Position numbers and translations under genes: made by a program
The notes under the pieces: model-generated
Databases searched by the model: none
Told to the model about the DNA's origin: nothing
The model's input: the letters and a program-made list of their open reading frames with translations, nothing else
Origin: Phycisphaeraceae bacterium
Lineage (GTDB): Bacteria; Planctomycetota; Phycisphaerae; Phycisphaerales; UBA1924
Reading direction: 5' to 3'
NCBI GenBank assembly: GCA_019454185.1
Contig: CP075368.1
Span: 1,736,001-1,800,000 of the forward strand
Length of the DNA: 64,000 nucleotides
Shown: piece after piece, positions 1 through 64,000 of the stretch
How positions within the stretch are numbered: the stretch's first letter is position 1
Layout: the number at the start of each line of letters is the position of its first letter

Positions 1-2
1 TG

Positions 3-1238
<1,236 letters not shown>

Positions 1239-1242
1239 GAGA

Positions 1243-1322
1243 GGAGTGACGGAGTGACGGAGTGACGGAGTGACGGAGTGACGAAGGCACGAAGGCACGA
1301 AGGCACGAAGGCACGAAGGCAG
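1243..1322. repeat. Composite octamer tandem repeat: 5x GGAGTGAC then 5x GAAGGCAC
   Basis: Five perfect copies of GGAGTGAC (1243-1282) run directly into four perfect copies of GAAGGCAC and one imperfect copy (1283-1322). The array starts just after the atpD stop and ends before the terminator hairpin. The GAAGGCAC unit occurs again, in frame, at two places inside valS (40093 and 40459), so it appears to be a dispersed repeat of this genome. It could arise by slippage or act as a spacer; the sequence does not show which. Confidence 0.95.
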
Positions 1323-1338
1323 ATTATCATGAGTTCTG

Positions 1339-1373
1339 GAGAGCCCCATGCGAGTGCGTGGGGCTCTTTCTTT
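1339..1373 (+). terminator. Rho-independent terminator after atpD
   Basis: The arm GAGCCCC (1341-1347) pairs with GGGGCTC (1360-1366) around a 12-nt loop, and one or two flanking pairs extend the stem. A T-rich tail TTTCTTT follows. It lies about 100 bases after the atpD stop and would end the atp transcript before the convergent pyrD gene. Confidence 0.75.
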
Positions 1374-1422
1374 GAACCTGATGCATCTTTCGTTCAGCGG
1401 CTGTCAAGCGTTCACTGGTCTG

Positions 1423-2412
1423 TCAGGCGGACATCGCACCGACGAGTTGTGTGATGTCGGCGACGCCCTGTCGCATTGCCCAATCGGCGAGGCCGGATGC
1501 GACTTTGATGGGGCTTCGGGGGTCGACGAAGAGGGCGGTGCCCATGCCGACTGCGGTTGCGCCTGCGAGGATGAACTCCGCGGCGTGCTGCCAGCGGAGG
1601 ACGCCGCCGAGGCCGATGATCGGGATGCCCGCGGGCTTTGCGACATCTTTGTAGACGAGGTGGATGAGGCGGACGGCGATGGGGTGGATGGCGGGACCGG
1701 AGAGGCCCCCGGTGGTGTTGCTGAGGCGGGGCTTTCGAGACTCGACATCGATGGCCATGGCGGGCATGGTGTTGGAGATGCAGAGGATGTCGGCTCCGGG
1801 CGTGTTGTTGGGGCCTCCGGGGCGGGCGCGGGCCTCGATCGCGGCGCGTGCGATGTCGAGCATCGGCCCGAAGACGAGCGGGGAGAGCTTGACGATCATG
1901 CGCTTCGCGGTGAGGGTGGCGCGGAGTTCGGCGATGAGGTCGCGGAGCATGTCGGGAGATTCGCCGAAGGAGGTGCCTGTGTGGACGTTGGGGCAGGAGA
2001 CGTTGATCTCAACGGCGGGGAGGCCCTCGGTCTTGTTCATCGCTTCGGCGACGGCGACGTAGTCGTCGATCGAGAAGCCGGAGATGGAGCCGAAGGGCGC
2101 GAGCCCGATGGCGGCGGCGCGGTTCGCGATGGAGGGGGCGAGGTCGCGCGACCAGGCGTCGAGGCCCATGTTGGCGAGCCCGACGGCGTTGAGCATGCCC
2201 GAGTCGCTCTCGATGATGCGCCAGGTCTCGTGGCCATCGCGCGGGAGGCGCGTGATGGACTTCCCGATGACGGCACCGACGCGTCCGAGGTTCAGGGCGT
2301 CCTGAAACTCGTCGAGGTAGCCGGCGGTGCCCGCGGCCAGAATGACCGGATTGCGCAGGGTGAGCCCCGCGAGATCGGTCCTGAGGATCGGATCGGTCGG
2401 GCCTTTGGCCAT
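1423..2412 (-). CDS. pyrD: Dihydroorotate dehydrogenase, class 1-like
   Basis: This flavoenzyme oxidises dihydroorotate to orotate in pyrimidine synthesis. The 329-residue product starts at MAKGPTDPI and spans a full FMN-binding TIM barrel. The loop NVSCPNVHTG places the catalytic base at Cys140; a Cys here marks class 1 (cytosolic), while class 2 has Ser. NTTGGLSGPAI and IIGLGGV are the FMN phosphate-binding segments, and GMGTALF is near the end. The frame stays open far upstream, but that stretch is antisense to the TPR gene and looks non-coding, so I start at 2412. It is divergent from the TPR/YggX gene with 78 bases between the start codons. No pyrK-type partner is visible, so the electron acceptor (1A or 1B) cannot be decided here. 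Confidence 0.93.
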   Translation of the reverse strand: MAKGPTDPILRTDLAGLTLRNPVILAAGTAGYLDEFQDALNLGRVGAVIGKSITRLPRDGHETWRIIESDSGMLNAVGLANMGLDAWSRDLAPSIANRAAAIGLAPFGSISGFSIDDYVAVAEAMNKTEGLPAVEINVSCPNVHTGTSFGESPDMLRDLIAELRATLTAKRMIVKLSPLVFGPMLDIARAAIEARARPGGPNNTPGADILCISNTMPAMAIDVESRKPRLSNTTGGLSGPAIHPIAVRLIHLVYKDVAKPAGIPIIGLGGVLRWQHAAEFILAGATAVGMGTALFVDPRSPIKVASGLADWAMRQGVADITQLVGAMSA

Positions 2413-2490
2413 CGGCCAAGCGTAAGCAGCGCAGGAAGGCCCCGACGGGCCATAGCATCGAACTACCAGCAGCAGCATTGGAGCACACGC

Positions 2491-3120
2491 ATGGATCTTG
2501 CCGCACGCATCGCGCAGTTCGAGAACATGGTCCAGGCCGACCCTGAGAATGACATGGCTCATTTCTCGCTCGGGAGCGCGTACGCGCAGTCGGAGCGGCA
2601 CGCGGATGCGGCTGCGAGCTTTGCGCGGTGCATCGCGTTGAATCCTTCGATGAGCAAGGCGTATCAGCTTGCGGGGGAGTCCCTGATCAAGGCCGGGCGG
2701 AGTGAGGAGGCGGGGGACTTGCTCACGAAGGGGTATGTGGCGGCGGCGACGCGTGGGGATCTTCTGCCGAAGAACGCGATGGGGGCGATGCTCAAGCAGA
2801 TCGGGCGTCCGGTGCCTGAGGTGACGGCGCCGGCGACAAGCGCGGGTGCGGCGGCGGGCGCGGAGGGGTCGTTCGTGTGCAAGCGGACGGGGAAGCCGGG
2901 GACGAAGATGGCTCGCCCGCCGTTCAAGGGTCCCGTGGGCCAGTGGATCTTTGAGAACATCTCGAAGGAGACGTTCGATCAGTGGATCGGGCAGGGGACG
3001 AAGGTGATCAATGAGCTGCGCCTGGATCTCTCGCGGGATGAGGATAACGAGACGTATGACCGCCACATGCGCGAGTATCTCGGGATCGATGACGAGGTGC
3101 TGGCGGCGATCCGGAGCTGA
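2491..3120 (+). CDS. TPR protein fused to a C-terminal YggX-like Fe(II)-trafficking domain
   Basis: This 209-residue protein has two recognisable parts. Residues 1-95 form two or three TPR-like helical pairs (AHFSLGSAYAQ, AYQLAGESLIKAG). An Ala-rich linker at 110-127 follows. Residues 129-199 match the small YggX family of oxidative-damage and iron-trafficking proteins: a single Cys130 followed by KRTGKPG, then ARPPFKGPVG, ISKETFDQW and KVINELRLDLS. YggX of enterobacteria is a stand-alone protein of about 90 residues with one N-terminal Cys, so here it is a fusion. Start at 2491 is the first Met after the intergenic gap. The likely role is iron or Fe-S protection with a protein-binding module; that is inference from the domains. 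Confidence 0.8.
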   Translation: MDLAARIAQFENMVQADPENDMAHFSLGSAYAQSERHADAAASFARCIALNPSMSKAYQLAGESLIKAGRSEEAGDLLTKGYVAAATRGDLLPKNAMGAMLKQIGRPVPEVTAPATSAGAAAGAEGSFVCKRTGKPGTKMARPPFKGPVGQWIFENISKETFDQWIGQGTKVINELRLDLSRDEDNETYDRHMREYLGIDDEVLAAIRS

Positions 3121-3385
3121 TGGTGCGTCCGATCAGCTCTGTGAAGAACAGTGCCACAAAGGCATGCCTCAGACGTACCTAACGCCCTGTCATTCAGGCA
3201 CATGCGCGAGGTGGTGGGTGTCGTCGGGGGGAAGATTGGGACGGAACAGGAAGGGCGGGAATGAACCATTTCGGGGCTGGGGCTGTAACACTTGTTGAAA
3301 CAGATTCATCTCATCGGCAGGGGTGTCTGCGCTGTTTGTGGCGCACGCCAGCCGGAATTGATCACACGAACTGGGAGAATGACAC

Positions 3386-4021
3386 ATGGCGAGTCTGATG
3401 CGGACCGGGATTATCGGGGTTGCGATTGTGGGTGCGGCGGCGATGATGGCTGCCGCGGGAGTGCGGACCACGGGCGTTGGGCGGGGCGTGGAGGCCTCGG
3501 CGGTGGAGTCGGCGGCGTCGAGCGATTACGTGATCGACGCGGTTCACTCGGCGGTGATCTTCCGCGTGAAGCACAATGAAGCGGCGTACAACTACGGGCG
3601 TTTCAACACGATGGACGGTGTGGTGACGTATGACGCGTCATCGGGCGTCACGGGCATCAAGGTGAACGTTGACACGAACTCGGTGGACACCGCGAACAAG
3701 AATCGCGACGATCACCTTCGGAGCCCGGATTTCTTCAATACCAAGCAGTTTCCCCGGGCGACCTTCAAGAGCACGAGCGTGAAGCGTTCGGGCGATTCGT
3801 CGTTCGAGGTTGCGGGCGAGTTCATGCTGAACGGTGTGACGAAGCCGATCACGGTGACGCTCGAGCACACGGGCAACGGGAAGACCCGCGACGGGAAGGA
3901 CATCGCGGGATTCGAGACGACGTTCTCGATCGTGCGGAGCGAGTACGGGATGAACAAGTACCTGCCCGGCGTCGGGGACGAGGTGCGTCTGATGATCGGC
4001 ATTGAGGCTGTCAAGCAGTAA
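3386..4021 (+). CDS. YceI-family secreted lipid-binding protein
   Basis: The 211-residue product has an N-terminal signal peptide (about residues 1-35, with AIVGAAAMMAAAG as its hydrophobic core) and a complete YceI lipocalin-like beta-barrel. Family landmarks are DAVHSAVIFRVKH, the segment NKNRDDHLRSPDFFNTKQFP, and GVTKPITVTLEH. YceI proteins bind polyisoprenoid lipids in the periplasm; the physiological role is not firmly known. The start at 3386 follows GGGAG with good spacing. A hairpin follows the stop, so it is probably monocistronic. Confidence 0.9.
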   Translation: MASLMRTGIIGVAIVGAAAMMAAAGVRTTGVGRGVEASAVESAASSDYVIDAVHSAVIFRVKHNEAAYNYGRFNTMDGVVTYDASSGVTGIKVNVDTNSVDTANKNRDDHLRSPDFFNTKQFPRATFKSTSVKRSGDSSFEVAGEFMLNGVTKPITVTLEHTGNGKTRDGKDIAGFETTFSIVRSEYGMNKYLPGVGDEVRLMIGIEAVKQ

Positions 4022-4025
4022 ATGA

Positions 4026-4055
4026 CGCGGGCGCGGCCTGACGGTCGCGCCCGCG
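4026..4055 (+). terminator. Strong GC hairpin after the yceI-family gene
   Basis: CGCGGGCGCG (4026-4035) pairs perfectly with CGCGCCCGCG (4046-4055) around a 10-nt loop, starting five bases after the stop codon. No T-run follows, so it may stabilise the transcript end rather than act as a classical terminator. Confidence 0.55.
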
Positions 4056-4089
4056 ATTCGGTCACGACTGATTGGTCGGGGGTGAATCG

Positions 4090-4983
4090 ATGCCGCCTGT
4101 TTCTGAACTCCTGATCGGCGGCGTGTTGCCGGGCGTGATTGCGCTGGTGTTGCTCGGCGTGCCGTGGGTGGTGTTTCGAGATCGTGCGGCCGGCGTGTTG
4201 CGGTGGGTTGCGCCGTGGGCGGTCGGGCTGGCGTTCATCCCGGCGTCGATCGTGTCGAACAAGCATGCGAACCTGTGGCCCGTGAATGCGTCGGAGCGAG
4301 GACTGGCTGTGCTCGTGGTCTCGCTCGGGTTGGTGATGCTGATGGGCGTGCTGGGCACGGGCCGACTGGGGCTCTGGGGAAAGCGGGCGGGATTGGCGAT
4401 GCCTGCGAGTGCGGGTGCTTTCGGCGCGTATGCGGTGCTTGTGGCGCTGCATCCGCACGCGGTTTCGACGGCGCTGCTGATCGGCGTGGCCGCGGGCGCG
4501 GGGGTGTGGACGGTTTCGGCGTCGATGCTGCTCGGATGGTCGGAGCGTGCATCGCCTGGATATGGCACGCCCGGGATGTTGGCGATCGCGTTGCTTGGGT
4601 GCAGTCTTGTGATGCTGTTCTCTGCGATCGGTGTGTACGCGCAGGCGACGGGCGGGCTGGTGGCGGCGATGTCGTCGGCGGCGATTCTGGGGTTGTGGAA
4701 GCGGAGAGCCACGCTTGGCGTCGGTGCGTATGCGGTCGCTTTGTCGGTGCTGGCGTACCTGCTGGTCGGGACGTGGCAGTTGTCGGCACGGCCTGCGATC
4801 GGTGCTCTTGTGCTTTGTGCGGCTCTGCCCTTCGTTGCGGCGGGGTGCTCTCGGATTGCACTCGGGGGCGCGGGGCGGCGTCTGGTGGCGTGGATTGCGG
4901 TTGTTGCGATGACCGCAGGGGCGGCCGGCTGGGCTTTCGCGCTGTATTCTGCGGCGAAGGACGCGAGCCCTTACGGATACTGA
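4090..4983 (+). CDS. Polytopic membrane protein of unknown function
   Basis: This 297-residue protein is built almost entirely of hydrophobic segments, about eight to nine predicted membrane helices (for example ELLIGGVLPGVIALVLLGVP, MLAIALLGCSLVMLFSAIGV). I do not recognise a family. A TTG codon at 4072 is in frame, but the ATG at 4090 follows GGGGGTGA with short spacing and starts just before the first helix, so it is preferred. It converges on the pseudouridine synthase gene with 21 bases between the stops. No catalytic motif is visible. Confidence 0.7.
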   Translation: MPPVSELLIGGVLPGVIALVLLGVPWVVFRDRAAGVLRWVAPWAVGLAFIPASIVSNKHANLWPVNASERGLAVLVVSLGLVMLMGVLGTGRLGLWGKRAGLAMPASAGAFGAYAVLVALHPHAVSTALLIGVAAGAGVWTVSASMLLGWSERASPGYGTPGMLAIALLGCSLVMLFSAIGVYAQATGGLVAAMSSAAILGLWKRRATLGVGAYAVALSVLAYLLVGTWQLSARPAIGALVLCAALPFVAAGCSRIALGGAGRRLVAWIAVVAMTAGAAGWAFALYSAAKDASPYGY

Positions 4984-5004
4984 GGTGAACGGGTCGTTCG
5001 GGGA

Positions 5005-6210
5005 TCAGATCTGGACATCGACGGTTGCGCCGGGGGGGTCGAGTCGTTCTACGCGATCGGCGTTCCGGAGCGCGCGGATGAGATCGCCCATGTCGCCTCG
5101 CAAGGGTGAGGTGAACCGCATGGGTTGCTCGGTGATGGGGTGGTTGAAGCCGAGTGTCGCGGCGTGGAGCGCCTGTCGGGCGATGAGCGTGGCGCCGCTG
5201 TGGTCGATGAAGGATCGGCCGCCGTACATATCGTCGCCGACGATCGGATAACCGGTGTGGGAGAGGTGGACGCGGATCTGGTGGGTTCGGCCGGTCTTGA
5301 GTTCGAGTTCGACGAGTGAGAAGTCCTGATCGCCGACGGCGCGTCGGTTGAACCTGTAGCGTTCGCGGACGCGGCAGATGGTGACCGACGGCTTGCCGAG
5401 TTCGTCGTGACGGACGACGTATTTCTCTCGATAGCCCTTCTCTCGCGAGGGGTGCGGTCCTATGGGCGCCTCGATGACATCGACGAGGGGCTCGACGTTT
5501 CCCTGGACGATGGCGAGGTAGCGTTTGTCGACGCGGCGATGCTCGAACTGGTGGCCGAGTTTCCAGTGGGCCTCGTCCGACTTTGCGAAGACGATGCAGC
5601 CCGATGTGTGTCGATCGAGCCGGTGGACGACGCCGGGGCGAGCGAACTCGTTGCCGACGGTTGAGAGATCGCCTCCGAGCGATGATCGGTTGCGGAGATG
5701 CCACGCGAGGGCGTTGACGAGCGTGCCCGAGTGCTCGGCGCGGGCGGGGTGGACGATGATGTCGGGGCGTTTGTTGAGGACGATGATCGCATCGTCCTCG
5801 TAGAGCACATCGATCGGGATCTCCTCCGGCCTGATGACGCCGGTGGGCGGGGGAGGGACGACGACCTCGACGACATCGCCAGCGCGGAGGACGGTCGAGG
5901 CCTTGGGCTGGCGTCCGTTGACGGCGACTCCCCCACCATCGATGAGCTTCTGGAGCTGGTTGCGCGACATGAAGGTGATGCGCGTCGTGAGGTATTTGTC
6001 GAGTCGGGACTTGAGATCGCGGCGCAGCGTGAAGACGACACGCCGGAGTTCGGAGTCGTCGTCCGGCGCACCGGATGAGTCGATGGCGCGCTGGATCGCC
6101 TCGGGATCGACCTTGCCGCCCGGGAGGATGAGCCCCGCGTTGGTGCTGACAACTTCATCGGCCTCGGCAGATGCGGAGGGATGGTTGCCTTTGGGCGCGT
6201 TCTCGGGCAT
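5005..6210 (-). CDS. RluA-family RNA pseudouridine synthase (RluD-like)
   Basis: The enzyme isomerises uridines in rRNA or tRNA. Residues about 60-118 hold an S4 RNA-binding domain (SRLDKYLTTRI, MSRNQLQKLIDGG). The catalytic domain has HRLDRHTSG at 196-204, with Asp199 as the catalytic residue, and LKTGRTHQIRVHLSH near residue 310. The N-terminal 55 residues are acidic and low in complexity, longer than in E. coli RluD. The gene starts ten bases after the stop of the upstream TPR gene, so the two are probably co-transcribed with coaX and the GTPase. The target uridine cannot be told from sequence. Confidence 0.92.
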   Translation of the reverse strand: MPENAPKGNHPSASAEADEVVSTNAGLILPGGKVDPEAIQRAIDSSGAPDDDSELRRVVFTLRRDLKSRLDKYLTTRITFMSRNQLQKLIDGGGVAVNGRQPKASTVLRAGDVVEVVVPPPPTGVIRPEEIPIDVLYEDDAIIVLNKRPDIIVHPARAEHSGTLVNALAWHLRNRSSLGGDLSTVGNEFARPGVVHRLDRHTSGCIVFAKSDEAHWKLGHQFEHRRVDKRYLAIVQGNVEPLVDVIEAPIGPHPSREKGYREKYVVRHDELGKPSVTICRVRERYRFNRRAVGDQDFSLVELELKTGRTHQIRVHLSHTGYPIVGDDMYGGRSFIDHSGATLIARQALHAATLGFNHPITEQPMRFTSPLRGDMGDLIRALRNADRVERLDPPGATVDVQI

Positions 6211-6220
6211 CGGTCATCAA

Positions 6221-7111
6221 CTACTTGGGGTCGCCCGTCGAGTCGGGCGGGGCGTCGGCGCCGGCCTGCTCGTCGGCCTGCTGATCTGCCTGCTGGTCCG
6301 CCGGGGAGTCGGGATCGGATGACTCGTCCGCGTCGGGAGGCGTGACCGGGTCTTCGCCGATCGGGAGCGTCAGACCGGGGGTTGTCGTGACGGTCGGGAG
6401 CGTCTGAGGGAGTTCGGATCGGCTGACGAGCGCGGCGGGTTTGACCGGATTGCGGATCGCTTCGATGCGATCGGAGGCGATGCGGACGTGGAGTTCGAAG
6501 CCGGCCTGACCGGCGATGGAGCGGACCTGTTCGAGCGCGTCGGTCGCGGCTGCGGTGTCGCCCCGCATCTGGCTGGCGGCGGCGAGGCCGTAGAGGGAGC
6601 CGATCGCGTGGATTTCCTGACCAGCGACGCCCCGGGTTCTGTCGAGGACGGTTCGGTAGATCTGTGCCGCGCGGTCCAGGTATCGCTCGCGTTCGGCATC
6701 TGAGAGCGTGTCGCCATCGGACTCGACCGTGCCATCGGGCTTGAGCACCGCGCCGGGGCGGAGCCCGGTGCGAATGGACTGGAGGAGTGCATCGGCGGCA
6801 CCGAGCCGAGCGAGAACCGCGACGCCGGGAACATCGTCGTAGGCCTCTGCGACGTTGAGGAGCGAATCCGGGGAGGCGTTGAGGGTGCCGCCGAGGGAGA
6901 CGCTCTGGAACTCACGGAACGCGGCGTCGATCTTGGCGAGGCGTTGTTCTTTGAGCTTTCCGAGGCCGATGTAGCCGAGCGCGACAACGGCGATGACGGC
7001 CATGATCGGGGTGCTCCATTTCTGGAGGAACCCGATGAACTCCTGATTGAGCCGCGACTCTTCGAGACCGGCTTTCTCACGGATCTGCGTGTGTCTTTGA
7101 TCGATCGACAC
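6221..7111 (-). CDS. Membrane-anchored TPR-like protein (YfgM-like architecture)
   Basis: The 296-residue product has a short cytoplasmic N-terminus, one membrane helix at about 32-52 (STPIMAVIAVVALGYIGLG), and then helical repeats such as YLDRAAQIYRTVLDRT and GSLYGLAAASQMRGDTAAA. A Pro/Asp/Gln tail ends in ADQQADQQADEQ. This order resembles YfgM, which partners SecYEG or BamB in proteobacteria, but sequence similarity is weak. I start at the GTG at 7111, which has AGGGG upstream and directly precedes a normal coding segment; the longer open frame to 7186 has no such site. It lies between the GTPase and pseudouridine synthase genes. Confidence 0.75.
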   Translation of the reverse strand: MSIDQRHTQIREKAGLEESRLNQEFIGFLQKWSTPIMAVIAVVALGYIGLGKLKEQRLAKIDAAFREFQSVSLGGTLNASPDSLLNVAEAYDDVPGVAVLARLGAADALLQSIRTGLRPGAVLKPDGTVESDGDTLSDAERERYLDRAAQIYRTVLDRTRGVAGQEIHAIGSLYGLAAASQMRGDTAAATDALEQVRSIAGQAGFELHVRIASDRIEAIRNPVKPAALVSRSELPQTLPTVTTTPGLTLPIGEDPVTPPDADESSDPDSPADQQADQQADEQAGADAPPDSTGDPK

Positions 7112-7219
7112 GTTGAGTGCCCCTGGTAGATGGCGGACTGCGATGGCTTGAATGAGAAGGATAGGGCGGCACCGCTCGGTCGGCATGCGTGAGGGGTGAG
7201 GGGCGCTCGCACGTGAGGG

Positions 7220-8188
7220 CTAGTGGGTTGGTTGGGGGCGGGGTGGTGTTCTCCAGAAGGCCCAAGCACCGGGATCGGCGAGCGCGGTGTCGGGAACGAG
7301 CGTCTGGCGGATCGCTGCGGCGAGTGACCGGATGGAGTGAGGATCGAAGGCCGAGACGCGGATCCCCTCGGGGCCTTGTGACGTGCCGAGATCGGATCGG
7401 AGATCGACGGGCAGGACGATTGCGGTGGTCTTCGGGAGGGGCACGCGAGGCGAGGAGGCGTCGCGGCACCAGAGGATGAGGTCCGCGGTCTGGGCGAGTG
7501 AGCGTGCGATGTCGATGGCTTCGGCCTCGGCGGGATGGGCATCATCGCGCACGCCGGGTGTGTCGAGGTAGCGGATGACCAGCCCGCCCAGATCGAGCAT
7601 CGCGCCGACGTGGTCGCGGGTGGTGCCGGGATCGGGAGATGTCATCGCGAGTGTGCGCGTCGCGAGGGCGTTCAGGAGCGTTGACTTGCCGACGTTGGGA
7701 GGTCCCCAGGCGACGACGAGCGCGGGCTCCAGGAGATGGCGGAGCATGGAGGCGTGCGCGGGCGTGAGATCGACGCGCGGCGAGAGGTTCCAGCGTCTTG
7801 GCTGGTCGAGCAGGAGGTCGATCGCGAGGGGGCTCGCGGCGTGGGCGAGCGCGGATTCGAGGAATGGGGCGGGATCGTCCATGTCCGGACGGAGCGGTTC
7901 ATGTTCGAGGAGATCGGCACCCGCGTGCCTGATGATCGATGCCACCTGCTTGAGGACAGCAATCCCGCCATGGGGCATCAGGTGTGCTTCGGTCGGTGTC
8001 CAGCGCGCGATGACGGCCTGATGTCCCTGGTGGAGTGTCGAGAGACGAGCTTGGCCTGCGCGGACTGGACGAGAGCCCATCTGCTCCAGACATGCGTCGA
8101 GTTCGCGTTCGGAGTCTGCGTCGAGTCTGAAGAGGGCGATCGCTCCGGGGAGCCCTCGCGGAGATTGGGAGTAGGCGCGGACGGGCAC
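7220..8188 (-). CDS. Short MnmE/TrmE-like GTPase, lacking the C-terminal cysteine motif
   Basis: The 322-residue protein keeps the order of MnmE: an N-terminal alpha/beta part with PHGGIAVLKQV (compare GHGG in MnmE), a helical part, and a G domain. The P-loop is GPPNVGKST at 162-170, G2 is in PGTTRDH at 187-193, and G3 is DTPG at 209-212. The position where NKxD is expected reads PVDL (260-263). The helical domain is short, and the protein ends without the CxGK motif that carries the tRNA-modifying chemistry in MnmE (usually about 450 residues). The start lies two bases after the coaX stop, so expression is coupled. It may be a degenerate or repurposed MnmE; full-length mnmG is present at 25642. 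Confidence 0.78.
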   Translation of the reverse strand: MPVRAYSQSPRGLPGAIALFRLDADSERELDACLEQMGSRPVRAGQARLSTLHQGHQAVIARWTPTEAHLMPHGGIAVLKQVASIIRHAGADLLEHEPLRPDMDDPAPFLESALAHAASPLAIDLLLDQPRRWNLSPRVDLTPAHASMLRHLLEPALVVAWGPPNVGKSTLLNALATRTLAMTSPDPGTTRDHVGAMLDLGGLVIRYLDTPGVRDDAHPAEAEAIDIARSLAQTADLILWCRDASSPRVPLPKTTAIVLPVDLRSDLGTSQGPEGIRVSAFDPHSIRSLAAAIRQTLVPDTALADPGAWAFWRTPPRPQPTH

Positions 8189-8190
8189 GC

Positions 8191-8994
8191 TCAGCCCTCG
8201 GCTTCGGGGTGATCACTCTCGTGGTCGTGCATGAGCGCCTCAAAGGCGAGGCGCATGCCGATGAGTTGCAGATCGGGGACGATGTGCTCGACGATGGGAT
8301 CGGAGGCGAAGATCGCGCCGGCATCGCCGCCTGTGGCGACGACGCGGGGATAGGCGCCGATGACGCCTGCGTACCGCTCGACGAGGCGTGAGACGAGCCC
8401 TCTTGTGGCCTCGGCGACGCCGATGGTCATGGCGTGCTCGGTGTCCTTTCCGATGGGTTCGGCATCGATGCGTTCGGCGTCGAAGGTGAGGGAGGGGAGG
8501 GCGGCGGTGCCGCGAGAGAGGGCGTCGAGCATCATGCGGATTCCGGGCGCGATCGCGCCGCCCTGGAAGACACCCTCGGCATCGATGTAATCGACGGTTG
8601 TCGCGGTGCCGACATCGACGATGACACAGGGACCTTCGGTGCTCGCCCACGCTGCCATGGCGCAGAGGAGGCGGTCTTGGCCGACTTTCTCGGGGTGACG
8701 GACGTTTGCGGTGATGGGGATCGGGACGTCGCGCCCGATGCGAAGATGGGGCGAGAGCCACGCGAGATCCTGGCAGGCGGCGAGGATCTTCTCTGATGCG
8801 TCGGGGTAGACGGATGCGACGAGGAGGGGGCAGTGAGCGGCTCGGCGTTGCTGCGATGCGAGCCACTCGACGATTCCGGCGGCGTCCGTAGAGGCGAAGG
8901 AATGCGCGCCCAGGAGTTCTTCACCCTGAAAGAGGCCGATTCTGGCTCGGGTGTTTCCGACGGCGAGGGTTGCGAGTTGGAGGGGGTCGTTCAT
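8191..8994 (-). CDS. coaX: Type III pantothenate kinase
   Basis: CoaX phosphorylates pantothenate, the first step of coenzyme A synthesis. The 267-residue protein shows GQDRL at about 105, DVGTATTVDYID with the second catalytic acidic residue, GGAIAPGIRMM and a VVATGGDA strand, all typical of the ASKHA-fold CoaX family. The N-terminal phosphate motif DxGNT is degenerate: it reads AVGNTR at 11-16, with Ala11 where Asp is expected. The start at 8994 leads a minus-strand unit with the GTPase gene. The family is clear; whether activity is kept despite Ala11 is open. Confidence 0.88.
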   Translation of the reverse strand: MNDPLQLATLAVGNTRARIGLFQGEELLGAHSFASTDAAGIVEWLASQQRRAAHCPLLVASVYPDASEKILAACQDLAWLSPHLRIGRDVPIPITANVRHPEKVGQDRLLCAMAAWASTEGPCVIVDVGTATTVDYIDAEGVFQGGAIAPGIRMMLDALSRGTAALPSLTFDAERIDAEPIGKDTEHAMTIGVAEATRGLVSRLVERYAGVIGAYPRVVATGGDAGAIFASDPIVEHIVPDLQLIGMRLAFEALMHDHESDHPEAEG

Positions 8995-9089
8995 CCGGGC
9001 CAGCGTATGCAGGGGTGCCGCGGGACGATGCGGGCGGTACAGTTGGCGTGAGAAGCGCGTGCGTTTGACGCGCTACGGAGTCCAGCACG

Positions 9090-10100
9090 TTGCCCAAGCC
9101 ACCCAGCACGCAGGCGGATCGGACGATCGAACGGGTCGAGGTCGGGGAGCTGAAGTTCCCACTCGGGGTGTATCCGATCGAGCCGGTGACCTCGCGGATG
9201 GGGTACAAGGTGCTGTTTGAAGCGGCGGATACGGATGACGGCTCGGGCGAGTGGGAAGAGTGGCCGGATCGGTATGTGTGGGACATCGTGATCGGTGCGG
9301 ACCGATTGCGATCGTTGTGCAACTCGCTTTTCCTGATGATGCCGGGGCGGGTGTTCCCGATCCTGGATGTGCTCGGGCATGATGCGTTCAGGGAGATCGA
9401 TCCGTATGTGGCGTATGAGCTGGTCCCGCTCGACCAGTTCATGGATTCGTCACGCCGGTACGAGGATTACCTGTACGAGGATGGGCTGTGCGGATTCGGG
9501 GCGATGTCCGAGGATCCGTTTTTCTATGTGTTTGTGGATGAGCACAAGATCGTGACGGTGCGGGCCGAGCCGCTCATGCAGGAGCGGATCGAGAGGTTGC
9601 TGGGTGCTTTTGATCTGGCGGAGGTCGAGGAGCCGGCCGGGGCGGATGCGGTAGCCCACGAACATAGGGGGGTGCTGGTTGCGCCGGACGACCGGCCGGA
9701 TCTCTTGACGGCGGATGAGGTCGTTGAGCACCTTCGGGACGAGTGGCGGCTGACGCTCAATGTCGATCCGGAGACGAATGTTGATGATCAGGGTCGGGAT
9801 CTTGGGCTTTGTCCGTGGCGATGCCTGGTGCGAACGAGCCCATCTCTTGATATACCATGGAGTTATGCTGATCTCATCGTGCGTGCGGATTGTCTTGGGC
9901 AGGCGGAAGACCTTGCGCTGGATGAGGTTTTGAAGCAGGTGGCGGATGGGGAGGATCTGGATCGAGAGACATCGCTGGTCTTTGCCGATCGTGTGACCGA
10001 GCAGGAATTGGACCAATTGCTGGCGGAGTTGAAGGTGGATCGGCTGGACCCTTCCGCGGCAGATACGCCGACGGTGTACTTCTTCCGGTGGCTGCCCTGA
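9090..10100 (+). CDS. Conserved-looking protein of unknown function
   Basis: This 336-residue cytoplasmic protein has no signal peptide or membrane helix and is rich in acidic and aromatic residues. It opens with a beta-rich region (ERVEVGELKFPLGVYPIEPV) and has a helical middle with IERLLGAFDLAEVEE. I recognise no family. It starts at TTG 9090, which has GGAG at 9077-9080 at good spacing; the next in-frame Met is about 37 residues later. Codon use matches its neighbours, so it is very likely a real gene. It is divergent from coaX. Confidence 0.7.
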   Translation: MPKPPSTQADRTIERVEVGELKFPLGVYPIEPVTSRMGYKVLFEAADTDDGSGEWEEWPDRYVWDIVIGADRLRSLCNSLFLMMPGRVFPILDVLGHDAFREIDPYVAYELVPLDQFMDSSRRYEDYLYEDGLCGFGAMSEDPFFYVFVDEHKIVTVRAEPLMQERIERLLGAFDLAEVEEPAGADAVAHEHRGVLVAPDDRPDLLTADEVVEHLRDEWRLTLNVDPETNVDDQGRDLGLCPWRCLVRTSPSLDIPWSYADLIVRADCLGQAEDLALDEVLKQVADGEDLDRETSLVFADRVTEQELDQLLAELKVDRLDPSAADTPTVYFFRWLP

Positions 10101-10506
10101 CCCGGCACTTTGCCTGTTCAGAGTGCCATGGTGGGTATGGCGGGTGAGTCGGCGGGGGCTTCGTTGGAATTTTGATCGGGATGATTCCCTAATGCACTGG
10201 GACAGGCGGAACCGGTCGGCTTTGCCGAGCGAAGGGCCGTCCACCTGGCGCGCGAAGGACCGCTGGGGATCCGAAAGCACGATTCCGCGCACGAGCGGTT
10301 TGCGTTCGCTAAGGACCCCGGTTATCTTTCCCGTCCCCGGGCGAGGGCCATACCCGGGCGGCGTTCGTTGCGCCCCGGCCCCGGCGTGTACGCGACTTGC
10401 GTTCTCGTCGTTGGATTCGTCGTCGTCTCGCTTTCAGCAGCTCAGCGCGTTCTGCACTGGCCCTGTTGTTCCGCCCTTCTTTCTTCGCATGGTCTTGGAG
10501 ATCGGC
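10101..10506. other. Non-coding leader region before the secretin gene
   Basis: About 400 bases separate the upstream stop from the secretin start. The plus-strand frame stays open through it from 10123, but composition and the lack of a protein-like pattern argue against coding. It contains pyrimidine-rich stretches near 10470-10485 and a CCCGGG...CCCGGG hairpin near 10340. I see no tRNA or recognisable riboswitch. Confidence 0.5.
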
Positions 10507-13500
10507 ATGCACGTGGTGAAGCACCGTTCGGTACGCTCTCTGATCGTCGCCGCTAGCGCCTTCGCGAGCGCGGCTGGCTTGGCTCCGTTCGCTTCGGCGG
10601 CTGCATGGGAGCCCCCTGCAACCGCCGCGACGATCGATGCACTTGATCGGGCAGCGGTGTTGCGTTCGGAAGGGCGTCTGGTTCAGGCGCGTGACACGAT
10701 CATGGCGGTTGTCGGGCGTGATGCCGGGCGATCGCTCTCTGATCCTGAGAGAGCGCGTGCGTTCGAGATGCTGGCCGGGCTGAACCAAGAGATCAGCGGG
10801 CTGACGCCTGCGGCTCTGGCGTTGCAGAAGGCGGAGGCGGCGCTGGCGGCTGACGACTTTGCGGCTGCGGAGCGGAGCGCGGGCTCGATCGCGAACCTGC
10901 CTGGCGCGACCGACACACAGATCGAGTCCGCGCTTGAGGTCCTTGAGGTGGTTCGCTCGAAGCGTGAGCGGGTGGCGGATCGCGTGCCGACGGCGATGAT
11001 CGAGATCGAGCAAGCGATGGCGATCCGTGATTACGCGCGTGCGAAGTCTCTGATCGGTTCGGTGCTTCGGAGCGGCGTTGCGTTGTCTCCGGCTGATTCA
11101 GCGGCTCTGGATCGTGCTCAGGCCCTCGTGATCGAGCATGAGGATGCATCGGGCTCGCTGATCGATGCCGATGTTGTGTCGCTCGGCATGCTGCAGCCGG
11201 GCGTTGTGAAGCGTCGGGATGACATCCCTGCGCCGGTGAACGGATCTGGAACGCCCGAGCCCGCGCAGCCGGGATCGCAGCCCCCTGCGAGCACGCCCCC
11301 TGCTGCTGAGCCCGCTCCGGCTCCGGCTGCTGCACCGGCACCGGCACCGGCGGCACCGGCGGCGGCGGCGGCGCCTGCGACTCCTCCTCCTTCGAGCACC
11401 GATCTGATCACTCAGGCGAGGATGTTCGAGGCGCAGAGCATGCTTGCGGAGGCGGATCTGGCGTTTACTGAGCGGCGGCTGAACGAGGCCGCGAACAAGT
11501 ACGCGCGGCTTCAGGGCGAGTATCGGGATCTGCTTTCTGCGGACCAGTCTCGCCACGTTGACGGGCGTCTGACCGAGACGCGGCTGCTGCTGCGCGGTAA
11601 TGTCGGTCCTGAGCAGGATCTGATCCAGTCGGCCCTGGAGACCAATCGATTCGCGAAGCAGGCGACGCTGGCCGAGTTCAACAACCTGATGTCGCAGTCG
11701 AGCGCTTCGCTGCAAACGCAGAGCGTCTCCGAGGCGAGACTTCAGGCGTTGAAGGCCCAGTTGACACTGAAGTCGGCCCGCCAGTATTTCGCCGAGAGCG
11801 AGTACGAGGGGCTGATGGCTCAGACGACTTCGCTGCTCGACAAGATCGGCAAGACCGAGGACCAGTTGCGGCTTGACGACATCAAGCGTCGCGAGGCGGA
11901 CCTCAAGCGTCAGGCGGATGAACAGGCCCGCGCGAGGACGCTGGATCGCGATCGCAAGATCGGTGAGCACATCGATCGCGTGCGTGCGCTGCAGATGGAG
12001 ATGAAGTACAAGGAGGCCCTGCAGGTCGTTGATCAGATCCTGTTCCTTGATCCGATCAGCCCTTCGGGACTTCTTCTCAAGGACGTGATCACTGCGTTGA
12101 TGATCTATCAGGAGTTCAACGAGCTGGAGTCTCGTGCAGAGTTGACCCACGCGATGATGCGGCTGAACAACAAGCAAGCGGCACAGATCCCCGGTGCCTC
12201 GATCGTGAACTACCCGAGCGACTGGCCCTCGATCTCTTTCCGCCGGGGCGAGATGCAGGCGTTCCGCGAGCCGCCGGAGAACCAGTCGGTTCTGGCGAAG
12301 CTCGATCAGACTGTTCAGCAGGCGCGGTTTGCGGATGCGACGATCGAGCAGGTGGTGCAGTTCGTCGAGGCGATCTCGCAGTTGAATATCGACGTCGATT
12401 GGGCTTCATTGGAGGAGATCGGCGTCGATCGATCCGCCCCGGTTTCGCTGAACCTTTCGCGCGTGCCGATCCGCACTGTGCTTGACCGTGTGCTGGACAA
12501 GGTGAGCCCCGATCGGTTGAGCCGCGCCGCGTGGGCTGTGAATGACGGGATTCTGCAGATTGCTTCGGACGAGGCGCTGCGGAAGAACACGATTCTGGCG
12601 ATCTACGACATCCGCGATCTGCTGATCGAGGTGCCTGACTTCGACAACGCCCCCGAGTTCGATCTGTCTCAGGTGCTACAGAGCAACCAGGGCGGCGGCG
12701 GCGGCGGGGGTCAGAGCCCGTTCCAGAACACGAACAACGACAACAACGATACTCGGCTCCCGCTGGAGGAGCGTCGCCAGCAGATCATCGACATCATCAC
12801 CCAGAACATCGACTTCGAGGGGTGGACCGACAACGGGGGCGATACGGGGCGGATCCAGCCGCTCGCGGGTTCCTTGATCATCACGAACACGGCCCGGAAC
12901 CATCGCGAGATCGGCGGCCTTCTGAGCAAGCTGCGTGAGCAGCGGGCGCTTCAGATCAACGTCGAGACCCGATTCCTGCTGGTTTCCTCGGGCTTCTTCG
13001 AGCAGATCGGCTTCGATCTGGACGTGTACTTCAACTCGAACAACAACCAGGTTCGCGCTGCACAGGCGAACGACCCGACGATTCAAGGCAGCGACTTCTT
13101 CAACTTCGGGCAGGGCGGGTTGCAGCGCAACGTCACGGGAGCAACCGGCACAAGCCAGGGCGTTGTCAATCCTCGCTCGTGGTCACCTATCGGGGCGGGA
13201 CAGAACTCGCTCGGCCTTGCGGGCGGCCTGTTGAGCGGCGCGTTGCCCGAGGGCAGCGTCGGCAGCGCGGTGATCGGTGCGGCCCCCGCGCTCGGCATTG
13301 CGGGGCAGTTCCTTGACGATGTGCAGGTCGACTTCCTTGTGACGGCGACACAGGCCGATCGTCGCTCGGTGCAGTTGACTGCCCCGCGTCTGACGTTCAT
13401 GAACGGTCAGCGGGCGAATATCTCTGTGGCGACGCAGGTGGCGTTCATCTCTGACTTGACGCCTGTGACGAGCGATTCGGCGGTCGGCTTCGATCCGACT

Positions 13501-13971
13501 GTCGGCGCAGTGTCCGAGGGTGTGCTGCTCGACGTTGACGGCACGGTCTCGGCGGATCGCCGGTATGTGACTCTGAACGTCCGCACGAATCTTGCCCGTA
13601 TCGACGGCTTCGCGGAGCGTGCGGTCACAGCGGTCGCGGGCGGCCAGCTGGTGAGCTCTTCGAGCGTCGAATCGTTCGTTCAGTTGCCGACCATCACGGC
13701 GACGACCGTCAACACGACGGTCTCGGTGCCGGACCAGGGGACCATCCTGCTGGGCGGGCAGCGTCTTCTGACCGAGGTCGAGGTCGAGACGGGTGTGCCC
13801 GTGCTCTCGAAGATCCCGATCATCAGCAGGTTCTTCACCAACCGCATCGAGACGACGGAAGAGCAGACGCTGCTGATCCTGCTCAAGCCGACGATCCTGA
13901 TCCAGAACGAGGAAGAGGACCGCAACTTCCCGGGTCTGGGCGATGCGACGCGGGCTGGTCTGGCCGGCTGA
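10507..13971 (+). CDS. Secretin-domain outer-membrane protein (GspD/PilQ superfamily), 1154 aa
   Basis: The C-terminal 230 residues form a secretin domain that would build a gated outer-membrane channel. Landmarks are VQLTAPRLTFMNGQRANIS, VPDQGTILLGGQ and VPVLSKIPIISRFF near the end. A signal peptide covers about residues 1-32. Residues 35-230 and 300-520 are helical and TPR-like, split by a Pro/Ala-rich linker at about 245-298. An STN/N-domain-like segment (ATIEQVVQFVEAI) is near 600, and a poly-Gly stretch near 730. The start at 10507 has GGAG six bases before it. The protein is far longer than GspD (about 650 residues). No other type II or type IV pilus genes are in the window, so its partner system is unknown. 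Confidence 0.88.
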   Translation: MHVVKHRSVRSLIVAASAFASAAGLAPFASAAAWEPPATAATIDALDRAAVLRSEGRLVQARDTIMAVVGRDAGRSLSDPERARAFEMLAGLNQEISGLTPAALALQKAEAALAADDFAAAERSAGSIANLPGATDTQIESALEVLEVVRSKRERVADRVPTAMIEIEQAMAIRDYARAKSLIGSVLRSGVALSPADSAALDRAQALVIEHEDASGSLIDADVVSLGMLQPGVVKRRDDIPAPVNGSGTPEPAQPGSQPPASTPPAAEPAPAPAAAPAPAPAAPAAAAAPATPPPSSTDLITQARMFEAQSMLAEADLAFTERRLNEAANKYARLQGEYRDLLSADQSRHVDGRLTETRLLLRGNVGPEQDLIQSALETNRFAKQATLAEFNNLMSQSSASLQTQSVSEARLQALKAQLTLKSARQYFAESEYEGLMAQTTSLLDKIGKTEDQLRLDDIKRREADLKRQADEQARARTLDRDRKIGEHIDRVRALQMEMKYKEALQVVDQILFLDPISPSGLLLKDVITALMIYQEFNELESRAELTHAMMRLNNKQAAQIPGASIVNYPSDWPSISFRRGEMQAFREPPENQSVLAKLDQTVQQARFADATIEQVVQFVEAISQLNIDVDWASLEEIGVDRSAPVSLNLSRVPIRTVLDRVLDKVSPDRLSRAAWAVNDGILQIASDEALRKNTILAIYDIRDLLIEVPDFDNAPEFDLSQVLQSNQGGGGGGGQSPFQNTNNDNNDTRLPLEERRQQIIDIITQNIDFEGWTDNGGDTGRIQPLAGSLIITNTARNHREIGGLLSKLREQRALQINVETRFLLVSSGFFEQIGFDLDVYFNSNNNQVRAAQANDPTIQGSDFFNFGQGGLQRNVTGATGTSQGVVNPRSWSPIGAGQNSLGLAGGLLSGALPEGSVGSAVIGAAPALGIAGQFLDDVQVDFLVTATQADRRSVQLTAPRLTFMNGQRANISVATQVAFISDLTPVTSDSAVGFDPTVGAVSEGVLLDVDGTVSADRRYVTLNVRTNLARIDGFAERAVTAVAGGQLVSSSSVESFVQLPTITATTVNTTVSVPDQGTILLGGQRLLTEVEVETGVPVLSKIPIISRFFTNRIETTEEQTLLILLKPTILIQNEEEDRNFPGLGDATRAGLAG

Positions 13972-14010
13972 GAGATGCCTGTGTGAATCGAACCCCGGTG
14001 TGAATCAAAC

Positions 14011-14042
14011 AAAGGGGGCGGCCCGAGCGGGTCGCCCCTTTC
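14011..14042 (+). terminator. Terminator after the secretin gene
   Basis: The left arm AAAGGGGGCGGCCC and the right arm GGGTCGCCCCTTT form a long stem with one bulged G and a GAGC loop. It lies about 40 bases after the stop codon. The tail is only weakly T-rich. Confidence 0.7.
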
Positions 14043-14135
14043 TCGTTGCGTGTTTTCATGCCCCAACGGTTCGGGGGCACTATGATGGGGATGCGGCAAC
14101 CCGCCGCGGCGGTTGATCAGTTGGGAGATGCACGC

Positions 14136-14492
14136 ATGGCGGCTTCGGACTCTCGTCTTCGCGTCCGCAAGGATTCAGGGGTCACGATCGTCGAGTTCGT
14201 GGACCGGAACATCCTCGATGAGGCGAACATCCAGATGATCGGCGATGAGATCACTTCGCTGATCGATTCGGAGTCTTCACCGAAACTGCTGATCAGTTTC
14301 GCGAATGTGGACCATCTGTCTTCGGCGGCGCTCGGCACGCTGATCACGATCAACAACAAGTTGCGCCAGAAGGGCCAGTTGCGGCTCGCGAACATCGATC
14401 CCCAGATCTATGAGGTGTTCGTGATCACGCGCCTCAACAACATCTTCAAGATCATGCCGACGACCGAGGACGCGATCAAGAGTTTCGGTTGA
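14136..14492 (+). CDS. STAS-domain anti-sigma-factor antagonist (RsbV/SpoIIAA-like)
   Basis: This 118-residue protein is a single STAS domain. The segment DHLSSAALGTLITINNKLRQ carries the serine pair that is phosphorylated in RsbV-type antagonists. The domain starts with GVTIVEFVDRNILDEANI and ends with FKIMPTTEDAIKSF. Such proteins bind an RsbW-type kinase and so release a sigma factor or another target. I start at ATG 14136, with GGGAG eight bases before it; the open frame to 14046 is not protein-like. The stop overlaps the next gene, a predicted RsbW-like kinase, which supports partner switching. Confidence 0.9.
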   Translation: MAASDSRLRVRKDSGVTIVEFVDRNILDEANIQMIGDEITSLIDSESSPKLLISFANVDHLSSAALGTLITINNKLRQKGQLRLANIDPQIYEVFVITRLNNIFKIMPTTEDAIKSFG

Positions 14493-14974
14493 CTGCGTCG
14501 ATCGAGCCCCGGTCCCTCGTTGAGCATGCGCTTATGCCACCATCCCACGGTCCTGAATCGATCGAGCGGAAGATCGACCTGACGAATGATCGGGTGCTGA
14601 TCCATCGCGCCGAGACGGAGGTTCTGGGCGCGCTCGACCAGTTCGGCTATCCGAAGGCGGCGAAGTTTGCGATACGGCTTGCCTTTGAGGAGGCGATCAC
14701 GAACGCGTTCAAGCACGGCCACAAGGGGCTCTCTGCTTCGGCACCGGTTCGCGTTGAGTTGGCGGTCGGGCCTGACCGGGTGTCAATCGCTGTCGAAGAC
14801 CAGGGGCCGGGGTTCAGCCCGAGCGATGTTCCGGACCCGACGCTCGACGAGAATCTCGAGGTGCCGACTGGGCGAGGGCTGATGCTGATTCGCGCGTACA
14901 TGACGCGGCTTGAGTTCAACGATGCCGGCAATCGCGTGAAGATGACGTTCGAGCGGAATACTGCGAGCGAGTGA
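14489..14974 (+). CDS. RsbW-like ATP-binding serine kinase / anti-sigma factor
   Basis: The protein has a GHKL ATPase fold of the HATPase_c_2 type: [19 protein letters not shown] (N box), [13 protein letters not shown] (G1 box) and [17 protein letters not shown] (G2 region). These kinases phosphorylate STAS antagonists, and often sequester a sigma factor. The frame opens with a TTG that overlaps the STAS stop; an ATG at 14534 is a good alternative start and would give 146 residues. Overlap with the STAS gene shows translational coupling. The sigma factor at 21655 is of the RpoD group, so it is not an obvious target. Confidence 0.88.
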
Positions 14975-15014
14975 GGCCGCGGCTGCGGGTCCTTGCTCCG
15001 GTGCCTATCATCCA

Positions 15015-15042
15015 TTGCGTTCTAGAATGGAATGATTCTAAT
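15015..15042 (+). promoter_or_regulatory. Predicted isc promoter with an internal inverted repeat
   Basis: A perfect inverted repeat, TAGAAT (15023-15028) and ATTCTA (15035-15040) with a 6-base spacer, lies in an AT-rich island 57 bases before iscS. It overlaps a plausible promoter: TTGCGT (15015-15020) and TCTAAT (15037-15042), 16 bases apart. An operator between the -35 and -10 elements is typical of repression. No iscR-like gene is in the window, so the regulator is unknown. Confidence 0.5.
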
Positions 15043-15096
15043 TATCAGGACATGCCTATCCGGTTTGCGGACGGGGTGACTTTCGAGAGGTGTGCG

Positions 15097-16338
15097 ATGG
15101 GCTTGAAGTTCCCGATTTACCTTGATCACGCGGCAACCACGCCGTGCGATCCGCGCGTCGTTGAGGCGATGCTCCCCTACTTCACAGAGCGGTACGGGAA
15201 TCCGGGGAGCCGCAACCATAGGTTCGGCTGGGAGGCGGAGGAGGGCGTGGATGCCGCTCGGCAGCAGGTTGCGGCTCTGCTCGGCTCCGATGAGAAAGAG
15301 GTCGTGTTCACGTCCGGCGCGACGGAGTCGAACAACATCGCGATCAAGGGCGCGGCGTACATGTACGAGCGTGCGCCGGCGGGCTCTGGTCGGCCTCGCG
15401 GGCACATCATCAGCGCGATCCACGAGCACAAGGCGGTGCTTGATCCCTGCAAGCGTCTGCAGAAGGAAGGGTTTGACGTCACGTTCCTCGAACCCGGTTC
15501 GGACGGGCTGATCACCGCGGAGATGGTGAGGGGCGCGATGCGCGAGGACACGATCCTCGTGACGATCATGTGGGCGAACAACGAGATCGGGACGATCAAT
15601 GAGATCCGCGAGATCGGCGCGGTGTGCCACGAGCGAGAGGTGATCTTCCATACGGATGCGACGCAGTGGGTCGGGAAGATGCCGACCGATGTGGCGAAGG
15701 ACAACGTCGATCTGCTCTCGATGAGCGGCCACAAGATCTATGGACCGAAGGGCGTCGGCGCGTTGTATGTCAGGCGGCGGAAGCCGCGGGTGCGGTTGCA
15801 GTCGCTGGTGGACGGAGGCGGGCAGGAGCGGGGCTTCCGATCGGGCACGCTGAACGTGCCCGGGATTGTCGGGCTCGGGAAGGCGGCGGAGATCGCCCTT
15901 CAGGAGATGGAGCAGGACGGGCGGCGGTTGCTCGCGATGCGGACACGGCTGGAGAACGCGGTGACGGCGGCCCTGGACGTGGTGCAGGTCAACGGGCATC
16001 GCGAGAAGCGGCTGCCGCAGATTACGAACATTTCGTTCGGATTCGTCGAGGGCGAGAGTCTGATGATGGCCGTGAAGGAGATCGCGTGCTCGTCGGGTTC
16101 GGCGTGCACGAGCGCGTCGCTGGAGCCGTCGTATGTGCTCAAGGCTCTGGGCGTCGGTGATGAGCTGGCACACTCGTCGCTTCGGTTGTCGCTCGGACGC
16201 TGGACGACGGATGAGCAGGTGGACTACGCGGCCGAGGCGATCGTGAAGTCTGTGAAGAAGCTGCGTGATCTGTCCCCTCTGTACGACATGCACAAGGAAG
16301 GGATCGACCTCTCCAAGGTGGAGTGGGCGCACCACTGA
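15097..16338 (+). CDS. iscS: Cysteine desulfurase IscS
   Basis: This PLP enzyme removes sulfur from cysteine and supplies it for Fe-S clusters and tRNA thiolation. The 413-residue protein starts with [15 protein letters not shown]. The PLP lysine is Lys213 in [10 protein letters not shown], and the catalytic cysteine is Cys337 in [17 protein letters not shown], which marks group I (IscS) enzymes. HTDATQ at 185-190 is also conserved. The start at 15097 has GAGAGG six bases upstream; the longer open frame to 14971 crosses the promoter and is rejected. It heads an operon with iscU and iscA. Confidence 0.95.
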
Positions 16339-16398
16339 TCGGATTGAATTTGGTTTATTCGGCCGGGCTCGGTCTGGCGTGATACGACGAGGTGAAAC

Positions 16399-16830
16399 AT
16401 GGCATACGGCGAGAAGATCATCGATCATTACGAGAAGCCCCGCAACGTGGGGAATTTCGGCACGACGGATGAGGTGAAGAAGCGGGCCGACGTCGGCGTC
16501 GGGCTGGTCGGCGCGCCCGAGTGCGGCGATGTGATGCAGCTTCAGATCAAGGTGAACCAGGGCACGGGCGTCATTGAGGATGCCAAGTTCAAGTGCTTCG
16601 GGTGTGGCTCCGCGATTGCGTCTTCGTCGCTGGCGACGGAGTGGCTGAAGGGCCGCACGCTCGATGAGGGTCTGGCGATCAAGAACACGGAGATCGTCGA
16701 GGAGCTGTCGCTGCCTCCGGTGAAGATCCACTGCTCGGTGCTGGCCGAGGATGCGATCCGTGCGGCGATCGCGGACTACAAGCAGAAGAACGGGATCACC
16801 GCCGGGGCCGAGCAGGCGGCGGCGCACTGA
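16399..16830 (+). CDS. iscU: Fe-S cluster scaffold IscU
   Basis: IscU assembles [2Fe-2S] and [4Fe-4S] clusters from iron and IscS-derived sulfur. The 143-residue protein has the three ligand cysteines Cys42 (APECGD), Cys66 (FKCFGCGS) and Cys112 (KIHCSVLAEDA). It also has the LPPVK motif at 105-109 that is recognised by the HscA chaperone. Asp44 next to Cys42 is conserved. It lies 60 bases after iscS. No hscA or hscB is adjacent. Confidence 0.95.
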   Translation: MAYGEKIIDHYEKPRNVGNFGTTDEVKKRADVGVGLVGAPECGDVMQLQIKVNQGTGVIEDAKFKCFGCGSAIASSSLATEWLKGRTLDEGLAIKNTEIVEELSLPPVKIHCSVLAEDAIRAAIADYKQKNGITAGAEQAAAH

Positions 16831-16854
16831 GGGCAGCGTTTTCGGGATCGGGAT

Positions 16855-17040
16855 TTGACCACGGAGCAGCAGGACACCCTGTTGAATATGTGGGAGACCG
16901 GCCGCAACTTCATGCCCGCGCTTGTGAGCGGGACTGTGGGTGCGGCCCTGTGTGGGGCGGGGCTGGTTCTGGCGGTGTTCGAGCTACGGATCTTCTCGGA
17001 CCGATCCAGAAGCGATTCCGGCCCATCCGACATCCAATAG
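16855..17040 (+). CDS. Possible small single-span membrane protein in the isc operon
   Basis: A 61-codon frame starting with TTG lies between iscU and iscA. Residues about 21-43 form one hydrophobic helix (FMPALVSGTVGAALCGAGLV), and the tail is polar and Ser-rich. I recognise no family. Its place inside the operon and the purine-rich GGGATCGGGA before the TTG favour translation. The weak start and short length mean it could still be a spurious frame. Confidence 0.4.
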   Translation: MTTEQQDTLLNMWETGRNFMPALVSGTVGAALCGAGLVLAVFELRIFSDRSRSDSGPSDIQ

Positions 17041-17134
17041 GTGATGGCCTGTGCCAGTGCGGAACGGGCTTCAGGATCGGCAGAAAGCGGCGTAGAATGA
17101 GTGCCGCACAATTGCGGAAAAGGATGGATAAGCG

Positions 17135-17491
17135 ATGAGTCAGCAGGCCACACAAGTCGAGGGCGTGATTCTGACCGAGACGGCTGCTCGCGAGATCAAG
17201 TCGATCATCACCCAGCAGGAGCTGGACGCGGACAAGGTTCGGCTCCGGGTCGGCGTCAAGGGCGGCGGGTGTTCCGGTTTCTCGTATGTGCTCGACCTGA
17301 CCGAGACGCAGAAGGAGACCGATGAGGTCTTTGAGCAGCACGGGGTCAAGATCATTTGCGATCCGAAGAGTCTGCTCTACCTGAACGGGACGACGGTGGA
17401 CTTCAAGGACGAGATCATGGGGCGCGGCTTTGTGTTCACAAACCCGAACGCGACGACTTCCTGTGGTTGCGGGTCGAGTTTCGCGGTTTGA
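17135..17491 (+). CDS. iscA: A-type Fe-S carrier protein (IscA/ErpA family)
   Basis: A-type carriers receive clusters from IscU and deliver them to target enzymes. The 118-residue protein has the three conserved cysteines: Cys46 in GGGCSGFSY and Cys110/Cys112 in SCGCGSSF. The core is typical (ILTETAAREIKSII, LYLNGTTVDF). It is the last isc gene here, about 100 bases after the small ORF. IscA, ErpA and HesB cannot be told apart from sequence alone, so the symbol is by context. Confidence 0.92.
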   Translation: MSQQATQVEGVILTETAAREIKSIITQQELDADKVRLRVGVKGGGCSGFSYVLDLTETQKETDEVFEQHGVKIICDPKSLLYLNGTTVDFKDEIMGRGFVFTNPNATTSCGCGSSFAV

Positions 17492-17665
17492 CCGTCCGGG
17501 GCGTGAGGCGAGCGGATTTTGTGCTTGTGAGCCGCGACGCGGGGTGGTACGATTTGTGTGAGGTGTCGTTGGCGCGCGGCTCGGTGGAGTCGGCCCTGCG
17601 GCATGTATCTTGGGAGTTGTCGGCGTCGGACGCGCCGGCACGATCGAATCGGCGAGAGGACGCGC

Positions 17666-18145
17666 ATGAGCCAGGCATCGATGCCTGCCGAGACGACGAT
17701 GGGGTACTCCCCGCCACGCGTGACACAGTTCAGCGTGTTTCTGGATAACCGTGTCGGTCGGCTTTTCGACCTCGTGCGAGCGTTCGACGGCTCTGGGTGT
17801 GCGATCTGCGCGCTCTCCGTGGCCGAGGCGAGCGATCACGCGGTGATCCGGATCATCACGAACTCATCGAAACTGGCACGCCAGATTCTTCGGAACGCGA
17901 ACGCGACGTTCTCTGAACGAGACGTACTGGTTGTCGAGCTTTCACGCGGGCACACAATCTCGAGTCTCTGCCTCTCGCTGCTCGGCGCTGAGATCAACAT
18001 TCACTTCGCGTACTCGCTGATGCTGAGGCCGAACGGCACCCCCACCATTGCCCTCTCGGTCGACGACACGGATCTGGCCGGGCAGGTGCTGCGGCGGAAA
18101 GAGTTCCGGCTCTTCGGCGAGGCGGACATCAGCGACCCGCACTGA
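17666..18145 (+). CDS. ACT-domain protein
   Basis: The 159-residue protein begins, after a short N-terminus, with FSVFLDNRVGRLFDLVRAF, typical of ACT domains that bind small ligands such as amino acids. A second ACT-like unit starts near residue 90 (INIHFAYSLMLRPNGTPTIAL). It has no catalytic domain, as in stand-alone ACT regulators. The start at 17666 has GAGAGGA before it. The 3' end overlaps the convergent dioxygenase gene by 17 bases. The ligand is unknown. Confidence 0.8.
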   Translation: MSQASMPAETTMGYSPPRVTQFSVFLDNRVGRLFDLVRAFDGSGCAICALSVAEASDHAVIRIITNSSKLARQILRNANATFSERDVLVVELSRGHTISSLCLSLLGAEINIHFAYSLMLRPNGTPTIALSVDDTDLAGQVLRRKEFRLFGEADISDPH

Positions 18146-18848
18146 CGGGGGCATCGGGGTCCGCATCGTTCCACTCAAGACTGCCACCCGGAACTCCGGC
18201 GGCGAACTCCAGATGCAGCACGCGCCGGTGCGTGGCGGCTCGCGCTTTGTGCGAGCTGTGCAGCAATAGGGGTCGAAACGCGACCACATCGCCGATCTCC
18301 GCGGTGCACGCTACAGGCGAGCCATTTGAGATCAGTGCGTTCGAACGAGACTCATCGAGGAACCCCTCGCGATGCGTGCCGGGCAGGACGAGAAGCGGAC
18401 CGTTCGAATCGTCGCACGGATCGAGATGCAGCCGCAGTGTGAGCACTCGCTCAAGGACGCACGCGGGAGGTTTGACGTGGGCCACGCCGTCCTTGATAGA
18501 CCATGGGCCGAAACCGGGAGTGTCGACGCGATCCTTGACGGCGATCGTCGTGTCCTGGTGCCATGGGACGCGCCAGTTGGAATCGGGCGTCTTGTCAAAG
18601 AGAATGGCGCGTGTCACGCGGGCTCCGGGACCGAGGACCACATCAGCGAGCGCACGCAGCTGCGGGGATCGGGCGAGCATGGCCAGCGCCTGGCTGTTCG
18701 CCAGAGCGTTCCGAATGCCGCCTGAAGGAACAACGGGAAGCGTTGCTCGCACGCGCTCGATCTCGTCACGCTCGATGATGCCTGGACACAGGGCGTATCC
18801 AAGCGAATCAATGTGATGAGCGAACTGCATCATCTCAGCACGTCGCAT
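18129..18848 (-). CDS. Phytanoyl-CoA dioxygenase (PhyH) family Fe(II)/2-oxoglutarate enzyme
   Basis: The 239-residue protein has the PhyH double-stranded beta-helix core. The iron-binding HxD is in PWHQDTT (His97, Asp99), and the distal His is in LLLHSSHKA, followed by an Arg-rich segment (HRRVLHLEF) that would bind 2-oxoglutarate. Family members hydroxylate diverse small molecules, so the substrate cannot be inferred. It lies just downstream of trxB on the same strand (trxB ends at 18858), so they may share a transcript. The first Met at 18848 is used; Met at 18833 is possible. Confidence 0.87.
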   Translation of the reverse strand: MRRAEMMQFAHHIDSLGYALCPGIIERDEIERVRATLPVVPSGGIRNALANSQALAMLARSPQLRALADVVLGPGARVTRAILFDKTPDSNWRVPWHQDTTIAVKDRVDTPGFGPWSIKDGVAHVKPPACVLERVLTLRLHLDPCDDSNGPLLVLPGTHREGFLDESRSNALISNGSPVACTAEIGDVVAFRPLLLHSSHKARAATHRRVLHLEFAAGVPGGSLEWNDADPDAPVSAGR

Positions 18849-18857
18849 ACATGGACT

Positions 18858-19859
18858 TCAGTGAACGCCCGTCGCGGCGAGCCAGCGCTCGGCGTCGAGT
18901 GCGGCCTGGCAGCCCATACCGGCGGCGGTGACGGCCTGGCGGTAGACGCTGTCGGAGACATCGCCTGCGGCGAAGACACCCTCGACGTTGGTCCGGCTGC
19001 TGCGGGTCCGGAGCGCGATGTATCCGGCTTCATCGAGCTCGATGCCGGCATCCTTCAGGAACTTGGTAGCGGGCGTGTGGCCGATGGCGATGAAGAGCCC
19101 CCTGACATCGAGCGTGGAGAGCTCGCCGGTCACGGTGTCCTTGAGTTGGACGCCGCTGATCTTGTCCTCGCCGAGGACATCGACGACGACCTTGTTCCAG
19201 AGTACCTTGGCGTTGGGGCGGCTGAGGAACCGCTCCTGCATGATCTTGCTGGCGCGGAAGGAGTCGCGGCGGTGGATGATGTAGACCTCGCTTGCGAACT
19301 TGGTCAGGTAGGTGGCTTCTTCCATCGCGGTATCGCCTCCCCCCACCACCGCGAGGGGCTGGTTGCGGAACGCGGGAAGCGCACCATCGCAGACGGCGCA
19401 GGCGGAGACGCCGCCTCCCATGGTGGCGAGTCGCATCTCGTTGGGGAGACCGATCCAGTTTGCGGTTGCGCCGGTCGCGATGATGACGGCGTGGGCGCGG
19501 ACGATCCCGTTCGATTGGGTGTGGAGCTCGAAGGGGCGTTTCGAGAAGTCGCAGCGGACGACGTCGTCGCCCATGATGCGTGTGCCGAAGCGCTCGGCCT
19601 GGGCCTGGAACTTGCCCATCATCTCGGGGCCCATGACGCCGTGCTCGAATCCGGGATAGTTCTCGACCTCGGTGGTGAGCATGAGCTGGCCACCGGGAAG
19701 GACGATGCTGGGGTCCTGCTTGGGAACGCCGACGATGGAGAGCGGGGCGAGGTTCGCGCGGGCGGCGTAGATCGCGGCGGTCCAGCCCGCGGGACCGGAG
19801 CCGATGATGACGAGTTTCTCGACTGAGCCGACACCGGGAGTGGTTGAGCTGGAGGCCAA
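18858..19859 (-). CDS. trxB: Thioredoxin reductase
   Basis: This FAD enzyme passes electrons from NADPH to thioredoxin. The 334-residue protein has the FAD motif GSGPAG at 20-25, the redox pair CAVC at 154-157, the NADPH motif [10 protein letters not shown] and the C-terminal [10 protein letters not shown] start at TTG 19859 because AGGAG lies about eight bases before it and the flavin domain begins soon after; the frame is open much further upstream but runs antisense into the next gene. No thioredoxin gene is adjacent. Confidence 0.95.
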
Positions 19860-19933
19860 GGTGGTGTCTCCTCGCGGCGCGTGGAGATTCGCGCCGGGGT
19901 ATCGTTGCTTTCGATGCCGCGGGATCGGAGGCG

Positions 19934-21535
19934 TTACTTGAGCTGACCGGTGTCGGCCATGTGCTGACGCTGGAGGGAAAGGATGGGAGGCCAGGCGAGA
20001 TAGTCGGCGTTTGCGATGTTGTCGGCTGTGTTCTGGACTCGGCGCGCCCAGTCTTTGCCTCCGTTGCCGCCGACGGAGTAGAGGATGAACTGTGAGTCGT
20101 CGATCTGGCGAGAGAAATTCTGGCCGCTGGTCACGATGCTGATGTCGTGGGGCTTGGGAACTTCGCGGTCTCCAAACTGGGAGCGGGTGTCGCGGATGGG
20201 TACGAAGTACTCGAGCGGCGGCCTGGCCCCGCGTTCTCTGCGGGGGTTGAAGGGATCGGTCTCGAGCTGCTGGATCCAGATGGGGCGTACGGCGGCGAGT
20301 GTGGGCGGCCATTGCCCGCCGCTGACCTTTGCGCAGTACACGGCCAGGGCGTGGCGTGTGGCGACGGCTTCCGTACGAAGGACCTGTCGGAGGGCGAAGA
20401 TCTCGCCGAGGTCGGGGACTGTCGCCTGGATCACGCTCGAACTGGCGTCGAGCGACCTGTACTCGAAGGCCTGCGTCATTCTGGGGTCGAAGGCATCGAG
20501 CGTCCAGCGGCTGGTCCAGTCGTTGGTGATCTTGCTGAGGGTGTCGCGGATATCGAACCACGTCTTCTGGCGATCGGCGATGACATCCCACTTGGCGGCC
20601 TCTCCGAAGAGGCGGAGCGGGCGGTCGGAGCTTCCCAGGCGGGCGAGCGTGCTACCGAACGTGGCTTTGTTGATTCCAGCACGCTCGACGTAGACACGAG
20701 CGATGACCTGTTCGGCACCGATCGTGTCGGCCAGCGGGAGCGCGATGCGTTCGATCCCGAGGAACCCGCGTTCGTCGAGGCGGTCGATCACCGTTTTCAT
20801 GCGGTCGGCCGAGAGGGTGGGCGACGAGGCGAGTGAGTCGACGTAAGCGATATCGCGGACGCGCTCGAACGAGCGAGACATCTCCTGGATGGCCCAGATA
20901 ACCTCGACTGCGAACTCGCGATCTGCGATCTGGCGGCAGAAGAAGACCCAGTCGATGAGGAGGTCGATCGCTGCGTTCGGGTCGCCGGCTGCCGCGAGGC
21001 GCGTGGCTTCGACGTTGACCAGGCAGGCGACACGTTCAAATGCCGGGAGGTAGTGATGTCGAGCGGCGGAGAGGAGGGGCGGGTCGCCGAGATCTGTGTA
21101 TAGACGGTCACGGATCTGCGCTGCGGGAACCCCCTGGGCTCCGTAGGGCTGTCCGAAGCCGAATGCGATGCGGTAGTCGGGTTCCTGCGTGACCTGATGG
21201 ATCGCCTTCAGGACGGCCTGCTGCGACTCGCCCTGTGCCCACGTCTCGGCGGCGGCCCATGACTGTGAGCCAGCGGGGATGATCCTGGCGCGATCGAGGC
21301 GGTCAACGCCGACCGGGGGGGTCGCCATGCGAGCGATGACTGGGAGAATGACGGAATCGGACCTCAGTTCGGTGCGAATCATCCGGAAGGGCTGATTCAC
21401 ACGATTGACGAAGTCGTCTGCCAGTGCGAGGGCCGGCGTGGCCAGCGTGATCGCGATGGCGATGAGGGTGTGGAGCGGGCTGTGCATTGCGAGCTTGGAT
21501 GCTCGGGGTGGGCGGAGCGTTGAGCTGTTTTGCAT
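19934..21535 (-). CDS. Secreted protein of unknown function
   Basis: The product of about 533 residues has a signal peptide ([18 protein letters not shown], cleavage before DDFV) and is then mostly helical. Near the C-terminus, [23 protein letters not shown] followed by a Pro/Arg-rich stretch resembles segments seen in planctomycete secreted proteins of unknown role. No catalytic motif is evident. Start codons at 21553, 21535 and 21487 are all possible; the last would give the most usual signal-peptide length. It lies between the sigma factor and trxB, on the same strand as both. Confidence 0.65.
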
Positions 21536-21595
21536 GGCCGACGATGGTAGCACAAGCCGCGTGGAGCGTCCCCGTGAGCGGCGCGATGAGGGGGA

Positions 21596-21633
21596 TAAAA
21601 CGACACACGGGCACGCGTCGCTGCGTGCCCGTG
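21596..21633 (-). terminator. Terminator after the sigma-factor gene
   Basis: An 11-bp perfect stem, CACGGGCACGC (21606-21616) with GCGTGCCCGTG (21623-21633), has a 6-nt loop. On the minus strand a TTTT run follows shortly after the stem. It sits 21 bases after the sigma-factor stop. Confidence 0.85.
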
Positions 21634-21654
21634 CGATTCGAAGAGAGGGTTGAC

Positions 21655-22608
21655 TCAGCCGACGGTCTGGCCTGGGATCGGGGCCGAGTCCTGGGATTCG
21701 ACTTCCGTGGCGGCTTCTTCGCGTCCGGGTGCGGCGCGATAGAAGCGGCTGGGCTTGTCGTCGGTGATCTGCTGGTTGAGGCGGGTGAGGGCCTCGTCGA
21801 CGATCTGACGGACACGCTCGCGGCTGATGCCGATTTCTTCGGCGATCTGCTTGAGGGTGAGGGGCTCCTGACCGTCGAGACCGAACCGAAGGCGGAGGAT
21901 CATGGCCTCACGCTCGTCGATGGCTTCGAGCAGGCGGCGGAGGACGCCGAGCTCGTCGCCGCGGAGGACGTTGTCGTCGGGCGTCTTCATGCGAGCATCG
22001 GCGACGACGTCGGCAAGCGAGATCATCTCGCCGTCGCGGCTCTGGGGCTCGCGAACGGTCGAATTGAGAGCCCGAATGGCCCGCTTGATGATCTTGACCT
22101 TCTTGACCGGGATGTTCATCGCGTCGGCCAGCTGCTGGATCGACGGTGTGTAGCCGAGTTCGGCCTCAAGCTTGCGCTGCGCGACCTTCCACTTGGCGAT
22201 CAGCTCGACCATATAGGCCGGCACGTGGATCTGCTGGGTCGCGTTGATCAGGGCCCGCTTGATGGCCTGCTTGATCCACCAGGACGCGTAGGTGCTGAAC
22301 CGGGCACCTTGGGCCGGGTCGAAGCCCTCGACGGCCCTGAGAAGCCCGATGTTCCCCTCTTCGATCAGGTCAGTGAGGGGAAGACCCCGATTCATGTAGT
22401 TCTTGGCGATGGAAACGACCAATCGGAGATTGGCCCGAACCATGCGCTCACGCGCCTGGGGGCAGTTCTCGTTGATGATCGCCCAACCCAGTTCACGCTC
22501 ATCCTCGGCGGACAGCAGCGGTACCTCGTTTATGCCCCTTAAATAGAGCTGGAGGTCGGACTGCAGTTCCCGCCGGGCATAGCCCGACAGCTCGCTCTTG
22601 CCGCTCAC
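21655..22608 (-). CDS. RNA polymerase sigma70-family factor, group 1/2 (RpoD-related)
   Basis: The 317-residue protein has region 1.2 ([20 protein letters not shown]), region 2 with [19 protein letters not shown] and [13 protein letters not shown] (2.3/2.4), region 3 ([12 protein letters not shown]) and region 4 with [20 protein letters not shown] and SRERVRQI. There is no region 1.1 and no non-conserved insert, so it is smaller than E. coli RpoD (613 residues). It could be the housekeeping factor in short form or a group-2 alternative. The start at 22608 is the first Met of a good N-terminus. A hairpin terminator follows. Confidence 0.95.
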
Positions 22609-22942
22609 GTCTCATCCCACCTTCCGCGTGTGCGACCCGGACCTTCGTCGCCCGAGTCTCTCTCACCTTACAACATGACACGAAAATTCAAGAATGCCAC
22701 TCACTTTTGAGATTCGCCGCTAAATTGGTCCCGGTTGCATCGTCGGGGTCAAGTTGGCACTTGAAGTTTCTGTTGATCTGTGGCGTTATCGCTCCTAAGT
22801 CCCAATGAATGCGATACCTACACGGGCGTGCAGGGTCCGGATACATACCGAACAGTCCGAGAGACGCGCGGAAGCACGCGCGAATCACGTACAATCGTCC
22901 TCCTAGAAAGACGTCGCGAGGCCGCGCAGGCCTTGGAGACGT
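22609..22942. promoter_or_regulatory. Divergent intergenic region between the sigma gene and the UVR-motif gene
   Basis: These 334 bases hold the promoters of two divergent genes. The stretch 22675-22800 is clearly richer in A and T than its surroundings. A TACAAT hexamer at 22890-22895 is a possible -10 element for the plus-strand gene, but its -35 is poor. A GCGCG...CGCGC hairpin lies just before it. I see no tRNA or riboswitch. Confidence 0.4.
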
Positions 22943-22987
22943 ATGAAAGTACGCGAAGAATTGGCCGGTTGGCGACCCGAAACATGA
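22943..22987 (+). CDS. Possible 14-codon leader peptide coupled to the next gene
   Basis: An ATG at 22943, with GGAG four bases upstream, opens a frame of 14 codons (MKVREELAGWRPET). It ends in TGA that overlaps the next start codon as ATGA. The next gene has no obvious ribosome-binding site of its own, so ribosomes could be handed over. This is seen directly; that it is translated is inference. Confidence 0.35.
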   Translation: MKVREELAGWRPET

Positions 22988-23820
22988 ACAAAGACCTTAC
23001 TTCATTCTTGAACGAATGGCCCTACGAACCCGGTCACATCACAGCGCGGCTCGTTCAGGGGGCCGACGGCGAGGAGATGCTTCAGCTCAGGGTGGATCTG
23101 GGCGTGCTGCAGATGAAGCTCGACGGGCGCCCGGACGGGCAGAGGCCGGGGGGATTCGAGAGTCTGCTCGACCTGTACGAGGATCAGGCGGCGGGCCTCT
23201 CCGGGGCCGACGATCTGGATGTGGATCGGCGTGAGCAGCGCAAGGAGTTCGGGCGATCCGCTTTCGAGTCGGGTGAGGCAACCGAGGCGCCTCGATTTCT
23301 CGGAGCGGAGGAGTGCCGCCTGCTCAGGGAAGAAGCGGTGCAGTATTACCACCGGTACGTGGGCTTGCTGGCGATCGAGGACTTTGATCGCGTGATCAGG
23401 GATACGACGCGGAACCTGCGGCTGCTCGATTTCTGTGTGTCTCACGCCCAGATGGAGTCTGACCGTACCGCGCTGGAGCAGTTCAGGCCTTATGTCACGA
23501 TGATCCGTGCCCGTGCGTTGGCGGGGCGGTCGTTGCGTGAGAGCGAGCCGAAGGCGGCACTGGTCGCGATCGAGGAGGGGCTTGAAGCTCTGCGTCGGAT
23601 CTTCGATGAACAGGCCCCGGAGCAGTTCGAGCAATCAGCGGAGGTGCAGGCGTTGCGTGCCATGAGGGAGACCCTCGGGGCTCGAGTGCCTCAGCAGACG
23701 CCGGAGTTGCCGGTGAGCCAGACGGGCGAGTTGCAGGCCCGGCTTGCGAAGGCGATCGAGGATGAGAACTACGAGCTGGCCGCGATATTGAGGGATGAGA
23801 TTCGCCAGATCAAGGATTGA
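22984..23820 (+). CDS. UVR-motif (UvrB/UvrC-type) protein
   Basis: The 278-residue protein ends with a clear UVR motif at about 246-276 (LQARLAKAIEDENYELAAI, then LRDEI). The motif mediates UvrB-UvrC contact in excision repair, and also occurs in McsA-type and other adaptor proteins. The rest is unassigned: an N-terminal beta-rich part (HITARLVQGADGEEMLQLRV), then helical repeats with RALAGRSLRESEPKAALVAI. There is no nuclease or helicase motif. The start is ATG 22984, overlapping the leader ORF stop. A DNA-repair role is not proven by the motif. Confidence 0.75.
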   Translation: MNKDLTSFLNEWPYEPGHITARLVQGADGEEMLQLRVDLGVLQMKLDGRPDGQRPGGFESLLDLYEDQAAGLSGADDLDVDRREQRKEFGRSAFESGEATEAPRFLGAEECRLLREEAVQYYHRYVGLLAIEDFDRVIRDTTRNLRLLDFCVSHAQMESDRTALEQFRPYVTMIRARALAGRSLRESEPKAALVAIEEGLEALRRIFDEQAPEQFEQSAEVQALRAMRETLGARVPQQTPELPVSQTGELQARLAKAIEDENYELAAILRDEIRQIKD

Positions 23821-23848
23821 TCGGTTGGGCGGGTTGCTGAGGGGAAGT

Positions 23849-25645
23849 TCACGCTTTGGGCTTCGACGGCTGCTCATCGGAGAGGGGCGGCCTGTGTGGA
23901 GCCGGGGCGGCGAGCCCCTCGATCCGTTCGATAACTTCGCGAGTGAGGGATTCGGCTGCTGCGATCTCGTCGATGGCGACGATGCTTGCACCGGCCTCTT
24001 TGATGGCCATACCCGTGCGGAGCATGCCGGCGCGAGCGGCGATGAACGCGTCCGGTGCGCGTTGTCGGATCGCGCGGCACGCACGGATGGTGGCCTCATC
24101 GTCGGGGATCGCGAGCACCACGACGGACGCGCCCTCGATTCTGACGGCTTCGAGCACCTCTCGATTCGAGGCGTCGCCGTAGATGATTGATCTTCCGATC
24201 GCCCGCTGGGTCTCGATGGTTCTGGGGTTGAGCTCGATGATCGTGTAGGGGATTGAGAGAAGGTCGAGGCGGTCGGCGACGGCGCGTCCAACGGGGCCGA
24301 AGCCGGCGATGACAGCGCGACAGGTGATGGCGGCAGCGATGTCGGGATGGGGATCGGGGGTGTCGGCACGCAGCGAGGATGCGACGCTCCACGGGGCGAG
24401 CGGGGCGGGCGCGAGCTTGGGCGAGACGCTTCGAGCGGCCGCCATCAACCAGGGTGTGCAGACGAGGGAGAGGACCACGATCGGCAGGATCATGCCCATG
24501 GTCTGGGTGTCGAGCACTCCGGCGGTAAGAGCGACACCCAGGACAACCAGGGAGAACTCGCCGGCCTGAGAGAGCGAGAGACCCACCGTGGCAGAGACTG
24601 CCGGAGGGGCTCCCATCGACCAGGCGGTGAGCCCGATGCTGATGGCCTTCGTCGCGACGAGCCCGATGACACCGATCAGAATCGGGAGCCAGTTGTGAGC
24701 GAGCATCGCGGGATCGAGTTTCAGACCTACCGAGGCGAAGAAGATCGCGAGGAAGAGGTCTCTCATGGGCTCGAGCTGGCCCACGACCTGATGCCGGAAC
24801 GGGGTTGCGGCGAGCAGAAGACCAGCCACAAACGCGCCAAGTTCGGGGCTGAGACCGGCGAGCGTTGCGCCGCCTGCCGCGGCGAATGCGACGGCGGCGG
24901 AGACGATCAGGATGATCTCTCCCTTGGCGACACGAGCGGCCTCGTGCATGATTCGCGGGAGGATGAACTTGCCGAAGAGGAGGAACGCGATCACGAGCCC
25001 GACTTTGAGTGAGCCGGAGGCGATCTGGTCGAGGAGTGGCTGGGTCGCCGCGCTAGGGGCGGATGCATCGGGCGCGTGGTTGTGGCTGGACCATGCGGCG
25101 ATCATGGGGACTGCGGCGAGGATCGCCACGGCGAGGATGTCCTGCACGAGCAGGATGGTGAATGAGATGCGTCCGGCGAGTTGGCGGAGTTCGCGACGCT
25201 CGGAGAGGATGCGGGCGACAACAGCGGTCGAGGACATGGACATCGCGAGCCCGATGGTGAGTGACACGGGGAGGGAGAGTCCGACGAGCAGAGAGACGAC
25301 GGCGATGACGGCTGCGGAGAGGAGTGTCGAGGCCGCGCCGACGATCGTGACCGGCACGAGACCCTTGTTGCGTGAGGAGAGCTCCATGTGCAGCCCGATG
25401 CTGAACATGAGGAGGATCGTGGCGAGATGTGAGATTGACTCAACGGATTCGCTGTCGGAAACCCAACCGAGGGCGTTCGGGCCGATGATCGCGCCGGCGA
25501 GCACATACCCGGGGATCGTCGCCTGGCGCAGGCGCGTCATGAGCAACGCGAGGAGGCCGGACGCGGTGAGGATGACGACGAACCCGAAGAGCACGTTTGG
25601 CGTGTCCGGCGATGCCGAGGCGAGTGGCCAGACAAGACCTTTCAT
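23849..25645 (-). CDS. CPA2-family cation:proton antiporter with TrkA-N domain (KefB/YbaL-like)
   Basis: The 598-residue membrane protein exchanges protons for K+ or Na+. About twelve helices cover residues 15-400, with the conserved PGYVLAGAIIGP and ILLVQDILAVAIL segments and LSQAGEFSLVVLG later. A Rossmann-type TrkA-N (RCK) domain follows, with AVIAGFGPVGRAVAD near 440; it would bind NAD(H) and gate transport. The tail is basic and Pro-rich. Its start overlaps the mnmG stop by four bases (ATGA), so the two are translationally coupled. Confidence 0.93.
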   Translation of the reverse strand: MKGLVWPLASASPDTPNVLFGFVVILTASGLLALLMTRLRQATIPGYVLAGAIIGPNALGWVSDSESVESISHLATILLMFSIGLHMELSSRNKGLVPVTIVGAASTLLSAAVIAVVSLLVGLSLPVSLTIGLAMSMSSTAVVARILSERRELRQLAGRISFTILLVQDILAVAILAAVPMIAAWSSHNHAPDASAPSAATQPLLDQIASGSLKVGLVIAFLLFGKFILPRIMHEAARVAKGEIILIVSAAVAFAAAGGATLAGLSPELGAFVAGLLLAATPFRHQVVGQLEPMRDLFLAIFFASVGLKLDPAMLAHNWLPILIGVIGLVATKAISIGLTAWSMGAPPAVSATVGLSLSQAGEFSLVVLGVALTAGVLDTQTMGMILPIVVLSLVCTPWLMAAARSVSPKLAPAPLAPWSVASSLRADTPDPHPDIAAAITCRAVIAGFGPVGRAVADRLDLLSIPYTIIELNPRTIETQRAIGRSIIYGDASNREVLEAVRIEGASVVVLAIPDDEATIRACRAIRQRAPDAFIAARAGMLRTGMAIKEAGASIVAIDEIAAAESLTREVIERIEGLAAPAPHRPPLSDEQPSKPKA

Positions 25646-27597
25646 GTTTCGCGCGGCCTCACGGGAGCGTGGGTGGGGCGTTCGGCGCGGCGGGAGCGTT
25701 CGACGAGCACGGAGAGGAGTGTGATATCGGCGGGAGTGACGCCTTCGAGGCGTGCGGCCTGTCCGAAGGTGGCCGGGCGGAAGCGGTCCAGCGCGTGGCG
25801 GGCCTCGTTGCGGAGTGCGACGCAGGACGTGAAATCAAAGCCGAGAGGGATGCGTCGCGATTCGAGTTCGGCGTGACGCCGGATCTCGGCTCGCTGGCGG
25901 TTCAGCAGGGGGGCGTAGCGGCGGTCGGCAAGAACCGAGCGGAGCACGGGTATGGAAAGATCGGACGCGGCCGAACCGTGTGCGCCGGCGAGGTGTGACT
26001 GGAGTTCTTCAACAGAGAGATCCGATGAGCGGATGACATGGTCGAGCGACTGACCATTCAAGCGAGTGGCGTCGATCAGGGCTTGGGCTTGTGCGAGCCG
26101 ATCGCAACGGCGGCGGAAGACCCGCTGGCGATGATGGCCGATGCTGCTCGAGGAGAGGAGTCCGAGATCGATCGCGATGGGCGTGAGACGATCGGCGGTG
26201 TTGTCGGCGCGGAGCAGGAGGCGGTGCTCGGCGCGGCTTGTGAACATGCGATAGGGCTCGACGGGGGTCTTGGTGACCAGATCATCCATCATGACACCGA
26301 TGTACGCCTGGTCGCGTCCGAGCATGAACTCAGGTTCGCTGCGGACGAGGCGGGCGGCGTTGGTTCCGGCAATGAGGCCCTGGCCGGCGGCCTCTTCGTA
26401 GCCGCTGGTTCCGTTGATCTGCCCTGCGAGGAAGAGCCCGCGTACGGGTTTGGTCATACCGGTCGCGTAGATCTGATGGGGGCGGACCATGTCGTACTCG
26501 ACGGCGTAGCCGTAGCGGAGAATCTCGGCGTTCTCGCAGCCGGGCATGGCGCGGACAATTGCATCCTGCACATCGGCGGGGAGACTCGTGGAGATGCCGT
26601 TGCAGTAGATCCAGTCGTCTTCGAGCGATTCGGGCTCAAGAAAGACGCCGTGCGTGTCGCGTTCGGCGAATCGAACAACCTTGTCTTCGATCGAGGGGCA
26701 GTAGCGGGGTCCTACGGATTCGATCTGTCCGGAGAACATCGGAGCGCGGTGGAGGTTGGCGCGGATGAGTTCGTGGGCGGCGGCGTTGGTGGAGGTCTGG
26801 CGGCACTCGACCTGTGGGAGAAGGGGGAAGCGATCGAGGGCGAGGTCCCCCACTGTCCAGCCGGGAGCGGTGGTGTCGGCGGTGAGATCGCTGAAGGGTG
26901 TGGGCGGGGTGTCGCCATGCTGGGGCGGGAGGTCGTCCCAGCGGATGGAGCCCTTGCGGAGGCGGGGCGGTGTGCCGGTCTTCAGGCGTCCGAGTTCGAA
27001 GCCGAGTCGGCGGAGGGATGCGGCGATGCCGACCGCTGCGTGCTCGCCGTAGCGCCCGCCCTCGGCCTTGTGCTCGCCGCAGTGCATGAGGGCGCGCATG
27101 AAGGTGCCGGTGGTGAGAACGATCGCGTCGGCTGCGAGGGATTGGTGGCCCGTGGACGTTTGGATCTCCACGCCACGGACGAGGTCGCTGTCCGTCTGGA
27201 TGTGCTCAACGGTCGCGGCGATGACCCGGATCTCGGGACGGGAGGCGATAAGGGCTTGGACAGCGCGGGCGTAGGCGTGCTTGTCGCACTGGGCGCGCGG
27301 GCCGTGGACGGCTTCACCCTTGGAGGTGTTGAGGACCTTGAACTGGATGCCGGTGGCGTCGGTGGCGAGGCCCATGAGGCCGCCCAGGGCGTCGATCTCT
27401 CGAACGATCTGGCCCTTGGCGAGCCCGCCGATGGCGGGGTTGCAGGACATGACGCCGATCTTGGTTGGGTCGGCAGTGACCAGTGCGACTGTGGGCGGCT
27501 CACCGGGACGGACCGGGAGCAGGTTGGCAGCAGCCCACGCGGCTTCGACGCCGGCGTGGCCCCCACCGATGACAATGACGGAGTGCCGTCCCACCAT
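25642..27597 (-). CDS. mnmG: tRNA uridine-5-carboxymethylaminomethyl(34) synthesis enzyme MnmG
   Basis: MnmG, with MnmE, installs the cmnm5 group on the wobble uridine of several tRNAs, using FAD, NADH and folate. The 651-residue protein has the FAD motif GGGHAG at 11-16, the signature SCNPAIGGLAKGQIVREID, GLKTGTPPR-type RLKTGTPPRL near 205, and GQINGTSGYEEAAGQG near 395. The C-terminal helical domain is present. Neighbours are the WG-repeat gene upstream and the antiporter downstream. The only MnmE-like gene in the window is the short GTPase at 7220. Confidence 0.96.
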   Translation of the reverse strand: MVGRHSVIVIGGGHAGVEAAWAAANLLPVRPGEPPTVALVTADPTKIGVMSCNPAIGGLAKGQIVREIDALGGLMGLATDATGIQFKVLNTSKGEAVHGPRAQCDKHAYARAVQALIASRPEIRVIAATVEHIQTDSDLVRGVEIQTSTGHQSLAADAIVLTTGTFMRALMHCGEHKAEGGRYGEHAAVGIAASLRRLGFELGRLKTGTPPRLRKGSIRWDDLPPQHGDTPPTPFSDLTADTTAPGWTVGDLALDRFPLLPQVECRQTSTNAAAHELIRANLHRAPMFSGQIESVGPRYCPSIEDKVVRFAERDTHGVFLEPESLEDDWIYCNGISTSLPADVQDAIVRAMPGCENAEILRYGYAVEYDMVRPHQIYATGMTKPVRGLFLAGQINGTSGYEEAAGQGLIAGTNAARLVRSEPEFMLGRDQAYIGVMMDDLVTKTPVEPYRMFTSRAEHRLLLRADNTADRLTPIAIDLGLLSSSSIGHHRQRVFRRRCDRLAQAQALIDATRLNGQSLDHVIRSSDLSVEELQSHLAGAHGSAASDLSIPVLRSVLADRRYAPLLNRQRAEIRRHAELESRRIPLGFDFTSCVALRNEARHALDRFRPATFGQAARLEGVTPADITLLSVLVERSRRAERPTHAPVRPRET

Positions 27598-27618
27598 GCA
27601 GGATGCTATGGAGCATCG

Positions 27619-28547
27619 TTACTCTGCAGTGATCCACGTTGGGTGCGCCCAGACCACTTCACCATGGCGATTCACATAGCCGTTCGCTCCGACGAACGTC
27701 ACTTCGCACAAGCCGTTTTTGAAGCCGTATGCCCAGTCCCATTTCGGTTCGATGACCCAGTTCCCGGCGGCATCGATGCAACCCCACTTGCCGCCGACGG
27801 CTCTGACGGGCGCCACACCCTCTGAGAACTGGCCGGCCTCTGCGAACACGGGTTGAATGACGAATTGTCCTGTGTGATCCACATAGCCGACGCCACCTCC
27901 TTCCCATTTGAGACCGAGGCCGCCGGGTTCGACTGACGGATTGTATGGATCGAGGCATGTCGCGACCTTTCGACCAGAGGTGTCGATCCACCAATAGGTC
28001 CAGTCGCTTGCCGATTCTGCATCGAGGATCGAGAGAAATCTGCCCTTGAGCGAGATCTTTCCGACGAGAGCCCACCGTCGGTGTTGAAGCTCCTCGCGCT
28101 CTCGAACTGCGGCTCGATCGCCCACGAGCCGTCCGGGCGGATATAGCCGTGCAACCCGCCTGCGTTGCGGACGGGGGCGAGGCCGTGCGAGAAGTGCTGC
28201 GCCAATGTATACGAGGGCTGGATCACCCACTCGCCCTTCGTGTCGATGTAGCCATACAGGCCGTCTCGCGAGGCCCACGCGAGCCCCTCTGAGAAGGGGC
28301 TCGCGTGCTCAAATCGGGGTGTGATCCGCATCGACCCGGTTCGATCGATGTAGCCAGTGAGACCATTCACGTTGACCTGGAAGAGGTCGTCAGGCGACAG
28401 ATCGCCGGGCGGTACCAAGTCCGACGCTCGCCAGTACACCGGCACCATCGGGAGTCGCTCGCTCCGACATTCGCGTACGAGAATGGAGCTCGCCGCTGCC
28501 GACACAAGAGCAAGGCCCAAGAATGCCTTTCGATGGACGCGTGACAT
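27619..28547 (-). pseudogene. WG-repeat secreted protein, interrupted by a frameshift
   Basis: Two overlapping frames together encode one WG-repeat protein of about 309 residues. The N-terminal frame (from 28547) has a signal peptide and repeats such as GLTGYIDRTGSMRI, YGYIDTKGEWVIQP and HGYIRPDGSWAIEP, then loses repeat character after SFNTDGG. The other frame resumes with WALVGKISLKG and continues through VGYVDHTGQFVIQP and WGCIDAAGNWVIEP to the stop at 27619. A one-base deletion near 28072-28079, within or next to GGTGGGC on the coding strand, explains it. It may be a true pseudogene, a recoding site or an assembly error. WG proteins are usually surface or periplasmic, with unknown roles. 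Confidence 0.8.
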
Positions 28548-28562
28548 CGGGCCTGCTCCTCC

Positions 28563-30038
28563 TCAATGTGCGTTGGGATGAACGAAGCCCTTGAAGATCG
28601 TGAGCCAGAGGATGCGGAGGTCGAGGCCGAGCGACCAGTGCTTGACGTAGTAGAGGTCGTACTGAAGGCGCTTGCGGAGACTGGAGTCGCCTCGGAGGCC
28701 GTTGACCTGCGCCCATCCGGTCATGCCGGCCTTGACGTGCTGGCGGATCATGTACCCGCGCCAGCTCTCGCGGAACTGCTCGGCCAGTTCGGGGCGCTCG
28801 GGGCGTGGGCCGACGAGGGACATCTCGCCTCGGAGTACGTTGAAGAGCTGCGGAAGTTCGTCGAGTGAGGTGCGTCGGAGCCAACGGCCGATCGGAGTGA
28901 CGCGCGGATCGCCACGCTTTGTCCATGCGAGCGAGCCCTCGCCCTCGTCCTCGACGTGGTACATGGTGCGGAACTTGTAGATGCTGAAGGTCTCGCCCCC
29001 GAGGCCGACGCGACGCTGTCTGAAGATCACCGGTCCGGGCGAGCCGAGTCGCACGCAGATCGCGATGATGGCCATGAGTGGGCCGAAGACGATGAGGGCG
29101 CCGATCGCGCCGAGGAAGTCGATGACGCGTTTCTGCATGCCGCCGAGGCCATAGAGCGGGCTCTCGCGGTAGCTGAGGATGGGCATGCCGTCGAGTTCGG
29201 CGACGGCCATGCTCTGGGGCAGGTATCGGGCCTGGACGTCGGGGACGATGCGGACGTCGACGACGAACTTTTCCAGGCGCTGGAGCACGCGGGGGATGAT
29301 GGCGGAGCGAGCGGTCGGGACGGCGATGTAGACAGAATCGACAGGGAACTTGGAGAGGATCGTTTCGAGTTCGGAGAGCCCTCCGGCGACGGGGCGGTTG
29401 GCGCACCTCGGTCGGGAAGAGGTCTCGTGATGGGAGATGAAATAGGAGACGTGGATGCCGGTCCACGGATTGCGGTCGAGGGTGCGACAGACGATTGCGC
29501 CGAGACGGCCATCGCCGATGATGGCAACGTGGCGGAGGTTCTTTCCCCTGCGTCTGACTTCGCGGAGGGCGATGCGTGCCAGCGCGCGGTGGATGCCGAG
29601 CAGGAGCGGGAGGAGCACGCCGAGCGACATGAGTTGGACACGGCCCGCGTCGAGCGCGCGACCCGCGACGACGACGTACTGGTCTGCGTGGTCGATGCGT
29701 CGGGGTTCGCTCTCGATGGCGCCGCTGCCGACGGCCCAGAGGACAACGATCAACGCGGCCATCGCGCCGACGCTGGCCTTTCCAACCTGGACGAGTTCGT
29801 GCAGGAGCGAGCGGTCTCGGCGTGGCCGGTAGAGCCGGAAGGTCCAGAGCATGTAGAGGGTGATGGGGACAGCGAAGAGGACGAGGGGCTGCTTGAAGTA
29901 TGACTCCCAATCGGGCAGCGGCGGCTCGGTCAGGAGCGTCCGCCTGACTCCCCATGCGCCGTAGCACGCCGCGGCGACAACGATCGCGTCGAATGCGCCG
30001 AGGAGGAAGACAAAGAGTTGATGCTGCTGCTTCAGCAC
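28563..30038 (-). CDS. Polyprenyl-phosphate sugar phosphotransferase (WcaJ/WbaP-like)
   Basis: The 491-residue enzyme starts extracellular or capsular polysaccharide synthesis by moving a sugar-1-phosphate to undecaprenyl phosphate. The N-terminal half has four or five membrane helices and a CoA-binding-like domain (HVAIIGDGRLGAIVCRTLD). The C-terminal catalytic domain has the membrane-re-entrant helix (RVIDFLGAIGALIVFGPL), SPGPVIFRQRRVG, YKFRTMY, TSLDELPQLFNVLRGEMSLV and GPRPERPE. The DELPQ acidic motif is intact. No other polysaccharide genes are adjacent, so the polymer is unknown. Confidence 0.95.
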   Translation of the reverse strand: MLKQQHQLFVFLLGAFDAIVVAAACYGAWGVRRTLLTEPPLPDWESYFKQPLVLFAVPITLYMLWTFRLYRPRRDRSLLHELVQVGKASVGAMAALIVVLWAVGSGAIESEPRRIDHADQYVVVAGRALDAGRVQLMSLGVLLPLLLGIHRALARIALREVRRRGKNLRHVAIIGDGRLGAIVCRTLDRNPWTGIHVSYFISHHETSSRPRCANRPVAGGLSELETILSKFPVDSVYIAVPTARSAIIPRVLQRLEKFVVDVRIVPDVQARYLPQSMAVAELDGMPILSYRESPLYGLGGMQKRVIDFLGAIGALIVFGPLMAIIAICVRLGSPGPVIFRQRRVGLGGETFSIYKFRTMYHVEDEGEGSLAWTKRGDPRVTPIGRWLRRTSLDELPQLFNVLRGEMSLVGPRPERPELAEQFRESWRGYMIRQHVKAGMTGWAQVNGLRGDSSLRKRLQYDLYYVKHWSLGLDLRILWLTIFKGFVHPNAH

Positions 30039-30138
30039 TGATTCGGTGTCCTGGGACCCTCACCGAGCGTTCACTTTCGCCGGTGGGGCATGGTCTGTCA
30101 AGTCTGGCCCGATGCTGGGGCTTTGTGGCCAGCCCGCA

Positions 30139-31086
30139 TCACTTAGGCCAACCGGGTCCGTCTCTCGGCGATCGCAATCGCGAGGCGAGGGCTTCGAGTT
30201 CTGACCGGAGTTCGGGCGTGATGCGTGATGGCTCCGGAGCGATGATGCGCACGGTTGCGTAAAGGTCGCCCGCAGTGCCATCTGAGAGCCGAATGCCCAG
30301 CCCTCGCAAGCGTAGTTTACGACCGGAACTCGACCCGGGCGGGATCGCCAGATCCGCCGAACCGTCAAGTGTAGGGACGCGGACGGTGGCACCGAGGACC
30401 GCTTCGGGAATCGTCAGAGGCACATCCAGAGCGAGGTCCAGGTTGCCGCGGCCGGAATCGAGTCGTGTGAGGACGGGGTGGGGCTCGATCGCAACGACGA
30501 AGACGATGTGGGTCTCGCTGCCCGGGGGCTTCACGCGGAGCTTGGTTCCTTCGGCGGTTCCGGGCGGAATTGCGACCTCGACTGTCTTCTGCACACCGTC
30601 GATCGAGATGTGAGTCGAGTGGGTGCCGCCTCGAGATGCGACGAGGAAGGGAACGCGGATCTGCACGGTTTGTTGTCGTTGGGCTCTGCGGGGTCTTTGT
30701 GCTCTCTGTCCGGCCTGTTGGCTGGGCTGCGACTGCCCGTAGCGCGAGCCGAAGAAGGCGTCGAAGACGGAGCCGAGATCTTCGGCTTCGAAGTCGAAGC
30801 CGCCTGAGCCGCCAGAGGTTGACCAGCGGAACGGCCCCGATTGTCCTGCGCTTTGCGAGGCGGCGCCCGGTTGGTTGTGCCCGAATTTGTCGTATGCCGC
30901 TCTTTTGCCTGAGTCGGAGAGGACTTCGTAGGCCTGCTGGAGTTCGGCGAATTTCCGCGCGGCGTCCGGCGACTTGTTGACATCCGGGTGGAACTGACGC
31001 GCGAGCTTGCGATGCGCGCGGCGGATCTCGTCCGCGTTCGCGGTTCGAGGCACGCCGAGCACTTCGTAGTAGTCGCGTTGGGACAT
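30139..31086 (-). CDS. DnaJ-type co-chaperone (CbpA-like, no zinc domain)
   Basis: The 315-residue protein has an N-terminal J domain with HPD at 33-35 (QFHPDVNKS) and [20 protein letters not shown] before it. It stimulates the ATPase of DnaK. A Gly/Ser/Phe- and Gln-rich linker covers about 75-150. Two DnaJ C-terminal substrate domains follow ([38 protein letters not shown]). There are no CxxCxGxG zinc repeats, as in type II DnaJ or CbpA. It lies downstream of the FKBP gene on the same strand, so a folding-related transcript with mdh is possible. Confidence 0.94.
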
Positions 31087-31147
31087 ATCCGCGGGACTCC
31101 CCGGACTATGAGCGTGCGAGGAGCGATGAATACATCAGGGGACGTGT

Positions 31148-32203
31148 TCAGTGGCCGCCGGAGGGCGAGGGCTGGCTCTGGACCGGCGCATCCTGGAGGA
31201 GCACGCATTCGATATCGAAGGTGAGGCGTGCGTTGCCTGGGATGCGTGCCTGCGGGTTCCCGTTGGGTCCGTATCCGAGGTCGGAGGGGATGATGACCCT
31301 GCGACGCTCTCCGTTCTTGAGACCCGCGACCCCGAGGTTCCAGCCGGGGATCATCTGTCCGGGCCAGCGGAAGGTCATGGGCTGGGCTCGCTTGCGGGAG
31401 CTATCGAACGAATAGCCGTCGTCGATGTATCCGGTGTAGTGCACGGTGGCGAGTTGTCCGTCGGCGAGGGGCTCGCCTTCTCCCTTGGCGAGGGTGATCA
31501 TGACAACACCCTCGGGCGTTCTGGTGACGCTCACGGGGCTTTCGATCTTTGTGAACTCGTACTTCTCTCCCTCGCTCGATCCCCAGGCAATGGAGCCATC
31601 GGCGGCAATGCCCTGATCCATCGAGGCAAGGGCTGTGGGTGAGAGCTCGATGCGGCTGGTCATCTCGACCGCGCCGCCGACGCCCGTGGGATAGGGATAG
31701 GGCGTCTGGCCGACGAACCCCGCGCCGGAGTTCTTCAGATCGAGATCGAGAGTTGCGATGAGGTCGTCGCGGGTGAGCGTCGGCATGAGTTCGGGGGCGT
31801 AGACAAAGCCGACGATCGCGTTCTTGATACCGGGGTTGTTGCGGATCTCGTATGTGCGGAGGCGCAGACCGCCCTTGTAGGCGTACACCTGGAAGATCGC
31901 CTGGCGATAGGGCTGCCAGAGGGCGTCTTCGCGTGCGGCTTCGACGTACAGGGCATCGGGCACGCCCTCAACATTGACATGCGCGATCGCCATCACGATG
32001 CCGATGGAACCCTGTCCATCTGACTGGGCGACGGAACCGGACTTCCAGACACCCGCGAGCATCTCTCCGACGGTGCGTGTCTCGCTCGAGGACCATGCGG
32101 GCGCGACGATCCCATCGGAGGATGATGGCTGCAACGCGTTTGCGTGGGACGCTCCGACAAGCAGCGTCAGACAAGCGACTCTGGACATCAGGGTTCGGAG
32201 CAT
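31148..32203 (-). CDS. CpcT/CpeT-like domain fused to FKBP-type peptidyl-prolyl isomerase
   Basis: The 351-residue secreted protein has a signal peptide (about 1-25) and two domains. Residues about 35-225 resemble the CpcT/CpeT fold known from phycobilin lyases: GIVMAIAHVNVEG, ALYVEAAREDALWQPYRQAI, YEIRNNPGIKNAIVGF, and a Tyr/Phe-rich end. Residues about 245-340 are an FKBP domain (ATVHYTGYIDDGYSFDSS, IPGWNLGVAGLKNGERR, IPSDLGYGPNG). The FKBP part would catalyse prolyl isomerisation in the periplasm. I start at 32203, which has AAGGAG about nine bases upstream. The CpcT-like part probably binds something other than phycobilin; no phycobiliprotein genes are visible. Confidence 0.82.
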   Translation of the reverse strand: MLRTLMSRVACLTLLVGASHANALQPSSSDGIVAPAWSSSETRTVGEMLAGVWKSGSVAQSDGQGSIGIVMAIAHVNVEGVPDALYVEAAREDALWQPYRQAIFQVYAYKGGLRLRTYEIRNNPGIKNAIVGFVYAPELMPTLTRDDLIATLDLDLKNSGAGFVGQTPYPYPTGVGGAVEMTSRIELSPTALASMDQGIAADGSIAWGSSEGEKYEFTKIESPVSVTRTPEGVVMITLAKGEGEPLADGQLATVHYTGYIDDGYSFDSSRKRAQPMTFRWPGQMIPGWNLGVAGLKNGERRRVIIPSDLGYGPNGNPQARIPGNARLTFDIECVLLQDAPVQSQPSPSGGH

Positions 32204-32268
32204 TCCGATGACTCCTTCTTGAGACGACAGGGTGTTTGACAGGGAGAAACAGGCCCGCCGGGTGTATC

Positions 32269-33249
32269 TCATGCGAGGTCGGGGAAGAGCTTGGTCACTG
32301 CACCAACGAGGTCCTTGACGTGGCTGACCGACTCATCCATGAGTTTCTGCTCGTCGGTCGTGAGGCCGAAGGTGACGATGCGCTCAACGCCCTTTGAGCC
32401 GAGCAGAGCGGGGACGCCGACGAAGTAGCCCTTGCCCTTTTTGCCTGGGGCGACGCCGAACTCGTCCTCGCAGTACGCGGCACTGGGAACGATCCGCTTC
32501 TTGTCCTTGACGATCGCCTCGACCATCTGGATGGTGCCGCTGGCGGGGGCGTAGTACGCGCTGGTGCCCATGAGCTTGACGATCTCGCCGCCACCGACCT
32601 TGGCACGCTCGACGCATGCGTGGATCTTGTCTGCGGGCATGAGTTCGGTGAGGGGGATGCCGCTGACGCTGGTGAGGCGCGGGAGAGGAACCATGTCGTC
32701 ACCGTGACCACCGAGCAAGAGCGCGGAGATGTCTTCGACGCTGACGCCGAGTTCCATCGCGACGAACTGGCGGAATCGAGCGACGTCGAGCGCGCCTGCC
32801 TGGCCCATGATGCGACTGGTCGGGAATCCGGTTGTCTTCCAGGCCGTGTACACCATCGCGTCGAGCGGGTTTGCGACGACAATGATGATCGAATCGGGCG
32901 CAAACTCCTTCACCTTCTCGCTCACACTGCGAACGATGGGGACGTTGACGGCCAGAAGGTCGTCGCGGCTCATCCCCGGCTTGCGGGGCAGACCGGCGGT
33001 GATGACGACGATGTCAGAGCCCGCGATGTCTTTGTAGTCGAAGGTTCCGTGGATCGTGCTGTCGAATCGCTCGATCGGAGCGCAACAGGCGAGGTCGAGT
33101 GCCTTGCCCTTGGGCATGTGCTGTTCGGGTTTGTCCTTGTTCGGGATGTCGAGGAGGACGATGTCGCCGAGTTCCTTCGCGGCTGCCCAGTGGGCGCACG
33201 TGGCTCCGACGTTGCCCGCTCCGATGATGCTGATCTTGGCACGACGCAT
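32269..33249 (-). CDS. mdh: Malate dehydrogenase (LDH-like type)
   Basis: The enzyme interconverts malate and oxaloacetate with NAD in the TCA cycle. The 326-residue protein has the NAD motif GAGNVGATCAHW, then VVITAGLPRKPGMSRDDLL, whose Arg residues favour malate over lactate, and VANPLDAM. The active-site histidine is in LGGHGDDMVPL. There are small insertions (PNKDKPEQHM). It precedes the CpcT/FKBP and DnaJ genes on the same strand. Confidence 0.95.
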   Translation of the reverse strand: MRRAKISIIGAGNVGATCAHWAAAKELGDIVLLDIPNKDKPEQHMPKGKALDLACCAPIERFDSTIHGTFDYKDIAGSDIVVITAGLPRKPGMSRDDLLAVNVPIVRSVSEKVKEFAPDSIIIVVANPLDAMVYTAWKTTGFPTSRIMGQAGALDVARFRQFVAMELGVSVEDISALLLGGHGDDMVPLPRLTSVSGIPLTELMPADKIHACVERAKVGGGEIVKLMGTSAYYAPASGTIQMVEAIVKDKKRIVPSAAYCEDEFGVAPGKKGKGYFVGVPALLGSKGVERIVTFGLTTDEQKLMDESVSHVKDLVGAVTKLFPDLA

Positions 33250-33440
33250 GGCCTTAAACCCCTGTGATTCAATGCTTTGTGTTTGATTTCCGACCTACCC
33301 ATCCACGAGTTGGCACAACTATAGGCAGAGCGTGCTGGTTCGCGCGGCATCTGCAGCGAGTCGTGGCGTGCGTCATCGGAGGTTCAAATACGAAGAAACC
33401 TGATGGATTCCGCATCCAAACGCCTGCCGCAGCCGTGATA

Positions 33441-33461
33441 ATGACATAACGGTAGTGTCAT
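33441..33461. promoter_or_regulatory. Inverted repeat upstream of the PEP-CTERM-type gene
   Basis: ATGACA (33441-33446) and TGTCAT (33456-33461) form a 6-bp inverted repeat with a 9-base spacer. It overlaps GATAAT (33437-33442), a possible -10 element. It lies about 42 bases before the start of the secreted protein gene. A regulator site is possible; none is identified. Confidence 0.35.
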
Positions 33462-33502
33462 AGACAGCTTTCGAGCAGAGCACTCAGAGAGAAGGAGGCA
33501 AG

Positions 33503-34315
33503 ATGATGAAGAGCACGAAGAAGATCGTCGCGGTGTGTGGAATGGTCTTGGTCGCGGCGGGAGTCGCGTCCGCATCACCAACGTATCTGGTCACAGAGGG
33601 TTCGACACTCTTCCGCGCCTCGTCGGGCGGGGGCGTGCAGTCATTCGCCCTGTCCGACGACATTGTGTCGATGTTCACGATGCCCGGAGGCGAGATCTGG
33701 GCGATCAGCTCGACAGCGAGCGTGAACGGCACCTTTGAGCTATACCGGCTTGATGGAGCGTTCTCGGCTGCTCCTTCGCTGACGCTGTTGTATGACGGAT
33801 TCGACAGCACGTATCCGGGCATGGTCTTCGCGAACGGCTCGATCTACGGGTATCGGGGCGGCTCGCAGAACCTGGACCAGATCAACCCCGTCACCTTCGC
33901 CGTGACGCCTGTCGGACCCACGGGAACTATCAGCAACGGCGGCGCGGCATATGACGCGGCGACGGACACCTTCTGGGGTGCGAGCAGCAACTCCGACGCG
34001 ATCTACACCGTCGACTACTCGCTCAGCAACGGACCGACGCCGGCGAGCACGCTGGTCGGCTCCATGGGATTTGACTTCCAGAATCACGATCTGGATTTCT
34101 TCAACGGGACGTTGTATGCAGCGGTGCAGCGGAATGACCTCGGCACGCTCGAGGTCGGCTGGATCGACCAGATGACGGGCGCGTTCATGACGGACATGGT
34201 CCTTGAGAATGTGTACACCCCGGGCGTTGTCGGTATGGTTGTCGTGCCCGCGCCCTCAGCGGCCGGGCTGCTGATGATCGGCTCCGCGCTGGCCTTCGGG
34301 CGTCGTCGTCGCTGA
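33503..34315 (+). CDS. Secreted protein with PEP-CTERM-type C-terminal sorting signal
   Basis: The 270-residue protein has a signal peptide (IVAVCGMVLVAAGVASA) and ends with VVPAPSAAGLLMIGSALAFG and then RRRR: a Pro-rich motif, a hydrophobic helix and a basic tail, as in PEP-CTERM proteins handled by exosortase. The body is beta-rich with many Gly, Asn and Asp residues, and may form a propeller (MFTMPGGEIWAISSTASVNG, NGGAAYDAATDTFWGASSN). The exosortase is not in the window. AGGAGG lies about ten bases before the start. A strong terminator follows, so it is likely monocistronic. Confidence 0.78.
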   Translation: MMKSTKKIVAVCGMVLVAAGVASASPTYLVTEGSTLFRASSGGGVQSFALSDDIVSMFTMPGGEIWAISSTASVNGTFELYRLDGAFSAAPSLTLLYDGFDSTYPGMVFANGSIYGYRGGSQNLDQINPVTFAVTPVGPTGTISNGGAAYDAATDTFWGASSNSDAIYTVDYSLSNGPTPASTLVGSMGFDFQNHDLDFFNGTLYAAVQRNDLGTLEVGWIDQMTGAFMTDMVLENVYTPGVVGMVVVPAPSAAGLLMIGSALAFGRRRR

Positions 34316-34355
34316 TGCTCTGATAGTGGTTGACTGAATCTTTGCACGCATCACG

Positions 34356-34389
34356 ATCGCCCGGCCCACTCGGCCGGGCGATTCATTTT
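34356..34389 (+). terminator. Terminator after the PEP-CTERM-type gene
   Basis: ATCGCCCGGCC (34356-34366) pairs perfectly with GGCCGGGCGAT (34372-34382) around a CACTC loop, followed by TCATTTT. It also lies before the convergent lipoprotein gene, so it may work in both directions. Confidence 0.85.
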
Positions 34390-34422
34390 GGAACTGGAGT
34401 GCGGGCACGTCAGGCGGGTTGG

Positions 34423-36258
34423 TCAACCCCAGCGTGATGTGTCCAGCCGGACGCGTCCGGGTTCGGATTGCCATGGGGCGATCGGGCGTGGCCATGTCCA
34501 TCGTCTGCCCTGGGAGCCGATGCGTTCAAGGCCGAGGGTGATGCCGCCCTGGGCGTCGAATGCGGCACGCGGCAGACGTATCCGGAATGACCAGCGATCG
34601 GATTGAACCCGCATCGAGCCCGCGAGGATCTGGGGCGTCGTGAGTGAGAGTTCGTCGGTGGGCGTGCCGCCACGCGTCACGCGGATGACGGAGATCGGCT
34701 TCGAACGCGGGCCGAGCCAGATCCTGACGGAATCCGCGTCGTTTCCGGCTTGTTCGGGGCGCAGGCACTCGACATAAAGTGTCCACTCTTCGTTCGAGCC
34801 GGGTAGCCGCTCGAGCAATGCTGCGGTCGTCCACTCCGCATCTCCGGGTCGGCGTGTCGGTTCTGCGGCGGCCTGCCAGCGGTCGAGGGTCCATGTGGGC
34901 AGAAAGGGGCCCATTCTGAGGCCGGGTGGGGAGACGGGGATCGGCGAGCTGAGCACTGTGCGGCTGGTGTTCCAACGCCCGACATTGATATCGATCGACC
35001 CGGTGCCGTCCGGCACCTTGCGTGAGGTTGAAGTGAGGGCGACGCCACGGCCGCTTTCGAGCGTTGTGATGTTGGTAGGAGATTCGCTCGCGGACGACGC
35101 GGCCCACGCGAGTGTCGCGCGGTCGCCGAGGTTGACGATGCCCACCGTGGAGATCGCGTCCCCGGTTGCGGCGTCGACGAGTCCGGCATCGTCGATGACC
35201 CAGGCGAGCCCGAGTGGTTGATCGGCGATGAAGTCGGCGGCGGCCCTTGCGCGAGTTCGGACGCTTCCGCCGGGATTGAGGAGTTCGGAGAGGAGACGAT
35301 CGAGCCGACGTTGGCTGAGCGGCCATGCTGGGATGCGTATGCCGTTGTCGAGAACCGCGTGCATGCAGAGCACGCGCCTGAGGCGTTCGCACAGGTCGGG
35401 ATCATCCTGGTGTAGTCGAGTGAGAGCCGCGGCCCAGCGGGATTCCTGCTGGGAGGCGATCGCTTCGAGAGGATCGGGGATTGGAGCACGTTCTTCGTCT
35501 CGATCAGGAATGAGCAAGGGGAGGGAGCCCGCCAGCCCCTCGGTGGAGAGACGCGCACGCCAGCGCCTTGAAGGGCTGGAGAACTCCGGCGTGAGATATG
35601 CCTGATACCCCGGTGAACCGATCGCTTCGGGAAAGACCGGCGTGAGGGCGCCGGAGTTGCGACCCTGCGGGAGGGGTGCGATCCAGTTGATCTCGATGAG
35701 ACCGCGTTCGATCCAGACGCCCTGCCCGGCGGCGTCCAGAGGAAGATCGGTCAGTATCGCCCAGTATCCCTGACCCTCGCCGGGGCGACCCTGGGGGGAA
35801 TCGATCACGCTCCACGAGCCGGATTCGGGGAGCCAGCGAGCGAACTCGTTCGGATCGAACTCGACGCGAATCCACACCAACTTTGCGGCGATCTCGCGCC
35901 CATCTTCGAGCTGAGCAGAGATCGGTCCGGGCTTTGCGAGCGAAGGCAGAACGTTCACTGGAAGGACGAGCGTGGTGCCCATGACATGATCGACCCGCTC
36001 TTCAATCGGGCTGATCGGCCCGAGTGGGCCCTTTCTCACCGGCCTTGCGGATTCATCGCGGTTTGTCTGGGAGGGCTCTGAGCACCCGAGCGAGAGAAGG
36101 GTCGTGACGGTGATGAGGGCGCAGAGCCATGCGAGAGACGCTGTGCGGTGCGTGAGATGGAGTTGCTTCAGAGGGTTCGCAGGGAATCGGCCGCCGACCG
36201 GGTTGGGTGATGGCGGTTCATTCCCCGATCTGTTCGAGCAGCGATGAAGCAGAGTCAC
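34423..36258 (-). CDS. Large lipoprotein of unknown function
   Basis: The protein has a lipoprotein signal: HRTASLAWLCALITVTTLL followed by the lipobox LSLGC. About 550 residues follow, beta-rich and with no family I recognise. Segments such as GVWIERGLIEINWIAP and FRIRLPRAAFDAQGGIT suggest carbohydrate-binding-like sandwiches, but this is only impression. The start is unclear. No ATG is in frame near the upstream stop; GTG 36258 and TTG 36264 fall inside the end of the TPR gene, so the two genes overlap by about 40 bases. It converges on the PEP-CTERM gene. Confidence 0.65.
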   Translation of the reverse strand: MTLLHRCSNRSGNEPPSPNPVGGRFPANPLKQLHLTHRTASLAWLCALITVTTLLSLGCSEPSQTNRDESARPVRKGPLGPISPIEERVDHVMGTTLVLPVNVLPSLAKPGPISAQLEDGREIAAKLVWIRVEFDPNEFARWLPESGSWSVIDSPQGRPGEGQGYWAILTDLPLDAAGQGVWIERGLIEINWIAPLPQGRNSGALTPVFPEAIGSPGYQAYLTPEFSSPSRRWRARLSTEGLAGSLPLLIPDRDEERAPIPDPLEAIASQQESRWAAALTRLHQDDPDLCERLRRVLCMHAVLDNGIRIPAWPLSQRRLDRLLSELLNPGGSVRTRARAAADFIADQPLGLAWVIDDAGLVDAATGDAISTVGIVNLGDRATLAWAASSASESPTNITTLESGRGVALTSTSRKVPDGTGSIDINVGRWNTSRTVLSSPIPVSPPGLRMGPFLPTWTLDRWQAAAEPTRRPGDAEWTTAALLERLPGSNEEWTLYVECLRPEQAGNDADSVRIWLGPRSKPISVIRVTRGGTPTDELSLTTPQILAGSMRVQSDRWSFRIRLPRAAFDAQGGITLGLERIGSQGRRWTWPRPIAPWQSEPGRVRLDTSRWG

Positions 36259-37264
36259 TGCCAAGTGTATAGGCACGCATGGCGAATGTGCGGGCGGCGT
36301 CCTTGTCGCCGGCGTTGTAGAGCCAGATCGCGGCCTCCAGAGCGAGATCTGCATCGCCCGGCCGAGCCCGGGAGGCATCGACGACGCAGGCGACCGCCTC
36401 CTGGCGTTTGCCGAGCATCGCGTTGCACTCGGCGATCAGGCGGACGTTGTGCAACTCCTGGCGATCCAGATCGGAGAGACCGTCGAGAACGAGCAAGGCC
36501 TGCTCCGGCTTCGACTGACGCTTCAGAGCTCTCGCCTCGATCAGTCGCCATGCACCCACTCTCGGCTCGAGCTCGCGGGCACGCGCGACGTGCTGGAGAG
36601 CGAGATCGATCTTGTTCTCAGCGAGTGCGATGTCGGCCAGGGTGCCCCATGCGATCGCGTTCTCGGGCTGGAGCGCGACCACTCTCAAGAGCGAGACCTT
36701 GGCGTCTTCCGTCAGATCCAGCTTGCGCTGCATCTGGGCGAGATAGAGCGGATAGGTCGGATTGGACTTCTCGGCATTCTGGGCGGCGGAGTAGTGCTCG
36801 AGCGCGAGATCGAAGCGATTGTTCATCCTCGCCATCGTGCCGGCTGCGAATTCGGTTGATGCGTCCCGAGGACCGATCGTCAGTGCGGCGAGGAACTGCT
36901 CGTATGCATCACCCGAGCGATTGAGTGCGATGTAGGTCTCTGCAAGAGCGATCCGCAGTTCCTGCTGATCGGCATAGTTCCTCACGGCTTCTTCGAGGAT
37001 CGCTGCGGCTTGCCCGTGATCACCCGCCCGCACGTGTTGCTGGACGGAGACAAGTATGGCCTCGGTCGCTTCCGCGGGCGAGATCCGCTGCTGATTGGGT
37101 GCTCCTGATGCCACACTCGGTTCAGGGCGTCCGGATATGGTCAGGATGCTGAGAATGAAGGCGGAAAGAAGAACGAGGGCGGCAATGAGTGTGGCGAGGT
37201 TGACCTTGCCGGCTCGCCACTGCCCGTCTTGTACTTTGTTGTCTGGCTCTGACCGGTTCATCAT
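36218..37264 (-). CDS. Membrane-anchored TPR protein
   Basis: The 348-residue protein has one N-terminal membrane helix (LATLIAALVLLSAFILSILT, about 24-43) and then at least six TPR-like units, for example AAAILEEAVRNYADQQELRI, DAYEQFLAALTIGPRDASTE and AWGTLADIALAENKIDLALQ. It is probably an assembly scaffold on the outer face of the inner membrane. I start at ATG 37264, with AGGGAT just upstream; the longer frame to 37420 reads into the start of valS on the other strand and looks spurious. It is divergent from valS with only 35 bases between start codons. Confidence 0.82.
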   Translation of the reverse strand: MMNRSEPDNKVQDGQWRAGKVNLATLIAALVLLSAFILSILTISGRPEPSVASGAPNQQRISPAEATEAILVSVQQHVRAGDHGQAAAILEEAVRNYADQQELRIALAETYIALNRSGDAYEQFLAALTIGPRDASTEFAAGTMARMNNRFDLALEHYSAAQNAEKSNPTYPLYLAQMQRKLDLTEDAKVSLLRVVALQPENAIAWGTLADIALAENKIDLALQHVARARELEPRVGAWRLIEARALKRQSKPEQALLVLDGLSDLDRQELHNVRLIAECNAMLGKRQEAVACVVDASRARPGDADLALEAAIWLYNAGDKDAARTFAMRAYTLGSDSASSLLEQIGE

Positions 37265-37299
37265 CGCATCCCTATCGGCACGGCGATACCCTTGACGCC

Positions 37300-40200
37300 A
37301 TGACCGATCACGCACCGAATCCGTCTTCCAGCACCGATCCGAAGCCCGGAGCGGCTGCGCCCTCGAACGACCTCCCGAAGACCTACAAGCCCACCGAGCA
37401 CGAGGATCGTATCCGTGCACACTGGGAGTCCACCGGCGCGTTCCACGCTGACCCTTCGCGCGTTCTGAACGGGGAGGCGGAGCCGTATGCGATCGTGATT
37501 CCGCCCCCGAACGTCACCGCCGCGCTGCACCTTGGCCACGCGCTCAACAACACGCTGCAGGATGTGCTGGTGCGGGCCCACCGGATGAAGGGGTTCGAGA
37601 CGCTGTGGATGCCGGGGACGGACCACGCGGGGATCGCCACGCAGAGCGTGGTCGAAAAGCGCGTGCTGAAGGAAGAGGGAAGACGCCGCGCGGACTTCAA
37701 GGGCGAAGAAGGCCGGCGCGAGTTCGTCGGAAAGATCCAGGCGTTCAAGGACGAGTACGAGAAGGTCATCACGGATCAGCTCAAGCGGATGGGGTGCTCG
37801 TGCGACTGGGAGCGCCAGCGGTTCACGATGGATGAGGTGTGTGCCGCGGCGGTGCGCGAGGCGTTCTTCCAGCTGTTCAAGGATGGGCTGATCTATCGCG
37901 GCAAGCGCCTGGTGAACTGGGATCCGGTGCTGCAGACCGCGGTGGCGGATGATGAGTGCTTCGATCAGGAGATCGATGGAGCGTTCTATTACTTGCGGTA
38001 TCCGCTGGTGCGTGACAAGGGTGACGGAAAGGGAATCACGTGGGGTGAGCTCAAGCACCTCGGATTCCCGGCTGAGCACATCAAGGGCGCGGCGAATGAG
38101 CGAGCTTGGATTACGGTCGCGACGACCAGGCCGGAGACGTACCTCGGCGATACCGCGGTGGCGGTGAGCCCGAAGGATCCTCGCGCGGCAGTGCTCAAGG
38201 ACCTCTGCGTGGAGCTGCCCATCATCAAGCGGGTGGTGCCGATCCTTGTGGACTCGTACGTGGTGCTGCCGGAGTCGCTTGCGACGAGCGAAGAAGAGAA
38301 GAACGACCCGAAGGCGAAGTTCGCCACGGGGTTCCTGAAAGTGACGCCCGCGCACGATGAGAACGACTACCAGCTCTACCAGCGGCACAAGGAGCGGGTG
38401 GACTCGCTGATGAGAGTCGGTGACGGTCTCTGCAACATGATGGAGTCGGATGGCCGCGTGACAAGCGAGAAATTGTGGAGCGAATCGAAGGACGGCGCAA
38501 TGTTTGTGGGTCTCACCATGGCCGATGCGCGAAATCGCGTGGTCGCCGAGTTCAAGCAGCGCGGGCTGCTCGAAGAGGTAAGGCCGTACCGCCACAGCGT
38601 CAAGCACAGCGACCGAAGCAAGGCGATCATCGAGCCGTACCTGAGCGATCAGTGGTACGTGAGGGTGACGGACTCGAAACTGGCCGGTGCTGCGGTGGAC
38701 GCGATGGTGCCGGAACAAAGAGGGGCCTTGGGTGGCACCGCTCTCCAGAGCGGTGGTTCGGCCATCGATAGCTTCAAGTCCCGCCCCCTTGCACCAGCGG
38801 GCTTTGTCGGAATGGACCCTTATCCACCATTTGAGCCCTCTCCCAATGGGCTCATTCGCTCTCTTCGCAACCTGCCACATGTGGAACTCAAGGGTGCCAC
38901 TTACTTTGTGACATGGCGATTGATGACAGGCGCGTTATCTGCTCAGGAACGAACTGCTGTCCTCGAATCAATGAGGCATGGCGAGGGCGAGGCATTCGAT
39001 CTCTTTGCCGCGTGCGTCATGCCCGACCATGTGCACGCGATCATCCGGCCGTTGCAGACCATCGGTGTGGGAGAGTGGGTTTCAGGCGTCAAGAAGTTCA
39101 CCGCTCGCAGAATCAACGAATCAAGAAGAACGAACGGGCATCTGTGGCAGGATGAGCGGTTCGACCACATCGTCCGTGACCGGGGCTGGCTTGGCGACTT
39201 TGTCGAGTACATCCTCCGCAATCCAGTCGAGGACGGTATCTGTGCACGGCCATCCGACTACGCATGGACGTATCTGTCCGCGTCGATTCTCGAATGCATA
39301 TGGAAGCAGAAAGACCAAAGGCACACCGCTCTGGAGAGCGGTGCCACCAAAGACAGAGACACCGGCGACGGCTCGCTGAAGTTCTATCCGGAGCGGTACG
39401 CGAAGACGTACGAGACGTGGCACGAGAACATCAGGGACTGGTGCATCAGCCGCCAGCTTTGGTGGGGGCATCGGATACCGGTTTACTATCTTCATCAGAA
39501 CACTGCACAGGGCGTAGATGTTGGCGTACCTCAATCTTGGGAGATTCAGAACCTGCAGCAAGAGTCTCGAATTGACGATCTTGGATTTCGAGCAGCGAGC
39601 GCATGCGGGGTCGCCTCTGAGATTCATTTCAATAGAGATGGCGTCAACAGCGTTGCTCCCAGCACCGGAAAATCCCTCGGCGAACGCATTTACTTTGGCA
39701 TTGCTTGTGCTCGCACTGAGCGAGCACAAAAGTTTTTGTCGCACATCCAGCGGATAGCGCGGCGAGGCTCGATGGACGAACAGAAGGCCGAATGGGCGGC
39801 ATTCAAGAGCGAGTACGGTGAAGCTGCCTGGCAGAACGCTCGGGAGCTCGCGAGTCAGCTATCGGACGTGACACAAGATCCCGACGTCCTCGACACGTGG
39901 TTCTCGTCCGCCCTGTGGCCTATGAGCACGATGGGGTGGCCGGACGCGGCAGCCGCGGCGAAGGCGACGGGGATCGCAGATTTCCCGCAGATGCTCGACG
40001 CGTTCAACCCGACATCGGTGCTGTGCACGGCGCGGGAGATCATCACCCTGTGGGTCAGCCGCATGGTGATGTTCAATAGGTACCTCAGACCGGAAGGCAC
40101 GAAGGCACACAGGCACGAAGGCACGAAGAAGGAGAGCCCGGAAGGAGGCAAGGGGAAGGGTCCCGTGCCGTTCCGCGACGTCTTCATCCACTCGGTCATC

Positions 40201-41394
40201 CAGGATGGCGAGGGGCGGAAGATGTCCAAGTCGCTCGGTAACGGCGTGGACCCGCTCGACATCATCGAGAGCCACGGCTCCGACGCGATGCGCTTCACGC
40301 TCGTCCAGATGACGACGAGCACGCAGGATGTGCGGATGCCCGTCGAGCGTGACCCCACCAGCGGCAAGAACACCAGCCCGAAGTTCGACCAGGGGCGGAA
40401 CTTCTGCAACAAGCTCTGGAATGCGGCACGGTTCGTGGTCTCCATTCTGGAGAAGGCGGAAGGCACGGAGGCACAAAGGCACGAAGGCACGAAGGAGAGC
40501 GTGAGAGCGGGTGATCTTTCGCTGATCGACAGGTGGATGCTCTCGCGCGTGGCGGCGACAGTGGCTGATATCGATCAGTCGCTCGCGTCGTACCAGTACG
40601 CGCCGTACGCGACCGCGATGTACGACCTCTTGTGGCGTGATTTCTGCGACTGGTATCTGGAAGCGATCAAGCCGACGGTTGCATCCTCCGCGCCGCAGCG
40701 GGCGGTGCTGCGTGCGACGCTGGATGCGATCCTGCGGATGCTGCATCCGATCGCGCCGTACATCACCGAGGCGATCCACGAGCGTGTACGGTCGCTCCCC
40801 CCCACCGCTGCCATCGCGGGACTGGATCTTGTGGGCGAACCCAAGGACGCCGCGCGGCGTGCGAACGCGAAGTGGAACGGGCTGCTCTGCCGCGAGCATT
40901 GGCCGAAGGCGGATGCGGCGCTGCGAGATGCCGAGGCCGAGGCCTCGTTCGAGCGGCTGCGCCAGTTGGTGACGGCCTGCCGCGAGGTGCGGAGCCAGCA
41001 CCAGGTGGCGCCGAAGCGGCGCGTGAAACTGCACGTCCACGCCGATCTGGCGGCAGAGATCACCTCCGCCGCCGGAATGGTCGAAACGCTCGCGGGACTC
41101 GCCGAAGCCGGCGTTTCGAAGCCCACCGGCGCGTCCGTGTCGTTCATGTTCGACTCAAAGGAGTGCTTCCTCAGCGATCTTGCCGATCAGGTGGATGCGG
41201 GCGCGGAGCGCGAGCGTCTGGCGAAGCAGGTGGCCGATCTCGACAAGTCGATCGCGGCGCTCGAGGGACGGCTCGGCAATCCCGGATACGCCGACCGGGC
41301 TCCCAAGCACCTGGTCGATCAGACACGGGACCAACTGGCCAAGGCCATCGCTGATCGCGAGGCGGCGCGGGCGAACCTCGCGAGACTCTCGTGA
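37300..41394 (+). CDS. valS: Valyl-tRNA synthetase carrying in-frame mobile-element and repeat insertions (1364 aa)
   Basis: ValRS charges tRNA-Val in the cytoplasm. All core motifs are present in one frame: HLGH at 77-80, the editing-domain segment TRPETYLGDTAVAV, WWGHRIPVYY at about 720-730, DPDVLDTWFSS at 860-870, KMSKS at 974-978, the anticodon-binding helices, and the C-terminal coiled coil (LAKQVADLDKSIAALEGRL). Typical bacterial ValRS has about 880-950 residues; this has 1364. The surplus is explained by a RAYT element (residues 478-683), an unassigned segment (about 731-858), two octamer-derived peptides (932-944 and 1054-1066) and smaller loops. Each sits where ValRS normally has a loop. 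Whether the product folds and works is unknown. Confidence 0.93.
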   Translation: MTDHAPNPSSSTDPKPGAAAPSNDLPKTYKPTEHEDRIRAHWESTGAFHADPSRVLNGEAEPYAIVIPPPNVTAALHLGHALNNTLQDVLVRAHRMKGFETLWMPGTDHAGIATQSVVEKRVLKEEGRRRADFKGEEGRREFVGKIQAFKDEYEKVITDQLKRMGCSCDWERQRFTMDEVCAAAVREAFFQLFKDGLIYRGKRLVNWDPVLQTAVADDECFDQEIDGAFYYLRYPLVRDKGDGKGITWGELKHLGFPAEHIKGAANERAWITVATTRPETYLGDTAVAVSPKDPRAAVLKDLCVELPIIKRVVPILVDSYVVLPESLATSEEEKNDPKAKFATGFLKVTPAHDENDYQLYQRHKERVDSLMRVGDGLCNMMESDGRVTSEKLWSESKDGAMFVGLTMADARNRVVAEFKQRGLLEEVRPYRHSVKHSDRSKAIIEPYLSDQWYVRVTDSKLAGAAVDAMVPEQRGALGGTALQSGGSAIDSFKSRPLAPAGFVGMDPYPPFEPSPNGLIRSLRNLPHVELKGATYFVTWRLMTGALSAQERTAVLESMRHGEGEAFDLFAACVMPDHVHAIIRPLQTIGVGEWVSGVKKFTARRINESRRTNGHLWQDERFDHIVRDRGWLGDFVEYILRNPVEDGICARPSDYAWTYLSASILECIWKQKDQRHTALESGATKDRDTGDGSLKFYPERYAKTYETWHENIRDWCISRQLWWGHRIPVYYLHQNTAQGVDVGVPQSWEIQNLQQESRIDDLGFRAASACGVASEIHFNRDGVNSVAPSTGKSLGERIYFGIACARTERAQKFLSHIQRIARRGSMDEQKAEWAAFKSEYGEAAWQNARELASQLSDVTQDPDVLDTWFSSALWPMSTMGWPDAAAAAKATGIADFPQMLDAFNPTSVLCTAREIITLWVSRMVMFNRYLRPEGTKAHRHEGTKKESPEGGKGKGPVPFRDVFIHSVIQDGEGRKMSKSLGNGVDPLDIIESHGSDAMRFTLVQMTTSTQDVRMPVERDPTSGKNTSPKFDQGRNFCNKLWNAARFVVSILEKAEGTEAQRHEGTKESVRAGDLSLIDRWMLSRVAATVADIDQSLASYQYAPYATAMYDLLWRDFCDWYLEAIKPTVASSAPQRAVLRATLDAILRMLHPIAPYITEAIHERVRSLPPTAAIAGLDLVGEPKDAARRANAKWNGLLCREHWPKADAALRDAEAEASFERLRQLVTACREVRSQHQVAPKRRVKLHVHADLAAEITSAAGMVETLAGLAEAGVSKPTGASVSFMFDSKECFLSDLADQVDAGAERERLAKQVADLDKSIAALEGRLGNPGYADRAPKHLVDQTRDQLAKAIADREAARANLARLS
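38731..38755 (+). repeat. Left REP hairpin of the RAYT element
   Basis: A GGTGG head is followed by a perfect 9-bp stem, CACCGCTCT (38736-38744) and AGAGCGGTG (38747-38755), with a CC loop. It is translated within valS as GGTALQSG. The same 25 bases occur inverted at 39324-39348. Confidence 0.92.
39324..39348 (-). repeat. Right REP hairpin (inverted copy)
   Basis: This is the exact reverse complement of the left REP: stem CACCGCTCT and AGAGCGGTG with a GG loop, then CCACC. It is translated as HTALESGAT. The pair forms the REP-transposase-inverse-REP arrangement known for RAYT loci. Confidence 0.92.
39490..39870 (+). other. Unassigned insertion segment within valS
   Basis: Between VYY (to residue 730) and QDPDVLDTW (from 859) there are about 128 residues, where E. 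coli ValRS has about 40. The segment (for example NTAQGVDVGVPQSWEIQ and IYFGIACARTERAQKF) has no family I recognise. Its GC is lower than in the rest of valS. It may be a lineage-specific loop or a decayed second insertion. Confidence 0.6.
40093..40128 (+). repeat. GAAGGCAC octamer array inside valS, copy 1
   Basis: Four units (GAAGGCAC, GAAGGCAC, ACAGGCAC, GAAGGCAC) start at codon 932 and are translated as EGTKAHRHEGTKK. They lie in the loop before the segment PFRDVFIHSVIQDGEG that precedes KMSKS. Three octamers equal eight codons, so expansion by threes keeps the frame. Confidence 0.9.
40459..40494 (+). repeat. GAAGGCAC octamer array inside valS, copy 2
   Basis: Four units (GAAGGCAC, GGAGGCAC, AAAGGCAC, GAAGGCAC) start at codon 1054 and are translated as EGTEAQRHEGTKE. 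They lie between the catalytic core (FCNKLWNAARFVVSI) and the anticodon-binding domain (LSLIDRWMLSRV). Confidence 0.9.
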
Positions 41395-41421
41395 TGCCCT
41401 TCGAGGACGGGGCATGCCCGA

Positions 41422-41682
41422 TTATTTCTTGTAGTACTCCAGATTGATCTGGATGTACTTGTTCCACTCGGTCGGCAGATCCTCTTGTGGGAAGATCGCC
41501 TTCACCGGACACTCGTCGACGCAGAGCCCGCAGTCGATGCAGGTGTCCGGGTCGATGTAGAGCTGATCGCAGGTGCCGAAATCGGCCTCTGCCTTGGTGG
41601 GGTGGATGCAGTCAACGGGGCAGACCTCGACGCACGAGGTGTCCTTGGTTCCGATGCAGGGTTCGGCGATGACGTGTGGCAT
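41422..41682 (-). CDS. Ferredoxin, 7Fe-type (3Fe-4S plus 4Fe-4S)
   Basis: The 86-residue electron carrier has the FdxA-like N-terminus HVIAEPCIGTKDTSC, with Cys then VEVCPVDC, and a second motif CIDCGLCVDECP. The second cysteine of the first motif is replaced (Thr in CIGTK), which in this family goes with a [3Fe-4S] cluster beside a [4Fe-4S] cluster. It is convergent with valS, whose stop is 27 bases away. The partner enzyme is not evident. Confidence 0.93.
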   Translation of the reverse strand: MPHVIAEPCIGTKDTSCVEVCPVDCIHPTKAEADFGTCDQLYIDPDTCIDCGLCVDECPVKAIFPQEDLPTEWNKYIQINLEYYKK

Positions 41683-41778
41683 GGTCGTGAAACTCGTATG
41701 GAGGGTGGCGTGGAGTGTAGGGCCACGCCAAAGGGACGTGAGGCCGGGTTCTTTATCGTTTCGATCGGGATCGGCGGT

Positions 41779-44679
41779 TTAGGCGCGGCTCGATGCGGTG
41801 GCGGCGGGCGAATCGATCGCATGCCGAACCGCTGCTGCGAGGGCGTCCGGGCTGTACGGTTTCTGGATAAAGCAGAGTCCGGGCTCGATCTCGGCGAGCC
41901 GGTCCGTGTATCCGGATGAGAGGAGCACCCGGATGCCGGGGCGGCGGCGTTCGATCTCGGCCGCGAGGTCGCGCCCGTTCATGCCCGGTAGGACAAGATC
42001 GGTCAGGAGGAGGTGGATCTGGCCCTTATGGGTGTCGGAAACGGCCATCGCCTCGGCTGCATCACCTGCGAGCAGGACCGTGTACTTCCTTCGTTCCAGC
42101 ACCTCGCGGACAAGGTCTCTGACGAGCGGCTGGTCCTCCACGAGGAGGATCGTCTCGGAAGGCGCGGCATCGTCGGCAACGGCCTGGGTGCGTGTAGAAC
42201 CCGCCTGTCGGGATTGGTCCGTGTCGGCCCTCGCCGACCCCTTCGCTGCCGGGAAGTAGAGTCTGAAGGTTGTTCCCGAACCGACCTCGCTCTCTACCTT
42301 GATGTGGCCCCCGCTCTGCTGCATGATCCCCATGACGGTCGGCAGCCCGAGCCCGGTCCCTTTCCCCTGTTCTTTGGTCGTGAAGAAGGGCTCGAAGATG
42401 CGGGGAATGTTCTCTGCGGGGATGCCGGAGCCGCGGTCGGTAACGGCGATCTGCACGTACTGACCCGGCTGCATTCCTTCGAGTTGGCGTGCGAGGGCGG
42501 CATCGACTTGCGTGTTTGCGAGTTCGATGGTGATCGACCCGCCATCGGGCATGGCGTCACGCGCGTTGATCACGAGGTTGACGAGCACCTGCTGGATCTG
42601 GGCGGGATCGACGCGGAAGTTGAGAAGGTCGTGGGAAGCTCGTACTTCGAGCGTGATCCCCTCGCCGATGAGCGGCTCGATCAGTGTGCGAGCACGATCG
42701 ACTACATCCGCCGGGCGGCAGACTTTGGGCTCGATGATCTGCTTTCGCGCGAAGGCGACGAGCTGGCGTGTGAGGTCGGCTGCGGAATCGGCGGCGAGCA
42801 GAATCTGGTCGAGCGAGGCCGCGACTTCGGGCTTTATCGCGGCGTCTCTTGCGATTCGGGCGTGTCCGATGATCGCGGTCAGCCAGTTATTGAAGTCGTG
42901 CGCGATGCCACCCGCGAGGCGTCCGATCGACTCCATCTTCTGGGCCTGATGGAACTGGATCTCGAGTGACTTTCGCTCGGAGACATCGGCAACGAGGCCG
43001 ATCATGTGGAGTTTGTCGTCGCTTGCCTGAACGAAGTAGCCGCGGTCGTGAACGTGGATGTACGTCCCGTCGGTTCGCGTCATTCGATACTCGAGATTGA
43101 ATGGCTCTCGGGTTGCCTTGACACGGGCGATCTCGTCATTGAAACGCTCTCGGTCGTCTGGATGGACCTGGAGTGCCCACTTGCCGAGCGATCGAAGGAC
43201 ATCAGTTGAAAGGCCGAGCACATCTTCTGCGCTGCCCTCGATTTCGACAGTATTTGTCTCGGGGTCCCAGTCGTACAGAATCTGCTTGCTGGCGCGGATG
43301 ACCGCATCGAAACGGGCCTGAGACGCGAGGGCGGCACGCTGAGCGTTGCGGCGCTCGGTGAAGTCTTCCGCTGTCCCGACGTAACTGGTCACTTCTCTCT
43401 GCTCGTCCAGAATAGGAGACGCAAGCACATGCAACCAACGCACCTTGCCATCGGTGCGAACGATCCGATACTCATGCACCCATGGCGCGGCCGTCTCGAG
43501 GGCCTCACGCCACGAATCGATCACGCGCTTCTTGTCGTCGGGGTGTATGAGCTCCGACCATCCCCAGCCAATCGCGTGTTCGGTCCGCTGGCCCGTGACC
43601 TGCTCCCATCGCGGGCTGATGTATGTCTTCGCGCCGTCTGGCCGGCACTGGAAGACCACCAGCGGAGCGTAATCGCTGATGGCCCGGAAGCGGTCCTCGC
43701 CACGCCGAATCTCGTGCTCGGCCTCGACCTGGTCTGTGATGTCCTGCGCGGTTCCCCAGACCCGAACCAATCGCTTCTGGTCATCGAGAACGGGCGTGCC
43801 TCGTATGAACATTACGCGTGTCTCGCCATCCACGATGAACCTGAACTGGTCGAAGAGGGGGCGCGGATTCTCAGAGAGTTCGGAGATTGACTCTCGCACT
43901 CGATCACGATCCTCAGGGTGTATGACCGTGAACGCCTCGTCGAGCATGTTGCCGAAGTACTCGCGCGGGATGCCGAGGATGCCGTGCAAGGCGTCGGAAA
44001 AATCGACTCGCTTCGAGACCCAATCGACTTGCCAATGTCCGAGTTTCGCGAGACGCTCGGCGTCGGCGAGGCGTTCGCGACTCTGTCTCAGTTCGGACTC
44101 GACTCGGTCACGCCTCCGGAACTCCGCTGTCACGATCCATGCCGCGCCGGCGAGCCCTATCACCGCAAGCCCTTCGAGCAGGAGCAGCGAGTAAGGGCCC
44201 TGGATGCCGATGCGGGCGAACTGCAGTCGATAGGCGTCGACGATCTCTTGGTCTCTGACATAGAGCTCGTCGAGGGCTGGGATCGTGGCTTCGAGGATCG
44301 TGCCGCGCGGCGCTTCGGTCGCTTGCCTGAGGCGTATCCGGACGTCGTCCATGACCGTTGCCTGTCCATCCTCGGACTCTCCGAGTCTGGCGATGTCGTC
44401 GAGCATGGATTCGATCATCGAGGCCGTTGCCTGCGAGAGGGGGCGTTCCGGCTCACGCTCGGCGGCGCGAACGATCTCGAGAATCAGAGCGCGACGCGCA
44501 CGAAGGAGGGAGACGGCTTGATCTCGCTTCTCTCCGATCGCCTCGAGACGCTTCACACCGAGATACGTGATCGGGATGAAACAGAGCAGGACGCCCACCA
44601 TCATCCACACAAGGAAGGGGTAGATCCAACGGGAGATGGCCCGTCGCTGCTTCGGCTGTGTCTGGTCCGCATCGGGCAT
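41779..44679 (-). CDS. Membrane-bound PAS hybrid sensor histidine kinase
   Basis: This 966-residue signalling protein has two membrane helices (about 19-40 and 150-175) that bracket a periplasmic helical sensor. Three PAS domains follow (WGTAQDITDQVEAE ends the first; DYAPLVVFQCRPDG and RASKQILYDWDPE open the others). The HisKA H-box is GGIAHDFNNWLTAI, and the HATPase has DRGSGIPAENIPRIFEPFF and GKGTGLGLPTVMGIM. A C-terminal receiver has LLLTDLVLPGMNG with the phospho-Asp, and FIQKPYS with the conserved Lys. I start at 44679. No response regulator is adjacent, so its output is unknown. Confidence 0.93.
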   Translation of the reverse strand: MPDADQTQPKQRRAISRWIYPFLVWMMVGVLLCFIPITYLGVKRLEAIGEKRDQAVSLLRARRALILEIVRAAEREPERPLSQATASMIESMLDDIARLGESEDGQATVMDDVRIRLRQATEAPRGTILEATIPALDELYVRDQEIVDAYRLQFARIGIQGPYSLLLLEGLAVIGLAGAAWIVTAEFRRRDRVESELRQSRERLADAERLAKLGHWQVDWVSKRVDFSDALHGILGIPREYFGNMLDEAFTVIHPEDRDRVRESISELSENPRPLFDQFRFIVDGETRVMFIRGTPVLDDQKRLVRVWGTAQDITDQVEAEHEIRRGEDRFRAISDYAPLVVFQCRPDGAKTYISPRWEQVTGQRTEHAIGWGWSELIHPDDKKRVIDSWREALETAAPWVHEYRIVRTDGKVRWLHVLASPILDEQREVTSYVGTAEDFTERRNAQRAALASQARFDAVIRASKQILYDWDPETNTVEIEGSAEDVLGLSTDVLRSLGKWALQVHPDDRERFNDEIARVKATREPFNLEYRMTRTDGTYIHVHDRGYFVQASDDKLHMIGLVADVSERKSLEIQFHQAQKMESIGRLAGGIAHDFNNWLTAIIGHARIARDAAIKPEVAASLDQILLAADSAADLTRQLVAFARKQIIEPKVCRPADVVDRARTLIEPLIGEGITLEVRASHDLLNFRVDPAQIQQVLVNLVINARDAMPDGGSITIELANTQVDAALARQLEGMQPGQYVQIAVTDRGSGIPAENIPRIFEPFFTTKEQGKGTGLGLPTVMGIMQQSGGHIKVESEVGSGTTFRLYFPAAKGSARADTDQSRQAGSTRTQAVADDAAPSETILLVEDQPLVRDLVREVLERRKYTVLLAGDAAEAMAVSDTHKGQIHLLLTDLVLPGMNGRDLAAEIERRRPGIRVLLSSGYTDRLAEIEPGLCFIQKPYSPDALAAAVRHAIDSPAATASSRA

Positions 44680-44878
44680 GTCGCCAAAGGGTATCAGAAA
44701 GACGAGACTCACACACGCGTTCCGGGGGGAGATCCCACGCGGGGAGCGATCGTGCGGAGATCGCAGCGGGCGCAACCTCTGTCATCGCAGCGGCATGCAT
44801 TGAATGGCGGCAGATAGGTATATTGACCATGGCAGGCGAGAGAAGCACAACTTTCGACGATTGCCTCGGAGCACACAG

Positions 44879-45877
44879 ATGCGAACCCGGCCTCTAGGTC
44901 AGTCAGGGATTGAAGCCTCGGTCATCGCGCTTGGGACTTGGGCGATCGGCGGGTGGATGTGGGGCGGGTCGGATGAGGACGAGGCCGTGCGGGCGATTCA
45001 CAGCGCACTTGATCGCGGCATCAACCTGATCGACACAGCGCCGATCTACGGGTTCGGGCACTCGGAGATCGTGGTGGGACGTGCGCTCAAGGGGCGGCGG
45101 GATAAAGCGGTGATCGCGACCAAGTGCGGCATGGTGTGCAACACGCGCGCGGGCGAGTTGAAGATGCGATCAACCGCATCGGGACCGAGCGAGCACGGGC
45201 ACATCGAGGTCTACATCTACAACAATCCAGAGTCGATCCGACGCGAGGTGGAGGACTCGCTGAAGCGTTTGCAGACGGATCGGATCGATCTCTATCAGAC
45301 GCACTGGCAGGAGGGGGTGACGCCCCTGGAGGAGACGATGGGCGCGCTGGTGAGGTTGCGCGAGGAGGGGAAGATCCGCGCGATCGGCGTGTGTAACGCG
45401 AGCACGACGCAGATGGAGCGGTATCGCAGCGTCGGGCGCCTGGACAGCGATCAGGAGAAGTACTCGATGCTGGATCGCAAGCTGGAAGCGGAGCAGTTGC
45501 CGTGGTGTGAGCGGAATGGCGTGGCGGTGCTGGCGTATTCGCCGCTGGCACTTGGGCTTCTCACCGGCACAGCTGGCCCTGAGCGTGAGTATGCAGAAGG
45601 GGACATGCGCCGCACGCATAAGCGGTTCAGTGTGGAGAATCGAACGCGTATCCAGGCCCTGCTCTCTCGGTTCAGGCCGATCACGGATGCACACGGGTGC
45701 TCGCTCGGGCAGTTGGTCATCGCGTGGACACTCGCGCAACCGGGCGTTACGCACGCGTTGGTCGGCGCGAGGAACGAGCAGCAGGTTTCCGACAACGCTG
45801 GTGCCGCGGACGTTCGACTGACGAGCGATGACTTGTCCCGTATCGCGACGGCGCTGGCCGGCTTCGAGCTGGTCTGA
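44879..45877 (+). CDS. Aldo/keto reductase
   Basis: The 332-residue TIM-barrel oxidoreductase uses NADPH. The catalytic tetrad is visible: Asp and Tyr in NLIDTAPIYGFGHSE, Lys in VIATKCG and His in YQTHWQ. The later segment SPLALGLLTG and the C-terminal GARNEQQVSDN bind the cofactor phosphate. The start is ATG 44879 with GGAG upstream; TATATT at 44819-44824 is a possible -10 element. It resembles general YajO/Tas-type AKRs; the substrate is unknown. Confidence 0.92.
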   Translation: MRTRPLGQSGIEASVIALGTWAIGGWMWGGSDEDEAVRAIHSALDRGINLIDTAPIYGFGHSEIVVGRALKGRRDKAVIATKCGMVCNTRAGELKMRSTASGPSEHGHIEVYIYNNPESIRREVEDSLKRLQTDRIDLYQTHWQEGVTPLEETMGALVRLREEGKIRAIGVCNASTTQMERYRSVGRLDSDQEKYSMLDRKLEAEQLPWCERNGVAVLAYSPLALGLLTGTAGPEREYAEGDMRRTHKRFSVENRTRIQALLSRFRPITDAHGCSLGQLVIAWTLAQPGVTHALVGARNEQQVSDNAGAADVRLTSDDLSRIATALAGFELV

Positions 45878-45922
45878 CCGCGTACACTCGATATCGGCTC
45901 ACTCAGAGAGGACGTTCCCGCG

Positions 45923-47032
45923 ATGCGGTTGTTTGCCATGTCAATCCGGGTGAGGACGAGACCGATGCGCGTCATCGCTCGGGGAGTCAGCATCGGTACC
46001 GCGACGTTGGCTCTTCTCACGGGGTGCGCCACCACAGAGACATCGGTCTCGACACCGGCGATGTTCGCTGATAGCACGACAGAGACCTCGGCAATCCGGC
46101 GCGGGCAGGGGCGGTATGTGGTCTCCCGAGCCCCGTGGACGTTTGAAGGTGCTGCGGGCGAGGTGATCGAAACAACGACCTATCGGATTCTCACGACCGT
46201 GCGTCCCGGGTTGCTGCTCGATCGCCTGCCGACCTTCGTCGAGAGCGCGATTGCTGCGTACACCGGCTCTTTCGGCGTTCTGCCCGCGCCCTCGCAACGG
46301 CTTGAGACATACGTGCTGGCGACTCGGCCCCAGTGGGCGCGGCTGACGGAGTCGCTGATGCGTGAACGCGCGGGGGTGTACCTGCGGATCCAGCGCGGCG
46401 GCTACGCGGCGGACGGGCGGGGCGTCTATTTCGACATCGGAGTTCAGGACACGCTCGCCATCGCCGCTCACGAGGGGTGGCACCAGTACACCCAAACGAC
46501 CTTCAGAGACCGATTGCCGATCTGGCTCGAAGAAGGCATCGCGGCGTATATGGAGGGGTATCGCTGGGACACACTCTCGGATCGGCCGGTGTTCCTGCCC
46601 TGGTCGAATGTCGAGCGTTACGACGCGCTTCGATCCGCGCGGGAATCGGGCAAGCTGATGCCTCTGGAAGCGTTGCTTGTGTCCGAACCGGGAGAGTTGC
46701 TCGATCGGTCGGCATCGGACCCCTTGGTCTATTACGCGCAGGTCTGGGCGCTGGTCCATTGGCTCAGAGAGAGCGAAGGTGGGCTGCGTCGCGAGAGTCT
46801 TGAGCGTCTGCTCACTGACGCTGCCGTGGGACGCATGGGGCAGATCGTTCCGATGCGTGTAGGCAGCGGGCAGAGCGGTGGGCGCGCCGTAAGAAGCACA
46901 GCCGTGTTCCGGACGTATTTCAAAGAGGACATCGAATCGGCATCGGACTCATACCGTCGCTTTGTGGAGCGGATCACAAGACCGGGAGGCAAGGACCTCG
47001 TCGTGCTCGGTCGAAGCCCCTTCAGCGGCTGA
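45923..47032 (+). CDS. Lipoprotein with a gluzincin-like metallopeptidase motif
   Basis: The 369-residue protein has a lipoprotein signal (IGTATLALLTGC). The segment IAAHEGWHQY has the zinc-binding HExxH form (His183, Glu184, His187), and LEEGIAAYMEGY about 20 residues later supplies the third ligand Glu. This matches the peptidase MA / DUF1570-like layout. The protein is probably exported and anchored to a membrane. RBS GAGAGGA lies ten bases before ATG 45923. Peptidase activity is inferred from the motif only. Confidence 0.75.
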   Translation: MRLFAMSIRVRTRPMRVIARGVSIGTATLALLTGCATTETSVSTPAMFADSTTETSAIRRGQGRYVVSRAPWTFEGAAGEVIETTTYRILTTVRPGLLLDRLPTFVESAIAAYTGSFGVLPAPSQRLETYVLATRPQWARLTESLMRERAGVYLRIQRGGYAADGRGVYFDIGVQDTLAIAAHEGWHQYTQTTFRDRLPIWLEEGIAAYMEGYRWDTLSDRPVFLPWSNVERYDALRSARESGKLMPLEALLVSEPGELLDRSASDPLVYYAQVWALVHWLRESEGGLRRESLERLLTDAAVGRMGQIVPMRVGSGQSGGRAVRSTAVFRTYFKEDIESASDSYRRFVERITRPGGKDLVVLGRSPFSG

Positions 47033-47042
47033 TCCGAACGGC

Positions 47043-49115
47043 TCAGTTTCGGGTGCTGGCGAGCGAGCCCGCTGTGTTGTCATGACGTGGAGAGGGGGGC
47101 GCGCCGAGATAGGTGAGGGCTCTCTCCATGGCGCGCCGAACGACGGGGCCGGCTGTCATTGATCCATAGTGCGTTCGCTCGCGAACCCGCTTCGGCCCCG
47201 GATCGTCGATCACGACCAGGCATACGAGGCGGGGTTCTTCGGTTGGACCAGCGGCGATGAAGCTCGAGTTGTACTGGCCATCGAAATAGCCGCTCGAACC
47301 GCGTGGGCGCCTCATGCCGTCCGGCGCCTTGCCGAGCGGGATCTCGGCGGTTCCCGACTTCCCGAAGATCGAGTACCGCCACTGATTCGCGGCCGCCAGC
47401 TCGCTCTCAGATCCGGATCTTCTAGCTTGGACGCGCATGCGGTTCTCGACGTTGTGCGTCACGCCGCTGAGAGTCGCCCGTGTCAGCAACGCGACATCCG
47501 AAGGGAGGACGCGGTTGATGACCGGAATCGTGAGTGAATCGTGATCTACGGCTCGGAGTGTGACATCCGGCAGTGTTCCTGCCAGTTCACCCGGCCTTGC
47601 GAATGTCGCGAACGCCCTGACCATCTGGATCGGCGTGACGGCGACTTCGTGTCCGATCGGCACCGAGGTCTGGCTGTACTTCGACCATCTGCGTGCGGGG
47701 GTCACGATGCCCGCGCCCTCGCCGGGAAGACCGATGTTGGTACGGGATCCGAACCCGAAGCGAGTGACCGCCTCGTGCATCTGCTGGAAGGACATTCTCT
47801 CGCCCGCCTTGACCATGCCGATGTTGGACGAATTCACGAGCACGTCCTGCCACGACATGACGTCACGCTTTGTCACGTCTTCGATGTATCTGCCGTAGCT
47901 CGTGAACCAGCGCCCGCCTTCGGTATCGAAGATCTCGGCCGGCTTGGCAAAGCCACGCTCGGTGATCACGGCCCAGATGAACGACTTGAAGGTCGAACCG
48001 GGCTCGTAGACATCTTCGATGCAGCGATTGCGAGCCAGAGCGGGGTGGATGCGGCGTCCGGGATCTTCGGTGAGCGTCTTGTAGCGAGGCCGGGCGGAGC
48101 CCGACACCGGGTTCGGCCGACGCGCCACTGGATCCTTTGGCTCCCACGCGAACGGAACAACATCATCGCGGTCTAACACGATGTCGACCATCGCCAAGAC
48201 TTCACCCGTCAAAGGGTCCAGCATGATGCAACGCCCGCCCGCGGCGTCGGCATCCTGGATGCCACGCATCAGCTCTTCGTGCGCGATACGCTGGAGTTCA
48301 AGGTCGATCGAGAGTCGGGCATCCTGCCCTCGCTTGGCGGGGCTCCAATGACCGGGCTCGACCCAGAGCGGACGGCCTTGCGCGTCTCTGACATACTCCG
48401 CCTTGCCACTCTGCCCGAGCAGACCCTGGTTCAGGATCCGCTCTGCACCGATCGACCACTTCGGATCGACACCGACCTTGCCGACAACCGATGCGACCAG
48501 CGGACCGCCGGGATACTCGCGGATATCGCGGCGTTCAAGGTAAACGCCGGGGATCTTGAGCGACTTAACGGTTGCGATCTGATCCTCATCGAGCACGCTC
48601 CCGACCGCGACGTACCTCGCGAGACGCGGAGTATCGCCCTCATCCAAGTCGCTGGGTTCGTTGCTGTCCCTCCCGAATACCTGGCGCAGCATGGACGACA
48701 AGGTGAGGGGCTCGGGCGGCTCAGGGGGCTGTACCTGGGCCAGCTTGCTGTCATTCTGCGCGATCTTCGCCATCAACGGCTCACCGACCTTTTCGGGCGG
48801 TACGCCGAGCGCGTCGGCCAACCGGATGATCGCGGCCTCGGGCGGATCGGGGAAGACTGTCGGATCGATGAAGGCGCGATATCCGATGCGTGTGGTTGAG
48901 AGCAACCGACCCCGACGGTCGAGGATCTCGCCTCGAACTCCTGGAAGGGTCGCCCGGGTCACGCGGGCCTGGATGTGCTCAGCGAGCTTTGACGGCGGTT
49001 GGACCTGCAGCTGAACAACACGCAAGGCGGCTGCCACCATCGCGATAGCCATGCAGGCGCACGCGACCATGGTGGAGAGGTTCGCGCGAGATTCTGCCCT
49101 GCTGTCGTGCGTCAT
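47043..49115 (-). CDS. ftsI: Septal peptidoglycan transpeptidase (FtsI/PBP3-like)
   Basis: The 690-residue class B penicillin-binding protein cross-links peptidoglycan, mainly at the septum. It has an N-terminal membrane helix (MVACACMAIAMVAAALRVV), the PBP dimer domain (GVRGEILDRRGRLLS) and a transpeptidase domain. The active-site serine is in STFK (about 374-377), SSN is at about 428-430, and KSGT is at about 586. It ends a unit with rsmH, the LysM gene and the ftsL-like gene; its start overlaps the ftsL-like stop as ATGA. Confidence 0.94.
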   Translation of the reverse strand: MTHDSRAESRANLSTMVACACMAIAMVAAALRVVQLQVQPPSKLAEHIQARVTRATLPGVRGEILDRRGRLLSTTRIGYRAFIDPTVFPDPPEAAIIRLADALGVPPEKVGEPLMAKIAQNDSKLAQVQPPEPPEPLTLSSMLRQVFGRDSNEPSDLDEGDTPRLARYVAVGSVLDEDQIATVKSLKIPGVYLERRDIREYPGGPLVASVVGKVGVDPKWSIGAERILNQGLLGQSGKAEYVRDAQGRPLWVEPGHWSPAKRGQDARLSIDLELQRIAHEELMRGIQDADAAGGRCIMLDPLTGEVLAMVDIVLDRDDVVPFAWEPKDPVARRPNPVSGSARPRYKTLTEDPGRRIHPALARNRCIEDVYEPGSTFKSFIWAVITERGFAKPAEIFDTEGGRWFTSYGRYIEDVTKRDVMSWQDVLVNSSNIGMVKAGERMSFQQMHEAVTRFGFGSRTNIGLPGEGAGIVTPARRWSKYSQTSVPIGHEVAVTPIQMVRAFATFARPGELAGTLPDVTLRAVDHDSLTIPVINRVLPSDVALLTRATLSGVTHNVENRMRVQARRSGSESELAAANQWRYSIFGKSGTAEIPLGKAPDGMRRPRGSSGYFDGQYNSSFIAAGPTEEPRLVCLVVIDDPGPKRVRERTHYGSMTAGPVVRRAMERALTYLGAPPSPRHDNTAGSLASTRN

Positions 49116-49447
49116 CGTGGTGCCTGGGGTCTTTGGTGGACGCCCGGCGAACTCGGGACAGCCCGCCCGAGATCGTCGAACACGGTCGGCTCTGCGTTGT
49201 GGCCAGGCGCCGGATCGAGGAGCGGCTTGAGATCGCTTGCGGCAGCCGCGATCTCGTGGATGTGCTCGGGCGTGACGAGGGTTGCGATACGCGTGCGAAT
49301 CGCGAGTATCTGCTCATCCTGGCGCTTGATGCGCAGCCGCGTCTGCGTCAACTCGTGGAACGCCTGGATCCTGGCTTGGCGGACGGCAAGCAACGCGCAC
49401 GCGATGATGCCCAGAGAAAGCACAAGTGCAACGATCTTTCCGAACAC
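49112..49447 (-). CDS. FtsL-like small bitopic division protein
   Basis: The 111-residue protein has an N-terminal membrane helix (IVALVLSLGIIACALLAV) followed by a coiled-coil-like heptad region (LRIKRQDEQILAIRTRIATL). This layout and its position directly before ftsI match FtsL, which recruits FtsQB and activates FtsWI. FtsL sequences are too divergent for a motif-based call, so the assignment rests on context and layout. Confidence 0.65.
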   Translation of the reverse strand: MFGKIVALVLSLGIIACALLAVRQARIQAFHELTQTRLRIKRQDEQILAIRTRIATLVTPEHIHEIAAAASDLKPLLDPAPGHNAEPTVFDDLGRAVPSSPGVHQRPQAPR

Positions 49448-49492
49448 CTTGGCCTCACTCTACTGCCACTGCCTCAATCGTATGGTCAGACA

Positions 49493-50398
49493 CTACTTCG
49501 GCGGGATGCGCAGCACCATGTCGATCTTGATCTGGTTCGGGTCGGAGATCTTGTCGCGATTCGCGGCCAGAATCTCGTCAGCACGTGCCTTGGAGCCGAG
49601 GTATCTCTCGGCGAGCTTGGAAAGCGAGTCGCCCTTCGCCACCTTGTGAGTGGTGCCGACGTTTGCAGTGGCTGGGGCGGTCGTGGGCTTCGGAGCTGCC
49701 TTGGGCTCGGGCTTCGTTTCCGGTGCTCGCGTCTGGGCTGATGTCGGCTGCTCACCTGTCAGCACATGCTTCGGGGGCAGCTTGATGGTCGCTCCGACCC
49801 GCACGGTGCCATCGGCACCGACTCTGCCCTCGTTGAAGGCGGCGAGCGCCTTCCACAGGTTGGCATCGCCGTACGTGGCCCTCGCGATAGAGTAGAGAGA
49901 GTCCTTTTCCTTGATCCTGTAGATCTGGATGTCCTTGGGATCAACCGCCGGAGTGGCACGGTCGGCGACTCGCGCCTCAGGATTGGCTGGCGTCGAACGC
50001 TGAGCCCCGGAGTCTGTCGGTGTTCCCGCACGCCGGATGGCCTGCTCAAGGTTGTTCCGCGAGGGCTGCTGGAGCCCCTGCTCGATGACCATGAAGGTGG
50101 GTTCCGCAACGACCGGTTCAGGTTGTACGGTCTGTGTCTGCGCGATCTGCTGGGGATCGGCGGCCGCGGGCGAGGGTTCGATCCGGGCGGCGGGCGCGAT
50201 TTCACGCGCGTTCTGCTCCGCCCATCGAAGCACAGGGCTGATCGCTTCACCGAGCCCCAGGGTCGAACGCTCGTCGTCTACCGCGACGGACGCGAGCTTC
50301 AGTTCTCGCTGGCCGGAGAGATGGTCGCTGACGAGAACGCCGACGATGAGAATCAGCGTGAATCCGATGATGAGGGCGAGCTTGTGTTCACGGGTCAC
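49493..50398 (-). CDS. Membrane-anchored protein with two LysM domains
   Basis: The 301-residue protein has a membrane helix just after the start (HKLALIIGFTLILIVGVLVS), a Gln/Pro/Ala-rich linker, and two LysM domains (IYRIKEKDSLYSIARATYG and THKVAKGDSLSKLAERYLG) that bind peptidoglycan. I prefer the GTG at 50398; a GTG at 50458 is also in frame. Its place between rsmH and the ftsL-like gene suggests a cell-wall or division role. This gene is not part of the usual dcw order. Confidence 0.85.
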   Translation of the reverse strand: MTREHKLALIIGFTLILIVGVLVSDHLSGQRELKLASVAVDDERSTLGLGEAISPVLRWAEQNAREIAPAARIEPSPAAADPQQIAQTQTVQPEPVVAEPTFMVIEQGLQQPSRNNLEQAIRRAGTPTDSGAQRSTPANPEARVADRATPAVDPKDIQIYRIKEKDSLYSIARATYGDANLWKALAAFNEGRVGADGTVRVGATIKLPPKHVLTGEQPTSAQTRAPETKPEPKAAPKPTTAPATANVGTTHKVAKGDSLSKLAERYLGSKARADEILAANRDKISDPNQIKIDMVLRIPPK

Positions 50399-50480
50399 TT
50401 GGCCGCATCCTTGCTTGCAACGGGTGTGAACTGACCTCGCGATCCTGTCCTTGGACACGAGGAAGAACCGCAGAAAAATC

Positions 50481-51449
50481 TTAGCGCCTTCGAACCGCTC
50501 GAAGCTTCGCCGAACGCGACCGAGGGTTCACCTCGACCTCGGCTCCGGAGGGCCCGACGTGGCCGGAGAGCAGATCGTCGGCCAAGCCACGATCTCGCAG
50601 ACTTGAGAACATCTTCTTGACCGGGCGGTCTTCGAGGGAGTGGAACGAGATGACGCCGACGCGGGCTCCCGGAGCGAGCCACTGCGACCTCGAAGAGCCG
50701 AGCATCGCGGCCTCAACCGAGTGGAGTAGAGCATCGAGATTGCCGAGTTCGTCGTTCACGGCTATGCGAATGGCCTGGAAGGTCTTGGTGGCTGGGTCGA
50801 TGCCGGCCGAGTCGGAACGCCCGACTGCGGACCGGACGATTGAGGCAAGGTCCGAAGTTGTGGATATCGGGTGCGTCCGACGCTCCTCGTCAATCTTTCG
50901 TGCGATCGCCCCGGCGCGGCGTTCCTCGCCGAACTCTCTGAGAATTCGCTCGAGTTCAGAGACGGGGAGTGACGCGACAAGATCGGCCGCGGAGTGGGGC
51001 AATGGTTCAGACGACCCGGGCGTCTTGGGAGCCGCACCATCCTGGCTCGCGAGACGCATATCCAGTGGACCTTCCCGGGAGAAGGAGAGCCCCCGCTGCG
51101 GATCCTCCATCTGGTTGGAGGCGAAACCGAGGTCGGCCAGGACCATGTCGGCCATGCGCCCGCTGGAGGTAATCCGCTTCGGGAATCCGGCGAAGTTGGC
51201 GCAGAAGCTCTGGATCTCGGGAGAGTCGGCACCGAGCGACGCCCTGATCCTCTCCTCAGCGCGTCTGAGATTGCCCAAGTCCCAGTCGTTGAGTATCAGG
51301 CAGCCGGACGGCCCGATCCTGCGTGCGATCTCCAGGGCATGCCCACCGAGACCCGTTGTGCAGTCGGCATAGACCTGGCCGGGGCGAGGGTCGAGGGCAT
51401 CCAGCACTTCGTGGAGCAAGACCGGGATGTGGCTATATCTGTCGGACAT
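50481..51449 (-). CDS. rsmH: 16S rRNA (cytosine(1402)-N(4))-methyltransferase RsmH
   Basis: RsmH (MraW) methylates N4 of C1402 in 16S rRNA and is usually the second gene of the dcw cluster. The 322-residue protein has HIPVLLHEVLDAL, the SAM-binding DCTTGLGGHALE at 29-40, MVLADLGFAS and the C-terminal ISFHSLEDRPVKKMF. Start is ATG 51449. mraZ, normally just upstream, is absent; the divergent skp-like gene lies there. Confidence 0.94.
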   Translation of the reverse strand: MSDRYSHIPVLLHEVLDALDPRPGQVYADCTTGLGGHALEIARRIGPSGCLILNDWDLGNLRRAEERIRASLGADSPEIQSFCANFAGFPKRITSSGRMADMVLADLGFASNQMEDPQRGLSFSREGPLDMRLASQDGAAPKTPGSSEPLPHSAADLVASLPVSELERILREFGEERRAGAIARKIDEERRTHPISTTSDLASIVRSAVGRSDSAGIDPATKTFQAIRIAVNDELGNLDALLHSVEAAMLGSSRSQWLAPGARVGVISFHSLEDRPVKKMFSSLRDRGLADDLLSGHVGPSGAEVEVNPRSRSAKLRAVRRR

Positions 51450-51563
51450 GTCGAGGAGCGTATCGCGATCCCATGGTGGGGATTTGTTCGACTGGCCTAT
51501 GATTCGTTTCGTGGATCGTCCGACCCCGCAAGCGGTACACATGAGTCTCTTGGAGTCCATTCA

Positions 51564-52217
51564 ATGCGCACGTACGAGCGAGCCGGTCTGTGGATTGCTG
51601 TCTCCGTGGCGATCATCCTCGCCTTCAACCTCCGCATCCCGGAACGCGCAGCGACCGCACAGCCGACGAATCAGATCATCAGGGTCGCGACTGTTGACAT
51701 GTTCCAGTTGCTTGAGTCGATGATCGATTCTGACCGTTACAAGCCCGCTCGCGATGCGCGGGATGCCGAGATCAAGTCGAAGTACGACGCGCTCCTTGCT
51801 GAACTCAAGTCGCTCGAGACCAAGATCCAGCTCATCCCGCAGGGAACGCCGGAGTTCCAGGCGACCATGTCGCAGGGACAGGCGAAGGAGATGGAGCGTC
51901 AGCAGTTCGCTCAGCAGGTCGGGCGTGATCAGGATGCCTTCGTGGCCTCTCAGGTCAAAGAGGCCTACGCACTTGTGCATGCTGCCGTCAACGAGTCGGC
52001 GGCCCAACTCGGGTATACGCACGTCTTTACAACCCGGACGAGCGCGACCAACATGAAGGGGGACTCTCTCGCCCCGGTCATGCAGGAGATACTGGCTCGG
52101 CCGCTCGTTCGGACCAGCACGACGGACGACATCACCGACAAGGTGCGAGCACGCCTTGGTCTTCCTGAGAAGCCGGCGGCAACTGACGATGCCGGCACGG
52201 CCAACGGCGGACGCTAA
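51564..52217 (+). CDS. Skp/OmpH-family periplasmic chaperone
   Basis: The 217-residue protein has an N-terminal signal or anchor (GLWIAVSVAIILAFNL), then IRVATVDMFQLLESM and a long coiled coil (YDALLAELKSLETKIQLI). The OmpH family holds unfolded outer-membrane proteins in the periplasm. GGAG lies eight bases before the start, ATG 51564. The stop overlaps the convergent lipB stop by three bases. It lies in the envelope-gene neighbourhood with lpxA, as skp and lpxA do in proteobacteria. Confidence 0.85.
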   Translation: MRTYERAGLWIAVSVAIILAFNLRIPERAATAQPTNQIIRVATVDMFQLLESMIDSDRYKPARDARDAEIKSKYDALLAELKSLETKIQLIPQGTPEFQATMSQGQAKEMERQQFAQQVGRDQDAFVASQVKEAYALVHAAVNESAAQLGYTHVFTTRTSATNMKGDSLAPVMQEILARPLVRTSTTDDITDKVRARLGLPEKPAATDDAGTANGGR

Positions 52218-52945
52218 TCGCCCGAGCCCTCTCGTCCCCCAAGATCCATCACATTGATGCGATCTCGAATGTGCCTCCCGAGCGAGGCGCACATGGCCTG
52301 CTTGACATCCCCCATCGCTGGACAGCGATCTCCGAGTACGTCTTGGAGCGACGTGACCGGACGTCCGACAAGGCCGCACGGAACGATCAGTTGGAAGTGC
52401 GACAGATCGGTCGCGACATTCAACGCGAGCCCGTGCATGGAGATCCACTTTCGTACCCGGACGCCCATCGCGCAGACCTTCGCGTGAGGCGTTTCGTCGG
52501 CTTCGCCTTTGGTGATCCAGACACCCGTTGCTACTGGATCGCGGACTGCGGAGACCCCCCACTGCCGGCAGACATCGATCGTCGCCGCCTCGAGCAGTCG
52601 CATGTAGTCGTGCAGGCGCAGACCGAGCGTGTTGAGGTCCAAAATCGGGTAGACAACGAGTTGTCCGGGGCCGTGGTAGGTGATGTCCCCCCCACGGTCG
52701 GTTTGCTCGACACGCACGCCCTTCGCTTGGAGCGTTGACGGATCCGCGACGAGGTGCCTCGCAGCATCTGGCCTGGCGGAGATCGTGATCACGGGCGGGT
52801 GCTCGACAAGGAGCACGCGGCCGATCTCTGGAGCACCGGACTCACGCGCGGCCAGGACCTCTTCAAGATGGTGACGCTGGACCTCCAAGGCCTCCCCGTA
52901 GGCCATCCGGCCGAGATCGACAGACTGGAATGGGAGTTCTGCCAT
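52214..52945 (-). CDS. lipB: Octanoyltransferase LipB
   Basis: LipB moves octanoyl groups from acyl-carrier protein to the lipoyl domains of 2-oxoacid dehydrogenases. The 243-residue protein has DRGGDITYHGPGQLVVYP at 83-100, HAKVCAMGVRV with the catalytic Lys156, and VPCGL with the catalytic Cys190. I start at MAELPFQ (52945); the frame is open to 53029 but begins with implausible sequence. It is divergent from lpxA. lipA is not in the window. Confidence 0.93.
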   Translation of the reverse strand: MAELPFQSVDLGRMAYGEALEVQRHHLEEVLAARESGAPEIGRVLLVEHPPVITISARPDAARHLVADPSTLQAKGVRVEQTDRGGDITYHGPGQLVVYPILDLNTLGLRLHDYMRLLEAATIDVCRQWGVSAVRDPVATGVWITKGEADETPHAKVCAMGVRVRKWISMHGLALNVATDLSHFQLIVPCGLVGRPVTSLQDVLGDRCPAMGDVKQAMCASLGRHIRDRINVMDLGGREGSGD

Positions 52946-53023
52946 CGAGCGACGTGTGCCCTGCGTGGAACGCGCCTCGGGATCGTGATGATCCCTGAAA
53001 CGGCCCATACCTACGATAGCCGC

Positions 53024-53923
53024 ATGCAAGTACAGGGCTCACCGCAGATCCATCCGACCTCGATCGTCTCGCCTGAATGCCGCCTCGGTCAGGGCGTCCG
53101 CATCGGACCATTCTGTGTGCTCGAGGGGGAGATCACGATCGGCGATGACGCCGAGTTGATCTCGCACGTCTGCTTGCGCGGACCGCTGCGCATCGGCGAT
53201 CGGACCCGTGTGTATCCCGGCGCGTGCCTCGGGTTCGAGCCCCAGGATTTTAAGTACAAGCCGGGGATGCAGACTGCGGGAGTCGTGGTCGGCTCCGACT
53301 GCCTGATTCGAGAGCACGTCACGATCCACGCTTCGACAAAGCCGGATGTACCGACCCAGGTCGGCAACGGCTGCTTCCTCATGGCGACAACGCATCTCGG
53401 CCACGATGTTCGAATCGGCAACAACGTGGTGATGGTCAATGGCGCGGGCATCGCCGGGCACAGTGATATCGGGGACAACGTGATCCTCTCGGGCGGCGTG
53501 CTCATTCACCAGTTCGTTCGCGTAGGGAGATACGCGATGCTGTCGGGGGGTGTCGGCGTCTCGATGGATGTGCCGCCGTTCTGCGTCGTCGCGGAGCGGA
53601 ATCGACTGGGCGGGATCAATCTCGTCGGCATGCGTCGGGCCGGCTTCACTCGGGATGAGATCACGGGAGTGCGGCGTGCGTTCCGCGAGGTTCTTCGGGT
53701 GCCGACGCTCACGAAGCAGGAGATGGTGGACAAGCTCCAGGAGCTCGGGCGGACCTGCCCCCCTGTCGCCGAGATGGCCTCGTTTGTCGCGGAGCCGAAT
53801 CGGCGCGCTATATGCCCCGGGCCGGGACGCCCACCCCGGATGTTCACGACATTCCTGCATCTTGGCCGCCGGGGCAAGAGCGGCCTGCAGGAGGCGCTGC
53901 TTGGCTCGTCGGACGAAGAGTGA
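53024..53923 (+). CDS. lpxA: Acyl-ACP--UDP-N-acetylglucosamine O-acyltransferase
   Basis: LpxA catalyses the first step of lipid A synthesis. The 299-residue protein is a left-handed beta-helix of hexapeptide repeats (IGPFCVLEGEITIGDD, VRIGNNVVMVNGAGIAG). The catalytic His is His127 in THLGHDVRIG. MRRAGFTRDEITGVRRAFRE opens the C-terminal helices. It is about 40 residues longer than the E. coli protein, mainly at the C-terminus. Start is MQVQGSPQIHP. Its presence implies an LPS-type outer membrane. Confidence 0.94.
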   Translation: MQVQGSPQIHPTSIVSPECRLGQGVRIGPFCVLEGEITIGDDAELISHVCLRGPLRIGDRTRVYPGACLGFEPQDFKYKPGMQTAGVVVGSDCLIREHVTIHASTKPDVPTQVGNGCFLMATTHLGHDVRIGNNVVMVNGAGIAGHSDIGDNVILSGGVLIHQFVRVGRYAMLSGGVGVSMDVPPFCVVAERNRLGGINLVGMRRAGFTRDEITGVRRAFREVLRVPTLTKQEMVDKLQELGRTCPPVAEMASFVAEPNRRAICPGPGRPPRMFTTFLHLGRRGKSGLQEALLGSSDEE

Positions 53924-53984
53924 GTCGTTGGACGCGACGTGGTCCGTGTCGATATCCTCAAGCGAAGGCCGGAGAGCACAGGAC

Positions 53985-54860
53985 ATGCACACGGACGGCA
54001 CGGAGCAGACGCCATGGATGAGCGTGCTGGCGAGCGGATCGTCGGGCAATTGCTCTGTCCTGTCATGGAACGACGGGGCAAGGCGTGCGGCAGCGTTGAT
54101 CGATCTCGGGCTGAGTCCGAGGCGGACTCGCAACTCGCTCGCGTCGCTCGGGCTGTCACTCGATGACATCTCGTTCGTGCTGCTGACGCACCTTGACAGC
54201 GACCACTTCCATTCCGGCTGGCTCAGAAAGGGACTTGTGCCTGGGCCATTGTGGATGCACAGGAGGCATGTCGGGCGTGCGTCCCGCGAGGGGATCGCCA
54301 CGCTCCGCACCGAGGTGTACGACGAGGGCTTTCGCGAGCGCGGCCTCGTCGCTTCGGTGCATATGGCCTCGCACGACGAACTCGGCGTCGCGACTTTCAG
54401 GATCGGCTTCACCCAGCATCCCGGGCAACTCGGATTCGCAACGGATGTCGGGCGTGTGACGCCTGGACTCATCGAGCACCTTCGGCGGGTTGATGTCCTG
54501 GCCATCGAATCAAACTACTGCCCCAGACTCGAGCTCGCGTCGGACCGCTCGGAGTTTCTCAAACGCCGCATCATGGGCGGTAGCGGGCATATCTCAAACG
54601 AGGAGTCTGCCTCAGCCGCCCGAGCGATCGGGCCACGGGAACACCTCGTTCTGCTTCACCTTTCCCGCCAGTGCAACAGCCCCTCGATCGCGCTCGGCCA
54701 TCACGAGGGAATCGGCTGCCCGATCACCGTGTCCACCCATGCCGAGCCGACCATGCCAATTCCGATCGTCGGCTCAGAAACAGCACGAATCGCGCCGCCC
54801 CGTGTGGAGACACGGGTTGGGAAGCAATGGCACCTCTTCCCGGCAGGACAGCACGCATGA
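53985..54860 (+). CDS. Metallo-beta-lactamase-fold hydrolase (YycJ/WalJ-like)
   Basis: The 291-residue protein opens with LASGSSGNCSV, as in YycJ-type hydrolases, and has a metal-binding loop LLTHLDSDH at 66-74. The canonical motif is HxHxDH; here the second His is Asp71. Another His is in MASHDELG, and FATDVG and LAIESN follow as in the family. Many relatives are nucleases or phosphodiesterases. GGAGAG lies before ATG 53985. Its stop overlaps the next start as ATGA. Confidence 0.82.
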   Translation: MHTDGTEQTPWMSVLASGSSGNCSVLSWNDGARRAAALIDLGLSPRRTRNSLASLGLSLDDISFVLLTHLDSDHFHSGWLRKGLVPGPLWMHRRHVGRASREGIATLRTEVYDEGFRERGLVASVHMASHDELGVATFRIGFTQHPGQLGFATDVGRVTPGLIEHLRRVDVLAIESNYCPRLELASDRSEFLKRRIMGGSGHISNEESASAARAIGPREHLVLLHLSRQCNSPSIALGHHEGIGCPITVSTHAEPTMPIPIVGSETARIAPPRVETRVGKQWHLFPAGQHA

Positions 54861-55654
54861 GCACGGCTCCGAACGAGCCGGGCAGACTGAAAGACCTGCG
54901 GCAGCAGGTCCGGCTGCTGCTTGGCCTGAGGGACACGATCACGGTCGATGGCGTTCGCTATGTGGAGCGCACCCATGAGCCGCTGCGCCGCGCACTCAGC
55001 AAGAAGGGGCGCGGGTACAAGGACTACGAAGTGACGTTCCGATCGGGCGAGCGCATGCGAATCCGCTACGCGCCTTCACGCATTTACGCTGACATCGCCG
55101 GGGCGTCCGCGCTCGCTCCATATCGCCCAGCAGACACGCTGATCCGGCCTGGTGCGAGGCTGCTCGTGATCGATGCCGGAACCGGCTTCGGTGCCGCGTG
55201 GCTTGTCCAGCGCGTCGGCCCTGCGGGGGCTATCGTCGCCCTCGAAGAAGACGGTGAGAGTTCTCACTACGCGATCAGGCGATACACGCTGCCGAACGTC
55301 GCGTTCGAGCGCGGCTCGACCGAATCGCTCAGGGGCGAACTCGACGGCTCTTTCGACGGCGTGGTCGCGCTCGCCGTGCTTCGTCGCGAGCACGATGACC
55401 GCGCGGCACAGATCCTCGAACTCTGGCGCGTTCTCAAGCCCGGCGGGTGGATGCTCCTCGGCGGCCCGGCCGCGGGTGAGGCGATCACGACCATCCTCAT
55501 CGACTCAGGGGTGCAGGATGCGGAGATCGCGACATCAGAGGTTGTGACCCGGGGGCCAGACGGGCTCATGACATTCCTCGTCCGCAAGGGCGTGCCGACG
55601 GCAGCAGAGTTTCGGAACGAATCCGATGCCGACGAGGGTCCGACCGATGCCTGA
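54857..55654 (+). CDS. SAM-methyltransferase-like protein
   Basis: The 265-residue protein has a Rossmann-type motif (LLVIDAGTGFGAAWLVQRV), an acidic strand end (GAIVALEED), and a motif II/III pattern (FDGVVALAVLRRE, LWRVLKPGGWMLLGG) typical of class I methyltransferases. The N-terminal 80 residues are a separate basic region (YEVTFRSGERMRIRYAPSR). The substrate is unknown. It is translationally coupled to the hydrolase gene before it and overlaps the next. Confidence 0.75.
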   Translation: MSTAPNEPGRLKDLRQQVRLLLGLRDTITVDGVRYVERTHEPLRRALSKKGRGYKDYEVTFRSGERMRIRYAPSRIYADIAGASALAPYRPADTLIRPGARLLVIDAGTGFGAAWLVQRVGPAGAIVALEEDGESSHYAIRRYTLPNVAFERGSTESLRGELDGSFDGVVALAVLRREHDDRAAQILELWRVLKPGGWMLLGGPAAGEAITTILIDSGVQDAEIATSEVVTRGPDGLMTFLVRKGVPTAAEFRNESDADEGPTDA

Positions 55655-56600
55655 GCGTGGCACGCCCAGCATGGAAGCCCATCCATCGAGCGTTCCGGGC
55701 GATTCGCAGACCCGGTTCGATCGGGATGAGCCGTGGAAGTCTGTCACGCTGGCGATCTCGGGCTATCGCGATGGCTGCGAGCTTCGGCCTGTTCTTCGCG
55801 ACTGGATCGAGTTCATCGGGGGCAGGCCCAGAGAGATCGTTTATGTTGATGGCGGCTCGCCGCGTTCGACGGTTCGCCGCCTGACGGGCATGCTGCACGA
55901 TGGCCTGATCGATAGACTTGAGCTCCTCACGCCCGGGCACTTCGAGAACCACCGCGATCGCTGCTATATCCAGGAGTATCGTGCGGGGCGGCTTGCGACG
56001 CTTCCTTACATCATGTTCGTGAAGATGGACACGCTTCCGTTTCGGCGCGGCCTGAGCAACTGGCTCGCTGAGGACATGGCAGCGCTCGATCGGCACGATG
56101 TCTTTGCGATCACACACTCGCATCAGGACAACCCACCGATCGGGCGCGAAGGGCCGTACTTCGTGTTCGACTTCACGAGTCTGAACTTCGGGCTGATGAA
56201 GCGGAGCGTCTTTGAACGCTCGATCGAGGATCAGATAGGCGACCTGGTCCGGAGCAACTTCCGAGGCGAGTATCCTGCCAAGATTCGCACCGAGGATCGC
56301 TTCAAGCGGATGCTGGTCGAGTGGCTCTGGCATCACCAGGTCGTTGAGCACGGCTTGAAGACGCTCGGAAGGGCGGAGTCCATCGATTTCACGATCAACC
56401 ATGTCAACAAGCGCGGACGAGAGCTGCTGCGCATCCGACGCGCGTACCGCGCCCGGAAGGGGCTCGATCGTTTCTATGACGCGTCGCTGTACTACAGGCC
56501 GCCGCACGGACCCATCAAGGGATTCGGAAAGAGGATCGAAGAATCCGTGCGAGGCGTTCGCGACAGGGTGCTGAAACTACGAAAGGGCGGCGGATCATGA
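55647..56600 (+). CDS. Glycosyltransferase-like protein
   Basis: The protein of about 317 residues begins with a Rossmann-like GT-A segment (VTLAISGYRDGCELRPVLRD, IVYVDGGSPRSTVRRL). IMFVKMDTLPF resembles the acidic metal motif of GT-A transferases, and FDFTSLNFGLMKRSVFER follows. I start at ATG 55647, which overlaps the previous stop and has GAGG nine bases before it; ATG 55626 is possible. It is coupled to the HAD gene by ATGA. The donor and acceptor are unknown. Confidence 0.65.
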   Translation: MPERGTPSMEAHPSSVPGDSQTRFDRDEPWKSVTLAISGYRDGCELRPVLRDWIEFIGGRPREIVYVDGGSPRSTVRRLTGMLHDGLIDRLELLTPGHFENHRDRCYIQEYRAGRLATLPYIMFVKMDTLPFRRGLSNWLAEDMAALDRHDVFAITHSHQDNPPIGREGPYFVFDFTSLNFGLMKRSVFERSIEDQIGDLVRSNFRGEYPAKIRTEDRFKRMLVEWLWHHQVVEHGLKTLGRAESIDFTINHVNKRGRELLRIRRAYRARKGLDRFYDASLYYRPPHGPIKGFGKRIEESVRGVRDRVLKLRKGGGS

Positions 56601-57262
56601 GCACGGACGCGATCGGTGCTGTCGTCTTCGACTGGGGGGGTGTCATCCTGCGCATCTGTCGCTCCTGGGACGAGGGGTGCGATCGCGCCGGTGTTGCACG
56701 TCGGGAACGCCCCGGAGGCGAGGCGATGACGCTGGAGCGGCGTCGCCTCAACGGTCTGTATCAGACCGGGATGATCGACTGCGACACGTACTTTGACGGG
56801 GTTGCAGCGACGACCATGGGCGCGTACGCGGCATCCGATGTTCGGCGAGTGCATGACGCGTGGCTTGTCGAGGAGTATGACGGTGTACGGGCATTGATCG
56901 AGGAACTGAACGCCTCGGGACGCGTGCAGACGGGTCTGCTCTCGAACACAAGCCACAGGCACTGGCTTCGGCACATACCCACCGGCAGCGGCATGGCGGA
57001 CTTTCCGACGATCGGGCTGCTTCGACACAAGCACGCGAGCCATCTGCTCAAGCTCGCGAAGCCGAGCATCGACATTCATCGCGCCTTTGAGAGAGAGTCC
57101 GGGCTGCTCCCTTCTCAGATCCTGTTCTTCGACGACTTGGCAGAGAACATCAGCGGAGCCCGTGCCGCCGGGTGGCATGCGGTCCAGATCGACCACACGG
57201 GCGATACCGCCTCGCAGATGCGAGCGACCCTTCGATCGCTCGGGATTCTCGACGACCGCTGA
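56597..57262 (+). CDS. HAD-superfamily hydrolase (YihX-like)
   Basis: The 221-residue protein has the nucleophile motif VVFDWGGVIL, motif II LLSNTSH, a Lys in LAKPSIDIHRAF, and the acidic motif IV FFDDLAENISGARAAGWHAV. This is the pattern of small sugar-phosphate phosphatases such as YihX. It ends the four-gene coupled unit, so a sugar-phosphate role with the neighbouring glycosyltransferase is possible, but this is inference. Confidence 0.85.
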   Translation: MSTDAIGAVVFDWGGVILRICRSWDEGCDRAGVARRERPGGEAMTLERRRLNGLYQTGMIDCDTYFDGVAATTMGAYAASDVRRVHDAWLVEEYDGVRALIEELNASGRVQTGLLSNTSHRHWLRHIPTGSGMADFPTIGLLRHKHASHLLKLAKPSIDIHRAFERESGLLPSQILFFDDLAENISGARAAGWHAVQIDHTGDTASQMRATLRSLGILDDR

Positions 57263-57283
57263 GCATGTCGAGATCGAAACCCG

Positions 57284-58546
57284 TCACTCGCGCGGGGTGG
57301 CTGGTGCTCCATCCGACAGGTGCCAGAGGCGCAGATCGCGGAACTCGATCCTGCTGCCGGGGTGATGGGCCTGCAGTGCGATGTAGCCGTCGGCAAAGTC
57401 AGACTGCTCTGAATCGGTCATCAGGATCCCGTTGATCCAAGTCTGGATGTGGTTGCCCTTTGCCCGGACTCGATAATCGAACCACGCGCCATCACGGGTT
57501 ATGAGCCGAGAGCCAAGCTGTCTGTTGTAGAGTGATCCGGTGTAGTTCTTCGCATCGTGATTATCGATCTGGGCTTCATATCCTCGCGGCCACGAGTTCG
57601 GATCCTCCGTGCGCGGCTCGGCCCTGAAGTAGATGCCGCTGTTCCCGCGTTCGCCAACTCGCACAAGCGCGCGAAGCTCGAAGTCGCCGTAACGCTCCAG
57701 AGAGAAGAGGTGCCCCGGCCCATCCGATCCGACCAGCGTGCCGTCTTGCATCGCCCATGAACCGCTGCCGCGCTTCACCCAACCGGACATGTCCGGCGTG
57801 AGGAGTTGCATATACCCATCGCGATCCGGATCCGGAGAAAGATCCTTGATCCGGAGGTTCCTGTAGCGGACGGCGTCGCCATGATCCTGCAGCGAGATGT
57901 ATCCGATCGGCATGCGTGCGTTCAGCGGGCTGGGATTGTCCCGGGAATGGATATAGCCGCGTGAGTCGAGCTTCTCGTTGTCATGCACCTTGATGCCGTT
58001 CAGCGAGACATTCAGCGTGTCGCCAGTCAGGGAGATGTGGTATGTGTTCCACTCCCCGGCCGGCTTGCACGCCTGGACACTCGGAGGGATCGCGTTGTAG
58101 ACCGCCCCACAGACGCCATCGGTGATCGGCTTGCCGTACGAGTCAAAGACCTGTACCTCAAACCCAGTGAACGCGGGATCGCCGTTGCTTGATCCACGCA
58201 AGCCGACGCCGCTGTTGCCGTTGGGTGGAAGCAGGAACTCCAGCGACAACTCGAAGTCGCGATACATCTTCGTCGTCCGGAGCCACCAGCCCTTTCCCGG
58301 CTTCACGACGCGCAGTTCTCCATCGACCGCGGCCCAGGCGTCCGGTTCGCCCCACGTCGTCCAACCGGCCAGATCCTTGCCGTTGAACAGATCCACCCAG
58401 CCCGCACCGTCTGAAGCCGGTGACGGGTTGTGAATTCCCGCTGAGGCGGCAGACGTCACATCGGACTGCGCAAGCGTGGACAAGAGCGGCACGCTTGAGG
58501 CGATGAGGATCGACACGAACACAGGGATCGAACGAGTGGACATCAT
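57284..58546 (-). CDS. Secreted protein with two DUF1080 domains
   Basis: The 420-residue protein has a signal peptide (IPVFVSILIASSVPLLSTLA) and two DUF1080 (3-keto-glucoside hydrolase-like) jelly-roll domains. The first is marked by LFNGKDLAGWTTWG, the repeated GNSGVGLRG pattern and FEVQVFDSYG. The second has MQLLTPDMSGWVKRG, GNSGIYFRAEPR and YEAQIDNHDAKNY. DUF1080 is widespread in planctomycetes and acts on glycans or oxidised sugars. It lies downstream of the larger esterase/DUF1080 gene on the same strand. Confidence 0.9.
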   Translation of the reverse strand: MMSTRSIPVFVSILIASSVPLLSTLAQSDVTSAASAGIHNPSPASDGAGWVDLFNGKDLAGWTTWGEPDAWAAVDGELRVVKPGKGWWLRTTKMYRDFELSLEFLLPPNGNSGVGLRGSSNGDPAFTGFEVQVFDSYGKPITDGVCGAVYNAIPPSVQACKPAGEWNTYHISLTGDTLNVSLNGIKVHDNEKLDSRGYIHSRDNPSPLNARMPIGYISLQDHGDAVRYRNLRIKDLSPDPDRDGYMQLLTPDMSGWVKRGSGSWAMQDGTLVGSDGPGHLFSLERYGDFELRALVRVGERGNSGIYFRAEPRTEDPNSWPRGYEAQIDNHDAKNYTGSLYNRQLGSRLITRDGAWFDYRVRAKGNHIQTWINGILMTDSEQSDFADGYIALQAHHPGSRIEFRDLRLWHLSDGAPATPRE

Positions 58547-58601
58547 GCGGACTCCTGCGTGGCGTGCCCGAGGTTGGGTACGGCCGTTTCGAGCGATTGG
58601 A

Positions 58602-61600
58602 TCAGTTCAACGGCTTGACGTAGATGTTCGAGAACTCAATCGGATCACCATGATGCTGGAGCCCGATCGGTCCCGAGGCGGGCACGCCGGGAAGGTGAGC
58701 GTCCTCGATCACGGTCTTGCCATTCAGTTGAACCGTGAGACGCTCGCCCTTCATCGTGATCACGAAGCGATTCCACTCCCCAAGAGGAGCGTCGGCATTC
58801 TCTCTTGGCGTGACGGCCGCCCGCACTGCCGGAGGCATGCTCATGTCAGTGCGGTAGCCGTAGACCTCGCCCGAACCGACTGGCCAGCACCAGATGTTGA
58901 CCTGGCTCTTCTCATTTCCTCGGAGGTAGATGCCGCTATCGCCAGCTTCTTTGACTCGAGCCGTGACAGGCCTTCCCTCCGAATCGATACGCTGAGTCCC
59001 GTCGCTGTCGATCACGGGTCTGTCAACCTCACGCGCAGGACCAGTCCACCTCCAGTCCGCGACGAGCACGAAGTCGCGGAACTCCTGCTCGGTCCACAAG
59101 TGATCACCCTTGCCGTCATACGAGAGGACGTAGTCGTTGGCGCGCCAGTGACCGCCGTTCGCAGGATTTGCCCGCCAACCGGAGAGATCCACCCCGTTGT
59201 AGAGACTCGTGAACCCCTCATCGAGCTTCGCAACATGAGAGTCCGAGAGCGGAGCGGCAGAGGGCGGGAGTTCCTTGATGAGCAGGTTCCTGAAGTGAAC
59301 CTCTGATCCCTCTGACTCCAGGCAGATGTATCCCTTTCGTGGCGAGGCCTCGCGCCCGCGGGTCACGACCTTACCGTTGACCGCGAGTGAGATCTCTCCG
59401 TTGACGCACTCGATCCTGTAGTGATTCCAGCCGGGAGAGGGAAGCATGCGTTTCTCTGTCGGGAACGCCCTGTTTCCGCCGCGCCCGTTCTCGGGAATCA
59501 TCGTTGCTCCCCAGATCGGGAAGATATCGCCATCGCTTGTGTACCAGTCGCCCTCGAGCCCATCCATGACCTGCACCTCGACCGACCGGGTGAACGGCTG
59601 TCCTCTGGCTGGCATCGGATCGGACCATACGAAGATCCCGGCGTTCCCTTCTGCTCGCATATGGCGGAACTCCACCTCCATGATGAAGTTCTCGTAGTGC
59701 CTATCGGTACGGAGGAGCCCCGTCGGGAAGCCCGAGCAGATGATCATTCCATCACGCACCTGCCACGTTGAGGGCGCACAGTTGATGTTGAACCAGCCAG
59801 AGAGATCCTTGCCGTTGAAGAGGGGTGTGAATCCGGGCTCTGTCGTGAGATGAACCGTGCGTCCGTCATCGACATACTCGACCTCTGATGCGGACCATGA
59901 GTCTGTCCGGAAGGGCGCGGCGGGCAACCCGGCTGAGCCGAAGATCACCGCTTCTGGCGATGACGCCCATGCGTAGCGAACAGCAACAGGGGCCGGAACC
60001 GAGGGGTGCGTGAGCACGAGCGCGTCGCCCTCTACCCTCGCGCCGGCGGGCCTGAACTTCCGGTCCTCGCCGGCGATCCAGATCTGAGGTACCGCGCTCT
60101 GGCGCAACTCCATCCCGTCGGCGTGATCGAACGTGATCCGTAACTCGGGTCCGCGGGCGTTGACACCCGATGGAATCGGACCGGACCACTCGATGCCATC
60201 CTGTCCGTATGTGTTCGCGAGCGCGATCGACGCAAGCCGCAGGCCGACGTCCCGTTTGTTTGCCGGGTGGATGTCCGCGGGGTTGCCGATGTCCAGCGTG
60301 ACCGCCATAACCGTGTTGCTCGTGACAAGTGATTTCTGCTGAGACTCACGCAGTTCCGCGACTAGATGCGGATTCACGTTCGGATAGCGGTACGGCGCGA
60401 TCTGCACGAAGTAGAAGGGGAACTCGCCCTGGCCCCACGCGTTCCGCCACCCCTCGATCATCGCGGGGAAGAGACGCGCGTAGAGCGGCGCGTTCCCGAT
60501 GTTCGACTCACCCTGGTACCAGATCACGCCCCGTATCGCAAAGGGCACGATCGGAGCGATCATGCCGTTGTAGAGCGAGGTCGGCGTCCCCGGCCCGATC
60601 TGGGGCGCGCTGGTCATCGGGGGGAGCTCTCGCATGCTCGGCCCGATGGCGTATCTCCACGATCCGGCGATCGACACGGATTGCTCCGAAGGACCAACAC
60701 CGGCGATCAGCTTGACCTCGTGTGCCCTGCCGCTCGCGGTGCCGATCGCGCCGAGCCCGCCAGTGTCGAGCACACGCACGGCGACAACGTTTCGACCCGA
60801 ACGGAGCAAGCCAGCGGGAATCTCGTATTCACGGGGCTCAGCCCACTTCCCATCGGAGTGTGTCGCGCCGATCTGCTTTCCGTTGAGCCAGACGGTGTCC
60901 CGATCGTCGATCGGCCCGAGATGGAGCCGCCCTGCGCCGCCGCCCCCCGCCCCTGCGAACTCAGGTGTCAGATCGATCGTGCGCCTGAAGTAGACGATCC
61001 CGTCGTGCCGCCCGAGCTCATCACCGGCGAACACGCCGGGAACCTCCATGGTGCTCCATGCAGAGTCGTCGAAGGTGTCGGTGATCCACTCTCGTGGCTG
61101 GCGCTTGGCGCCGGGCTGGTCCAATCCATCCCACCATCGCCTCTCCCATCCTTCTGTGACCGCGTCTCGGGTCTGTGGATCACGAGCTTTCGCAACGAAA
61201 TCGAGCTGTGATGCGAACTCGGGGAACTTCGCAAGTGTCGGCTCGCTTGACCATGCCTGCGCGGGCGTCCCGCCCCAATCCGCGCTGATGATGCCGACAG
61301 GGACATTCAGGTGCGATGCGATCTCGCGCGCGAAGTAGTAACCCACAGCCGAGAACTTTGCCGCATTCTCCGGCGTGCAAGTGGTCCATTCGCCCTCACA
61401 GTCGATCCTCGGATGCAGCGATATGGTGTTCTTGACCGTGAAGAGTCTGACCATCGGATCAGATGCGCGAGCAATCTCCGCTTGTGCCCCCTCGGTCGCG
61501 GCCAGCGGCCACTCCATATTCGACTGGCCCGAGCAGACCCAGACCTCTCCGATAAGGACGTCCTTGAAGACCTTTGTGGTTGTGCCCTGCACCGTGAGCG

Positions 61601-61871
61601 TTGAGGGTCCGGCGACGGACTCGGGCGTTGAGAGCTTTACGACCCACTGCCCTCTCGCATCAGCGACGACATCTTCGCTCTTGTCGGGAGCCCACGATCC
61701 GGTGACCCTCACGCGTTCCCCGGGAGATGCCCAGCCCCAGACAGGAACCTGGGTATCTCGCTGCAGAACCATGCCATCGCCGAAGATCGCCGGCATACCG
61801 ATATCCGCTGCCGCGGACGACGACCAAATGACGAGAGCCAGAGCGGCATGACGCACGATGGACACTTGCAT
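58602..61871 (-). CDS. Sialate O-acetylesterase fused to two DUF1080 domains (1089 aa)
   Basis: The secreted protein has a signal peptide (AALALVIWSSSAAADIG). It has an N-terminal fibronectin-like part and an SGNH-type esterase domain with the catalytic serine in CSGQSNMEWPL (the GxSN motif), WYQGESN and the catalytic pair in DIHPANKRD. A beta-galactosidase-like jelly roll sits inside (VYFRRTIDLTPEF). Two DUF1080 domains follow (LFNGKDLSGWFN and LYNGVDLSGWRA). The start at 61871 follows GGAGGT at good spacing. It would remove O-acetyl groups from glycans and act on further sugars. Confidence 0.9.
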   Translation of the reverse strand: MQVSIVRHAALALVIWSSSAAADIGMPAIFGDGMVLQRDTQVPVWGWASPGERVRVTGSWAPDKSEDVVADARGQWVVKLSTPESVAGPSTLTVQGTTTKVFKDVLIGEVWVCSGQSNMEWPLAATEGAQAEIARASDPMVRLFTVKNTISLHPRIDCEGEWTTCTPENAAKFSAVGYYFAREIASHLNVPVGIISADWGGTPAQAWSSEPTLAKFPEFASQLDFVAKARDPQTRDAVTEGWERRWWDGLDQPGAKRQPREWITDTFDDSAWSTMEVPGVFAGDELGRHDGIVYFRRTIDLTPEFAGAGGGGAGRLHLGPIDDRDTVWLNGKQIGATHSDGKWAEPREYEIPAGLLRSGRNVVAVRVLDTGGLGAIGTASGRAHEVKLIAGVGPSEQSVSIAGSWRYAIGPSMRELPPMTSAPQIGPGTPTSLYNGMIAPIVPFAIRGVIWYQGESNIGNAPLYARLFPAMIEGWRNAWGQGEFPFYFVQIAPYRYPNVNPHLVAELRESQQKSLVTSNTVMAVTLDIGNPADIHPANKRDVGLRLASIALANTYGQDGIEWSGPIPSGVNARGPELRITFDHADGMELRQSAVPQIWIAGEDRKFRPAGARVEGDALVLTHPSVPAPVAVRYAWASSPEAVIFGSAGLPAAPFRTDSWSASEVEYVDDGRTVHLTTEPGFTPLFNGKDLSGWFNINCAPSTWQVRDGMIICSGFPTGLLRTDRHYENFIMEVEFRHMRAEGNAGIFVWSDPMPARGQPFTRSVEVQVMDGLEGDWYTSDGDIFPIWGATMIPENGRGGNRAFPTEKRMLPSPGWNHYRIECVNGEISLAVNGKVVTRGREASPRKGYICLESEGSEVHFRNLLIKELPPSAAPLSDSHVAKLDEGFTSLYNGVDLSGWRANPANGGHWRANDYVLSYDGKGDHLWTEQEFRDFVLVADWRWTGPAREVDRPVIDSDGTQRIDSEGRPVTARVKEAGDSGIYLRGNEKSQVNIWCWPVGSGEVYGYRTDMSMPPAVRAAVTPRENADAPLGEWNRFVITMKGERLTVQLNGKTVIEDAHLPGVPASGPIGLQHHGDPIEFSNIYVKPLN

Positions 61872-61965
61872 ATGACCTCCAACACCTGTGGGAGGTGCAG
61901 TGTAACGCGATCGTGCCCGCGCTGCTTCCAGAGCCCTTGAATGGCACTTTCGAGAGCCAGGCCCA

Positions 61966-62655
61966 TCACTTGGCGGATTCGGCTTTCCCGTCTGCCTGCG
62001 GGGCAAACATCTCCGGCTTGGCCTTTTTCCAGGCCTCATCGAGCTTCGCGATGTGAACGCCGGGGTTCTTGAAGAACTCGCCAGCGCATCCCTCGCAGCA
62101 GAGACGTACAAGGCGATTCGCGATGACGATCTCGGTCGCCTCTTCCTCGCCCAGTTCTTCCCCCGCAATCAGGCAGACGCTGAGCGGATACCCGGCGCTC
62201 TGCGCGGTCTTGACGACCTGATCGAGCTTTGCGATGGTCGCTGCGGGATCCTTCCGAAACTCGGTCGCGCACGCGTCGCAGCAGAACCGCACCAGTCTGT
62301 TATGCCACACAACCTCAACGACATCACCCGCGGGCCCTAGATGCTCGCCCGAAATGAGGCATTGTGTCGTGGGGTAGAAGGGCGCCTGGTCCTTAGCCAT
62401 CTCCTTGTCAACCTCTGCGAGGGATGATGTCAAGTCCTCCTGAAATCCCTCGACGCAGTCCTCGCAACAGAAGCGAATCTCTCGCCCGTCATAGACGCGG
62501 ACGACAGGATCCTGTAGTTCGCCGATCTCGTGGTACGCCACAGGGCAATCCCGGAGGGAGAAGGGATCTCCGACGCGATCGCCCAGCATCGCAGCGACTC
62601 CAGAAGATACTGCGATCAAGACGAGTCCAGAGCAGAGCTTCGCTGTCGTGAGCAT
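61966..62655 (-). CDS. Secreted protein with three CCxxC metal-binding-like repeats
   Basis: The 229-residue protein has an N-terminal signal (LCSGLVLIAVSSGVAAML) and three copies of a unit of about 62 residues. In each, a single Cys (Cys37, Cys99, Cys161) is followed about 26 residues later by CCxxC: FCCEDC at 62-67, FCCDAC at 124-129 and LCCEGC at 185-190. The repeats resemble TRASH-like or YHS-like metal-binding modules. Each repeat ends with a Phe-rich helix. AGGAG lies before the start. It may bind Cu or Zn in the periplasm; this is inference. Confidence 0.8.
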   Translation of the reverse strand: MLTTAKLCSGLVLIAVSSGVAAMLGDRVGDPFSLRDCPVAYHEIGELQDPVVRVYDGREIRFCCEDCVEGFQEDLTSSLAEVDKEMAKDQAPFYPTTQCLISGEHLGPAGDVVEVVWHNRLVRFCCDACATEFRKDPAATIAKLDQVVKTAQSAGYPLSVCLIAGEELGEEEATEIVIANRLVRLCCEGCAGEFFKNPGVHIAKLDEAWKKAKPEMFAPQADGKAESAK

Positions 62656-62779
62656 CGTTGACTCCTTGTGGCTGCATGCACGCCGCATGCCGTACGATTG
62701 TTGCACCCTCGCTTCGCGTGTGCACGACCCGACGGACAGGCACCTCCATGCGTCTTTCGGGGCTCACGGTCCTGCCCGA

Positions 62780-63769
62780 TCACCTCTGGTACAGGCGAGC
62801 CGTGCTCATGGCAAGGTCCCGTACGCGCTCAGCCAGCGAGTACGGCTGAATGACGCGGCAGCTTGGGCCCATCGACAGGACCCACCAGACGATCTCATCC
62901 AGTCCCGCAACACGCATGCGCATGATGATCGAACCGTCGGGCTCGTGCTCGATCGTCTGTGTGGGATGCCAGAGCGTGTCGGAGACCGTTTCGCTGAACG
63001 GCGACTCGAATCTGAGGATGATGTCGTACTCAACGGGTCCAGGGATTAGCCGCCACGCATTGCCCAGGTGTTTCTCTACCGAGAAGTCGGTCGGGATCTC
63101 GTAGGATGCGTCCGTGGGTGACACGCGAGAGAATCGCGAGAGCTTGAGGCAGCGAACGCCCTCCCGACCTTCTCGACGTCCGAGGGCGTACCAGGCACGA
63201 ACAGAGAACAGCAACGCATAGGGCTCAAAGATGAAACTCTCCCGCTCGGCGGGCGTGCCGTTTGCAACGCTCGAAGGAGACTCGTACTCGCATCGGAGCG
63301 ACCTGCGGGTCGCGATCGACTGCCTCATGCGGTCGTAGACATCCGACGAGCCCTCGCCCGGATCTGCCTGGGCCGTGCGGACCACCACGTGACCGGCCAT
63401 CGCGTCGATCTCCGCCCTTGCTTCGGGCGGAAGCTGGGCCTCGATCTTCGCGAGTGCCCTCCAGGCAGGAGCCAGGAAGGCGATCTGCTCCTTCTGGGCA
63501 AGATCATCGCACAGGACCGCCAGAGCCAGTGCCTCGTCTGCCGTGAGCTGGAGCGGCGGCAGAAAGAACCCCGTCCCCACTCTGTACCCGCCTGTCCGCT
63601 CGTCAAAGACGACGGGAACACCGGTATCGCACAGCTTCTTGATGTCTCGGAAGATCGTCCGCTCGCTCACGCCCAGTTCGCTCGCCAGTCGCTCGGCCGG
63701 GTAGACACCCGGCCCCTGCACCAGCGTGACGATCCGGAGGAGTCGGTGGATGTCGCTGTTCTGCTTCAT
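62780..63769 (-). CDS. HTH-WYL transcriptional regulator
   Basis: The 329-residue protein has an N-terminal HTH (RLLRIVTLVQGPGVYPAERL, ELGVSERTIFRDIKKL) and a WYL ligand-binding domain (FEPYALLFSVRAWYALGRRE), with C-terminal WCX-type features. WYL regulators often respond to nucleic acids or small ligands and control repair or defence genes. A perfect 24-bp palindrome lies 55 bases upstream, so autoregulation is likely. The operon partner is unknown. Confidence 0.92.
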   Translation of the reverse strand: MKQNSDIHRLLRIVTLVQGPGVYPAERLASELGVSERTIFRDIKKLCDTGVPVVFDERTGGYRVGTGFFLPPLQLTADEALALAVLCDDLAQKEQIAFLAPAWRALAKIEAQLPPEARAEIDAMAGHVVVRTAQADPGEGSSDVYDRMRQSIATRRSLRCEYESPSSVANGTPAERESFIFEPYALLFSVRAWYALGRREGREGVRCLKLSRFSRVSPTDASYEIPTDFSVEKHLGNAWRLIPGPVEYDIILRFESPFSETVSDTLWHPTQTIEHEPDGSIIMRMRVAGLDEIVWWVLSMGPSCRVIQPYSLAERVRDLAMSTARLYQR

Positions 63770-63824
63770 AAGCGGTTCCTCCCAGACTCGATTATTGCCT
63801 CTGGTTCCCCCCAGACCCGGCGTC

Positions 63825-63848
63825 TCACTGACAGACGTCTGTCAGTGA
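63825..63848. promoter_or_regulatory. 24-bp perfect palindrome, probable operator
   Basis: TCACTGACAGAC (63825-63836) is followed directly by its exact reverse complement, with no spacer. It lies between the divergent WYL regulator (start 63769) and the partial gene at 63917. A symmetric site in a divergent promoter is typical for a dimeric repressor; the WYL protein is the natural candidate. Confidence 0.65.
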
Positions 63849-63916
63849 CGGAATCCAACCTCTCCCCGTTCCAGCGACGGAGACCAGGCAGACCGGTTAC
63901 GCTACGCAACTTGAGT

Positions 63917-64000
63917 ATGCACACAGACGATCCTCCATCAATTCCCCAGCCGGCACGCCACTTTCTCGGGTGGGAGAGACCGCTCCTTCCGGCCGCGGCG
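63917..64000 (+). CDS. Start of a divergent gene (3' end outside window)
   Basis: An ATG at 63917 opens a frame to the window edge, 28 codons: MHTDDPPSIPQPARHFLGWE and then RPLLPAAA. The motif FLGWERPLLPAAA is reminiscent of N-termini of AddB-like double-strand-break repair nucleases in related bacteria, from memory. This is a weak clue and the product cannot be named. It would be controlled from the region with the palindrome. Confidence 0.45.
   Translation, partial: MHTDDPPSIPQPARHFLGWERPLLPAAA

What the first reader, a model, noticed from the sequence alone, without database searches (positions are those of the whole stretch)
38731..39348. RAYT element with perfect inverted REPs inserted in frame in valyl-tRNA synthetase
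The gene for ValRS keeps one open frame across a complete REP-transposase-inverse-REP unit. The REPs are identical over 25 bp in inverted orientation, each a 9-bp hairpin with a 2-nt loop. The unit is 618 bp, exactly 206 codons, without a stop. The transposase motifs (DHVH, the Tyr in FVEYILRNPV) look intact. RAYTs normally stand alone between genes. An essential gene carrying one as an internal domain would make a chimeric ValRS, or would need to tolerate it in the loop before DGSLKFYPERY. This may be a case of a transposase domesticated inside a housekeeping enzyme.
Basis: partly seen in the sequence, partly recalled or inferred. Interest (0 to 1): 0.93.

Follow-up and report, generated by a model that had tools for sequence, protein, structure and literature searches.

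The report
Transposase lodged inside essential enzyme genes
The only valyl-tRNA synthetase gene found in this bacterium's genome holds a complete REP transposase in its reading frame, and related transposases sit in the same loop of that gene and in other housekeeping genes of many relatives, so these mobile genes likely live, and are made, as inner parts of enzymes the cell cannot lose.

Summary
valS (37300-41394, 1364 aa) is open across a 618-bp REP-RAYT-REP unit (38731-39348). The REPs match over 25 of 25 bases in inverted orientation; HUH and Tyr are intact. No second valS was found.

It is not a local accident. In 163 genomes of the family, 69 RAYTs in 59 genomes lie in frame in an identified host gene; two more lie in another family. 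Hosts of the 71: valS 33, rdgB 19, leuS 16, miaA, an HscA/DnaK-like and a Kbl-like gene. Inverted-repeat arms flank 69 of 71. Elsewhere the same is seen in ileS, purH, recG, thrS and DUF1156 genes (flanks tested separately) and probably in purL, trpE, dnaE, alaS and mutL. The valS loop was entered by at least two RAYT lineages (AU p = 7.8e-5) and, in 17 further genomes, by a different Y1 transposase class.

Presence is patchy, catalytic residues are kept and RAYT dN/dS is 0.11-0.39; 33 of 71 have no start codon nearby. I read this as a mobile transposase that settles in tolerant loops of essential genes and is made mainly as an inner domain, not as domestication. Translation and activity are untested.

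The parts
37300..41394 (+). valS, valine--tRNA ligase with an in-frame internal RAYT; 1364 aa
38731..39348 (+). REP-RAYT-REP unit, 618 bp = codons 478-683, no stop
38731..38755 (+). left REP, hairpin with 5' GGTGG foot
39324..39348 (-). right REP, inverted, identical over 25 of 25 bases
38803..39303 (+). RAYT (Y1 HUH transposase) domain, first row of alignment A1
39028..39036 (+). HVH of the HUH motif
   Evidence: sequence; conserved in embedded relatives
39208..39210 (+). catalytic Tyr codon (FVEYILRNPV)
   Evidence: sequence; conserved in embedded relatives
38812..38814 (+). the one in-frame ATG between the left REP and the first conserved motif; possible internal start, untested
38731..39480 (+). 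tract with 1 mismatch (39174) to valS of G003; left edge exactly at the REP, right edge 132 bp past the right REP

Best explanation
The 618-bp unit is a REP-flanked RAYT transposase sitting in frame in a loop of the valyl-tRNA synthetase gene, and it is most likely a mobile lodger that is translated as an extra internal domain of a working ValRS rather than a domesticated part of it. Shown: open frame, paired REPs, intact HUH and Tyr, no second valS found, empty sites in two congeners, recurrence in the same loop and in other housekeeping genes, and conservation of the RAYT at protein level. Inferred: (1) insertion by single-strand HUH chemistry at REP hairpins (general knowledge of the RAYT and IS200 families, not tested here); (2) survival only where the insert falls in a loop, in frame, without stops; (3) translation as a fusion, with RAYT and enzyme folding side by side on repeat-coded linkers; (4) the RAYT copies REPs around the genome; (5) retention because an essential gene supplies expression and any out-of-frame deletion or stop in the insert would be lethal; (6) spread by rare jumps to other host genes and by transfer between related species.
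For: No second valS in a one-contig genome. Of 76 A1 matches in 163 family genomes, none has a stop inside and 69 lie in identified host genes, in 59 genomes; with G039 and G051 the set is 71. Flanks were matched to hosts separately on both sides, except the C side of three at contig ends (L120, L210, L213). Inverted-repeat arms flank 69 of 71; the two misses are at contig ends. Of 73 embedded RAYTs the HUH first His is kept in 73, the second in 72, the Tyr in 71. RAYT dN/dS is 0.11-0.39 in the 12 informative of 15 pairs that I chose. 33 of 71 have no ATG, GTG or TTG in the 30 codons before the first motif; 24 of 24 stand-alone relatives have one. Host labels cluster on the RAYT tree, 32 changes against 86.7 shuffled; the AU test rejects one clade for valS RAYTs, p = 7.8e-5. 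A different Y1 class sits in the same valS loop in 17 further genomes. G000/G003 RAYT dS is 0.01 against host 0.48-0.64. REP matches (up to 3 mismatches): 64 and 51 in the two congeners with the insert, 32 and 10 in those without. The RdgB-RAYT model keeps both folds, with pLDDT under 50 only at the junctions.
Against: No transcript, protein or activity data. The ValRS-RAYT model was poor (pLDDT 63.8, pTM 0.42) and does not show that ValRS folds around the insert; in the RdgB model pTM is 0.60, so the domains' mutual placement is open. The relatives that I saw named are mostly metagenome bins. In G000 an in-frame ATG at 38812 allows separate initiation. Several pairs have dS above 1, so their dN/dS is rough. 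The valS insert need not be the only source of REPs: G001 lacks it yet has 32 matches, 7 exact, and two weak RAYT-like hits in G000 (2315665, 3096763; under 24 bits) have a 2-mismatch REP about 0.5 kb away, the second also an exact REP about 1.1 kb away. Close stand-alone relatives exist in other phyla, so lodging is not obligatory for the whole lineage.
Confidence: 0.8

Rival explanations
1. Domestication: the RAYT domain has become a working part of ValRS, for example in tRNA or nucleic acid binding.
For: RAYT dN/dS 0.11-0.39; lasting association with certain host genes, e.g. the 16 leuS RAYTs form one clade, support 97, when only valS, leuS and rdgB rows are used. A 2021 paper calls RAYTs in general domesticated (PMC8049555, passages).
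Against: Two of three congeners lack it; many unrelated hosts carry one; the same valS loop holds at least two RAYT lineages and another Y1 class; repeat pairs and catalytic residues are kept.
Confidence: 0.1
2. The insert is removed before a working ValRS is made, by RNA or protein splicing or by ribosomal bypass.
For: Insertion at conserved places in essential genes is typical of inteins and introns (general knowledge); the ends are palindromic.
Against: No intein or Hint match in Pfam or NCBIfam; the only Rfam match at E up to 1 is a sub-threshold one outside the insert; none of the 76 family matches has a stop inside, which removal would not require; both folds are kept in the RdgB model. 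Bypass was not testable.
Confidence: 0.06
3. Assembly chimera or a decaying gene copy.
For: Many relatives are metagenome bins (titles); read mapping was not possible.
Against: One-contig genome and no second valS; the same loop in many independent genomes and protein records.
Confidence: 0.01

Closest known systems
RAYT / TnpA-REP transposases and REPtrons
   Same: HUH-Y1 transposase flanked by inverted REPs with many dispersed REP copies; profile NF047646; the predicted fold of a relative (RdgB-RAYT) matches the RAYT-REP structure 4ER8 (TMt 0.63).
   Different: Here the gene has no stop of its own and often no start; it lies inside another protein's reading frame, with REPs read as linkers. 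[quoted passage not shown]
Rickettsia palindromic elements (RPE) and intragenic REPs
   Same: Palindromic repeats inserted in frame in protein-coding genes (PMC3733652 and PMC10969869, passages). Solo REPs also sit in frame in genes of this genome.
   Different: In the passages read those are short repeats without a transposase; here the transposase itself is the in-frame insert.
Inteins and intron-borne homing endonucleases
   Same: Mobile nuclease genes lodged at fixed places of essential genes, with patchy presence (general knowledge).
   Different: No splicing domain or intron found; the insert most likely stays in the protein.
Class 3 TnpA-Y1 (PMC6006769, table passage)
   Same: A Y1 transposase with a Y...Q motif; a protein of this look occupies the same valS loop in 17 further genomes.
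   Different: A different Y1 class with other flanking repeats; assigned to class 3 by motif only.

Membership tests
RAYT (REP-associated tyrosine transposase) | HUH motif and catalytic Tyr in a Y1_Tnp domain | tested here: met
RAYT (REP-associated tyrosine transposase) | flanked by inverted REP hairpins | tested here: met
RAYT (REP-associated tyrosine transposase) | many dispersed copies of the same REP | tested here: met
   64 matches at up to 3 mismatches (62 places, two being one REP read on both strands), 40 exact; reversed-pattern control 0
RAYT (REP-associated tyrosine transposase) | GTAG tag at the REP foot | tested here: inconclusive
   here GGTGG; several leuS-type relatives have GTAG or GTAC; GTGG variants are reported for O. 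terrae (PMC3733652, passage)
RAYT (REP-associated tyrosine transposase) | free-standing gene with its own start and stop | tested here: not met
   no own stop; among 71 embedded copies 33 lack any start nearby. I treat this as what makes it a variant, not as excluding the family
RAYT (REP-associated tyrosine transposase) | cleaves and joins its REP as single-stranded DNA | not testable with these tools
   needs biochemistry
Intein | Hint or splicing domain | tested here: not met
   no such match
Group I or II intron | intron RNA structure | tested here: not met
Rickettsia palindromic element | short non-autonomous palindrome without a transposase | tested here: not met
   the insert encodes a transposase; sequence kinship to RPEs not tested
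Domesticated host domain | fixed presence in orthologues | tested here: not met
   absent from G001 and G002

The most novel reading that the evidence does not exclude
A general lifestyle of bacterial mobile DNA not described in the papers I could search: intercalated transposases, start-less and stop-less, that live as internal domains of essential enzymes (aminoacyl-tRNA synthetases, purine enzymes, RdgB, DnaE, RecG, MutL and others), are protected from loss by the host gene's essentiality, and have converged from at least three Y1 lineages on one loop of ValRS.
Probability: 0.6. Interest if true: 0.92.

Novelty: new variant of a known kind. Interest (0 to 1): 0.87.

Why it matters
How RAYTs persist, when they are described as apparently unable to move themselves (PMC3116915, passage), is an open question. 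Lodging in frame inside essential genes would give a transposase permanent expression and protection from loss without splicing, a third route beside introns and inteins. It could also explain how palindromic repeats get into protein-coding genes, and it makes a large set of natural enzyme-transposase chimeras testable in the laboratory. It also warns annotators: such genes appear in databases as tRNA ligases, as transposases or under double names.

Tried and rejected
Rejected: second valS (none found); intein or intron; chimeric assembly (independent genomes). Dropped before counting: RAYT hits in long frames where the RAYT is at or near the C end and I judged the upstream frame non-coding by eye (L121, L122, L124-L129, L131, L133; also L123, L130, L132 not used); five matches that are ordinary or partial RAYTs (L218-L222); L212 (G177; runs of N, host unclear); L215 (contig edge). 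Inconclusive: the ValRS-RAYT structure; PriA (P0043), where only one host stretch was listed; L298 from an isolate, where the frame joins an HmaB-like start, the RAYT and an HmaC-like part, so it is not counted as a clean case; DrmD-like L317, whose host match lies on one side only. L289, L333 and P0059 gave no host name. REP arms are stop-free in six frames in 45 of 69 against 32.9 expected from base shuffles, and the left hairpin centre falls in one codon phase in 28 of 32 valS inserts: weak because the rows are related, not used. rdgB RAYTs as one clade are not rejected (p 0.53). I had seen the larger tree before the AU test; its groups were set by host gene. Ten paper searches showed no report of a RAYT lodged in frame in other genes; subscription papers are not held, and the PMC papers were seen as listings or passages only. 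The one paper with both RAYT and RecG names RecG only in its reference list.

Full report
Observation. The valS ORF (37300-41394, 1364 aa) is open across a 618-bp unit at 38731-39348. The unit starts and ends with the same 25-base REP in inverted orientation and encodes a RAYT (NF047646 81.5 bits against a cut-off of 80 for the insert alone; Y1_Tnp). HUH and Tyr are intact. The window is C1:1736001-1800000 of a one-contig 3.80-Mb genome, estimated 95.3% complete; no second valS was found, the next hit being 28% identical. G003, of the same genus, is a named record: its valS stretch lies within JAPKGU010000089.1, a Phycisphaerales MAG. So this is very likely a Phycisphaerales bacterium.

Close relatives. 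Of the three other genomes of the genus held, G001 and G002 have a valS loop without the insert; G003 has it. The G000 and G003 inserts differ at one synonymous site. The near-identical tract runs from the first base of the left REP to 132 bp past the right REP (38731-39480, one mismatch), while valS elsewhere is a mosaic of about 40-100% identity per 100 bp, leaving out windows that are mostly gaps. A third carrier protein, P0002, has 97% identity in the RAYT against 77% and 89% in the two ValRS parts. I infer that the element or tract moved recently between species.

Extent in the family. A profile of 18 in-frame RAYTs (A1) found 76 matches, none with a stop inside, in 64 of 163 family genomes (at most 21 candidates per genome were scored). 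I fetched all 76 (the window itself for G000) and compared the parts before and after the RAYT separately with host references. The valS reference was the insert-free G001 gene; the leuS, rdgB and miaA references were carriers (L079, L118, L119), whose own two flanks were then named separately by NCBIfam, as were those of the HscA- and Kbl-like hosts. 69 of the 76 lie in an identified host gene, in 59 genomes; the rest are five ordinary or partial RAYTs, one unclear (L212) and one at a contig edge (L215). Adding G039 and G051 from another family gives 71: valS 33, rdgB 19, leuS 16, miaA 1, HscA/DnaK-like 1, Kbl-like 1. For three at contig ends (L120, L210, L213) only the N side was matched. 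In valS the N match ends at reference residues 494-534 and the C match begins at 479-522, one loop; leuS has a main site and a second one (G128, G145). Inverted-repeat arms, mostly REP-like hairpins, lie at the ends of 69 of 71 (score 14-40; shuffled-flank maxima of the same inserts 8-14); the two misses are at contig ends. The arms differ between inserts, even among the three in G028.

Extent beyond. A search of about 5.8 billion proteins with the RAYT part of the 1364-aa ORF, which by design returns only proteins of about 750-2387 aa, gave 162; in 117 of the 120 listed the RAYT is internal with at least 60 residues on each side. With the two flanks scanned apart, both sides name the same host and adjoin in its profile for ileS (2-592, then 593-853), purH (3-268, 267-510), recG (393-454, 451-786) and thrS (1-263, 257-548); for a DUF1156 gene both sides match with a gap between. 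purL, trpE, dnaE, alaS and mutL proteins match their host profile in two or more stretches, but the place of the second is not printed. A search with one RdgB chimera gave 3425 proteins among the 8000 best candidates; of the 120 listed 99 have a RAYT, internal in 97. JGI already gives some such proteins double names. Among the 80 named loci kept (of 413), both embedded and stand-alone frames occur, the latter in Deltaproteobacteria, Zixibacteria, Isosphaera and others. In the order sample 75 of 400 genomes, and in the phylum sample 70 of 392, have an A1 match, stand-alone ones included; beyond G039 and G051 hosts there were not assigned.

A second transposase in the same loop. ValRS of G005, G044 and G047 lacks a RAYT but holds another Y1 protein there (NHVH or DHVH, Y...QG, PF01797), flanked by a different inverted repeat. 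A profile of these three found matches in 95 of 400 order genomes, most of them in short frames. Of the 20 loci examined, 17 (frames of 988-1529 aa, the three founders included) have valS on both sides at this loop and three stand alone. A strict [ND]HVH pattern is met in 13 of the 17 and the Y...QG pattern in 15. The motif resembles class 3 TnpA-Y1 of PMC6006769 (table passage).

Selection and history. HUH and Tyr are kept in nearly all of 73 embedded RAYTs (G006 has Ser for Tyr, G095 lacks the second His, G127 is cut off). RAYT dN/dS is 0.11-0.39 in the 12 informative of 15 pairs. On a 134-row tree host labels need 32 changes against 86.7 for shuffles, so RAYTs tend to stay with a host gene but have switched; there leuS rows are mixed with dnaE, miaA and kbl rows. 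With only the 68 valS, leuS and rdgB rows, one clade for valS is rejected (p 7.8e-5), leuS is one clade (support 97) and rdgB is not rejected. At one site RAYT divergence can be far below the host's (G000/G003, G066/G067) or above it (G082/G084).

Expression. By the way they were found, the embedded RAYTs have no stop of their own. 33 of 71 have no ATG, GTG or TTG within 30 codons before the first conserved motif, against 0 of 24 stand-alone relatives; ATG alone 18 of 71 against 15 of 24, Fisher p 0.002. Many can therefore probably be made only as a fusion (inference). G000 does have one in-frame ATG at 38812.

Structure. The RdgB-RAYT chimera of G015 (L325) models well (pLDDT 88.1, pTM 0.60); pLDDT falls under 50 only at residues 143-154 and 310-316, the two junctions, and Foldseek finds RdgB (TMt up to 0.89) and the RAYT-REP complex 4ER8 (TMt 0.63). 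The ValRS model is too poor to use.

REPs. Matches at up to 3 mismatches: G000 64 (40 exact; 62 places), G003 51 (30 exact), G001 32 (7), G002 10 (2). This is in line with the insert being a source, but four genomes are few, and G001 holds REPs without it. Of six NF047646 hits in G000 only the valS one passes the cut-off; two weak ones have a 2-mismatch REP about 0.5 kb away, one of them also an exact REP about 1.1 kb away, so another element may share this REP. Of 30 exact REP loci examined, nine frames were scanned; solo REPs lie in frame in MetH, a 2-oxoacid dehydrogenase E2, a carboxyltransferase, SucD and ParB, two frames (CysS-like, LysR-like) have the REP before the domain, and two gave no family.

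Literature. REPs within genes and RPEs are known (PMC3733652, PMC10969869, passages). RAYTs are described as single-copy genes apparently incapable of self-mobilization (PMC3116915, passage) and as domesticated (PMC8049555, passage). I found no report of the transposase itself living in frame inside other genes in the searches named under Tried and rejected.

Verdict. A mobile in-frame lodger is the best reading; fusion translation, enzyme activity and transposition remain to be shown.

Noticed in passing
40094-40129, 40460-40495 and 1276-1319: Runs of an 8-base unit (AAGGCACG) lie at three places, two of them in frame in valS and read as HEGTK-like peptides; 10 overlapping matches against 0.02 expected.
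   Followed up: partly
L067 (G003:C254:8354-8378, -): G003 valS carries a further solo REP in frame, in about the loop where G000 has the second AAGGCACG run.
   Followed up: partly
39481-39870: A stretch of valS after WWGHRIPV, about 127 codons, finds no DNA match in the valS genes of G001-G003; its origin is unknown.
   Followed up: no
L012, L013, L016, L028, L033: Solo REPs of this genome read in frame inside MetH, a 2-oxoacid dehydrogenase E2, a carboxyltransferase, SucD and ParB, in several cases between domains.
   Followed up: partly
L257, L258 (G000:C1:2315665-2315823, 3096763-3096903): Two weak RAYT-like hits each have the same 2-mismatch variant of the REP about 0.5 kb away: possibly a second, related element in two copies.
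   Followed up: partly
P0045: An AlaRS of a Verrucomicrobiae MAG matches the RAYT profile in two stretches, so it may hold two RAYTs.
   Followed up: no
L298:3065-5632: In the isolate Desulfoferrobacter suflitae DRH4 one open frame joins an HmaB-like start, a RAYT and an HmaC-like part, possibly a defence locus rearranged around a RAYT.
   Followed up: no
P0128, P0174: RdgB-RAYT chimeras appear in a eukaryote set (eukprot) and in a Nodularia spumigena record; these may be planctomycete contamination.
   Followed up: no
phylum sample: Weaker RAYT matches (profile positions about 51-152) also lie in frames of 1000-1500 aa in other families of the phylum; hosts not identified.
   Followed up: no
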